From: Apostichopus japonicus
Taxonomy: Eukaryota; Echinodermata; Holothuroidea; Aspidochirotida; Stichopodidae
Direction of reading: 5' to 3'
NCBI RefSeq assembly: GCF_037975245.1
Contig: NC_092561.1
Coordinates: 4,886,001 to 4,950,000, forward strand
DNA length: 64,000 bases
The notes below the pieces were generated by a model. That model made no database searches and had not been told where the DNA came from. It saw only the letters and a program-made list of their open reading frames with translations. Each line of letters opens with the position of its first letter. Positions within the stretch are counted from its first letter, which is position 1. The translations under genes were made by a program, and so were the position numbers. Of the stretch, positions 1-64,000 are shown one piece after another.

Positions 1-274
1 AGAAACTAGTTACAAAACTGATAACTGCTGAATTTGATCGAAATTTAATTGAACTGAAACCAGCTGCTCTAAAGCTTACTTCATTTTGTTTGGTCCTTCT
101 TTTTCTTCTTCTTCTTCTTCTTCTTCTTCTTCTTCTTTTTTTGGCCTTATTTTCCATTTTGGTTTTTATAACTTCATATTTTTTCGATTTGCTTTTGGTT
201 TATACAAAGCAATGAATATCTCCATCAAGATCAATTTCCTCATGAAAGTTTATTTTGTCAAATTTTGCTGGTAG
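1..274. other. Intron upstream of first SMG1 exon in window, with TTC microsatellite
   Basis: This is AT-rich, non-coding sequence with a (TTC)n run at about 103-136. It is presumed to be intron of the SMG1 gene. The serine-rich reading across the run is an artefact of the repeat. Confidence 0.6.
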
Positions 275-2509
<2,235 letters not shown>

Positions 2510-4022
2510 AGGAACAGTCCAACCCACGTGATCCGTGGGATAAATTCTTAGGATAGAACATGACATACCACCATGTTCCTCTGGTACCATTCCGGTGGGA
2601 AGGCCCATGGGCCAACCAGAGAGTGGGGCCCGCCCCTTAGACAAGCATAACTGGTGCGCGTAAGGTGTCTTAGATAAGGGTAAAAACTGGAAAGGAGTCG
2701 TGCCGTTTTTGGTCTCTTTTTTGCCGCCTATTCGATAGAAAAATCATTTCAGTCTCGTGACTATTGATGCTAGAGCAGGAGAGAGTGCCTGTGGTCATGG
2801 TAACCATTTTGAAAGATGCAAACAGCTGCGTATCGAGTTAGATCTGGTGTTTCACTCTGTCTCCGAGGTTACATGTCCAGGGCTGAATTTAAATATCATT
2901 GATATTCTTGATTTGTGTGTTTCTAAAGTTCCCATTTATATGTCAAAGAGAAGAATGTTTTGTTCAAATACAACAACAAATTAAAGAAACCCTTGTTGCT
3001 TATCACTTCCAAAATGTCTAGAATTTACTATACAGTCTTGGTGTGTTTACTTGCACAGGTCCTATCCATCAAGTAGGAAAAGAAAACTGAATTGAATTGC
3101 AGAATGTCTTTCAAACTTTAGTAATATTAGTACCAAAATAATATTGCCTTGTTGTGCCAAAAATCTTACTCATAATGAAAAAGGTTTGAAACGCCTGTTT
3201 CCATGACAACAATATCTCCAGTAAAGGGGACTGCAAAAAAATGTAGCTTTCTTGGAAATCATTCTCAGTGTCTTCGTTTCCACACAAGGATCACTAGGTC
3301 AAAGTTAGATGTGCCCATTTTCTCTCTTAGACATTTGGGAACTTTTGTGAACCCTGATCAAAATTACAAAACCAACATGCCCTCCCTTTTTTCTGTCTCA
3401 TTATGTGGCTTCAGGAAGCTTCCTGAAACACAGACGACGAACCTCTCTAGCTTCGATGTCCGATGCTTGTTTGAACCATTAATGCGTAATTTATGGCTTC
3501 ATCGATAAAAATGTTCTGTAAAGAACGATGTAAGTATGTGAGCGAGTGATAATAACAATACAATATGACTGGTCTCTTCTCTGAACAATCAGATCATTTT
3601 TAAAAACAAATGTTGAATTTCAAATAGTCAATATAATTCTAACTGAAAATTGATTCATTACACCAAGGTTTCCTCTAAATCAGTAGCTACCCTTGCTTTA
3701 AATTCGTCAAACCAATCGCTTAAGTTACCTTTTGTCTTTACATTGTAAGTGTTCTGTTTTGCAAGTGTTGTTTCCCTGCTCTGCATGACCGGACATATTG
3801 ATTGGTTATCGAACCTGATTAGAAAACGTCGCAACTGTGAACTGTTCCTGAGATGTCCCCAGAGCAATTAATATCCATCCAAAATATGCAGAACCCTTTT
3901 AAACGTTTAAAAGTATTCATTCCTCTGTTATGTGAAGATTATTGGCATTTCACTGACTATTCACCATAAACAGTTGTTTTGGTTGTTGCAATTTTAGAGT
4001 CAAAGTTTAGAAGAAGCAGTGA
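2510..4022. other. SMG1 3'UTR and intergenic sequence
   Basis: This sequence follows the SMG1 stop. The open frames here (for example 2757-2984 and 3203-3508) show no recognisable domain and no splice context, and are probably chance. I could not place a polyadenylation site with confidence. Confidence 0.4.
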
Positions 4023-4030
4023 GATTAAAC

Positions 4031-4387
4031 CAAGGGCATAGGAACTGGGGGGGCTCCAGCCCCCCCAGTGAAAAATATGGAGGGGCGGAAGTATCATTCC
4101 GCCCCCCCACTTCGCAAGTCAGAAAACCCCTTTTTCATTTCCAAATGAGAAAAAAATCTCATTTGGAGCACCAAATTGCATCTAAGGCCAGGTGAAAATG
4201 CAAAATTATATACAAAATGGAATGCGTGGGTTGAAGTGTGCTATATTGCACCAAATTGCATCTGAGGACACCTGGAAATGCAAAAAAAATCCAAAGGGGA
4301 GGGGGATACCCCTCCCCTTAGACCCCTCCCCCAGGCCGGCCATCAGTCTTCAGCTCCCCCACTCAAAAGTACCTTCCTACGCCACTG
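4031..4387. mobile_element. hAT-like MITE (family CAGTGGCGTAGG), copy 1
   Basis: The element has exact 8-bp target-site duplications, GATTAAAC at 4023-4030 and 4388-4395. Its termini are CAAGGGCATAGG and, inverted, CAGTGGCGTAGG. An 8-bp TSD with CAG-type ends is the hAT superfamily signature. It is 357 bp, contains G-run and C-run arms just inside the ends, and has no transposase, so it is non-autonomous. Related copies lie at 40583-40853 and from 63802 to the window end. Confidence 0.85.
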
Positions 4388-4899
4388 GATTAAACAATAT
4401 TCTACAGAAGGCAGTGGTATAGATTTCTAAAAATAACAAAAAAAATGAAAATGTCATTATGGAATACTAATACTCATAAGTCATAACGATGTCGTAAACC
4501 TAACATGACCTTTGACACAAACAGAGAGAGAGAGACCATGTCATTTGTATTTGCAGATAAGCAAACCTGAACACCGCACCAGTTTAAGATTAAGCTTTGT
4601 CAAGGGGTAGGGTCAGGGGTAGGACCATTAAAGTCATTCAATGCGATGGGTCGAGGAGGTGTGATGCAGGGACCGGTCAATGTTTAATTCGGACCTGGTC
4701 CCGTTCCAGCATCCAGTAGAATGGTCCAGGTGGGTGAAGGAGATTTGAAAAATGAAGGTGATAGTTGACAAATCACAGGTCGTTTGGGTGACCACTTTGA
4801 GGTACTGCTAAGTGCTAGTGAACTTAGTCCGGTCACATGTGATTTACTTTGAGTTCACTTGTTAATCACGTGTTTCAAAAAATGGATTACTCATCTTGG

Positions 4900-5390
4900 T
4901 AATAAATCCATTAATAAGTTGTCAACATATTCCATATACTGGGAGCAACATGGTTTGTTGAACAACTTACTGAGTTACAGTTGGACAACATGTTGCAAAC
5001 AGTTGAAAACTAGTGAGTATAGTTGAACAACATGTTGCGCATCGTTGCACAACACGTTGAGATCAGTTGTACCATACACTGAGTATGGTTGAACAACATT
5101 TTCAGTAATGATGAGAACATATAAAGTATGGTCTGTTCAACATGATGAGATCATTTGTATGACTTGTTGAGTATTTTCACAACATGATGTGTTACTTAGT
5201 CACTTAGCTTCTTTTTTTATCGTTTTTAGTTATTTGAGCAACACGCTGAGATTAGTTGCTCATTATATGGACTGTAGTTGTTCAACATTTTGAGTGAAAG
5301 TTATAAAGTGTAGACCTATATTGAAACAACATGTTGAGAATATGCTTTACAACAACATGTGTCCTTTATCGCTGTATCTGTTGTGAACAA
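4900..5390. repeat. Degenerate repeat of CAACATGTTG-like palindromes
   Basis: GTTGAACAACATGTTG and variants (CAACACGTTGAG, CAACATGATGAG, CAACACGCTGAG) recur irregularly about every 30-50 bases, interspersed with short spacers. There is no open frame and no known element was recognised. It looks like a decayed minisatellite. Confidence 0.5.
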
Positions 5391-8388
5391 TGTCAGTCAT
5401 TAACACAGGCTGTAATATACAATGATAATTATCATTTGATTTGTTTAATCGTCTTGTTCTTTGTAGAAAAAATGGACAACGTGCATAATTTTCATATTTA
5501 GCTTTTTGGAAAGCAATACTTGGTATGACAGCTGGAAAACCAAAAGAACAACATTAAAAAGCAAAAACTTAAATCCTTGAAAACAGGAAAAAAATTCTTA
5601 TTTCTCTTAGATTTACCAAAATTGATGAAATTTTAGTTCAAAGTTTGTCAGTTTTTGTCACTGTTTACTGTCGGCTGCTGTCAAAACTTCATTTTAGCAG
5701 ACAGATGAGATGTAATTTTGTTATATAAATGCCGTGGTGATGTAGTGAAATTAGGAAATGGTTGTTGTTTTCAAGCATCAGATATGTTGTCTTGCTATCA
5801 CATATCTGAGTTTGCCTTCTTCGACATTGTTATAGATTCACTTGTCTTCTGTTTATTTTTACAAGGCCTTACAGGTCCACTAGCAGCTTATATTCTACAC
5901 CAATTTTATCAAAGTAAAAGTTGGAAACTGGAAAAGAGCTATTGAAGGCACAGTCAAGACCTCTTTACTAGCCATTTTCATGACTCGAATTAACTAAAGT
6001 CATAAAAGTATCTGTATGTGAAAAAAAAACATGTTTTGAGTCAGCTCATGTTTGAAATGTAGCAACTCAAAGCGATGGCTCGTTGTTGCACTGGAAAAGG
6101 AGCACAGTACCCTCATTGTTACAAGTCCTGTGCTTCTATCCTTACCTCACAATTGTTAGGATGCGTAACTGTTTTTTTTTTCATCTTTTCTTTGTGCACC
6201 CGAACATCTGTATTTTTTATTTTGTGATAAAAAATTCACTTTGAAATTGCTCTTCAAAAATGTAAACGAGAAGAGTCACGCAAAATGTGACAAGTAAACA
6301 TATTTTGTGTTATTTTGTGTAAAAGCAATTCTTTTTTGAGCTTCAAGAAAGCAGCTGTCTGTTGTGTGCTTTATTTTCACCTAATAGGCATCGTTGCTTT
6401 AATGAAGAAGAGTAAAATGGTAGGAGGGTACCCAATGCATATTCAGTTAGATTAAGTTATGAATATTTATAGGTTAACATATACACAGCACCGAGACCTC
6501 AAGTTTTGTTCATCTCTCAAGACAAGTTATGTGGCAAGTTGCATTGCCTCAAGAAGTACGGTATTGCATGATACTACATGTGATGCTGTATTTCTCGGGT
6601 TAGGGTTAACCCCAACCATAGGGTTTCCCCGGTCCACAAGATTCGTCATTTCATTGGGCTTTATCATGCATGATGACATTGGTCGACACATTAAACTGTG
6701 TACAAAACGGTTCTCTTGAGAAATACTGTCACGTGAGGATTGGTTGATACACAATCACAGTAATATCACAATTAGGCTTGATCGTGTGGGTTTGTTTGAA
6801 ATAAATAACATTTCCATGTAAACAGGAGATTGCATTACCTTTGTACATAACCATCACAAACAAACGATTTCTTATGGATACATGCCAGCGGGTATAAACG
6901 GGTGTGGTAGATGCTGGCAAGATTCGCTATGTCCTATGTAAAAGTAAGATTAGTCAGTGATTACTGGCTTCTTCTTCAAGCCATCTATAAGGTACATTGA
7001 AGGTACTGGCAATTACAAGTGTATCTTGAATTTCCTGTTATCAGGGATTTCATTTAACTATAATACAATGGGTTTGTTGGATTAATAAGATGGTATAGTG
7101 ATGCCATGAGCAGATTAATCAGTAGTCTTGAGGTGTTTTCGTGGGGGCGTGGGAGGGTAATTGTGTAATTAAGACAGTAACATATTTCCGGGCTGTTTTT
7201 GCTATTTTTGTTGAATTTGTCGAGATGGCTTGCTCGGTGATGTATCATCTTTCTGTATAGTCACCGGTCCTTAGCTTCAAATGTTCAACAAAGTTTAAAT
7301 CTAATATAATGTCTCTTTCATCAGGATCAGGATCATCACAGTGCATGCCACTTCTACAAAAAATAAACGTATTTTAACCCTAAAAATGGATTAAATTAAG
7401 TTATAATGTTCGCGACTTACAAAAAAAATTCAGATATCTATTAATCATTTTCGCAAGTAAATACTAGTCTTAATAGTCAACACTTCTGCATTGTGACAAT
7501 TTCAACGACATTCAACGCATTGTGAGAATCTGTCAGCTTAACGATTGATTAGCAGTGACTCAATTGCACGTTTTTAATTAAATGGTTTATGTACACAGAA
7601 TAAAATCAATAGTTTCCACACTGGGCAAACATTGACAACTGCCACATGTTTAATACTTGTATTAAACATATTTGAAGAGTGCAGTTTTGCAAATTTGTGA
7701 AGTGATTAAACTTGGAAAATATATTCAATATGAAGTTGGTACTTGTTTATTCTTCTCGGGATATTTGCTTTTACATTTTAGGTAATTTTTGTAGTTTAGT
7801 GATATCAAACTTCCTATGTGAAAATGCTATAATGCATTTTTGTTTAATATTGATCCCCTTGTTTCTTTGGGGTTTTCCATTTTGAAAGAAATGTTGCTTT
7901 AAGTTTTAATAATTGTTTGTTGGTTATCCTCTCGGTTGAATAAATTACCCAGTTTAAATATTACGTTTGGTGTGTTTTTGTTCTGAGTGAGTTCTGTAAA
8001 TTAAGTCAACAAGAATCGATCTAGAATGATCAGATTTACTAAGAGAAGTGTCAAAGTTCCATACACAGGGATGTTAAAATCATTATTATTCTGTTTCGTT
8101 GACATTATGAAATGCTTTTGGAACATTTTCGTCAGAAACTTATATAAAACTCATTGTGCTATGCCCCTTCCGTCACCATTGACACTCCCCTCCTGTACAC
8201 CCCCTCCCCCCCACCAAAAAAAAACAAAAGAGATGTACAAAGGAAATTATAAAAAATTCACACATTGCTGTAAATAAATTCAATGTTATAAATATCAAAT
8301 TAAACGGTAAACCTGCAGTAAATGTCGTCAAGTACATGTTCCCTTTCCATACTGTACAGTTCTTGACTCCAAAGTAAATTGCATAAGA
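5391..8388. other. Intergenic, no gene seen
   Basis: AT-rich sequence with only short open frames (under about 90 codons) that lack splice sites in useful positions or domain similarity. Nothing else was recognised. Confidence 0.4.
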
Positions 8389-8503
8389 AAAGAACTCTCA
8401 TACCAAAAATTGTGCTCTTATTGCATGGACAGTGCAACATTATAACTCTCATACCAAAAATGTGCTCACATTGCCTGGAGAGTACAACATTATAACGTTA
8501 CAT
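8389..8503. repeat. Tandem duplication, about 57-bp unit
   Basis: Two adjacent copies begin AACTCTCATACCAAAAA and end GCAACATTAT or ACAACATTAT, with a few differences between them. Non-coding. Confidence 0.65.
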
Positions 8504-8628
8504 ACATGTCATAAAACTCTTTTCAGTAAAACAGATACATGACAACGTCATTTGCCCATCTGATGTGCTATTCCATACCAACATCTTGAAGTACTGGTCC
8601 CACCCTACCTTCCCCACCTAAGTAGCTG

Positions 8629-9199
8629 TTAAAGGATTGGTTCAGTTGTCATACATGTTTATGTTATATGAAAAAGGGACAATAAAAAGAAACACTATGG
8701 TGAAAAAACTGTTCAAATATCTTTTCGGTTAAAGAGATATTCAAGTGTAAAGTTTTAGCAGATTGTGTAGAAACTGCTGAAATCTGACTAGCTGTGATGT
8801 CACATTCCTGAAAAATCTTTGTTGTTTTTTTCTAAATATTTTGTGAGATTTCATGACTTTCAACCAAAAGATATGTCAGGAGATCTCATATTTGTCAAAG
8901 GAAGTATTTGAGATTAAACATCTGCAGAATTTTTGATTATATTATTTTCCAATGTGTTAAAAAATGTAAATAATTTTTAAAGAAAAATATTAACAAATGT
9001 TAAGGAAGTGAGGATGTGACATCACACCCTCACAGTAAGTCTTTCTACACCAGTCATTTTCAAAGAAATGTTGATATCTTCAAAGTGTCATATCTCCTTA
9101 ACAGAGCATGCTATCATGGTAGTTTCTTCACTGTTCTTTTGTCTTTTTTTGCTCTTTCATACAAAATAGACATGTCAAACACCTGAACCAATCCTTTAA
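8629..9199. mobile_element. TTAA-flanked MITE with long terminal inverted repeats
   Basis: TTAA at both ends (8629-8632 and 9196-9199) is followed by inverted AAGGATTGGTTCAG termini. Weaker inverted similarity continues well over 100 bp inward, for example GATGTCAC in both arms. TTAA duplication is typical of piggyBac- and Kolobok-type elements. The element is 571 bp and encodes no transposase. Confidence 0.8.
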
Positions 9200-10114
9200 T
9201 CAACAAAGTGCCGGCATTGATAAAGAGAGGACCAGATGAGGCCAATCTGGGGGGCCCCGGAAAGATGGGATAAAGAATAAAATATTCTCATATCCACCAT
9301 ATGAAAGCAAACAATTGCAGACTTCAAAGTGATGTAATTTACCCTAGGTCCACCCAACCTGGCATCCAAAAGTCCTGTCAAAGTGACTTTTGACAATAAA
9401 AGGTTCAGCCCATTATTTTATATGCAAATTAGGTAGCACACAGGTAATCTAGTACATATATGATATGGCAAGTATTGACGATGACATTTTGTTAACAAAA
9501 ACAAAGCTGACTAACATATTTGTCCCGATTCATTTAAAGCAACTAAAAATGTTATACAGTACATCTCAGGAGAGAGAAAAAGTATCTTTGCTGAAGAACC
9601 TTGGACATGTGGAACAAACAGAATGTCCAATATGGAATGCTTCCTTTTGACTAATACTAAGATGAAACATATTTTCTACTTAATTAGAAGCCTGCATACT
9701 TAGAAGTGCACAAACATACAAAAATAAAACCAAACTGATAGATCTACACATGTATGAACCCCTCATTCAACAACTTTTGGCAACAAACAATGTTTTTTTC
9801 TTGGTTCCCATCTCATGAATATTAATGACTGAGTGGGGCTTAACATTTCTGATTTCCTATAATTAAAAATGTTAAAAATTATTGAAATATATATACCTTA
9901 TAAAACTTTACTTATACATAAAAGCATTTTTTTCTCCCTCTTTCTGTTCAAGTCACTTTAAACGCTTTCTAGTAATAAGATAGCAAATGTTATACTCACA
10001 TTACAGCACGATGGGGATGATGTTAAAACCCCCACACTGTATCCCTACTTCCTCTCACCCCCCTCTGCCTCAAAACCCCCTCCCTTCCCCTCCCATGCCC
10101 CATATATCACAGTT
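9200..10114. other. Intergenic region downstream of sulfotransferase gene A
   Basis: Low-complexity AT-rich sequence. It presumably includes the 3'UTR of gene A (minus strand) just below 10115. No separate gene is supported. Confidence 0.4.
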
Positions 10115-10893
10115 TCAACTAATAGCTTTTTGTCTCTGGAAAGCTTTTATTAAATTGTTCCTGAATTTGTGAAGGTAGTCAAGTTCGGGCTGTGTGAGTT
10201 GTTCGCATAATTGTTTATGAGTTGCATTTTCGTTGACTATGAAGCTATTGACCTTGATGCCCGGGGGGTACCACATCCGTTTATCACCTTGCTCCATGAC
10301 TTTACCAATGCAATCCTTCGACAGAGCTTGGTTCTTCGCAGCCAACAACTGTAGCTCTTGGTCCATACGATCTCTGCCGAAGATCTCGATCCTCTCCCAG
10401 AGAGTTTTGTTAAAGTGAGCGTAGAGTTTTTGGTCGGCCCAGTTCCAGCTGCGTATCGCAGCCGTATCGGCCCGGGACAGGGGTACCACCGATTTGTTGT
10501 TCCGGGCATTCTGACTGAAATAGACCACATCGTCTAACGTCCAACACATGAGATCTTTCAACAAGATGAGAGATTCATCAAAGTGTTCTGCGATTAGGAC
10601 TAAGTCGTACCAATTGTCTAAAATATCGATGAAGGAGTCCAATCTCCCATTGCCCGGCGTTAAACGTCTAGCGTCCAAACCGTTGTCGTAGCACATGGGA
10701 TTGCGGCCAGCGACTCGCGTGGACCTGGGCTCAAATAATTGAAAATACCGGTCCGGTCGCTGGAGAAATCGATGTAAATCTGCTTTGAACCGCATCCTCC
10801 ATCCGTAATACGTGAAAATACTTTCAAACTGTTTGGCAGGATCACGTAAGATGGTGATGTATTTCGCCCCGGGGGCCATCACCTCTTCCACAT
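10115..10893 (-). CDS. Gene A terminal exon: 3'-phosphate-binding half of Gal3ST domain
   Basis: The acceptor on the minus strand is CTTTCACTTCAG|AT. About 259 residues are encoded. The block RDPAKQFES is the family's 3'-phosphate-binding region. NPMCYDNGLDAR and the run FDESLILLKDLMCW recur in both gene C domains. The exon ends with PELDYLHKF and a short basic tail. The open frame continues upstream of the acceptor to 11056, but that part is intron. Confidence 0.87.
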
Positions 10894-13800
10894 CTGAAGT
10901 GAAAGAAAGCAAGAGTTGGTGATTCAATACAGTTGGTTGCATATCATCGCTTAAGTTAAGACAAAAACTCTTGCTAAAGAAATTGTACTGTGTGTCTTTT
11001 AACTTCAAGCTGCAAAGAAATATTTTCTCTCCAGACAATAAAAAAGTGCAATTCACATATGCTTTCTTTAATTATACTATTCTTTAATCAAACTAAACTA
11101 AAACTACGTCAGGCCAACTTACTTTTACACACACTAAACTAAAACTAAACTTCTAATTTAAGGACAATTCATATAGCAATTATTGTTTTGTTTTTGGTAA
11201 AACAGCACCAAACTTTCTTGTGTGATATTCAACACCGGTTGAGATATTAAAATGTATCAGTCCTACAGTACACAATATGCAAAATAATCTGTATGTCCAG
11301 GAATTCATCAATATTCAACCAGATTATGTAAAGAAGCTAGAGCCGCAAATTTTAATCATTAACTTTTACCAAGGAAAACAGACATTCTTTGTTAGAGGGA
11401 TCACCTTGCTTTGACTTCCCTTCTTTCTTTTGTTTTGTTTCTTTGAAAATTTGCCCGAAAAGTGTAAAGTAAAATCTAGATAGATAATGCTGTGCCGGTC
11501 TTCCGTCCAATAACTGTCCAACACTGTACACTGAACACTTACTGTACACTGTACACTTACGCATTGTGTCAAAGAAAAAAAGATGCAGCAGCTGCAAATG
11601 TTCTGCTGCAGCCAAGCTGAATAAATATTTGACAAGTGACGTTATCACTACAGACCGGCAGAAATGTCTTGAAATGCCAAGAGCAATTTTAGATTAAGCC
11701 CAATTCAGTCTGGCTTCAGTGATGCAGAAGCAACCCCTTCCTAAGATTGACATGGTGCCATAAGAAATGTATGTAATAGCCGAAACACTTCCTTAATCCC
11801 TATAACAATGTCGGTCATTAAAAAATTGAGGCGTACAGTACGTTATTTTACAATGTACATATTGATTTTCTATCTCAAGGAGGGAGGATTGGGGGGGGGG
11901 GATTATGGGGGTAATGCTTTTAATCTTTTTGCCAACACCCCCCCCCACACCCATCACACATGCACAATCTCTTTTGTCTACCAACATGTCCACAGAAGGT
12001 ACTGATGTCAGCTGAGACATTGACAAATGCCATGTCAGAGTAAAATTCATTAATATTCTGAAAAATTTTCAAAAAAATGATCCAAGGGGCTAATACCTTT
12101 CAGACTCTTAAATCTCATGTGACTGGCCATGATGTTGTACTTCTTCTGACCGAAGTCTAAAAATATGAACCTCCGACTGAAAAACGACGGGCTGCCAAAG
12201 TAGACGCTCTCCCTAGGAATGGCGATACTCAACTCCAAATCTTCTGCCTTCCGGAAGAGTATGTTTTGCAGAGTTGAGCTGCTACATTTATGAGTTTTGA
12301 TCATGGCCACACTGGTCAAAGGCTTACAGATTTTGGCCGAATTCTCGTCAGATTTACTGTTACGCTTTCCTGCTTGCAATTGCGATGAGTTTGAAAGCTT
12401 TGCAGAATGCTGCTTGCTAACGGCAGCAAAGAGTTTTGGCACGACAGGTTTTTTTGCTTCCTCTTTCGGAATAATTTTTTTCCAGGGTTCACTCAATCGG
12501 CCATCCAGTTCTTCCTTTTCTACGTAATCATCTTCGCTGTCCGGGAGGCTGGCCGACGCTAGGTCAAATTTCCGGGCTGCCTCCTTTGCTAGTTGACGGT
12601 GAGATTGGGCAATGTCTCCTTTCAAGACAAATTCCTGCATCCACTCATCATTTCTGATTTGGTCGTTATCCTCGTCGTAGAGGCGGTTGGCGACAAATCT
12701 CCTGGGAACGGAAAAACAAAACGTGAAATGTTTGCAAGTGATTTACGGTGCGTTCTACAAACCCTGTTGAAAAGAAGTGTTCACAATTAAAGGGATTTCA
12801 TGATCATGGCAAAAATTGAAAGCAGCTCTCTGAATTTGGTTGTCAAGTTTTCAATGCCAAACAGAACGCCCAATAAGATTTCATTGATCTAACCCAACCC
12901 TCCCCCACCCTCTCCTACCCTCCTCCCCACCCCTAGAAAGGTTAATATAAGCCAATTAATAAATAAATAGCATTTTATCCTACAGTAAAAATATTTCATC
13001 ACCAGAGTGACAACTTTCCATATTTACTTGGCTAATCAAGTACAGTATGTTAGCCAGCGACGTAGCCAGGAATTTGAAAGGGGGGGAGCACTTTTTGCGA
13101 TTGATATGGATTTTCAAAGTTGTAGGCACGACTATCTGAGCGGAGCGCCACCATCGGTTGGCGCGGAGCGTACAAGAAAATTTTGGGTTTTACAAACCCC
13201 CCAGATGGCCGGAAACGGCCCTTCCCAATGTTCATTCTGGTTCCCAGGCCTCTTGCTAACTTGAGACACCTCATTCAATATCACTTTTAAACCCAAAAAA
13301 CAAACGAGTTAAAATAGTACGTAATTCAATAATACATAATGTATTAAAATTAGCAAGGTACACAAGGGCAGCGGAAGCACTTTTAATCTGGGGGGGGGGG
13401 CACCGACGTCAAAGGGCACTTTGCAGAAATTCGATTGGACTGATGCAGCCTGATATTTAGTACCCTTTATAAATCTTATTGTATTATCTTATTTGCGTAT
13501 ACACATCACTCCATCAACGCCCCCCCCCCCTCCCCCCGTCTTAGTAGTCTTACTTTTCAACTTTTGATACTTGTAGATACAAAGATAGGCCAGAAATGTC
13601 TTTGATACAACCATAGCCAGTAATTGTCTTTGATACAACTGTAGCTAGTAAATGTTTATCGAAAAGGCTCCTTTGGAACTTGGAACGCCGATCGTGACAA
13701 CAACAGGCAACAAAGTATATACATATAAAGTCTCTTAATCAACGATAGGCTTATTTGACTGTGGAATGTTCTCAACTGAAATTTTATCTGCCTAAACGGG

Positions 13801-16800
13801 TTCTTAAGTAGATGTTAAAAAGCTGACAAGATCGTATCCTAGTCTTTTTCGGCGGGTAGAGTATTGAATGAAACGGCACGCAATATGAATGATAGCCTAT
13901 AGATGACAGAAGAATAGGTCACCTAATTTAGCCATAATCTTGCTACGTTCATTTCAATAGTTTTTCCTGTCTATAGGCTCTTCAACTCGTCCAGCAAGCT
14001 TATGGATTTGAATTATGGGTGTTTTAATAAAAAAGATAACTTGGCCAAAAAAAGTGTAGGCCCGGGCCTACAGTGCTGCATACTGGCTACGCCCCTGATA
14101 GTTCTAAATTAGGATTAGATCTCTTACTGAAATATCGCTGACCTAATAAGGTGATCAAGAGTACAAGTTTTATGTAGTAAAAGGGCACATTTTTAACCTG
14201 AGGAAAAGTGGGGGGGGGCACTTGCCCCCTGTGCCCCCCGGTTTCGCCGCCCCTGAAGGTACATGTACAGAGTAGTCTTACTTTTCAACTTCTGATACTT
14301 GTAGATACAAAGATATAGTCCAGAAATGTCTTTGATACAACTGAAACTAGTAAATGTTTAAGTTAGCCTAATAAGAGAAGGCTGAGAGCTATCCAACAAT
14401 TGCCATCTGATGCAAATTTCTCAAGTGTTTTCTCAACTGAAATATTATCTGCGTAAACGGGTTCTTAACTACATGTTAAAAAACTGACAAGATCGGATCC
14501 TATAGTATTTTCGGCGGGTAGAGTGTTGAATGAAACTCTCGTGCTACATACTGGTTACGCCCTGATCATTTGATATCATTATCAGCAGATTTTGTTTCCT
14601 GTTTAAATTCTTTTACATGTTCTTTTACATAATATATCAGAAAGACAAACATAGTGCTCTTTTACAAGTTTTCCAGTAGGATGATTCTTGTTTATTGTCC
14701 AATGTCTGGACTTTAATACATTTGACGAACTTAACTGAACTTAACTTAACTGACTTAACTGACTATAAACTTTCATATTTTGTAATACAGCCAGATATGC
14801 AGTGGCCTAAAAACAAATATCGTTATCGCAGTGTATTAGCAGTGTAATAATTATTTATAGGAAGTGCGTATCACGTACGATTGCTAGATTAGCTTCATAA
14901 CATGCTGTTCGAGCAACAACTTAGGACGACTCATTGAACGAACGTTGTCGACGTTGTTGTGCATACAGTTCGTGACATTCCATAGAGTGCGGTTAGGTAG
15001 GCAATATGTATTTTATAATGCAGTGGCCAACTGTAGGCTTGTAATTGGCTATATGCTAAATTTAGCTAATTGCATCTGCCAAACTAAGTAAGTAGTTGAA
15101 TCAGTAGGCGTGAATGTTACTACGATTACAATCGAGTTAACAGAGCTGACGAGTATTCAAGATCAAAAGAGCACTGACAAAATACCATGCTAAAAAAACG
15201 ACAGTTTAAAAAAAAAATCGACACTGAAAGGGGGGGAGCGGTCGCTCCCCCTGCTCCCCCCCTGGCTACGTCCCTGATGTTAGCTAAGATAAAACTTAAA
15301 AGCCCTTGCCTACTGTACTGTCACTGGATCTTAGCAACGATCGCAAATAGTATGAAACTGTTTATATCAATTGAAGTCAGTGCAAAATAGTTATTGTTAA
15401 TTACAAACGGTAAAATTGTAAATACTGTACACTGTCAAATTTGCTGCATCGCTGGGCAACCATTGAAAGAAAAAATTTTTCCGCCATGATTTGTGACTCG
15501 ACTGTAACTTAGTCCATACTGAAAAGACAGTGGTTTTGTGTTCCTTTTGTGAACTTTCATTCCCTCTGTGTGCTTTCTTATGATATTTACCTACAGTATT
15601 TACTGGAGAAATGTAAAGGGCTCTGCACACAATATCAACAGACCTGTTTTCATAAACCGTGCATGACGGCATTCGGTACAGACAGTAGGCTAACCTCGTA
15701 ATTAACCGCAAAATATTCTTCGTCAAAGATTTAAGGAAGCAAACATTTCCTTCTGCTGGCTCTCTTTCAAAGAACCTAATTTCCAATAAGTCTTACTGTA
15801 GTGTGCCGCACAAGCACTTCACATTAGTATATATACAAGCTATCCATAAACACATTGGTTTCAGTAGGTTGCCCAGAACAAGTTTAAGTTTAACAGTCTT
15901 GTTCAAGGCCAAGGCCCTCTCACACGACTTTCAATGTCACTAAACCCCTGGTCATTTGTAACTTGTCACACCCACACACCAAAGTGTGCACAATTCAAAC
16001 AAACCCTCCAGGGGCAAGACAGTGCACCACAACTACGTGTGCCCTGGGGGAATTCCCATAGGGTGCAGCCAGCATACGCAACTATATTTCACAAGGTACC
16101 TCGTACATACCCATCTATACACCTGGGTGAAGGGGGGCAATGGAGATTGAGTACCTTACCCAAGGACGCAGCGTAAAGTTCTGGCCGGTACTCAAATCTG
16201 CAATCCTTAGATCGCCAGTGTATTGCCTTGACCACTTGACCACAACGCTCCCCAAATCGCCCAGGTTGTTGATTTAGAACGTGTTTACAACCGCTGGTCG
16301 CATGGACACATGCATGCATACAAAACACGCAAGCAGTGAAAACAGATATAAGGCAAACAAACACAATCTCACCACTGATGGACGTAAGGATCAAACTGTC
16401 ATTGTAACTAAAGTACAGTATTACCGTAGGCAGACGTCAGTACGTTACACTTATATCCATGCAAGTAAACCTAATTAAAACCTTTTATTCTCCCGTAGAG
16501 ATGCACTTGGATAGTTTTTTTAATGGAAGAAAATTATATCAAATCTTCATGACTCAACCAATTTGTGCAAAATGTCGGATCAGATTTCTGTTCTTGTTCT
16601 TTCCTTTTCTTTTGTTGGGAAAAGAAAGCATTTTAATTGCCTCTATAGCAGTTGTTTGTACAGTATACATACTATTATCCACCATAATGTCTATCACAGC
16701 TGGACCAAAATTAACATAACAAAGTACGACAGGTTTATAACCGTTTATAAAGCGCACAACAGCCTGCACACTGTTATTGCTCAAACAGGCATGCTATTAA

Positions 16801-19800
16801 TTAAAAGGAAATGGAGAGTCTGCACTCTGAAGTTTGTTTTTCTCTTTCCAATAAGAAATCCGACACCTACCTGTAGCAACGATAGCAGTGCATAACCCAC
16901 TTGTGATAATATGATCAAGAGTTTTGCTTTTACTGTACATACATACCATACGTACAGTATACATTGTTACCCACTGATACTGAACAGTAGGTACACCGTG
17001 TTACTGTAGGTGAGGGATGCATGTGAATACTAAGTACTGTATTCACACTAATTTGTATGCTTTTGACATTTAGGATGGATGAATTTTAGTCACAAAATTA
17101 ATATGGTATGTTGTAGACTGTTCAAAACAAACACTGAGCACATTCGGTCCAGTTTTTACTTTAGTATATAAGTCTGTATACTTCAAATGTGTCAGAAATT
17201 ACCATTTAATCAGCTGAGGTTTATCAATTAAAAGTGACTGGAAATTTAGTCTAATATGAGCCCAGAACATTAAAAGTACTATACTATAGGACACTCTCTA
17301 CTTTCATGGTCTCAAACGACATGTTTTCCAATTGCATTACAAATGTTTCGAGTACAACTTGCATCGAATGTCATTCGAAGGGTTCTCTGTTGTCCAAGAA
17401 AACGTAGTGTTTTGGGTCAATTGAATACACAAGAACGTACAAAACAACATGGAATAACATTAACGAAGCCCAGCACTAACGAACTGAACATCGGCATCAA
17501 GTTAGCCTTAAAGGAGCATTCCAGCATGTATTTTAAAAAGTTGAATCTCTGGAAAACTGAAATAGCTACAGAGACATCACTTAGCACTCGACGTTTTAAA
17601 AAATATTGAAATTTGTCTGAATTGTCTTTAAAGTTCATATGAGTTACTGACATGTTCAATAATGGTCCATGGTCCACTCAGATTATTATTTAATACCGCA
17701 ACAACAACACACATGGCCTATCTACAGTACTGCTGTCTTCCACTGTAAAACACATACTGTACAGTATGTAAATGTATGGTTCAATACAGTACACATGAAC
17801 AAAATTTCAACTCACTTCTCCCCTGAGTATTGTATGTTCGGGATCAAATGAACTGACTTTCTAGGAGGGCCGGCGTTCATGAACAGGTACGAGCTGATGA
17901 GGACCGTCGACATGACCACGATACCGCTCAAGCATGCCAAGCTACTCATAATGGACCGGGCCATGATGAACTAGATGCAGCAGGACCCTCCTCCCGTCAG
18001 GTCAAGGCTCCATCCATCTCTCTGAATATATATGTGTAATCTTTGCTATGGATTGCGACTGTATCTGTTGAGAAATAACACAGAAAATCACACAATCAGT
18101 ATGTCAGTATGTCAGTCACAATCAGTATGTCAGTCACACAATACATGTGTCTATGCATGTGTATGGGTGTGCGTGTGTGTACAGTATGTATGCGTGAATG
18201 ACATGAATGCATGACTGTATGTGTGTGTGTATGTATGTGTGTATGTACACAACTATGTAAGTACTGTAGAACTCAAGACACTCAACAAGGAATGACATGG
18301 TGCAGTGTGCACGGTATGACTCTAGACTATGCAAAACAACAGGAAGCATTGGGGATCACCGGATCGTCTGTGAGGTAGCACTAGTGTAATCTTATTACTT
18401 AGTGTAATCTTAGTATGTTTTACTCTTCCCTTACAGTATAATACTGACTTAACTTGCATAAGTTTCTGTTCTTTGTTCTGTACTGTACTGTAGTTCTAAC
18501 AAACACTGGTCACCTGATCATCTCTGGAGCCATTTTGGGATCAACCTAGGAATACATATCATACTATTGGATGACAAGCCAATTTGGGGTTTACAGACAA
18601 AAAAATAAAATGCATAAAATACTGTACTGTACCATTGCATGGTACTGTACTGGGATAGTACAGAACACAATGTACTGTACCATTGCATGCTACTGTACCA
18701 GGACAGAACAGACCAGACTGTACTGTACCATTGAATGGTACTGTACTGGGATAGTACAGAACACACCGTACTGTACCATTGCATGCTACTGTACCAGGAC
18801 AGTACAGACCAGACTGTACTGTACCATTGAATGGTAATGTACTGGGATAGTACAGAACACACTGTACTGTACCATTGCATGCTACTGTACTGGGATAGTA
18901 CAGAACACACTGTACTGTACCATTGCATGCTACTGTACCAGGACAGTACAGACCAGACTGTACTGTACCATTGAATGGTAATGTACTGGGATAGTACAGA
19001 ACACACTATACTATACCTTTGCATGGTAATGTACTGGACATTACAGACCAGCCTGTACTGTAACATTGAATGGTACTGTACTGGGATAGTACAGAACACA
19101 CTATACTATACCATTGCATGGTAATGTACTGGACCTTACAGACCAGCCTGTACTGTAACATTGAATGGTACTGTACTGGGATAGTACAGAACACACTGTA
19201 CTGTAACATTGCATGGTACTGTACTGGCATAGTACAGTATACAGACCACACTGTACTGTAGATAAACACAGGTGTACCAATTGCCGTGACTCAATACTAT
19301 CAAAACTCTATTTCTATCTTACAGCACAAGTCTTTGTTAGAACAGGAAATTGAACTTCCTATTGAATGATCATAGTGGACATATGATCATATCATACATG
19401 TACAAACAGTACATGGATCACATAATAATCTGTATTCTGTATATATATACACAACATAATAGGGATATTGTAACAGAGCTCGTTAACATTAATTAATGAA
19501 AATTAATGAAAATTTTCTTTTCGGTGTTTATAATTGAAGCATTCAATTATAAACACCGTAAACGATACAGTAATTTCAATATGAAACTGGCCAAAATTGA
19601 TGATAGTGAAAAAAGATTTCTACAGGTTGGTGGTGTTTAGGCTTATCTAGCAAATTTTGCATACATTTAGAACTGATTATTACTGTACATATAGTACCAA
19701 GGAACTGCCGAACAAGCTTGACAATTCCAAAAAATATGATGACACAGGAAAGATGTAATCGTCTAAATATTTGTACCTGTAGGTTGGTGGTGTTTAGGCT

Positions 19801-22265
19801 TATCTAGCAAATTTTGCATATATACATTTAGAACTGATTATTACTGTACATGTGGTACAGTACCAAAGAACTGTTGTACAAGCTTGACAATGTAAATTAT
19901 GATGACACAGGAAAGATGTATGTCTGCTACTGCCAACGTATCTAGGTCAACTAAATATTGGTACATTTCATTGCATCACAAAAAGTACAAAAAGTATTTT
20001 TTAAATGTCAAAGTAAATTGAGATATATATTTCTGAGTTCTGACGCATTTTGGTTCCAAGTTTGTTTTTTTGCAAACTTGAAAAATATCCACAAACATCA
20101 GTAACGAAAAGAAATCAATCTTCATACGTAGATCCCTTTCCTCAAAGATCAATGCAGCAATCATCCAAATGTCATATCAATATGTTAATTGGTTAGATAC
20201 ATTTTCCAGACACACCGCTATTCATAGTATTAAAACTTGCTCACTTTGTAATACATTGAACTATGACTTTTTTTTCAACCCTAAGTTTTAATGCTTCTGT
20301 CCAGGATCATCATGGATAAAGGCAGTGGCATAAAGCAATCGGGAGGTTCCGGGTGCGATACCCGGCCAGGTCATAGTAAGGTGGGTTTTTCATGCATGAC
20401 TAACAGACGGTTTTCCCATCTGAAATAACTTTCTAAATTGAAAAGATTCCAAATCTTAGTTAAAATGTTGAATTGGAAGCCACCCAACATGTAACTTGTA
20501 ATCTACAAGCCCTTGCGGGTTTCTCCCACATTTGTGGTCCCTTTGAAAGCCTCGTAAAAATAACTGCTGATTATTATTATTATTACGTGACCTTTTGAAA
20601 TCTCGCGAAATGATCCTAACTTCTCCCAAGTAGAACACAGTACTCGACCTTACCAACACCACCTTACCTACACCACCTTACCTACACCACCTTACCTACA
20701 CCACCTTACCTACACCACCTTACCTAAACCACCATGCAAGTCGCAGAAAGAGATATCGATCCAGCTTTCAAAGATTACACTCACCTTAAGAGTATATTAT
20801 TATTTTTAGGATTATACCCCAATACGCATTGAATATCGACAGTCTAAACAACCTTTTTCACGGTACACTATGTAGTGTTCAGAGTAAATAATCACAAATC
20901 ATGATGTACTTTCCTGCCAATTTTAGTTTGGACTATTCCCAGAGATCAAGTGAATGAAAAAGTTAATCCAGAACAATGGTTCCTCATTCTTTGTTATTGT
21001 TTTGGTCCAGATGAAGTCGACGTTAATCAGACACATATATATGCTTTCATCTCCACCAAAACGGTAACAAAGAATGTGACACCTTTATTTTGGTTTGAAT
21101 TTTTCATTCAATCGCTTGATCTCTGAGAAAATGCCAAAATTTCTTGGCAAAAGTACATCTTCCTGATCGAGTGATTATTTGCGGTGTAGTACCAAAACAT
21201 GTTTGTAGAGAGAGCATAGCCTAAGAAAGCGGGGGGCTGGGGGCTGCAGCCCCCCAACCCAAAAAATTTGTGAAAATTCGGGCAATATGCCGAAAAAAAT
21301 TAGGCTCCTACGCCTATGAGAGAGAGGGATCAGTTATTTTGTGAACATGGAATGTGTCATGGGGCTTTTACTGCTACTGTGTTAGACTAAGAGTTAGACT
21401 AGGCTTATCATACCCTATAAACTAACCTACTGAGTCCCACACTCCACAGGCTACAATAATTCTTTCCAGTCTAGGCTAGGGTAAACTGCCTACTTACAGT
21501 TACACACAGTAGGACATTCATACTGTTTAAGAAAAGTCACCCATGGAAGAACCTGTGCACGTAAAACCAACCAACTAACCGACCGATCAGCTCTCAACTC
21601 CAGTCCCCTTACTCGAGACTGTGATCGTTAGGTGTGTATCACGATGCCCCTAGAAGGTGAACATACTGCTACACATGATCTTAGCAGAATGGCTGAATAC
21701 AGATACTACACATGATCTTAGCCAACTCCAAAGGAACGTCATGTTATTGTACGCAGAAAGCACGGCCACAGTCTCACTCGCGTGTTTTCACTACCAATAA
21801 CAGAGGCATAAGCAACTTCGAAACGAAAAGACAAATGACTTCATAAAATGCAACGAAGATTTCCCACAATCCTTCGTAAAGACAATTAACAAACAAAAAA
21901 CAACACATTTAGTAAAATACCACATTTACCATATGCGAAGGAAGAATGACAACGTTACCACACATCGCTATCTGTCACTATATATTATCAGTCTTTCCCG
22001 TAGGATACGTCTACCCAGTCGTGACAATGCTAAAATGTACAATGGATTATGATTACTGTACTGCTTACCGTACACATATTTTGCATCTCTGGACGTTATG
22101 ACCATTGACAAAGGCAAATTCTGCTAAATAGTTCGTGCCATGCAGCAATGGAGTTTGTCTTACTTTGGTTTTCCCCTCTACAATTGTGAGTTTGTTATAC
22201 GTGTCACTGTAACAACTGAAGTTCACGAAAGAAAACTTCCACTCCTTCTTTCGGCCCAACAAAAA
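10115..22265 (-). CDS. Galactose-3-O-sulfotransferase-like gene A (5' incomplete)
   Basis: Gal3ST enzymes are Golgi type II membrane proteins that move sulfate from PAPS to the 3-OH of galactose on glycolipids or glycans. The exons placed, in transcript order, are 22265-22069, 12701-12097 and 10893-10115. Junction phases agree: CG|G gives Arg and G|AT gives Asp. The middle exon holds a charged stem of about 130 residues and then the 5'-phosphosulfate loop IKTHKCSSSTLQN and NIMASHMRF. The last exon holds the 3'-phosphate segment ITILRDPAKQFES, the family block NPMCYDNGLDARRL, HFDESLILLKDLMCW, and a TGA stop. The placed exons give 526 residues. No start codon or membrane anchor was found. The 9.4-kb intron is filled by nested transposons, a SINE and a satellite. 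The sulfotransferase exons are secure; the first exon listed is less so. Confidence 0.8.
10894..12096. other. Gene A intron
   Basis: This lies between the two catalytic exons. It holds a small TGTACACTG-rich stretch near 11520-11565 and a G-run near 11890. No further exon was seen. Confidence 0.6.
12097..12701 (-). CDS. Gene A exon: stem plus 5'-phosphosulfate-binding half
   Basis: The acceptor is CCGTTCCCAG|G and the donor CTGAAAG|gtatta, so the phases are 2 in and 1 out, identical to the corresponding exon of gene C. The first two thirds are acidic and basic low-complexity sequence (stem-like). The end carries IKTHKCSSSTLQNILFR, where KTHK plus S/T forms the PAPS-binding loop. Confidence 0.85.
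13055..15276. mobile_element. hAT-like non-autonomous element, 2.2 kb, with nested insertion
   Basis: The TSD is ATGTTAGC, exact, at 13047-13054 and 15277-15284. The terminal inverted repeats are CAGCGACGTAGCCAGG (13055-13070) and the inverse of CCTGGCTACGTCCCTG (15261-15276), 15 of 16 matching. Eight-base TSD and CAG ends indicate hAT. No transposase frame is visible. It sits in the long intron of gene A and itself hosts the element at 13363-14255. Confidence 0.88.
13363..14255. mobile_element. Second hAT-like element nested in the first
   Basis: The exact 8-bp TSD AAGGTACA lies at 13355-13362 and 14256-14263. The ends are CAAGGGCAGCGGAA and the inverse of a CGCCGCCCCTG terminus, both followed inward by G-runs. 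The element is 893 bp and lacks coding capacity. Its middle (about 13541-13860) is similar to host-element sequence at 14268-14560. Confidence 0.85.
15285..15892. other. Gene A intron, unassigned minus-strand ORF
   Basis: A 129-codon minus-strand frame (15786-15397) is open here but has no domain I recognise. Its internal AG|gtaaat donor is unconnected to any clear acceptor of matching phase. I treat it as unproven. Confidence 0.3.
15893..16253 (-). repeat. tRNA-derived SINE, family 2 (copy 1)
   Basis: Read on the minus strand, the head is GTTGTGGTCAAGTGGTCAAG (A-box-like), then a degenerate B box (GATTTGAGTACC), followed by a body containing CACCCAGGTGTAT and a GGGAATTCCC palindrome. It matches the plus-strand copy at 54051-54370. 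The long spacing between boxes suggests a Leu- or Ser-type tRNA origin. Confidence 0.75.
16254..18629. other. Gene A intron: unique sequence and TG-rich stretch
   Basis: No exon was recognised. A TG/TATG-rich microsatellite lies at about 18150-18245, and ATCAGTATGTCAGTCACA is repeated near 18095-18140. TACTGTACAGTA-type words become frequent toward the satellite that follows. Confidence 0.5.
18630..19262. repeat. 48-bp satellite array with palindromic units (about 13 copies)
   Basis: Units of 47-55 bp run head to tail. Each begins TGTACTGTACCATTG and contains an imperfect palindrome around CATTGCATGG flanked by GTACTGTAC. Two unit types recur: one with GGGATAGTACAGAACACAC, one with AGGACAGTACAGACCAGAC. 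They alternate in part, giving a higher-order period near 96 bp. The long minus-strand and plus-strand frames across it are repeat artefacts. Confidence 0.9.
19522..19558. repeat. Perfect 17-bp hairpin
   Basis: CGGTGTTTATAATTGAA is followed by the loop GCA and its exact reverse complement. It lies outside any exon. It could be a cruciform-forming remnant of a foldback element. Confidence 0.8.
19624..19922. repeat. Tandem duplication, about 157-bp unit
   Basis: Two adjacent copies both begin AGGTTGGTGGTGTTTAGGCT and end near GACACAGGAAAGATGTA. They differ by small indels, so the duplication is not recent. Confidence 0.8.
20312..20586 (+). repeat. tRNA-derived SINE, family 3 (copy 1, 5' truncated)
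   Basis: The B-box region GGTTCCGGGTGCGATACCC is intact; the A box is lost or truncated. The body contains AAAATGTTGAATTGGAAGCC and ends in an (ATT)n tail. It matches 25241-25551. Confidence 0.75.
20657..20733. repeat. Minisatellite, about 14-15-bp unit
   Basis: Five to six near-perfect copies of CACCTTACCTACAC. Non-coding. Confidence 0.85.
21215..21318. mobile_element. Very short hAT-like MITE (104 bp)
   Basis: AGAGAGAG flanks it at 21207-21214 and 21319-21326. The ends CATAGCCTAAGA and the inverse of TCCTACGCCTATG form an imperfect inverted repeat, with the same G-run/C-run arms (GGGGGCTGCAGCCCCC) as the larger copies. The flanking repeat is simple sequence, so the TSD is weaker evidence than at other copies. 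Confidence 0.6.
22069..22265 (-). CDS. Probable exon, assigned tentatively to gene A
   Basis: The minus-strand acceptor ATATTTTCAG and donor TGTACG|gtaagc bound a 197-nt open segment, phase 0 in and phase 2 out. The phase-2 end fits the next exon at 12701. It encodes 65 residues with an N-glycosylation sequon (NFS) and several aromatic residues, ending GHNVQRCKICV. I do not recognise a domain. It could be a lumenal stem segment of the sulfotransferase or belong to another gene. An upstream exon is required because it starts in phase 0 without a start codon. Confidence 0.5.
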
Positions 22266-22873
22266 CTGAAAATATAAAATCACCAATGTGACCTCCAAAG
22301 TTTAGCACGATATTGGTTGCTAAAGTTTTTGTGAAGTGTTTTATTATTCAAAGGCATTTCGCTGGAAGTTTTCTGGGGTTGTATCAAACTATGTAAGGAA
22401 CAGTCATTTACATGTTCGAAATGATACTTTTGTCAACCAAAATTCGAAGAGAAAATTTACCAATAAAGGGACCATTATGGCAGGTTATAATATAAAATCT
22501 AAACTTTGGGCACAGTTTAGGTGTTAATTATTGTCCTCGTCAAACATTTAAGAACTAATTCAAGTGAAACCAATTTATGCGTATATACATCTATTAATGC
22601 AGTTGTCTCGAAACACTGTACAAAAATGTTGAAGTGGCTTTGCTGCTCAATTAACTGACTCCAAGTCAATTCATACCTTTATTTCCCAGGCTGGCCTGCA
22701 TTAAATTCGAGGCATGGTTCCTTAATACGGATATCAATACATTAGAATATCAAGCAATGTGATATACAATTTGTGAACGTAAACTTACTTGGAATATATT
22801 TTTTTTGGTAAACGACTATCATGTGAATGCAAGTAAATTTCAAATTATACATAATATGAAGATTATCATTATC

Positions 22874-23408
22874 AAAGGCAGCAAAAGACGGTTCAGATTG
22901 GAGTGGGCACACAGGGGAAAGGGGGCGAGGGGAGGTCGGTGGGTACCAACTTTGTGGGGCAGTTGGACAATAGGCTCTGTTTGAGGGGGTAAACCAAAAA
23001 CTTACCTGAAAAGTCTGAACTTCCCATCAAACTGGATCCTCTGTGCCTTCTGTACTATAAATTTATTTTAATTACAATTCAATTTTTCAAAAAGGGCACT
23101 TTTTAAATAACATAAGGGGCAATTTAAAATTGAAGTAAAATGGAAATGTGTACAAGTTTTTAAAGCAATGGGGACTTTGGAGTTTCTCACAAACAGTGGG
23201 GGGGGGGGGGAGGGGGAGATGCCTTTGGATCATACAATCTTTCTATCATTTATTAATTGTTATTTTTTTTTAATTACAATTCACATTTAATTTTTCAAAA
23301 AGGGCACTTTTTAAACAACAAAAGGGCAAAATATCATAAAAAACTGTACAAGTGTACATTTTTACAGAAAGGGCACTTTGGAGTTTCTTACAAAACTTGA
23401 AGGGGGGG
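22874..23408. repeat. Dispersed, internally duplicated repeat with G-runs
   Basis: Two similar units of about 205 bp (from about 23043 and from about 23247) share AATTTTTCAAAAAGGGCACTTTTTAAA, TTTGGAGTTTCT and a long G-run; a partial third unit continues after the MITE at 23641-23700. The left part (GTGGGTACCAACTTTG, GTGGGGCAG) resembles 60766-60820. Probably hAT-like non-autonomous elements. Confidence 0.55.
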
Positions 23409-23640
23409 CAGTGGCGGAGCTTCCATACAGTTGCTGTAATTTGGCGATGACACCTATTTATTCTTCGTTTATCTGCAAATTAGCCAGGCCTGGAAAGGGT
23501 CATCTCCGGCGGTCTAGGGAGTATCTTTACTCAAAAAATTTCTGTGCGCTCTGCACCAACCTGTGGTGGCGCTCCGCTTAAATAGAGCCCCTACAGACCA
23601 ATCTCGCCCCTCCTGACCAATACCCCTAGCTCAGCCACTG
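23409..23640. mobile_element. hAT-like MITE inserted in a G-run
   Basis: The ends are CAGTGGCGGAGCT and the inverse of AGCTCAGCCACTG. The insertion splits a G-rich repeat, with GGGGGGG on both sides as a likely but low-complexity TSD. It is 232 bp and non-coding. Confidence 0.65.
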
Positions 23641-25240
23641 GGGGGGGTACCATCTGGACCATAGAAGCTCTCTACATATCGTTAATTCTGTTATTTTTTA
23701 AACATCTTTACTTATGAGAAAATTAAATTACCTATAAATCCAAATTGAGTCAAAGGATGATGAAGTATGCAGCACGCATGTTTTTTTTTGTATTGATTTA
23801 ATTTATACATAACTTTAGCTCCATACACGCAACCTGGAACTAACTGAACACAAACTTAATTTATACATAAAATGGCATCGTCTGCTAAAACAATACAAGA
23901 AAGGCAAAATTTATGTACCTTTGTTTTTTGCATTTTTTTCCTCTTTCTCTATATTATCCATTAATCAAGTTCAAGGACAGGTGCAAAATATTTATGAGTC
24001 AAAACAAAGAGATTGATATCAATCAAGTCTATATTAATAGCCATTCACATCATTTTGTCACACATATGCCCCCACTCCCTCCCCTACCCCCCCAAACAAA
24101 ATTAATAATAAAGAGTGAAATCTGGAAAAATTTCTCTATAAAAATTAACATAACATGATCACAAAAATCAAAAGTTCAAGGTCAGAAGCAAACACCCATC
24201 ATTATTAGCCCTATGTGATTATTTAAAAAAAAAGGAACCCTGCTGAGGAACAACTTCCTCATATAGCTAAGAGATGAAAATACTATTCCATCTGGGATGT
24301 CACATTTTTAAGGATCTTTCTTACTTTAATACTAGTGACACAACATTCCAACTGGAATAATTTCAAACATGGCAACATTGAGCCACAATTGCTACCATCT
24401 CTTTCATTTCCTTCTTTGATCAAGATGTTTATTAATTTATTTTTTTGTAACTAGGTTGGTGGTTTCAACATGTGCTATTGAAGTACATAACATGACCTGA
24501 CCACAGGAATTGGGTACAGTATTATCACTGTTTCAAATCATTTCAAAACTATGAAAGAGGCAAAATATATATATATATATTCTGTATCTCTTTTAATTTG
24601 AAGAAAATGCACCGACTATAACTTGGAATTCTTTATGCCTGTTAACCTATAACTATATAATATCAAACTGAAGAGCAACATTATTGATTCTAATATCACA
24701 TTACATCTGTAGGAATTTGCTATAATCAGTAACAGATCCAAGAATTATAACGCACCTCCACCCAAAAACCTTCCGTTCTAAGCAGCTTCTTGAGTTTTGT
24801 CTACATTCTTTCTTCTTTTTTTCACACTTACTCAAAATGAAAGGTTTCTTTATTTAACAGCATGAAATATTTATGAAAAACCAACTATCACATCTCAGTG
24901 TTGCAATAAAATATAATTTATTTTATATTTTGTGCTGCAAGTACTGGCCATCTCTCTGATTATAGTACAGTACGATACAGTACCTTTTAATATGAATAAA
25001 CTTTTGCAAGAATAATGGCCAGTCAGTTTTCAATTGTTCATTTTACTTGTGTAAATAAATTAATGAATCATAAAATGGATGGACTTTTAACAGAAGCCTG
25101 TGGATTCCATTTGTCCAATATTGGTCTTGATTTCGTTTACCGCAAATTTCGAAACAAAATTATACAAATACAAAAAAAAAATAAGTTTTTGTAATAAAAA
25201 AATAAATACTTCCCATGAAATGGGCAGACAGTTTTTTTAC

Positions 25241-25551
25241 CGGTGCTGTGGCTGAGTGCATAAAGGCAGTGGCATTTGAGCAATTAGGCTTAGCAATTGG
25301 CAGGTTCCGGGTTCGATACCCGGCCGATTCATAGTAAGGTTGATATTTCCTCTAAGAACATTCTACGGTTTTCCTATCTGAAATGGCTTTCTAAATTGAA
25401 GAGATTACAAATTTTTGAATAAAAATGTTGAATTGGTAGCCACCCTACGTGTATGTTGTAATCCAGAAGCCCTTGCCAGTATCTCCCAAATTTATAATCG
25501 TTTAAGCATCGTAAAAATAACTGCTGATTATTATTATTACTATTATTTTTT
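25241..25551 (+). repeat. tRNA-derived SINE, family 3 (copy 2, full length)
   Basis: The head has an A box in GCTGTGGCTGAGTGCA and a B box in GGTTCCGGGTTCGATACCC, about 60 bases apart, consistent with a long-variable-arm tRNA (Ser/Leu type). The body matches 20312-20586 and ends in ATT repeats. The first nucleotides after the head are not a mature tRNA 3' end, so it is not called as a tRNA gene. Confidence 0.8.
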
Positions 25552-26389
25552 AAGAAGCAGTGGATGACATTATATACATGCACTTTTTTAAGAAATAAAT
25601 ATATATACATTTGTAGTGTTGATGGGATTCAACCGAGTTCCAAAAGTATTGGAGCACCTGTTGTTAACCTGGATGTTGCAGAGCTTATTGATAAAATCTC
25701 GGATTTGTTATACCATACAGATTTGGTTACGACATTTCTCTTATATTCTAAAAAGAAAGACAAAATTTAACGGTTTGGATATTTAGTATTTATTCTGTTA
25801 ATGCCCCTTTATGGACTTAATGTGCTATGACTGAACACAGGCATATTGCCCCAATGGTATAGTCCTGTACTTGTAATGATTAAAGGTGATAAACTAAAGA
25901 TATTGATATAGAGAGGGGAGCTTTTGGTGTACAGTGTAATAGTTAATCAGGCACACAATAAATATTATTACTTTAAGTTTAAGGCAGCTATGTGGACTGG
26001 TATCAAAATTTGTCTTGTCGTACAATTTTTTTACTGTAAATAGCATATTAACATCAGAATAGCCAGTTTAAAGTGATAAGGGCAGGTAAGGGAAATTGCA
26101 TCAAGGGTTTTCAGAAACACGGCCACGTTCAAACCTGTCGTTCTTTGCAATAACGGATGCGAACAAGCCTGTGAGCACCTTGAAATCAAGATTAAATTCA
26201 GCATTTTTGACCACACATAAAAAATCAAATCATATTCAACAATCCACCATGGGCACCTTTATATACATCTATTATATCTACAATGGAATTTCATTAAGGT
26301 TTTTTTTTATTTCTGTTTTGGTAGCGATGAAACTAAAGTTAAATATTGCCTCTTTGTCAGATGTTCCCAAATTTTTATCATATTTTAGG

Positions 26390-27147
26390 CTAGCCTCTTT
26401 CAGAACGTCTTGATCGAAGTTTTTGCAGATATTTCAGCTCTGGCAAGGTCAACTGACTACATAAATGTGGATTTTTAGCTTTGTCATTCAACTGAAAACT
26501 GTTGACCTTGATCCCCGCTGGATACCACATCCTGGGATCGCTTCGATCCATCGTTCTGGAAACACAGTCCTTTGAGAGTTCTTCGTTTCTGTCTCTCAGC
26601 GCCGCCACGTCTTTGGCCATCCTCTCGTTTCCATACGCCGCCACTCTCTCCCACAGGGTCCTGTTGAAGTGCTCGTACAGTAAAGTGTCCGCCCAGTTCC
26701 AGCGCCGGATCGCCTCCCGCTCCACGCCCGTGAGCGAGACCACAGAGTCTTTACTTCTGGCGTTCTGTTTTAGGTACGCTACATCGTCCAGCTCCCAGCA
26801 CATCATGTCTTTCAGCAGGATCAGAGATTCGTCAAAGTGATCAGCTATCAGGACCAGATCGTGCCACTTGTCCAGAGCAGAAATGAACATCTCCGCGGAG
26901 GTGTCACCAGGTTTCACAAAACGGGCGTTGAAGCCGTTATCCTGGCACATTGGATTCCGTCCGGCCTGCAAGGACTGTCGTTGCTCCCGGTTTGCGAAGT
27001 AGAGATCGGGATGGAGTAGAAATGTGTGGAGATCCGCTCCGAAGCGGCCGTGATAACCGTAATAGGTGTACATACTCTCGTACTGCTCGGCCGGATCTCG
27101 AAGTATCGTCAGATACTTTGTGCCAGCATTCATCACATTTTTGAGAT
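26390..27147 (-). CDS. Gene C exon 4: C-terminal half of domain 2
   Basis: The acceptor is CTAATCAACAG|AT. The exon carries YLTILRDPAEQYES and NPMCQDNGFNARF, where Gln replaces the Tyr and Phe-Asn replaces Leu-Asp of the other two copies. It ends PELKYLQKLRSRR and TAG. No donor of useful phase precedes the stop, so this is a true terminal exon. Confidence 0.85.
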
Positions 27148-30100
27148 CTGTTGATTAGGAGTCAATAAAATATCAAAATCATAAGAAGGCACTTGAAAGG
27201 AAAAAAAAAAAAATAAGCCATCATAATAACATCTGTATATTAATAAACAGCAATGCTGGAGGTAAACGTTGTATGTCAAAAAACTATACATTAAGAAAAA
27301 ATAACATATGTATGCAAATCAGTGTTTTCTGAGCACTACATGAAAAATGTTGTACGGGGGACCCACATGACTACAACATATTCGGGTGGGCTGATGTCCA
27401 GTTGAAGGATGGCATTTCTAAAAATTTGCATATTTGAAGAAAACTAAACGATCGACGTTCGATATTAACAAAATCATACAACACACTTCTTGAAACTACA
27501 GTATGCAATAAGTTTTACTGGCCTTCCATAAATGAATAAATAGTACATGCATCTATACACATGCAAAGACCGTACTCATTTACCACTGTGGTAAAAAGTA
27601 AACTGTTAGATCAAAGAAGCACACAATAGATACAATTAAATAACTTCCAGCTTATTTAACGCAGAGTAATATATCGATGAATATGTCAGTTCACTCAAGA
27701 GCGATGTCACCTACACTTGTTAAATATCAAGGCGTTTCTGTCTGAAGTTTCAATTAAGTACTATAAAGATGACAATTTGATATTTCAACAAAGAAAAAAT
27801 GCCAAATATTTAATTAACATCTTGAAGTGATCAAAGCTCCAATCAACATTTGAAAATCAATTTCTGCACCTTGGTCTGAAAGGTTTCATTTTCACCACTA
27901 AATGAAAAAAAAATGGGCAGATGTTTGGCAATAATATTAAGTTGTACTTTGATGAAGGGCATATCAACAATGCTGTCAAAATTGTTGACATGTTCCCCTG
28001 TATAAATTACATTCAAATTTTCTGCAAAATAATGAACTTATGTATACACTAAGTACTGTATGTAACCAGATTTGTGAATGCTTGATGGAAGACAATTTAA
28101 TTCACAAAACTTGCCTGGAGTAATTGATTATTCTATTGCAAACCTGACAGTAAAATGTAATTTTCCCACCAAACTGATAAACCCTGCAAAAAAATTCTAC
28201 TGTCCATGGCTCTTTCAATATTTGACAAGTGTATGAAACATAAATTGGAATAATGGACCAATTTTAAGTGACAGATGCCACTGCTAACATTCTCAAGTGT
28301 GTAGATGCTGCAAATTGCTCAAACTTTGTAAAGTGTAGCAATACCACGGCAATTGGCAATGGACGAATCGATCATTTTCATTTCAAAACTTTAATTGGCA
28401 AAAATACCAAACTCGTATCATCTGCTGAGAGGAAAGTGTCTGCAAAAATTTCCACTAGTTTGAAGAATATTAAAAACCTGATTGTAGTACTCAACAACAT
28501 TTGCCACATTTCAAAAGCACCATTCCTGACACACACACCGATAAATATAGAAACCATCAGATCTATTGTACATAGTAGTTATAGACCAATGTAATAATGA
28601 CTGTTACCATACCTTGGAATTTGCCGAGATCAAATTTCATGTGACTTGCCATGATGTCGTACTTTCTCTTCCCATCGTCCATGAATATGAACCTTCTGTT
28701 GAACGGGTAGACTTGACTGAAATAGACCCCTTCCATGGGAATTGCGATGGAGACGTCGCGGTCCTCCCCCCTCCTCAGCAAAATATTCTGCAGCGTTGAA
28801 CTGCTACATTTGTGAGTTTTGATCATGACGACCCTATCCAGTGGCATGCACGATTTGGATTGGAGCTCTTTCGTTCCCAGTTCCGTTGAATGGTTCGATC
28901 TTACGTCTGCTTTCGGTAGACCTGCCCCACCCTCGGACACACCGTTAACACCCCTCTCCTTCCCTTCCAGCACAATCTGTGACCGTGTTTCATTCCCTGT
29001 GTCTGTGCTCTTAATACCACTGTCGACTGTCTTAGGTAGTACTATAACAGCAGCTAAACTTTCCTCTTTGTTTGGGCTTTGCACATTGTTCGACTTGTTA
29101 TCTTTGGAAGATGAGACTGCCTGCTGGTTGCTACGGTCACGACCATCTCCAGCATCCATGATCCGTCTCATCTTATCGAGGTACTCAAGCTCCGGTCTGC
29201 AGAGCTGGCTGCACAGGTACGGGTCTCTGGCATCTGGGTTAGCTATAAAACTGTTGACTTTAACACCTTGTGGGTACCAAACCCTCTTGTCTCCAGACGT
29301 GAGCTTCTCCCTGACACAGTCTGCCTTCAGGCTCTCCTTCAGACGCTGCAGCTTTCCTACCTCCTCCACCATCTTGTCTCGGCCAAAGGCGTCAATCTTT
29401 TCGTGCAACGTTCTGTTGAAGTGTTGATAGAGTAACTGATCTGCCCAGTTCCACTCCTTGATGGCCTGTTCTTCTTTTGGGGTGAGCTCCACGATGGATT
29501 CTTTTATCCTAGAGTTGGAAACCATGTATGCCACATCCTCGAGAGACCAGCACAAGATATCCTTCAAAAGTACGAGCGACTCGTCGAAATAGTCCGCTAT
29601 CAGAACCAGGTCCAGCTGACTGTCCAGAAGGGAGATGAACCTCTCGACGGCAGGGTTCCCAGCTTCGAGGAAACGAGCGTCCAACCCGTTATCATAGCAC
29701 ATTGGATTCCGGCTGCTCACTCGGCCTGTGCTGGTGTGGAAAGGTGCAAAATAGTTCACTGGATATTTCAAAAAGTCGTGAAGGCCAACATGGAAGTTAT
29801 TATGCCACCCGTAGTATGTGTAGAGGCTCTCAAACTGTTTGACGGGGTTACGCATTACAGACAGCCATTTTGTGCCATTCTCCATGAGTCCCGTTATGGC
29901 TAATATAGAGATAAGAGAAAAAAACGGTAGTGTAGTTGAAAAGTGCAACAGAGGAAATTTACAACAAAAATTTTCAGATGGGGGAAGGGGGGGGCAAGTT
30001 GATTGCCATGATGAGGTACCTGGGGAAGGTGGAGGTTGGAGGTGTCAGGGGATTTGTGTGGGGGATGGGTGGGGAGGTGAGAGGGATTGAGATGTGGGAA

Positions 30101-32611
30101 AGTGATGCTGGGGGGTGGTGGGGAAATGGGTGGGTGAGAGAGACAAGGAGTTAACTTACGTGAACTGGGAACATGGATCATGTCAAGATGAACAGACCTA
30201 AAGGTCATTTGGCCTAAACAAATCTGACCATTTAAGACTGTTTCATAGCTAAAGAGAAGTTACTTTCTGTGTCGATTTCCACCACACAGTAAAACTGACA
30301 TTCAAATCAGGATTGTCCCTTTTGCATGTTATATATTTAGTTTTTTCCAAGTTTGTTGCTAAATTTTCATAAACAATTAGATAATTTGAATATCAATTAA
30401 GATTCAAACTAATCACACTATTTAAGACTGCATTAAAATGAAAATTAAATTAAGGAATGATTAAGTTTAATCACAGTAGTGCTAAAAGGGCAAAATTTGA
30501 ATTTTCAGACCAAATAAGAAATTAAGAAGTGCTTCAAGTCTTCTTCATTCTTATTTGAAACGGAGGGATGCCCGGCCAAACTACTCAAATTTTCTCACCA
30601 GGGAAATCCGAAGCGGTCACTTTCATGTGGCTTGCCATTACGTTGTACTTTTTCATTCCGTCGTCCAGGTAAATCACATCCCGTTGAAATCGTTGGAAAT
30701 CGTTCAGGTAGACCCCCTCTTTAGGGAGAGCCACCCGAAGATGGTTATTCTCTGCCATACGCAGTAGAATGTTCTGCAATGTAGAGCTACCACTTTTGTG
30801 TGTCTTTATCATGATCACGTTGTGACCGGGTTGACATTCTCTTCTGGCTTCTTCTTCTTCTTCTTCTTCTTCTTTTTCTTCCTCCTCCCCATGATGCGAC
30901 AAAGTCGACACATTCAACAAATGTTCAATAACTAAAGCTTCCCTGACTGTAGTCCTATATAAACTGGCAGTGGTTATTGCTTTGCTCTGAGCTTCAATGA
31001 TTGATCTGCAAAGAAAGGAACAAACTTGTGTTCATCTGGGCCGGCTATACAGAATTTAAATAGACTCATGTTATTTGAGCTGTAGGCAGTTGTCCCTCAC
31101 CCCCCCCCCCCTCCCCCATAAGTGCTTCATAAAGTAACTGTGCATCTAACAAAACATTTCGAACCAACTTTCAATCAACTTAGTGTATTGTCAGTGCAAT
31201 TACAACAACCAGCAAGCCCAAAGGCTTAATGATTCCTTGCCATGATATACAGGAAGACATGTTATGAAATTTTTAAGTTTTTATTAGCACAGGGAAATCA
31301 AAAATTGCAAAATGCTGTACAGTACTGATTACATCTGTCTGATTTGTGGAAATTCTTTGCTTGCTTTGAAGAAGGTACTGTAAAAAAGATTAAAATTTCA
31401 AGTTTAGGGTACAGTAATTGCAGGTGGCAATAAAAGTTTTCACTAGATCTGCAGCTGTTTTTCTTTCTGTTGAATGTACCTGCTTTGCTTCGAAGAAAGA
31501 CTTTTACGTCATAAATACTTAAGACAGCATTTTCATGCCAGGACCCATAGTATTTACCTGTAATGGTGCTATGTAAATATACAATACTGATATTGACTGA
31601 TATTTACCAGCACAATATATCAAGTTGATCTTGTCGTAACCTTTACCTGACGTTGAACTAAAACACTCTCAACCTCAAAATGTAAAATTCCACAAGCTCA
31701 AACTGGTTTTGAAATATCCTGCACCTCTCACTTCCCTCCGCCCCACACCCCCCCCCCCTCCCCTCTTTTTAAGAAATTTTTATATGATAAAATTAAGGGT
31801 GCTTTAAAATTGAAAAGTGTTGAACATTATATGAACTGCAATTTTGAAGATCTATGTTAAAGCATTAATTTTTCACGAAAATTGTCACTGATTTCTTTTT
31901 TCTTGGCAACCCTCAAAAACATGTTTGGCCAACCTTAGAATGGTACTCTGAATGTACCGGGTTTACTGTATGACTGAAGGTAGAGTCTGAAACTCCTTTA
32001 AATAAGAAATGATGGTATTTTAAAGGGTGTGAAGACTCGCGCAAAAAGAAACGTCTACTGTCAGTAATCTGATCTAGTTTCAAAGGTGTATCAGAAGTGT
32101 TAGACACCACCATCAATCCCAGAAAATACACACACAACTTGCTACCGTCGGTAATTAGACACTAGGGTACAGTCAGTTTATACAGCTGCGGTCAATACCC
32201 ACATAAAAGTGTATAAACGGTAGAGAGATGGACATCTCAGGTCCAGCTAAAGATAACAAGGTATCATGTTTCATTACTGTCTGCATTTTGTAGCGACACG
32301 AACAAAACGTCACTTGCAAGCAACAGAAACAACAGTGAAAGATGAAACATCAGTTAACTTTTTCAGATGGCCGCACGCGGTTTTGGGCGAGTCTTCAATG
32401 CCTTTAAACCTCTCACTCTTAGTTACCTATTCGGTGTTGTATCTTTCAAGGTGATCTGTTGTTGATCTTTGTATTTAAAGAGATAAAATGTATATATGAG
32501 GATGACCACTGTCACTAAGCCACATAATCTTTGGAAACCTCTTCTCTGACAGTGAATTTTACGAGTCGCAGTTGCACAAGTTTGTACAATACACTGGCTG
32601 AAGGAGGGCAT
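26390..32611 (-). CDS. Two-domain galactose-3-O-sulfotransferase-like gene C
   Basis: Four coding exons in transcript order: 32611-32427, 31005-30599, 29899-28613 and 27147-26390. Junctions are in phase (AG|A Arg, G|CC Ala, G|AT Asp) and total 879 codons including TAG, so 878 residues. Residues 29-45 form a single membrane anchor after a short basic tail, as in Golgi type II enzymes. Domain 1 runs from the PAPS loop IKTHKSGSSTLQN (128-140) through MRNPVKQFES (213-222) to about 444. A linker of about 108 residues follows. Domain 2 runs from IKTHKCSSSTLQN (557-569) through ILRDPAEQYES (641-651) to the end. Known Gal3ST enzymes have one domain. Both domains keep the PAPS-binding motifs and the FDES-LLKD block, so both may be active; the substrate is unknown. 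Splice sites are by eye. Confidence 0.85.
27148..28612. other. Gene C intron 3
   Basis: AT-rich intron with no recognisable element. The open frame at 28268-28594 on the other strand has no support. Confidence 0.55.
28613..29899 (-). CDS. Gene C exon 3: second half of domain 1, linker, first half of domain 2
   Basis: One uninterrupted 1287-nt reading frame encodes the 3'-phosphate half of one Gal3ST domain (MRNPVKQFES, NPMCYDNGLDARFL, DYFDESLVLLKD), then a Ser/Asn/Lys-rich linker, then the PAPS loop IKTHKCSSSTLQNILLR and YDIMASHMKF of the next. The acceptor is ATATTAG|CC and the donor TTCCAAG|gtatgg; both phases are 1, so the exon is symmetric. The continuous frame is the direct proof that the two domains belong to one protein. 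Confidence 0.9.
29900..30598. other. Gene C intron 2
   Basis: It includes a strongly G-rich stretch at about 29975-30140 (GGGG and TGGG words on the plus strand, so C-rich in the transcript). Open frames there are compositional. Confidence 0.55.
30599..31005 (-). CDS. Gene C exon 2: stem and PAPS loop of domain 1
   Basis: The acceptor is TTTCTTTGCAG|A and the donor TTCCCTG|gtgaga. It encodes a stem with a glutamate run (residues about 102-114, from a GAA-type microsatellite) and then IKTHKSGSSTLQNILLR. Here Ser-Gly replaces the Cys-Ser of the other two loops, closer to the usual KTHKTG form. YNVMASHMK follows. Confidence 0.85.
31006..32426. other. Gene C intron 1
   Basis: It contains the TTAA-flanked MITE at 32020-32407, which ends only about 20 bases from the exon 1 donor, and two short C-runs near 31100 and 31750. 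Confidence 0.6.
32020..32407. mobile_element. TTAA-flanked MITE, copy 1
   Basis: TTAA at 32020-32023 and 32404-32407, with inverted ends AAAGGGTGTGAAGACTCGCG and AAAGGCATTGAAGACTCGCC. It is 388 bp and non-coding. It is homologous over its whole length, in reverse orientation, to 39174-39538. Confidence 0.85.
32427..32611 (-). CDS. Gene C exon 1: start codon and signal anchor
   Basis: ATG at 32611; donor CCGAATAG|gtaact. It encodes 61 residues plus two bases. A Cys/Arg/Lys-containing cytoplasmic tail of 28 residues precedes a hydrophobic segment, LCGLVTVVILIYTFYLF, then a Lys-rich lumenal start. The topology and the exact phase match to exon 2 support it as the Golgi anchor. No domain similarity is available for so short a piece. 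Confidence 0.72.
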
Positions 32612-35465
32612 CTTAGAACGGTAACTGCAAGAACAAAAACGAATTGGGAGGATTTTAAATCATTGTTATGTTTGATAATCGGTCATGATTTACTCTGTAT
32701 TAACTTTCAAGATATGCAAAATCTTTGTAGCACAATTCCATACAACTTTTACACGTATGTAAAAGTTGACAGTACGTGGTGAGATTATCAAGAAACACAA
32801 TGACAAATCGGTTATCTAGATTTAGGTCAGGAATATTGTCCTAAATTAAACTAAAATATTTAACAGTACTGCGGACATGAAAATCACATACAGCTACAGT
32901 ATTTGTACTGAACAGTGCACTACAATCTGAAGATCGTCATGGTAATGTCATTCACTGACCTGAGTGCTCTTCAAGGTCGTTGCAGTGTTTGCAAATTCCT
33001 AAATTCTTTCAATTACGTAGACGAAAAATTGATGTTTCAATCCCTATTCTTTTTTACTTTCCCGGTGTGCTATTTGCAAATTAAATAAATTAGTAAAATG
33101 TAAACTGCACTCTGTGTACAATTTGGAGGATTATTTTTTTTTGGTGTCATTATTGTTTGCATTCAAGAAAACTTCAACAGCAAATATTTTTCTGAGATGT
33201 CACTTTTAAGGGTAGTTAGTATAGGCCCCAAATTAATGCATGCTATTATTGCTAGAAGTTTTCAAAAAGTAATTTCCTGGAGGTCTTTACTTTCCAAATT
33301 GTTCTCAGACAGTTTAAAGGAACACACAAGATGACTGAATGCCCCAGTGAGTAAATTTCCTCGAAGGTTGTAATAAAAACAGTTTAAGAATTTTGACCAA
33401 AGATGACCATGCATATTTGAATATCTAGCATATATTTGTGGCCAATACAGCATACCTTTAATGTCATAAAAAGATTATAATCTTGAAGAAGTCTGCTAAT
33501 TTTCCCATCCCCCTCCCCTTCCCCCTCCCCGCCAAATGTAACTACACCTCTTATTTACCATAGCCTAGACCAGGGGTTCTCAATATACACTGAGAGGGCC
33601 AAATGCAGCCAACAAAAGGTTTTAATCAAACTACAAATCAACAGCCACTTTGATCATGATCGAAGGCAATATTCACTACGAACTGCACGTGGCTACCAAA
33701 GAGGCTAATTGTGACACTTTGGACAGTTCATGTCTGTAAAGACTAATATAACATAAATAACTTTAAAGAATGTGATAGAAATTAAAGCTTCTGAGGCCTA
33801 CAGGCAGAAAAAGACAATCACCTAGTTGAAATGCAAATCACATTTCAATGAAAGCATAAAATACTATTATGTATGTACAGAATATGTATGTACAGTAGAT
33901 ATACTGTACAGTATATATGTATTAACATGATATTCCATCGCGTTGCAACTAGCTCAGTTTATGCTGTCAGGCTACATTTAAGAACCCATGAGAATTATTG
34001 TCACTCTTTGTATGGGGGAGTTGTAGGGTATGGTATGTAGTGAAAGACTAAGAGTTATACTACATGAAATACATGCCATCTAATTGGTGTTATTGTTATG
34101 TGCACTTTCCCTTTATTGTTATGTTAATGTTTGTGTGGTATTCCTTGCAGCTGGTGTACTGTACTGCTGTCTGCAGTTTAGTGTTGGAGAAAACACAGTT
34201 CAGCTCTGACTCTGGTTGTGTCATGGCTTCTTTGACTCTCTCTCTCTCTCTCCCACCCGGCCTCTACAAACTAACTTTATTACATACGATAGACCTATCA
34301 ACTGTTACCAAGTTCCACGTAGCTCACCACTACTAACTAGCATATTTATATAGGCCTAGGCTAGTATTTGATAAGTTCAACTTACAAATAATGCACCACG
34401 GTACGGGTCTGAACTTGCCATTCGCTTATCAATTTGGGTCTTTCTTAGTTTCATTGGTTACTCTTACTCGATCGGGGTTGTCGCTCCTGCAAGTCCCTTC
34501 GCCCAGTCTGATCTGCGAAAAGTCAGGGCTAGAACGCGTACTGTGGTATGTAGGTAGTGCTTCGCGTACAAAATGTACTGTGAGCTAATATGTCATGAAA
34601 GGTGTCCTTTGGTTTACGTGTCATAAAAGTCAATAAAATATAACCGCATTAACTTACCAACGCTATGTTCATTTCTTTTACTTTTTTTTTCTTTTAATTT
34701 CATATGAAAATACACGGCAAAACAGAATAGACAAATATTATCGAGCCAATGCGTCCTTGGCCGTTGATTGTTGTTGACCTTGACGTTGAATGCATCACGA
34801 TTTTTGTCTACATTGTACGATTAAATAATATCGAATGTCACTGCACACGCTAGAGAGCGTTAATTCGCAGAACCGGGATGCCTTAGTGACTATATGGACC
34901 TGCTCTACATGGTTACTGATTGACATGCGTTCAGTGTATGTTTATATACAGACAGCAACGTATATATATAAATAAAGTTCTGGGAAAGACATGAAAGCAT
35001 TGCCGACTCAAAGTTATGTGTGCCATTATAGTCCTAATAGTATGTCTCTGTCTCAAGAAATGAAACCATCTGTCTCACAGTAAATGTTTGAAACGCGAAG
35101 GTTGGTATACGATAGGCAAAAGCACCAATGGGGATGGGGGAGTGTTTCAAATTATTTTCTTCTTTGAGATGATCTAATGTTGGTATGGTGAGATAACGTC
35201 CTAACTGGATTGATATATTGGCCACCTCTACTCACTTTCAGTACTGGCTTCATAACTTTTTGTACTGATGTTCCCCGTCCCAGATCTCGATTCCTTCACA
35301 GAAAAATAGCCTACACCTCCGTCTTTGCGAAAACTTTACTTTTGATGTTGCTGAAATCTTTATTTTTTTAATAAAGCCATATCGATATGTTTGCCCCACA
35401 CCCTAATCCCTTTCGATACCCTCGTTATGTCATATTTCCCATCCCACTACTTTCCAACTAAATTT

Positions 35466-35608
<143 letters not shown>

Positions 35609-35907
35609 CTGAAATTCTCTCACTACGACTATAACATGATGTGGCCTTAGTTAAGTTAATCTCTGGTTATGTACTTTAATTCTTGGTCGTAACTTGGGCA
35701 ATCGCAATGGACTAATTGAGTGAACCGACGCAAGGAAATATTAATAATTCATAATTTCCCTCGCTGTAATACAAAAATAAATATCGTGCAGCACAGGCAG
35801 ATCGAATATTCAGCAGGTAGCACAGCTGCACAGTTCTGTTCTCTGTGTGAGAAATTCCAGATGGTGTTACCGAAATCCAAGCAGACAAATTAATTGACAG
35901 ACTGTTT

Positions 35908-36048
35908 CCCCTCTCTTTTCCCCTTCTCGTTTTCCCCTTCTCCTATCCCCTTCTCTTTTTCCCCTTCCCTTTTCCCCTTCTCTTCTCCCCCCCCTTCTCT
36001 TTTTCCCCTTCTCCTATCCCCTTCTCTTTTTCCCCTTCTCTTTTTCTG
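35908..36048. repeat. Pyrimidine minisatellite
   Basis: Repeats of CCCCTTCTCTTTTT and CCCCTTCTCCTAT in irregular order on the plus strand. Confidence 0.85.
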
Positions 36049-36602
36049 GATTAGAGGGGGGGGGGGAATTAAAACATTAGCTACAAACATATCATTTTGC
36101 CCAATACAAGGTATATAATGCATGTTGCAGGGTAGATTCGAGGTATAGGGGAGGGCGCTCGACGGGTTTTGTACGTTATTCTTTAAGAAACAACATGGCG
36201 GCACTAACGCCATAAGCGTGATGTTTAAGCTTACTTTTTAAAGTTATTCCTTTTAGTTCATATGCATTTTTTCTGTAGATGCGGGAACATTTTTTAAAGG
36301 CCACAAAACTTCGTGAATCGGTTAACATAAATAAAGTCATGAGCGAGACCTAGATTCTGTTGGTGGCGTCCTTCAAGTTTTTCCCAATTCTACAATGCAT
36401 AACTATAATGAACGCTTAGCTCGTGTAATAAGCGAGTTCAGAGTTACATTGCGCAATCGAGGTCAACAGGTCAAATAAGAATACTCTCGTTGAGACGAGA
36501 GTTGTCTGTTCGCGTAACCACGCTAACTTAATGAGCACCTACAGTAAACATTAGAAATCGCATAACTTACGTCTAAATTTACTCTGTTTTTTTCGCTTCG
36601 GG

Positions 36603-37063
36603 ATGGATATTTCTACAAGTTTGGAACAGTTTAAACTTTGGAAAGTTGACAGACTGAAGGAATTTTTAAAGAAACGAAAGTTGTAGATGAGTGGCCGAAA
36701 AGAAGAGTTGGTTGCTTTAGCGTATGCTGCCGTTCAGATGAACATTGCTGAAGTTAACATAGCAGATGCGCGAAATGAAAAGGCAGATGACTACGCATCG
36801 GTACTTCAGGTTGAAGGAGAGACCCTGTCGATCCTTTTTCGGATTTGCCACTTGCATGGGAAGGCGAATTTGCAATGGAAAAATGGCCGCCTTGCATGTT
36901 CATTGATATTGCGCATTATTTTACCAGTATTTATAACATTGAACTGAAGCAAAGACTGATGACGGACTATAAAGATGGTAAAGCCTTCAGCTATTTGGAG
37001 TCTGGGTGGCTCGGGGAAATTTTTTACATGCCATTTCTGCCGAGTCAATGTTGTGCTTTCTAA
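36603..37063 (+). pseudogene. Decayed SAP-domain ORF, probably transposon-related
   Basis: An ATG at 36603 opens a short frame with LWKVDRLKEFLKKRKL, a TAG, then in the same frame MSGRKEELVALAYAA. Together these resemble a SAP motif, a helix-turn-helix DNA-binding fold, split by the stop. The frame then shifts by one near 36820-36835 into DPFSDLPLAWEGEF and ends at 37061-37063. I infer a dead fragment of an ORF from a mobile element; SAP-bearing ORFs of unknown role are common in invertebrate repeats. The stop and shift are visible; the family assignment is a judgement. Confidence 0.5.
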
Positions 37064-37564
37064 AGGCAGAGTGTACACCATCGCAGCGTATTAATAATAC
37101 TTCATGGAATAACGCCTGGAAATTCCCCCACCCGCTGAATATTTTTTATAATGTTCTTACCAAATAATTTTTTTTTTTTTTTTTTCTGTTTGAACAAATT
37201 GAACCCACCCTATAAGTAGTAGGAATATGCCAAGAATAAGACTAAGTTTATTTTAAATCACGCATAAAAATGAAAAGAACTAATATTTCTTAACATGAAA
37301 AGCCAACTACAAGATATCAATGCCTCTACTATGCAGACTATCACGGCCAGAAAAAAAATGTTTTTTTTTCCTGGAACATAAATCCGACTTAGTCGGATTT
37401 CCCGTCGCGGAACGCATTGTAAGGGGGGGGGGGTCCCCCACCAGAAGCTAAAGCTTTTGAAAATTGAAGACCCAAATGACGCGATTTGGTGGCCCATTTT
37501 TACAGTGATTGCCAGTGTACTACACATGTGTTAAACCATGTCACGGTAGCACATGAGTCGTTTT

Positions 37565-37831
37565 GGTGCAACATGAATCCCGGTATCGTAACTACAACCG
37601 GTATTTTCCTCAACTTTCATCTATGGTTCAAAGCACTTAGTGACGAGACTGTCAATGTCATAAATTCAATAGGCATAGCCTAGGCTACAGTATGTACACT
37701 CTTACACGCACGGTTATAGAAAATAAAAAAAATGACACGCTATATTAGGACCTTTGTTTTTTAACATACATTTCCAAAAGAAAAGCACAAACCGTGGAAA
37801 AAGCAACCCACACCATCCTTCATTCATACTC
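37565..37831 (+). repeat. Dispersed repeat, copy 1
   Basis: About 265 bp homologous to 46959-47226 in the same orientation, from GCAACATGAATCCCGGTATC to CACACCATCCTTCATTCATA. It lies inside the 36427-39074 interval, so the KIF18 intron copy may be a fragment of the same element family. Confidence 0.8.
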
Positions 37832-38752
37832 GAAGTAAGATGTTAGATTATCACGTTCGCACATGGATTAAACTAGTAATCCGTACACAAAAAGAAATTG
37901 GGAGTTCCCCACTATTCCATGATATTGGAATAGGGCAACCCCTTCAAGTTCAAAAGTTCACAATGAAAAGTTTTTAACTATCAACACGTCACCACGTGTT
38001 TGGAACTTCAGACAATAAGAATGTATCATAGGGGCTACGTAAACACGGGATTATAAACTACATACATAGGAATAGTACAGATTTATTTCTATCGTTAATC
38101 GGCTATTGTTTACCCCAGAAAATATACTTTCAATACGTACAATATCAATTTTTCGTACAAAAAATCTAAAAAATTAAAAAAGTGGCGAAAGATAACTATA
38201 AATGACATCGTGGAACCCCCAGCATTAATAAACGAATCCAATTCATTACAGCATCTACTCTCAAGTACCGCACAGCAGTGTGTACCAGTACCGTACCATA
38301 GGCTATCATAATATACCGTCCCGTGCGAAGATGGATTTAAACTGGATATACTCCCTGCGGTTTTGGCTAAAAATTTATTAAATCGTTATAATTATTATAA
38401 CAAAATGAGGTGAAATGCATAAGGGTAAGATTTTGTACATGGGAACCTTCACAATCATCGTTTGAAGAAAAATAAATAACGAAAATTTCAGAATAACTTT
38501 GAAGTCCCGTAACATGCTGAGCCCAAGTAACGTTCGATATTTGGTGTAGCCTAGGTCACGTAGTACACATAGGCCTATATTGACCCGCAGATAGTGACTG
38601 ACGGTAAATCGGTAATACTAGAGGTTAATGTGCTAATTTAATGGTTCACCTATGATGTTTTATTGTCGGACACGTCTTATTTCTTTTCATTTTTCCCTTT
38701 CTTTCTTTCCTCCTCCCTCTTCATGTTTTTGCTGTCTGTTTTTTTATTTTTT

Positions 38753-38832
38753 TTTATCTCTGCTCCAAAATTTCCCGCGAGTGACGAAGATTTATTTTTT
38801 TATCTCTGCTCCAAAATTTCCCGCGAGTGACT
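38753..38832. repeat. Short tandem duplication
   Basis: ATCTCTGCTCCAAAATTTCC with GCGAGTGAC follows occurs twice, about 50 bases apart. Confidence 0.75.
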
Positions 38833-39173
38833 AAACTTTCCCGGGAACGGGGTTCCCGTGTTACCTACTTTTTCCTTTATACACGTTTTTAGGTCTTAAA
38901 CTCACCGAAATATGCACTTGAAATAAATTCCGAATGTCGCAGTAACCCATTCTTAGTGCGATTATCGTTATGAAAAGCTGTCATTGTTTACGTTTTCCGA
39001 GGATTTCATTCTCAGTTGACCTGACCCCAAGTGAGAATCGGGCATGCGCACTCGTAACTCTGAACTCGCTTATTCTTTCCGTAATTTGTACAGGCTGTAT
39101 GTATGCAACTAAATTTCTTTCATCGTCGCTAAACATTTCAGGAGAAATGTCGTATGGCCTTTACCGGTGCTGC

Positions 39174-39538
39174 TTAAAGGCTTTGAAGACTCTCCCAAAC
39201 CGCGTGCCGCCCTCTGAAAAAAGGTTAACTTTCCGTTGCTTGCAAGTGAAGTGTTTTTCTTGTCGCTACAAAATGCAGACAGTAATCAAAACGTGATACC
39301 TTGTTATCTTTTATCTGGACCTGAGATGTCCATCGCTGCTATGTACACTGTGTTGTGGGTATTGACCGTAGCTGCATGTATTGACTGTACACTAGTGTGT
39401 AATTACCGACGGTAGCAAACTGTTTGTGTATTTTCTGGCATCGATGTGGTGTCTAACACTTCTGTTACACCTCATTCGAAACTTGGTCAGATTACCGGCA
39501 TCAGACGTTTTTTGTGCGCGAGTCTTCACTCCCTTTAA
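39174..39538. mobile_element. TTAA-flanked MITE, copy 2
   Basis: TTAA at 39174-39177 and 39535-39538. Ends AAAGGCTTTGAAGACTC and, inverted, AAAGGGAGTGAAGACTCGCG. It is inverted relative to 32020-32407 and clearly diverged from it. The plus-strand open frame across its left part is not a gene. Confidence 0.85.
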
Positions 39539-39679
39539 TTGTCTGTCAGGCCTTCTCTTCTGAAGCCCATGGATCCATTATTTTTTACATTGCATTTAAC
39601 TGTGTCAATTAGGGTGAAAGTGAATAAGGGTTTACCATTGAGAGATAAATAAAACAGCATTTCATGACCCATAGTAGTA

Positions 39680-39840
39680 ATATATTATATTATAATATTA
39701 TTATTATTGTTATTATTAGGCTATTATTAGTAGTAGTAGTGTTAGCATATTATTATTATTATGATAATTATTATTATTATTATTATTATCATCATTGTTA
39801 TCATTATTATTATTGTTGTTGTTATTACTGTTTTTGTTGC

Positions 39841-39883
<43 letters not shown>
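39680..39883. repeat. (ATT)n-type trinucleotide microsatellite
   Basis: Interrupted ATT/GTT/AGT repeats, purest at about 39845-39883. Confidence 0.92.
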
Positions 39884-39884
<1 letters not shown>

Positions 39885-39958
39885 GACTTTGGCCACTATG
39901 TTTTTGTCTTCTCCTTAGCGTATAGTAACATTAAAACCAAAGAAGATTGCTAAATAAA

Positions 39959-40551
39959 CTAAAACGAATGACAGCGAATAACCGAATGACAGTTGACTTT
40001 GTACAGGGTTAATTATCATTCGCGAATGACAGCGAATGACAACGAAGGACCACGAAGGACGGTAGTGAGTGGAGGTACAATGATTAACGGAGTGGAGTAA
40101 ATGCGGTTATTGGTTTTCTGCGCAAAAAGGATATGTGGATAAACGCATGTTACGTGGTTGAAGGGTTTTTGGTGTAATTTACCGATAGAAACCACAGGGC
40201 CGCCCCATAACTGGCGCAAATTTTCTCCTATCCAGTCCTCTTTGCACCCCCCCCCCCATAGAAATGTCCAATATAAAAAATATTGATATAAAAATATCAA
40301 ACTCTTCCTGAAATTTTTAGCCGTTTCAAGATGATAGTATTGTTAGTTTCTAACAATTAATATCGGGGAAAAAAATGACGTTAAATTTACTTTTTAAAAT
40401 AAGACTTACAATTTCGCTTACTCTACTTGATCTGTAGCCACGCACTTCGCGTCCACTCGGTTTGCGAGGCTTTAATATACCCAACAAGTCTGAACTGTGA
40501 TATCCGGTTGAAGCATATGTCTGTGCTGTCATTCATTGTCATTCGTTTTAG
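39959..40551. repeat. Foldback-like segment with GAATGACA motifs
   Basis: CTAAAACGAATGACA at 39959-39973 is matched by its exact reverse complement at 40537-40551. Between them GAATGACAGCGAAT-type words recur at the left end. A hAT-like MITE lies just outside at 40583. Weak evidence for a small inverted-repeat element. Confidence 0.45.
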
Positions 40552-40582
40552 TCAACGCAATTTTTTAGTGTGTACAACATAT

Positions 40583-40853
40583 CAGTGGCGTAGGAAGGTA
40601 CTTTTGAGTGGGGGGGGGCTGAAGAATGATGACCGGCCTGGGGAGGGGTCTAAGGGGAGGGGGTGTCCTCCTCCCCTTTGGAATTTTTTGCATGGTGCTC
40701 CAAATGAGATTTTGTTCTCATTTGGAAATAAAAAAGGGGTTTTCTGACTTGCGAAGCGGGGAGGGGGGGGGGGCCGAATGATACTTCCGCCCTTCACATT
40801 TTTCACTGGGGGCTGGCGCCCCCCAGCCCCCCCCCCCGGTTCCTACGCCCTTG
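40583..40853. mobile_element. hAT-like MITE (family CAGTGGCGTAGG), copy 2
   Basis: The exact 8-bp TSD CAACATAT is at 40575-40582 and 40854-40861. It starts CAGTGGCGTAGGAAGG and ends CCTACGCCCTTG. It is a shorter (271-bp) version of 4031-4387 in the opposite orientation, with the middle deleted. Confidence 0.9.
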
Positions 40854-40861
40854 CAACATAT

Positions 40862-42679
40862 TGTCATTCGTTATATGTAACGCAATTTTCATTCGTTTTA
40901 GTAACACCCTCGTTCAGCCATTCCAGATTTCATGATATTTACACATTGGCCCCTCAGTTGCATATAGAAATTTCGATATAACTTAGGTCGTTATTTGTGA
41001 TGTATAACGGAATATACTTTTGAGATAAAAAGTGAAATTTTGATAAATGAAAGAAAAGGATGTAATTTCGAGGAACGAGTCTATATCGTCAGTTCGCCAC
41101 AGTCCATTACAATTAAATTAAAGACCAAAGTCAATATGATGTCAGATTATTAGGTTCAGTGCCTGTACAGACTGACTGCATGTACATTTTTTATCAGTTC
41201 TTCTATTGTCTATTTATATGGTGCACCCACATACAGTACGTAGGCCAATCAAAATGAAGTATTTGGTCACGCGCACTGTTTAAATGTTTTGTATAAACAT
41301 CACTACTACAGTACTACAGCTGTACGGTACACGCTATGTGTACCGCTGTAATAATCCTACACATACTAGGTTTCAACGCTCTACTGCACTAGCCTAATAC
41401 TAATAGGCCTTTCGTAATTCCAATCGACACGTCGGAATCATACGGTCGTAGAGTAAAGTTTATTTTTAATTTGGTAAGTATGTTTTGTGTATATATCGTA
41501 AAGCACGATCTCCTACATTTTCTTTGTATCAAATACCAAATCTGAATGAAGAATTCCCAAATGAAATGAACACTCACAAACCACTATATAACTTAGGCCT
41601 AACCTAGCCTAATTATCTGTACACATAACTTAGTGCAAGGGCCTGACGTTTCGATCCTAGCAAGTAGCAGGATCCTACCAGTTTAATGTACTAAGACTCG
41701 AGTACAGGTAGGAAGAAATGGGATTTAGCCAGGGCCCAGGTCTTTCATTAGGTCTGACATGTAACTTGGCTATAGGCCTAGGCTAATGAGTAAAACTAAA
41801 TAAGTACACTAAATAAGTGTGCGAATGTTAGGCTAGCCTAAGTACAGTGTGATAAACTTCACAGCCCATCATTGTTATGAAACAGAAAGGTAAAAGCCAT
41901 CTTTCATGTACTTTGACTAATATTTCTTAAATATTTTTAGTTTCTTAATATCCATCAATTGGCCAAAAATGTTGGCATAAAAAGTACATTGCCATGGTGC
42001 TGTTAATAGTTTATATGTTTGTCCAAAATGGTTTGATAATTAATAGAATGCATTTTAGGTCCCAACATAGTTTATATGTCAATTTTCATTATATAAGACT
42101 TATAGAAAAAGGATGATTAAATAAGAATTTAAGGATCAAGAGTATGTGAGTGCTGGTAATGTTTCCTTCTCGAGCTTTCGATTCTCAAGATAATTCACCT
42201 TCACAGTACATCTAGCCTATATGTTTAATATTGAACATAGCCCAAGTATTAATGTCAGCAATCATTAACTTCAACCGTCATTTACACAACAAGCAAAGCA
42301 AAGCATCACAAACTTGAATGCATTGTAAATGTAAAATTTTACAACCTGAAAGTGTTATCTTTCTCTGTTCATGAGAAGATGGTCCCATTCTAGATGTCAT
42401 TCATCCACTTTTTGGTGCCAGTGATATTTAAATGGTTATGGTATTTTCAGACACAGGCCCTCTCCTCTGTATTGTACATGGACTGCAGCTAGCACTGCGC
42501 TGTCTTTAAGTGGCCTCCGTCTAAGACTATCACACTAAATTTTGCACCTACATTAAGTTTTCTGCCCTCATAGGTTTCATATAAATTTAATTTTCCATTT
42601 TTCATTAAGTCATTAAATTTCTGTTGTTCAAAGGTTTCATGCTCTACTGTACACATGTGTATTACACTCCACAGTAAAG
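40862..42679. other. Region upstream of KIF18
   Basis: No coding exon was recognised. It should contain the promoter and any 5' non-coding exon. TCCACAG just before the ATG at 42680 could be an acceptor, which would put a non-coding exon upstream. A retroelement-like motif lies at 41638-41690. Confidence 0.4.
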
Positions 42680-45600
42680 ATGCCATCTAAATCTCCTAGA
42701 AACTTAAGGACTCCTTCCAGAGGTGGAAGGGGTCACCTCAAAGTATGCAGCAGCCAACATCCCGATGACCAGTGCGGTGCAGACAACAGCAATGTACGGG
42801 TTGTGGTCAGACTTCGTCCAATGAATGATCGGGAGACCCAAGCCAACTCAAACAGCATCATCCATGTCCTGGATGAGAACGTTCTCATTTTCGACCCAAA
42901 GCCAGAAAACTCTCCCAGTCACTTTTATCACGGTAAGAGAGTCCGGCACAGAAACATGCTGAAGAGGAAAAACAGAGATCTGAGGTTCGCTTTCGACCAT
43001 GTCTTCGATGGGAGCTCCACCCAAGATTACGTGTATGAAAACACCACAAGGACTATTGTTGACAGTGTGCTGAATGGGTTCAATGCCTCAGGTATAGTCT
43101 TATACTTATAGAAGCATATTGATTGCATTATAACTTTCATGCAAGTCGCTTTAAATATCTGGCATCCTCAGAACTTCCATCATATTGTCAAAGATAGAAA
43201 TGTATGACATTATAGGCCTGTTTAATTCATTCCGTACGACAGTAGCAGTGTATCCAACGTAGAAGTATCGGTCTGTCGGCACAGGATCAGTTCGTTTTCG
43301 ACACTTCTTGGACACGTATTGCAACTGACAAGAATAATCACTGTCTAGATACATACCTGCACAATGAAAGCTAAAATAAAAAACAAGCTTACCGTACTTA
43401 TATTTATTAGTCATATTTATAATATTTATTTTATAATTAATATTTATAATTTATAATCATATGCGGCTATGCATCCATTGGCCTGAATTGGTATCAATGT
43501 CACTTGTATTCAAAATTTTGACAAAATACTGTATGCCCTCCAACGTCTTTATTGTAGATTTGACTTGTCAAACTTGTGGAGCTCTTTCAATGTAAGTACT
43601 ATATCTTCTCTACAACTATACATGTATACTTGCATGTGCTGCTTTTCATTAACAGTGTTTGCGTATGGAGCCACTGGGGCAGGTAAAACACACACAATGC
43701 TGGGTGCAGGTTCAGAATCACCTGGTGTCATTTATCTGACCATGGTGGAACTGTACCAGAAGATAAGTGCCATGCAGAGTGAGAAGTCCTGTAATGTTAC
43801 CGTGTCTTACTTGGAGGTAAGTTTTTCACTTGGGTGAGTTATTCCATTCCTACTCGAAGGGTCGCGACTCCTGCTCGCGAGTCAGTTGACTCGAGCAATG
43901 TGTTCCGCTCACTTGGGGTCGTGACTGTTTTCAAAGATTCTTCGTTGAAAGCCACATTCAAAAAATGACAACGCCGTAGTCACCAGTACGCAATCCTATC
44001 CTTCCATTGACAAACTGAATTCGTTCATTAGCGTAAAAGCGAGCCTCTTTCAAACTCTATCAGATTTGGCGCATTATGCCAAGTATAAACTATGTCATGT
44101 ACAAGATGCTCTCGCATGTTGCAAGACAAGTTTGCTGTTGTTTTGACTATTTTCTCAAAAATCACAGTTTTTTTTTTGTCAGAGATAAATAGGCAAATTA
44201 ACTTACTGTAGTAAGAAAACTGGTCCTGTTGTTAAAATTTAAGATACTGTGTGTCCAGTACTGTTACACTACCAATTGCAAATTACAGTATGCCCTTCTT
44301 ATCCTATTCATATGCATTTATTATTTGGTCAAAATGGGACACAGGAGAATTGCTTTATGTGTCCTGCAGACTCACACTATGTATCAGAATGAATTTCCAG
44401 GAATGAATCTGTTATTGCTTGTACCGTATAATTATTTATGGATGGCATACAGCACCCATTTGTATACAAAAAAAAACGTTTTAAACATACATGTTATTTG
44501 AGACTATATTTATCCTTTTGAGTCTCTTTTAAGATTAGTGTTGGTTTCTGAGGAACTGACCTAACGGTCTAGATGTATTAGACTAAGCATTCCAGCCACT
44601 TTGATTGATGAGCCTGAGAGGTTCAATGGGGCATTTTCCACAAATTCAATGTGACTTGGACAGAAATGAGTGGTTTTTCAATGGTCTGTTAAATATATAT
44701 CAATAACAAGTTTGTTTCTACATTTTTTTAGACTTGAAATATTTGGAAAGTTTTGTAACTGAAATCAAACACGCAAACCAATTATAATTATTATTTTACA
44801 TGTGCAGGTTTACAATGAAACTGTAAAGGATTTGATAAAGCCATCTGGCCCGTTAGCAATAAGAGAAGATCCCCAGAATGGTGTTCTGGTCAGTGGTTTG
44901 TCAGTTCACAAGGTAATTATTTATTTCACTCTCCTTTCTCTCTTTGCCATTTTTCTTTGGGGGCTTTGTAAAATGTTAACAACACTTTCCTCACCCCTTT
45001 TCCCTCCCCCACTCCCCTACATCATTTGCGACTCGTCCCAACCCTCTAAAATCACAGCTGAAACTTGTTTCGCAGATCTAAATAAAAATTGTTTTCCAAA
45101 CATGAATGAGATCTAAGATTATAAACGTCTTTATTTATTTTTTCATTTTTTTGGAACGCGACTTGAATTTTTCTCTGTTTGTTGTTATTTGTGTCCAGCC
45201 CAAGAGTGCGGAGGAACTTTTCCAAATGTTAGAGTTTGGCAACCAGAACAGGACTCAGCACCCTACAGATGCAAACAAACAGTCATCGCGGTCACATGCC
45301 GTGTTCCAGGTACAGTAAATAGTACATACAGTATCTTGCCTCTGTACGGACCTTAATGTTCACTTTTACAAAATGTTGATGCACCTTTAAGCCAACTTTG
45401 CGTTAATTTGGGATACCAGGGTGGGTAGACAGTGTAACCACTGAGAGAAATATTTGCCATAAACCTCATCTCAATATTCATGCCCAGTAGTTGAATCACA
45501 CATGTAGTCTCTGTGTCATAGACTAGGTGTTCTTCAAACAGTTTACTTTTTGTTTATAATATCCTTGTTAATTTACCTGTGAAATGTGATTCAGCTCTTG

Positions 45601-48099
45601 AATGCATGCTGTCAATATTCTCTGTACCTATTTTTTTTATTTTTTTTTTTAATAAAAAAATTGTATTTTCTTCTGTGGATGAGTGATTTTAATATTTTGA
45701 ATCTAAAGAAAGAAAATTGCAAGCTGAATTGCCATGATGACATCATTCAAAATACTGTTGCCAGATGCATTCACAAAAATATCAAGTTTGAGGAATTCCA
45801 TCATTGTGCCCCAAAAAAAATTGTTATGAGATTGTCGTTTACAACCTAATTTTGTTAAGCAATCAACTTCGGCCAACAGTATATTTCTTTAAGAATAAGA
45901 GACTTAACCATGACCCCTGATTTAATTATAGACACCCCCCACCCCTGCCTCACCCACCTGATTGCACATCTTTTACAGTAATTGCCAAGATCTATAAAAG
46001 CATCCTCATAGTCACAGTAAGTTTTACTTGAAAGATACAATTTTCAACCACTGAAACAGGTAAAAAAAAATTGCTTTTGAAATGAAACGGTGCCTTCATA
46101 AAACTGCTGATCCTGTGACGAAAAAAAAAATCTGTTTTATTTTCAAATACAACCTTACAGGTTTTTGTAAGACAGAAGGACAGAACCGCCGGTCTAAAGG
46201 CAGATGTAGGCCTGGCCAAGATGTCCCTGATCGACCTGGCAGGCTCAGAAAGAGCGACTGTAACCACCAACAGGGGAGCCAGGTTCAGGGAAGGAGCTAA
46301 TATCAACAAGTCTCTACTGGCCCTCGGAAATTGCATCAACGCTTTAGCTGACGCTAAGGTATAGTAGGTCTTGAAAATGTCTGAGAACTTGCAGGCTTTA
46401 AGATTGTTTGACATAAAAAATACCTAATCTCACCTTTTTTGTACACATGCTCATTAGACACACTTAACACTTTCCAAGGCCCCACCCCCCCTCAAGATAT
46501 ATCCTTTTAATGACCACCAATTGGTCAGGCACTGTGTCAAAAAGCTGTAGCAGCTGCAAAATCCCTTGCAGCAAGGCTGCATAATTACCAACAATATCAG
46601 AGATTATCTCTATGGATCAGAAGTGTTTTAATGTGTGGAACTGTGGTATCTACTGTGCCAAACTGCACAACACAAAATATTTCATACCATGCAGGATGTT
46701 GCACCACCCATTAGCACCTTTCTGCTTCGACACACTGCCCTACATCGCCTCTGTCTAAGACAAACTTCGCAAATCACATGCTGTCTGGGGACGTTAGTCA
46801 GGGGAAGTGAAATGATTGTAATAACGTACTGTAGGTACACGTCTTCTTTGAATTGACGTGTATTAAATTATAAGTTAACATCCCATGCCCTGTTCAAAAA
46901 GGGGGGAATCCTCTCCAATTAGCGTTGTGCGGTAGTGCAATTTCCCACAACCGGTAGTGTTGCAACATGAATCCCGGTATCGGAACTACTGCCGGGATTT
47001 TCCTCAACATTTCATCTATGGTTCAGGCACTTAGTTACGAGACTTTCAATGTTATACATTCAATGGCATAGCCTTGGCCATGTACATACTCTAACAAGCA
47101 CGGTTATAACAAAAACATCCAAAATAACGCGCTATATAATTAGGGCCTTTGTTTTTAACATACACTTTCAAAAGAAACGCACAAACCTTGGCAAAAAGCA
47201 CCCCACACCATCCTTCATTCATACAGACTCCAATGCACATTACCATCTGCGAAACAAACTGAGTAATACCACTCTTTGCTGGTCATTGTATCGAAGCATC
47301 TCTTTTCCTTTCTTCTTTTTTTAACACAGAGAAAGGGTCACGTCCCATACAGGAACAGCAAACTGACAAGACTTCTCAAAGATTCCCTCGGTGGGAACTG
47401 CAAAACTGTTATGATCGCTGCAATCAGGTACATAATGACTTTTTCATAAACTTTGTTTTATCTTGCAGATAACTTGTTCTCATCATATTTTAGCCACGAA
47501 TTCTGTCCTCTTTTTAAAGTAAAATTGTCAGATGATCATGATTGTCACAAAAATTACCAATATTGATTAATTTATGTTTAAAATAAAATAAAACTGTTAG
47601 CAAACTGCTTATCCACTAGAGAGCCTGTGTATGAGAATGTGTAAAAGTAAGTTGGCCTGACGTTTCAATCCTAGCAGGATCTTCTTCAAAGGCTGAATGA
47701 CAAGTAACAGTAACAGAAGGGACAAAAACACGCACAGAATACAGACAGGTTAATCAGCATGATGAACACAAAGAGATAGATGTGAGGGGATTATTAGACA
47801 AGGGATGGAGAGAAGAAAGAAAGAAACCAACAGGGGAAGAGGAGAGGTAGGAGATAAACATTGGAGGGACAAAGAGAGGATTAAGGGAAGGGGGTAGGGA
47901 ATTAGGGTCATTTATGTTTACTCCAATTTTTGTTTGTTTTTTGTCTAGTCCATCTCATCTTAGTTTCGAGGACACTTACAATACCTTGCGGTATGCCAAC
48001 AGGACCAAGGACATAAAAACTAACCTCAAGAGGAACATCATCAGCGTCAACTACCACGTCACCAAATACGCCAAGATCGTCGACGAACTCAGAGCGGAG
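42680..48099 (+). CDS. KIF18: KIF18-like motor domain and neck (exons 1-7)
   Basis: Exon 1 has a 37-residue N-terminal extension before VRVVVRLRP, longer than I expect for vertebrate KIF18A. The exon 2 acceptor completes Val before [11 protein letters not shown]. Exon 6 carries [19 protein letters not shown], and exon 7 [20 protein letters not shown], the end of the motor core. The exon 7 donor GAG|gttcgt is the least typical in the gene, but reading on meets only unrelated sequence while splicing to 48410 restores [10 protein letters not shown]. Confidence 0.92.
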
Positions 48100-51000
48100 G
48101 TTCGTGGTCCTGCTAACTTTCCCTTTTTTGACATCGGAACGTTATTTTTCTTACCCGAGCCTTTGATGACATTATTCATTTGTGAATGGTTGTTTGGTAC
48201 AAATTCCATGGTCAGCCAATCATTTTTTCTTTGCCAATTGAAACTTTTTGAAAATTTCACAGTCAAGTTTCTGTTCTTGATATGATTTGTTTTCATTCTT
48301 CTCTATGTATGTAGGCCTACCCACCCAAACTAAGATGTTTAAGTTTAAGAGCAACTTGAACCTGATGTTAATTTGCCTCTTTTTCCTACACAATATCTTT
48401 TATTTTTAGGTGGCTGAACTGAAAACAAAATTGAAGAAGCAAGACTCACAAAGCAGTTTGTCCACTGCTGTCATCCCTCAGCCAGATGAAAAGACCTTAA
48501 GGTATAATAAAAAATACTAAAAAAAAACAGGTCTCTTGGCTTCACTTCTCCATCAATACAATATGTTTCCTAGATATGTACCAGAAACAGATACAAAGTT
48601 CCAGGGTAGTGCTATGAGAATATGATGCGGTCCTTATTACCAAACTAGTCTCCAAACTTTGGGTTGCGACTTACGACTGGGTTGCGGGATAACTTACAGA
48701 GGCCTGCGGGATATTTTTTAAGAAAAATAATTCTTCATGACTGGTGAAGGATCGGTTGACAAAACAAAAGATTCTTTAACATCTTTTCAAGTTTGAGCCT
48801 CTTTTACATTGACACATAGATGATAGTGCAATATTCAGCTCTACATTTAGTCATTATAATTTGTGCACTATGAAAATCCTACTATTGAAATTCTTATTTC
48901 TGAAGGGATCATTCCGTGAAGGTACATTTGAATATTTTTTAAATAAAGTTGTAGCAGATTAATATTTGGATACAATACTGTTGACCTTCAAGGAAATTCA
49001 GTGATCTTAGGACATGACATGCTTTTTGCTTATCCCCACAACCCCCCCCCCCCCCCCTCCAGGTACCAGCTAGAATTCAACAAAATCTTCAGTCAGAGAA
49101 CCAGCATGAGAAAGGAGCTGTTGGAGTTGGAATCGTCCGACAGAAACTTGACGGCAAAGATAATGAGGAAGGAGATGATCGCCGAGAGGATAAAGCTGAT
49201 TCACGGTGATTCCTCTCTCGGAGAAAAGGTATAAACTGTTTATCTGGCCTGGGAATGGTTCATAAATTAGTCTACTTATGTAAAGATGAACGAAATGGAG
49301 GTATTTCTATCTTCTAGCATGGGAGTTCATCCTTCGGACCAATGGCACATGCTGCTTGTGTGACCGACGGTTTGGTATGTAGTATAACAGTATAAACTGT
49401 TTATCTGGCCTGGGAATGGTTCATAAATTAGTCTACTTATGTAAAGATGAACGAAATGGAGGTATTTCTATCTTCTAGCATGGGAGTTCATCCTTCGGAC
49501 CAATGGCACATGCTGCTTGTGTGACCGACGGTTTGGTATGTAGTATAACAGATGGACGAACAAGAGATATATTAAACATGGCAGTTTTTCTTTCCAAGAG
49601 AAGGTGTAATAGTGTTTGTCTAACATGCAGAATGTTCACATTAGTTCAAGTAAAAGCTGAAAAAGTCTGAGGAATCAAGAGGGATTCCAAATTTCTGTTA
49701 AAGAGGAATGACCAGGCTGTCCAGTAATCCTACTTCACCTACATTTTGATTTTTGAAAAGATATCAAAATGTCGAGAATTGCTGTGAGAGTTTGTGCTTC
49801 GTCTGTTCTAGTATGAAAATGTAAACAATTTTGGGAATTTTTTTTTTTTCTTTCGTGGCATCTCATACGAAGTGGGCAACACAAAAATATAAATAAATAG
49901 TTCAGTGTTTTCTCAGTAATGCTGACTTTTGGGAATCATTTAGTTATCCCACATGATCATGAATAATGTTGCTATGTGTCAGCTACAGTCTTATTTTTTC
50001 CCTTACTAAGTTTTGCTTCCAGTGTCCTACTACTTTGAACTACTTTGTGCACAATTTTCATTTCTATACTTGTACTACTTTTTCATTTGGGAGTGCTGGA
50101 TAACCTGAAACTACGAGTCTAGCTTATGTCTAAATAATGGAAACAGTAGCACAAACAGAGGATGGTAGCAGGGTTATTTCTTGTAAATATACTACTTCTT
50201 TAAACCGATAGTCGATAACTTCTCCTTACGTTTTGCATATTTTTCTCCAGACCACATCCAAATTTGAAAAGGTCATTTCGTCCACGAGAAAACGTCAGGA
50301 AAGGCTCAAGGAGAGAAAAGCAGCGGTTGAGTTGAGATGTCAGGAAAACGAAGTTGTGCTCCAGGGACTGAATGAAGATGTCAAGAAGACTGGACCCGTG
50401 TCAGATGTAAGTTTGCAGATTCCATATATCCTTCACTCCCATACGTTCTCCCACTTCTCCTTCCTCCCATACCATCTCCTTCCTCCCATACCTTCTCCTC
50501 TCCCATTCCTACTCCCACTTCTCCCATACCTTCTCCTCTCCTGTACCTACTCCCACTTCTCCCATCCCCCATACCTTCCCCCACTTCTCCCCTCCCACAC
50601 CTTATCCCACCTCCCATACCTTCTCCCCTCCTATACTTTCTCCCACTTCTCTCCCATACCTTCTCCTCCCATGCCTTCTCCCACTTCTCATCTCCCATAC
50701 CTACTCCCACCTCCCATACCTTTCCCACTTCCTCTGCCCTCCCATACCTTCTCCCACCTCCCATACCGTCTCCCGCTTCTCATCTCCCATACCTACTCCC
50801 ACCTCCCATACCTTTCCCACTTCCTCCGTCCTCCCATACCTTCTCCCACTTCTCTTTCCCTCTCACACTTCTCCTTCCCTCCCTTTTTTAAATGGTTCTA
50901 GCTTGTTATCATGAACATTTGATGCAGACTTTCAATGTGATTACAAATCCACATGTACAAGTACATGACATGGTTTCTCCAAGTAGCCTACAAGGAAGGA

Positions 51001-54000
51001 AAAGGTACTTGATTGTGATTACAATTACACACACATTAACTTAAAATGTGCTTACACAATCCCCAGAAAGCTGTAAAACTGCATAAATTTCCTGAACGTA
51101 ATTTGCAGCAAACAAAATACGAAATTGTGTTTTATTTCATTTCTGCTTACAAATAACCCAAATTTCATGATTTAAGAAAATGGTAATGGAAATGTGTTGA
51201 TTTTATCTTGGATATTGGGGTAATTTTAGTAATATCAAGAGAGTGCTTATAACTTGTTCCTATTGCAACAGCAGTTCAAGTCACAATTTATTAGATGCCA
51301 CATTTTACTTAACAAGAAGTATTCTTTGCAGAGTTTGAAAGATCATCTTCAGTCAAGGCAGATGGAGATTGAGATCCGAGACAGTCGGAGGCTGATCAAA
51401 CACATCAGGAGGTTCTCCAAGCATCAAGAGAGCCACATCCAGTCATCGGAGAAGTAAGTCCGCTCTCTTCTACTTGTTCTTGTCACAGAAACCTGTTTAT
51501 ATTGACTTTTGATACTCCTTAACCAAACAGCATAGTTCACTAGTTCTGACTTGACCAGTTTCATTAATTTTTTATAATTAAATCTTTTCAAGGTCAGAGA
51601 AGTTCACGGAAATTGCGGTGGCCAGGGTGAATAGTTGTTGTTTTTATTGGTTTGTATAAGAAGTGTAGGATTAGTCCATCTATAGTGCCTTTGGTGCTAA
51701 ATTATATAACACAAGCAATTTTGTATAGCATGTTTGAAGGCTCTGAATTTGGTCTTTTACAAAATGCTAGGGTTTCTGTGTACAACCAACTGCTAATACA
51801 TATTTGGACTTGTACAGCAGTTTGACTATTTTGCAATGAGATACACGATGAATTATGTAATCTTGTACAGCAGTTTGACTATTTTGCGATGAGATACCCG
51901 ATGAATAATGCAATCTTGTACAGCAGTTTGACTATTTTGCGATGAGATACCCGATGAATAATGCAATCTTGTACAGCAGTTTGACTATTTTGCGATGATA
52001 TACCCGATGAAATATGCAATCTCCACAGGCTCATCGCGTCTCTCCTGACAATTGTCCGGCACCAATATTACATCATCAAAGGTTCCGGTCTAGCCTCGGA
52101 TCAAGTCGACAAGGACTTTGAGGGCGTCCAGAAGCAGGTGGAGGGAGTCAAGGAGGTAGCATGGGCTGATCAGAGCATACTGGAAGGAGCAGAGGTCGTA
52201 AACACTTCATCCGAAGGTCACGAGGAGGACAACAGTCTGAATTATTTGCTGGGACTACCAATCTTGAGATGCGAGATACAGTCACCAAGAGGTGAATAAG
52301 ATTTGAAAGCCAATCAGTTCTTTTATCTTCCTAAGATTTTCCGATTTTCCAACATGTAACCTTTTCAAGGAATATTCCATCGGTCACAGCTGACTTTTCA
52401 GAAGTTGTAAGTTTGCAGTACAAGGTTTATAAAAATTACATCCGCTAAAACGCTTGAAGATAAATTGCAGAAATTAACATTTTTGGGGGGTTCCAAGTGA
52501 TTGTGTCTGACAATGACAGAGTGACTGAATCCGTTTGCAACTTGAGGTGAAAAGGGTCATGGTTGTTCTTTATGATGTACAAAAGCTTTTCATTCATCAA
52601 AGAAAAATCGGCCTTACGTCTTTAGAAAGTTCAAATTTTAATGAGATATCTTGAGTACAATGATGGCCAAGCAATCAATCCATTTGTTTTGCATTTCAAG
52701 GGCAAATAATTGCAGAGTGGAGGATGATATAAGTAAGATGCCGACAAGGTGTTCCTTTTGTTTTTCTTAGAAAATTAGGTCGACATGGAATTATTTCAAT
52801 AAGAAATTATCAGAAATGGCGATATTTGCAGATGCCTTGGTCAGCCACATTTAGATGCACCATATCTACCTTAACTGTGCCTTTTTTCTGTGTAATTTTA
52901 CAGTACCAACACCTAAAAATAACAGGAGGCTGACTTTCCCTGCGAAAAGTGGATCACCTCAAGTTACAGAACACCCAAAATCAGGTTTGTGTCCTAATTT
53001 TGTGTCTATTTTTGTCAGAAATAAGAAATGTGGTACCATTCATATCTTTTATATCAAAGCAATGATTATAACTTTGGCTCCTCACTCTAGGACATTATTG
53101 TCCACATTCATTTAACATCCCACACAACATGTCCTTGAATAGTTTGTAATCGTACACTGTTAATATGTTATTTGAGGCCGTACAATTTTTTTTTTTTGGC
53201 TGGTATATTGGTATTTATATTGTTCCAAGGAGCTGTATTAATGATCTATGTGCTAAACTAGTTAGTTCAGTCACTTTGATAAATAAACCTGTGATGTCTA
53301 CAGGACAATTTGACAAAAGGTCAAAGTTGATATAACAAAAAATGTTATCTTCACCGATTGCAGGAGCTGATTTTGATGGACTACAACATATATTTTGTGC
53401 CTTAAAGCTATCCTCTCTATGAATATTTCAATGAATTAAAGCTTCACGAGATTGTTCTATTATACGCAAAACGAAGTCACGTGAAATTATGTGTTCCATA
53501 ACCCAAGCGGTCAGGAAGTCAAAGCCTTTCAAACAGTATGATGCAATACTTCATTTTCACTGAAATTGTTTGCCTCTGTAATGTTTGCTGGTTTTGGTTG
53601 TTCAGACACAGCTAGGGGGCATTTCTGAAAATCAGGTTTCAATATCTGTCTAACCCTTCTCTTCTGTCCCTTTGTGTTGAGTAGGGAAGTCTCAACCAAT
53701 TGCAGAAATCACAAGCACACCGACCGGCGTCGTGGACAGCGTCAGTTCGCACAGGAATCCATTTGCAACGTTATCCACGAATAGCCCGAACCTGGGACGT
53801 CAGCAAGTAACACTCGTCAAGTCCAAGGGAATTGAAGAAACCATTAAATCTGGATACGTTGAAAAGAAAACACCCCAGCATGGCAAAGTTAAAAGGTATG
53901 CAAGTTTCATTGAGTCACCATGTGTTTGAATAATGCTTGAGAATTGGTACAACAAAACAGTTGTCGGATATTCCTGAAGGAAGAGTATGGGATCTACTGC

Positions 54001-56659
54001 ATGCCAGTTTGAACAATTCCGTTTCAGTCACTGTTATCGAGGTGGGGGGGGGGAGCATTCTGGTCAAGTGGTCAAGGCAGTGGACTTGTGATCTAAGGTT
54101 ACAGGTTGAAGTCCTGGCCAGATCATTGGGTCATGGCCTTGGGCAAGGCACTTTATCTCCATTGCCTCTCTTCACCCAGGTGTATAAAAATAATTGTGTG
54201 CGCTGGTTTGTGGCTGCACCCTATGGGAATTCCCCCAGGGGACACGTGGATGTTGTGCCAAAGGAGAGATTGATTGAATTGTGTACAGTTTTGGTGTGTG
54301 GGTGTGACTTGTTACTAACGACCAGGGTTAAGTTGTAAAATCGTGTGAGAGGGCCTTGAACAAGACTGCAAACCTTCAACTTTAAGCTTTATTAATATTA
54401 GCAACTTTCATGACATAATCCTAAGCTCTCACAAGATACATATTTTATACTAGACAGCCATACCATAACATGTTTTAAAAGGAAAAGGTTGTTTTGTACC
54501 CTGTCTGTGACATCTCCTGGCTTGAACACAAAATTAGGTTTAAGTTTATCAAAACGGACCTTTGGAACCATTGGGAGGTCTGTGTCTTTTCTTTATAAGC
54601 AGGGTTTTTCTTCAACCTCTCACTTTATCTGCGGATGTTACTTTTTAGAGTTTGCCCAAGAAAGTAACCTTCCCCTGTACCAGATTTTTCTCTGCAACGA
54701 TAATTCTTTGTTTCTCTTCGACAGGGTTGCTAAAGAGAATAATCCCAGAAGGACAGCTCAACATCCTTACCACAGACGAAGTAGTCACGTCTTGGCGACA
54801 TCGACACCGGTCAGAGATAACAAGAACTTTGAATACTTACGGAAAAGTGGTCTGCCCTCTTTGATGGACCAAATGTCATGTAAGGCTGCTGTTGGAGTAC
54901 TGTAGATTTTCTGTCAAAGCTTCACACCCTTTTTTTCACACCATGTCTAGCTGAATGCTTCCTGTTGAAAGTTGTTTTTCTGTTGTGTGTCAAATGTGCA
55001 TCCACTACAGAGATTTTCAAGAAAATCTCTCCTTTTTTTTATCTGCATATTTCTGGGTACTTGGTCTAGCTGACTATCCAACAATCTGAAACTTTAACCT
55101 TTTGTAACCTGCAGAGAAAATTGGAGGTTCAAAGGAGTTGTGTTGGGGTGTGTGGTGGGGGGTGAGTGGAAAGTTAAATCTGGTACTTGACCAGTGCTTG
55201 TGGTTTATTTTGACTTTTCAACTCACCAATCAGCAGTCACTCTAAGTTTATGTTGCAGAGTTGTCTAAAGTCGATTCGAATCACTGTCAGAAATTTTTCT
55301 GACTCGAATCAAGATGTTGACTCCAGTTTACTATTATGTCTATGAGGAAGAATTTGAAAAATTCACTCAAAATGTGTTCTTTGCACTTTTCAAATTTGGG
55401 TTGTGGAAAAGCAAATAAAATTTGATGGGTTTTATTCGTGTCCATTTATATGCAAAAAGGTAATTGCAGACTTATTTTATGCAATTTTCGATTTCTTTTT
55501 TCTCTTTTTCGACCTGTGTTTTTTTCTTCAGCTTTGAAGGTGGCCAGACAGGTTCCATCTTATATGACCATGACGAAATCTGCAGCTGGTAAAAGAAGGG
55601 GCGAAACGGATGCAAAGAGGTACGTAATACAATTCTCAACCAATTTTGTCAGTGTGCATCTATGACATCACGCCTGTTTGCTTCAAGTTCACTTTGGTAG
55701 AACGTCAAATGTTGTTCTAGTCTTGAAAAAACGATATTTAGGTACTGCAATCAATCTTCACTAGGATGCTCAGAATGTCAATATGTTGCTCTCCCAGCAG
55801 TCAAAACTAAACTTCCCTCTAGACTTCCCTTTTAAAGGAAACAGACATTTATTGTAAAATACGATGTCTATGATATTAATGTTTCTCTCCTCATTTTTTT
55901 TTTATCCCGTCTCGTTTTGCAGAACTCTGCCAAAGAGAGTTTTATCCAAGTCTCACACCAGTGGCATCTTACAGACTACAGCGATCACATTGTGAGTTGA
56001 GATAACATTTCATCTCATGCATTTTATCTTTTTCATCTACATGCATTTTATCAATTTCATCTAGGAGGATTTTTTTTTAGAAAAAGTGGTGAAGGAACCT
56101 CTCAGCAAATTTTTGAGAGTCTCACATGACAGACTGAGCATAGCACCAAAGGCACCTAAGGAATGTAGAAAAGGTGAAAGTGGTATCATGTAGGTATGGG
56201 GGGGGTGGGGATATGGGAGGGGGGCTTGGGGTTGATGTTAGGAGGAAGAAAAGGATGCATAAGCTTGTAACCAAAAAGGTAACAATAATCCTCCTTATTC
56301 CTCTTACAAATTACTGTTTTCAAAATGATATCACATGAAGGAGCCAAGACTTGTAAGGGAGAGGGGGGGTGGGAGGAGGAGGGATTAAGAGAGGAAGGGA
56401 AGGAACATTGCTAAATTACAGTGGTACAGTCTAAATGGTCTAAATGATGAGTCTATGAGTTTTAATGTTACTTTTTCTTCGAAAATATCCAAAATTGAAG
56501 TAGCATAAAAATTAAATTGGTTTGATAGTAATGTCAGTTAACGGTCAACGATATTCATACAACATTAATTTTGTATACCTGTGTCACCCCTCTTTAATGA
56601 TTTTGTGTGATTTTGGTTTATTTCACAGGTCTGGCAACAATAACAAGTCTGTTTGCTGA
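42680..56659 (+). CDS. KIF18: Kinesin-8 family motor protein, KIF18A/B-like (complete, 18 coding exons)
   Basis: Kinesin-8 motors walk to microtubule plus ends and damp their growth, which aligns chromosomes in mitosis. Exons: 42680-43091, 43656-43816, 44808-44912, 45199-45309, 46161-46358, 47330-47427, 47949-48099, 48410-48501, 49063-49228, 50251-50406, 51332-51453, 52029-52291, 52904-52984, 53685-53895, 54725-54879, 55532-55619, 55923-55991, 56629-56659. All junctions keep frame; the total of 2670 nt gives 889 residues, close to vertebrate KIF18A and KIF18B. The P-loop is [12 protein letters not shown] (about 140-151), switch I SSRSH (255-259), switch II DLAGSE (288-293). The basic loop 2 ([20 protein letters not shown]) marks the kinesin-8 class. 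A charged stalk and a basic tail follow. KIF18A and KIF18B cannot be told apart from this reading, and the protein may precede that split. Confidence 0.93.
43092..43655. other. KIF18 intron 1, holding an unassigned minus-strand ORF
   Basis: On the minus strand, a good acceptor (GCTTTCATTGTGCAG, ending near 43358) precedes an open segment with complex composition ([48 protein letters not shown]) and a stop at 43151. It could be the last exon of a nested gene or a mobile-element remnant. I do not recognise the family. Confidence 0.3.
46959..47226 (+). repeat. Dispersed repeat, copy 2 (KIF18 intron 5)
   Basis: Homologous to 37565-37831, about 80 percent or more by eye with small indels. It ends about 100 bases before the exon 6 acceptor. 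Confidence 0.8.
47650..47705 (-). repeat. Retroelement-like motif with possible hammerhead core
   Basis: Read on the minus strand it gives TTGAAGA, GATCCTGCTAGGAT, then GAAACGTC, close to the CUGANGA-stem-GAAAC hammerhead layout reported for Penelope-like elements. A related, damaged copy lies at 41638-41690. No reverse transcriptase is nearby. Confidence 0.35.
48410..52291 (+). CDS. KIF18: KIF18-like stalk (exons 8-12)
   Basis: Heptad-rich, highly charged segments (for example [52 protein letters not shown]) indicate coiled coils for dimerisation. Exon 12 includes [20 protein letters not shown], then an acidic stretch. Exon 9 is followed directly by an exact 161-bp tandem duplication, and exon 12 is preceded directly by a 4 x 53-bp repeat. 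Confidence 0.88.
49229..49550. repeat. Exact 161-bp tandem duplication at the exon 9 donor
   Basis: 49229-49389 and 49390-49550 look identical base for base. Copy 1 starts with the donor gtataaac of KIF18 exon 9. Copy 2 starts with the same bases but follows ACA instead of an exon. Either a recent duplication or an assembly artefact. Confidence 0.92.
50430..50884. repeat. CT-rich minisatellite in KIF18 intron 10
   Basis: Repeats built from CTCCCATACCTTCTCCCACTT and shorter variants begin about 25 bases after the exon 10 donor. Long open frames on both strands across it are compositional. Confidence 0.9.
51809..52020. repeat. Four tandem 53-bp units directly before KIF18 exon 12
   Basis: Units at 51809, 51862, 51915 and 51968 start CTTGTACAGCAGTTTGACTA. 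Units 2 and 3 look identical. The array ends 8 bases before the exon (ctccacag|G), so it supplies most of the branch-point region. Confidence 0.93.
52904..56659 (+). CDS. KIF18: KIF18-like C-terminal tail (exons 13-18)
   Basis: Small exons encode a Ser/Thr/Pro- and Lys/Arg-rich tail with basic clusters ([19 protein letters not shown]) that could serve nuclear import or microtubule binding, as known for KIF18 tails. Similarity is weaker here, so assignment rests on consistent phases (1,1,2,1,2,2) and good splice sites. The final exon adds [10 protein letters not shown] and TGA. Confidence 0.8.
54051..54370 (+). repeat. tRNA-derived SINE, family 2 (copy 2), KIF18 intron 14
   Basis: The head GGAGCATTCTGGTCAAGTGG and B-box-like GGTTGAAGTCC are followed by the body shared with 15893-16253. 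The open frame 53937-54338 across it is not coding. Confidence 0.8.
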
Positions 56660-57395
56660 CAAACATAACAAGAACTGTTCTCTGTGGCGGTGTTATCAAT
56701 GTTATTTATGCAAGATACAGACAAAGGAACAATGAAAAACGGTCATCATGTAACCATGGTGATAACATTAACCCAATTTTATAACTAGAGTTCATAGCTC
56801 GGACAACATGCAAGGAACTGATAACATATTTTAAGACTTGCAAAACACTTTGAGAATACTGTCATTTAAAAGAAATATTTTCTGGTCTTCTTAAGTCTGT
56901 GTTTTACATTTGATTTTCAAGTTTGAAGAAACCAGGCATGTAGTATTGACACTTTTGGAATTCCCCTCGACAAAGAGGTCTGTGTGTTTATGAAAATCAT
57001 TTCGGCTCTCCCTAATTATACAGCGATTTTACCATTTCATTTTAGAAGACTTGGATCATAACATTACTGAAAATATTTTCTGTCGGCCTTGTACAAAGCT
57101 AAAAAGTCTAGCACAAAATATCACCCACCCCAAAAAGAGTTTCCTGTAAGTGGAGACATGTTTGGTCATTTTAATTATTGCCATGTAGATACCATACATA
57201 AAGTTGAAAAAGAAGACTGTACATAAATATCCAAATTAAACTTTTTAAGTTGAATTAATTTAATGTATAGTTAATATTCAATTTCTGGGTGTTTTGTAAT
57301 AATAGCTTTGTACAAGACTAGAAGAATTCGTTCATTAATTACTTCTACATGAAGTGAGTCAGTTGTTCTTCCAAGCTAATACAGAACCTTTCACT

Positions 57396-57451
<56 letters not shown>

Positions 57452-58500
57452 ATAACTGCATGAATTTGTAGGAAGATCCCTCTGGTTATTTAGACTTTTT
57501 ACATTATTATCAGATTGCTGGGGCAAGGCAAGGGAATTTAAAAGCCAACCATTGGGACAGATATGGGGCAAGGGGAAGATTTGAATTCGGCCCATGAACA
57601 ACAAAAACTTGGCTCGCAAAGTCACAATCTGTCAGTCTTGCACTAAACCTACAGGTTAAACCAGCCTTTAATTTTAAGGGCCCTATAGGGTTTTGTTCAC
57701 CCTTTCTCCCAATCTAGTGAGGCAAATTTTGGTTTTCGGCTAGCCCCTTGTTCCAATCCATGTTGATCTCTCAGGCCCCTAGCATAAGATTAACTGAGAT
57801 TTGGGGAATTTGTGGGGGGTTGTGAAAGGCATAGAGGGGCTATTGTCTATGAGGATAAAGTAATACTTGGTTAGGGGGTGGGAGTGTATATGTGTAAATA
57901 TTACAATAGTAAATTAACTTTACTTCACGCACATTGTGATCCAAGTCAAGGCGATACCATAATAGTCACAGGTAAAATATTATACTATTCTTCTGCTATA
58001 GCATAGGCTAGCTAGCTAGCCTATCATATAGGTCAGCAATAGTTGTTAGATTCATTCTTTCCTGTAACTCGTGAATCACTCAATTTTATATGAGGCAGAT
58101 ATTTCTCTCTCTCTCTTCTTTTCTCTTTTTAAGTTTTTTTGTAATAAAATAATCACGTTATTTGCCATCTTATTCTCTTCTTTTGTACTATATTCTTGCA
58201 CACATGAAAGATTATCAGCAGTAAATAAAATACAAATTATCAAATACAATTGTTTTTTGTTGTGGGTTTTTTTTGTATTTCGTGGGTTTGTCTGTCAAAA
58301 TAAATCGTCTTGTGTTACTTTAGGAAAATCCTTTCATTTTTACGCACTCGTATGACAGACTGTTCGTTTGATATTACGTTTATCGTTTCTGTTTCATTTA
58401 TAAACATTTATCAGTTTCTCATTTTACGACTATTTCTCCGCAGTCGGGCATTAATATGAGTACAAGTAGAATGCTCCTTGATATGTATGTATGTATGTAT
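56660..58500. other. KIF18 3'UTR and following intergenic DNA
   Basis: AT-rich sequence follows the stop, with a (TA)n run at 57399-57446. Candidate poly(A) signals of AATAAA type occur further on (for example near 58145), but none could be tied to KIF18. No other gene seen. Confidence 0.45.
57399..57446. repeat. (TA)n microsatellite, about 48 bp
   Basis: An uninterrupted AT/TA dinucleotide run. Confidence 0.95.
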
Positions 58501-58718
58501 TTTAGATCCTCCTGCAAGCAGGAACTGGCGAAGAAGCCATCATTGGCTTATCAAAGCCGCAAGCTGACCGAAGTCAGTCTCTTAGATTAATATTTAACGT
58601 CCATGAATATGAATTGTTAACAACTATGTAACTGGACGACATATATTAATCTTGGAGTGACTCGAAGTCGAGACCTTATGGTTGAAAGGCACCGGCGTTA
58701 ACCAATGAGCTAACACTC
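58501..58718 (-). repeat. tRNA-derived SINE, family 1 (copy 2)
   Basis: Near-identical in layout to 1131-1359. On the plus strand it is preceded by ATGTATGTATGT, which would be its simple 3' tail when read in SINE orientation. Confidence 0.8.
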
Positions 58719-59224
58719 ATTATGATATGATCACGAGGTACAAGGCCTTACGAGCGAATACGAGAAACTTAATCTCAACTAACATGTAAAGTTTTTTCTA
58801 GATTTCCAAAATGCCCAGCGAATGAGTACAAATCGACGCAAATGAGTACTCAGGGGGCATAAGCTATGCTTGAATACGCACAAGGATAAGGTCGGCTCTC
58901 TCTGTGAATCGATTCAAAGTGATTTTGTATCATGACAACGAAAACCATTAGAAGGTGATAAAGCATATTTTGAGTCGATTTGTAAGATTTCCTTAAAGCT
59001 TTACGAAACTCATACTTCATAAGATTGACTAATCGGGTTTCATTGCAATATAGTAAGATATTGTTTTGGGATTTTCTTTTAAGCTAAGCCATACCTTTCA
59101 TTCATATTCCATCGAATGAATGAAAATGATTTTATTCCCGGATAGAGGGCAGTAGAGTAAAAAGTTGAACCAGCTTTGCCTGTAAGACGTAACATCCAGT
59201 GATAAAAATGCCTACCTCACTTGA

Positions 59225-59350
59225 GAAAGTGGTCAGATGCTGGGGTCCGTCGGATGGGGAGGTTAAATGGCAGTCCCGGGAGCAGGAATGGGAGCGAATT
59301 CACACCCCTGCCCGTTATCCTCTAAACACTTATCGAAAAGAGGTTGAAAT
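59225..59350 (+). repeat. Possible SINE 3' domain
   Basis: CCGTCGGATGGGGAGGTTAA and later CTTATCGAAAAGAG resemble the conserved GGATGGGACGTTAAA-type tail shared by many invertebrate SINEs. The short plus-strand frame here is then not a gene. The match is from memory of the pattern only. Confidence 0.4.
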
Positions 59351-62300
59351 AATTCGGTATTCATCCACCATCTACCAACGGATAGGGTCTCAAATAATCT
59401 ACTGTAAGGTTTCATGATCATTTTGGTCTCTAAAGTATATACGGGTCGCCACGTTCGTTGCTACAGAAACCTTCGAGACCCATGCCGGACCCTGGGGACA
59501 ATTACGTCACATGAGCACATGGCCTCGTTTGTACCCTTCGTTTTGTAGGAAAGTGCATTTGTAAACATAGCCACTTCTGTCAGGCTGTTGTTTGGAAGGA
59601 ATAAACACAACCCTGCCCGGGTTGGAGAGAGTACATGTTGATAGAGCAAATGACTTGTATTGCTGCATGTATTTTGAACGAATTACAGCTCTTGCTAATT
59701 TGTTTTACTCCGCATTCGGGATTGTGGTAAGGGCGTCACCTCACAGTAAACGACATTATTCATATATCGAATCATTCACACGACAACTGAAAATGTTGCA
59801 CACAGCAGGTACAAAGTGAATCCTTTAACAGGTGCCCTTGGGATAAACCTTTCAATAAATTCATTTTCTCTGTCTAAATTTTTCAATGCATCATTTTGTA
59901 TATTTTCTCTGACGGGTCTCCAGGCTTCTCATTGCTTATCTACAAGCTCGAGCGATTGTTAAATCTTGATAAAGCTCTCTAAAAGGAAAAATGCAAGAAA
60001 GATCCGTATATCTTTAACAGATGGTAATAAAGAAAATCCCTCCGTCCCCTAATTTGCAAGAAATGTAAATTAGGGTATAGTTGCTACGCAACGGATCTTG
60101 AAAAAGGCACTTATCGTAACTGATAATTGTAATCCATCATTCACGTGCATGGCCACATGCATGTGTTCACAAAGTATAATACATGAAAGAATTCATTTTT
60201 AGACCAGAGAATGAATCACAATCACAATCGAATACTGGGGCTAAATACAGCCTATATCTAATGAACCGTGATGAACACAGGACACATACATACATATACG
60301 ACGTGGCAAACACAGCGGAACAATTATAGTTAAGTGATAAAACAGACCTTAGAATTGTGATGAAAATATTCCTGTCAAACAGCTTTGGGATAGTAATTTC
60401 TCGTGATCTTCAACCTTTTACTGATATGGGGGGAACTTTTGAAGTTTTGATATTATACGTGTGGTAGAGACATTATAGCTAGGATGTAAAGTATATCTTT
60501 CAACTGCTTCACCTCGTGATGACCCACAAGGTTACGGCTGATGGATTCAATGCATCCTATCGCGCCAAAAAATAATAATAATAATAACAATCAGTAAAAA
60601 GATCCATGCCATGGTCAACCTGTTGTTTTTATTGCTCCGGGTATACTATTTTATGGTAATTAATATGAAATGAGATACGGTTAAGTGATCAAAAACTAAT
60701 TGAATTACATTACATATTTTGTTGTATACACTGAAAGCGTATACGCAGGAGCGACGGAATCGGAGGACGGGGGGGGGGGGGGGGGGTTGGGTACAATATT
60801 GGTGGGGCAGTGGGACATGTGAAATTTGTTGTTACAAAGTAATCTCAAAACTTTCCAACGAAACAGATCGTCTGTCCATTCTCTACCAGAAATTCGAAGG
60901 GCACCTTTAATTATTATGGGCAATCTTTTCTTAATTGATTAAGGAAGAGGTACTGTTTAAAATAACAATAGGGCACAATTTCATTACAAACATACAAAGT
61001 GTCCTTTGGTTCCATATACCATAAGAGGTCAGTTCTAATTTATGAGGTTTTCACAAGATCGGGATATGGGCAAGGCCCCCTCTCACCAGACTCCACTTCC
61101 TAAATGTACACCCATTATTACCTGCGCTGCAATTTCGTGCGCGAGTGGAGGCAATTATGATCTCTCACCGCAAGCCAAAAGTTATGTTATAGTCAAAACT
61201 GTTTTATATTACCATATTTTATGGCGGGGGAGATGGTAAACATGCCGTCAATCTACCGAATAAAGCAAACAAACAAACAGTCCCTGTGGCATATGTATTA
61301 AGTAGGAAGGCTAAGGAGCGCCTAGTGTGCCATAAGTCCTGAAATCGACATTAAGTCGAATTAAATCGATATATGTCTGTTTTTCGTGGTTTCATTGGAC
61401 GACCAGTGTCACATGTTGTTTTCTAGCGTTTTATGGGTCTAAGGGGGAGGGGGTGAGACATTTTTGATTAATTGGTGTAATATTTTGCAACTTGAAGTAA
61501 CTTTTTGTTCAAGAATTTTCGGGCTTAGTCTGTCCGATATTTATGTTTTTAATAGAGGCAGATGAAGTTGTTGTTTGAGTTTTTTAACACTACAAATCGC
61601 ATATGGGGTGCCCCTGGGAGCACGATTTTGATGGTGATGGCACGTGCCCCCATGCCACCCCCTGGCGACGCCACTGAATAGCCTAAAGGGAATTTTTTAT
61701 GTTGCTGTATAAGGAGTCAGAGTGACACCATGCTCCTATTCAAATGATCTCAAAGGTGCGTGTACGTGGTAGGGGTGTGTTGGGAATGAACAGTAGGCCC
61801 ATGTGAGGGTCAGAGCAAAACAAGGAGCCTAGTAAAGGAAGGGGTGTGGCCATGGTAAATTCTGATCCTATTTAGACTGTAAAATACTGGTATAGGTCTA
61901 TTATATGGTCAAAGGTCGCAAGGTAATAACTTTTAAATTCTCTTGAATTTTGTTTGAGTTTTAAGCCGGTGGTGGGTGGATAGGGGGTGGTGGCGGTGTA
62001 CATACAGAGGAGTGGCCTAGTTATGCCCCAACTGAATGTATTAAATTCTCCGACTGAACCCCCCCCCCCCCCCAACTAACGACGGAGGTTGGGGCCATTG
62101 TCTCCCTCCCCTTTCCCCTTTCCTCTTTTGAACACGCTACAAAATCAATTAACTTAGATTAAGACAAGTAGCAATTATGTGTTTGTTTCGGAGTTTGAAC
62201 TATATACGGAAATTTTCATTCAACGGCAATATCTATGGAATTTTCATATCTCTCTTTCTGTAGAAAAAGTGGAGAAATGAATTCATTTTCTCAAAACAGC

Positions 62301-63801
62301 GTATCGCATCCGTTCCACACCGTCTCCTTCCTTCCTTTCTAACCTATCAAAGTGGTAAAAGCTTTTTTAGAAAATATAGATATCAACCAAACAAAAATTA
62401 CAATCGACTTCATATCAAGGTTACTATTGTCATTTATTTTGATTTATTTGATCTTGCAGATATACTCTAAATAACTGACAGAATGACAGTGTTAAGAAAT
62501 AACGCAAGTTACGTCATCTTCAACATACAAAATATTGAAAAGGTTAATTTATACACTAAATTAATTTGAACAAAATCGAGAAGCTCGATATTTTTCTTCC
62601 AAAAGATGAAAATAAGAATACTAAGAATAGTAAACATACATGGAGTTGACCTGAACATCATTGTAGCCTAATACAAGGCATTCTTAAAGAAGAACATCAG
62701 TTTTTTTCGAAATAATTGCACAAGGTTTCGCAGTTTAACAGAAGAAGGAAACTTTGGTTATTATTAGAAACGTACCGACGCACTAATGTCAAAACTGAAT
62801 TTCTGTGTTTGCACAATTTTGGAATTGAAGCTGAGATATCACATCGCCCAGCCCTTGCAGAATACAACAATTTAAACGATGAGACGAGATGTTTGAGATA
62901 TGTGGGGTGGGGTGACGCGGAGGGGGGGTGTTGGTAGTGGGTTGAATAATATGACAATACGAAGACAAATTTCAAGTCGAAACAACTATTGTATACTATC
63001 TCTTTCTTTTTCATTTGCGGGTTTATCAAACCAGCTGCTTTCACGAGAGCAAATATCCAGATAATTAAAACCATTAAAATTTTGAATTTTTAAATTGTCC
63101 CCACAGCTACTCTTTTTCTATAAGTTGGCGAACTGTATTAATTCATTAAACCGTATACACGTCACCTGCACAATACCTACTAGATACCATGAAAACGAAA
63201 TTTGAAGATTTGTATACAGGTGTTGTACATAAATGAAACAATCAAATGTGGACGACTCCGTCACCCGTATTGCTTCGATTGAAAACTTGACTTGAATTTT
63301 CGAGTGCAATAATACTTGAATATGTAGATTTTCTTTTGACCGTCCACACAGGAAATGAATAGCAAAACAGAAAAAAATTGATTTGATAACATCATACGTT
63401 GTACCCAACCATGTCTAGAGGAGAAACATAATCATCTCGAGAACGCAACACATTCTAGACGAACATCTAAATGGGACATGACGTCTTAACTACATCTGCC
63501 CATATAAACGCCCCTCCCCCCCCCTTCCCTACACCACCCGAACCATTTTAATAATTATCCTTTTACTTCACGTGAAATAATCTAGCCGCATGTTGCAACG
63601 TTTCAAATTCACGCACGATTTATGTTTACAGAATGCAATTGGTATCAATTTTTTTTTCAGGCTGCAAGACCAAACAAAACAGTTAGTGTTTGGCTTGCAA
63701 CTATAACAGCAATGTTAGGTTTTTATTGGAAGGAGAGGGGCGTTCAGTTCGATAGAAATTATAGTTTGTGATGGAGAGTTCAAATATGTTATTTTACTAA
63801 C
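59351..63801. other. Intergenic, no gene seen
   Basis: It includes a G-run element at 60740-61010 related to 22895-23200, a lone hAT-like right terminus (GGCGACGCCACTG) ending near 61676, and a C-run near 62050. All open frames are short and without domain signal. Confidence 0.45.
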
Positions 63802-64000
63802 CAGTGGCGTAGGAAGGTACTTTTGAGTGGGGGGGGGGGCTGAAGACTGATGGCCGGCCTGGGGGAGGGGTCTAAGGGGAGGGGGTGTCCCCCTCCCCTT
63901 TGGAATTTTTTGCATTTCCAGGTGGCCTCAGATGCAATTTGGTGCAATATAGCACACTTCAACACCCACTCCATTTTGTAAACTTAATTTTGTATTTTCA
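63802..64000. mobile_element. hAT-like MITE (family CAGTGGCGTAGG), copy 3, cut by window end
   Basis: It begins CAGTGGCGTAGGAAGG right after TTACTAAC, the expected left TSD. It runs in the same orientation as 40583-40853, but retains the GCAATTTGGTGCAATATAGC middle seen, inverted, in 4031-4387. The right end is outside the window. Confidence 0.8.

Follow-up and report, generated by a model that had tools for sequence, protein, structure and literature searches.

The closest described relatives of the gene reported here are the galactose-3-O-sulfotransferases (Gal3ST, Pfam family PF06990), among which we take the vertebrate GAL3ST1-4 to belong; the members that we know of have one domain per chain. 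Among Golgi enzymes, NDST and LARGE each carry two catalytic domains on a single chain. Sea cucumbers are makers of unusual sulfated glycans. For fucosylated chondroitin sulfate, the key genes and their evolution are stated to be unknown in one genome paper (PMC10213396). We analysed a window of 64,000 nucleotides from Apostichopus japonicus (contig NC_092561.1, forward-strand positions 4,886,001 to 4,950,000; positions below are those of the window unless a contig is named), and describe on its minus strand a gene, gene A, that would be a fused gene encoding two Gal3ST domains (D1 and D2) in one chain. We put the probability of this reading at roughly 0.8.

The gene model comprises four exons, given here in the 5' to 3' order of the gene:

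32427-32611 (185 nt), minus strand: gene A exon 1, with the ATG and the sole strong hydrophobic stretch (about residues 24-48), the predicted anchor; GT donor in phase 2
30599-31005 (407 nt), minus strand: gene A exon 2, a stem that carries an acidic tract, followed by the N-terminal (PAPS) half of D1 (IKTHKSGSSTLQN); donor in phase 1
28613-29899 (1287 nt), minus strand: gene A exon 3, the composite exon, in which a linker of about 100 residues connects the C-half of D1 to the PAPS half of D2 (IKTHKCSSSTLQN); donor in phase 1
26390-27147 (758 nt including the stop), minus strand: gene A exon 4, the C-half of D2; PF06990 match of 178.5 bits over profile positions 142-400

Joined in phases 2, 1 and 1, these exons give an open frame of 878 codons plus a stop. 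When GT/AG combinations were tried inside intervals chosen around the expected junctions, 40 were open; they differ in the exon 1 donor and the exon 2 acceptor, while the exon 2 donor, both borders of exon 3 and the exon 4 acceptor are common to all 40. An in-frame stop at 32662, 51 bases 5' of the ATG, and an AATAAA at 26311, 3' of exon 4, are consistent with the ends of the gene, and one mRNA would run across all four exons. The first-pass annotation had claimed that a single 1287-nt exon links the C-half of D1 to the PAPS half of D2. This claim stands, as the exon is open throughout and has in-phase GT/AG borders.

A Pfam search of the 878-residue product, which that annotation had proposed, found PF06990 in two stretches with 455.7 bits in all, against a cut-off of 27. 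Taken singly, exon 2 scored 59.7 bits (profile positions 37-137) and exon 3 scored 201 bits over two stretches, the C-half of D1 beginning at profile position 142. The two domains align without gaps and are identical at 168 of 324 positions (52%). The top hydropathy window of the product reaches 1.86 at residue 29 and forms the one strong peak, which lies in exon 1; by this crude test, a type II topology with a single N-terminal anchor is predicted. The four-exon model, the double PF06990 match and the single hydropathy peak together bear out the predicted 878-residue product with one anchor and two complete domains. The stem of D1 also contains an acidic run (EEEEKEEEEEEEE) at about 30850-30889, encoded by a GAA/GAG-rich repeat and likely to be variable in length.

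The linker is where a stop might have been concealed, and it is open throughout in the assembly sequence. Its 100 codons contain no stop, whereas a sequence of this length stayed open in 0.97% of 20,000 trials of a first-order Markov simulation based on the linker's own bases. A codon score trained on the two gene A domains against introns was highest in the correct frame of the linker (0.269 versus 0.137 and 0.028). Of two control stretches, the stem of gene B (described below) likewise had its highest score in the right frame (0.291), but that of gene A exon 2 scored -0.183 in frame and was not best there; the codon score is therefore weak evidence.

About 14 kb downstream of gene A, on the same strand, lies a second Gal3ST gene, gene B, with 13,999 bp between the facing Pfam matches:

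17816-17964, minus strand: gene B exon 1 (predicted), with an ATG, a hydrophobic stretch and a donor AA|GTGAGT in phase 2
12097-12701, minus strand: gene B exon 2, encoding the stem and the PAPS half, with its donor in phase 1; PF06990 match of 71.9 bits
10115-10893, minus strand: gene B exon 3, C-half and stop; PF06990 match of 184.3 bits

Exon 1 of gene B was picked by hydropathy, consensus donor and phase alone. The predicted product has 510 residues and a single domain. Gene B resembles gene A in its strand and in its intron phases (2 and 1); unlike gene A, it has one domain and a longer stem, and its anchor exon is a separate, predicted one. Just upstream of its predicted first exon, at 18518-19105, are minus-strand repetitive open frames that are minisatellite-like. 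Elsewhere in the window, the plus strand carries kinesin motor exons (PF00225) at 42617-43837.

Genes A and B belong to a large Gal3ST family in this assembly, judging by its sequence matches. Across 671,581,487 bases in 35 contigs, at least 71 exon-level matches to PF06990 were found, six of which belong to genes A and B; many are single open frames that lack the intron of these two genes. We then counted same-strand neighbours at most 20 kb apart in which a match that extends to at least profile position 330 is followed by one starting before position 110, that is, a domain end and then a domain start. Ten such pairs occur among the 71 matches: the one inside the composite exon (310 bp apart), gene A with gene B (13,999 bp) and a further eight separated by 1,607 to 11,674 bp. 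The composite order inside one exon was thus seen once among the matches found. At the DNA level, exon 3 is matched over its full length at one place in the assembly, and only one of the 81 assembly matches to its protein covers both of its parts. The earlier claim that relatives of gene A are single-domain agrees with these counts, in that only one of the ten neighbour pairs within this assembly appears to share an exon, and all six multi-exon paralogues examined have a single domain.

Two candidates for a second two-domain gene were set aside. The pair 1,607 bp apart on contig C17 consists, judged on open frames alone, of two separate open frames, and a 517-residue frame on contig C15 contains one domain, its ATG frame being 498 residues with a longer tail. 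The survey also brought up four Gal3ST copies of equal match score and range, spaced by about 22 kb on contig C23 (1693849-1764140); together with a close relative at a further locus (L007), they look like a recent local amplification. On contig C12, near 8,488,400-8,492,400 (positions 4469-8367 of locus L031), a further, incomplete C-half comes after a Gal3ST gene and might be either an alternative last exon or a duplicate that has decayed.

The most plausible reading of the composite exon is that the final exon of one gene unit became continuous with the middle exon of the unit that follows. The ancestral unit would have had three exons, namely an anchor exon, a stem and PAPS-half exon after a phase-2 intron, and a C-half exon after a phase-1 intron. 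Local duplication would have lined up copies of this unit. The next step would have been a deletion, or an unequal exchange, that began at the end of the C-half exon of the first unit and reached into the stem of the PAPS-half exon of the next. It would have taken out the stop of the first unit, together with the anchor exon and phase-2 intron of the second, so that a single composite exon remained. Its linker, about 100 residues long, would be the tail of D1 plus the stem of D2. We count in favour of this fusion the phase-1 introns of the six two-exon paralogues elsewhere in the assembly, all of which have a phase-1 acceptor before the C-half and four of which have a phase-1 donor near the matching place, as well as the phases 2 and 1 of gene B. 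Counted against it are the two paralogues in which no donor passes the filter at the matching place, and the phase-2 donor-like site that lies just before the phase-1 donor in two of the other four.

The fused chain might still contain one domain, most likely D1, that is non-catalytic and acts as a binding or scaffold module. The first-pass annotation had suggested that one domain may have drifted, and in part this is so. Over 62 well-conserved columns (at least 18 paralogues filled and one residue at 80% or more), D1 departs at 16, for example at A146, W209, S211 and H363, gene B at 11 (leaving aside one gap that trimming introduced) and D2 at 8, which makes D1 the more drifted domain; its branch in the tree described below is also the longest of the three (0.75 versus 0.42 and 0.51). 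Yet both domains keep the residues that are invariant in the family. Over 16 columns that are invariant in 26 paralogues, a set with near-identical pairs and hence fewer independent observations, D2 keeps all 16 and D1 keeps 15. The exception in D1 is A146, where all 26 paralogues have G and gene B also has A. The KTHKxxSST loop and a later R...S, which we take to be PAPS-binding residues, are kept in D1, D2 and B, so that K, T, H, K, S and T of the loop and the later R and S are retained in both domains of gene A. In sequence, neither domain looks decayed, although D1 is more diverged. We regard a non-catalytic D1 as unlikely, and lean towards both domains being active.

The two domains also differ in two motifs on which the annotation had remarked. 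The contrast between the PAPS loops (SGSSTLQN in D1, CSSSTLQN in D2) is real, but it is not peculiar to D2, since gene B also has CSSSTLQN. The difference in the NPMCxDN block was confirmed, with QDNGFNAR found in D2 alone and YDNGLDAR in both D1 and B. Given these differences, it is possible that D1 and D2 act on different acceptors.

Alternatively, a domain could have been duplicated within a single gene to give the two-domain form, with gene B later split from D2. The phylogeny was built with 29 rows drawn from the 71 matches: D1, D2, B, 20 single-frame loci and 6 two-exon reconstructions from match ranges. Three of the four copies in the row on contig C23 (L004-L006, with the same matches as L003) and matches that had no retrieved locus were left out of both the tree and the count of 26 paralogues. 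D1, D2 and B form one clade with support of 100/100. Their C-halves are mutually 52-58% identical, and for the exon 3 C-half no match beyond genes A and B exceeds 39% identity; short PAPS-half matches outside these genes reach 43%. Within the clade, the best tree pairs D2 with B, but not strongly (84/62), and neither D1+D2 (p-AU 0.299) nor D1+B (p-AU 0.272) is rejected. Internal duplication is therefore allowed by the tree, and the intron within each domain has equal phase, as that history would have it. On the other side stand the best tree itself, the highest C-half identity, which is that between D2 and B (57.7%, versus 51.6% between B and D1), and the single domain of the six multi-exon paralogues. 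We consider internal duplication quite improbable and prefer the fusion of tandem neighbours, with deletion as its presumed mechanism.

We see still less reason to expect that the locus yields separate D1-only and D2-only enzymes through alternative transcripts, with the full two-domain mRNA minor or absent. Signals that such transcripts could use do occur. ATTAAA motifs lie in introns 2 (30471) and 3 (28395, 28101 and 27814). Introns 1 (32350 and 31260) and 3 (28557) contain hydrophobic ATG frames that could be alternative first exons. The linker itself holds one donor-like GTAAG (28904) and two acceptor-like sites (29101 and 29041). However, exon 3 has no stop, the donor-like site is in phase 0 and gives no in-frame junction to exon 4, and the acceptor-like sites are in phase 1 whereas exon 1 ends in phase 2. 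ATGs near the linker (residues 441, 445, 549 and 556) are followed by no hydropathy window above 1.2. No acceptor with at least 10 pyrimidines of 15 was found in the phase needed for a direct junction of exon 1 to the linker, a weak filter given that the exon 4 acceptor used in the model reaches just 9. Finally, an assembly or sequencing artefact, either a stop hidden in the linker or two loci falsely joined, is extremely improbable, as both domains are complete and in frame, the DNA of exon 3 matches at full length once, and the assembly statistics agree with a PacBio HiFi assembly (PMC10344927).

If gene A is a fused gene, its product would be a type II membrane protein, presumably of the Golgi, whose two luminal sulfotransferase domains would depend on PAPS and, as a covalently linked pair, might act on glycans or glycolipids that carry galactose. 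The product is assigned to Gal3ST by sequence family only, and transfer to C3 of galactose is putative. More tentatively, and with greater doubt than confidence, we suggest that the two domains differ in acceptor preference, so that a single protein would sulfate two sugars, neighbouring or successive, of a holothurian glycan or glycolipid. If true, this would be the first Gal3ST with two working domains known to us. A two-domain Gal3ST beside a single-domain neighbour would offer a natural test of how linkage affects specificity or processivity, and a fusion that drops the second anchor would be a route to a two-domain Golgi enzyme.

Searches beyond the assembly returned little. Neither exon 3 nor a three-domain profile matched any PDB sequence at E values up to 1. 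In scans seeded by short peptide patterns, which can miss distant relatives, the exon 3 protein had no match outside the genome, and a three-domain alignment gave 42 pattern matches in viral contigs and 20 in prokaryotic genome contigs, none of which was confirmed. No two-domain Gal3ST was found in a literature survey that was judged partly by titles and abstract openings and lay mostly outside subscription papers, so precedent may exist elsewhere. As far as these sequences go, the two-domain form would be a variant known here from a single genome.

Compared with the Gal3ST family, gene A appears to differ in architecture and not in the domain. Each of its domains matches PF06990 over most of the profile, and it shares with the family the anchor, the PAPS loop and the later R and S, whereas the chain would hold two domains in place of the usual one. 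In arrangement it resembles NDST and LARGE, which likewise combine a single anchor with two luminal catalytic modules. The modules of NDST and LARGE catalyse different reactions, while the two predicted modules of gene A both come from one sulfotransferase family.
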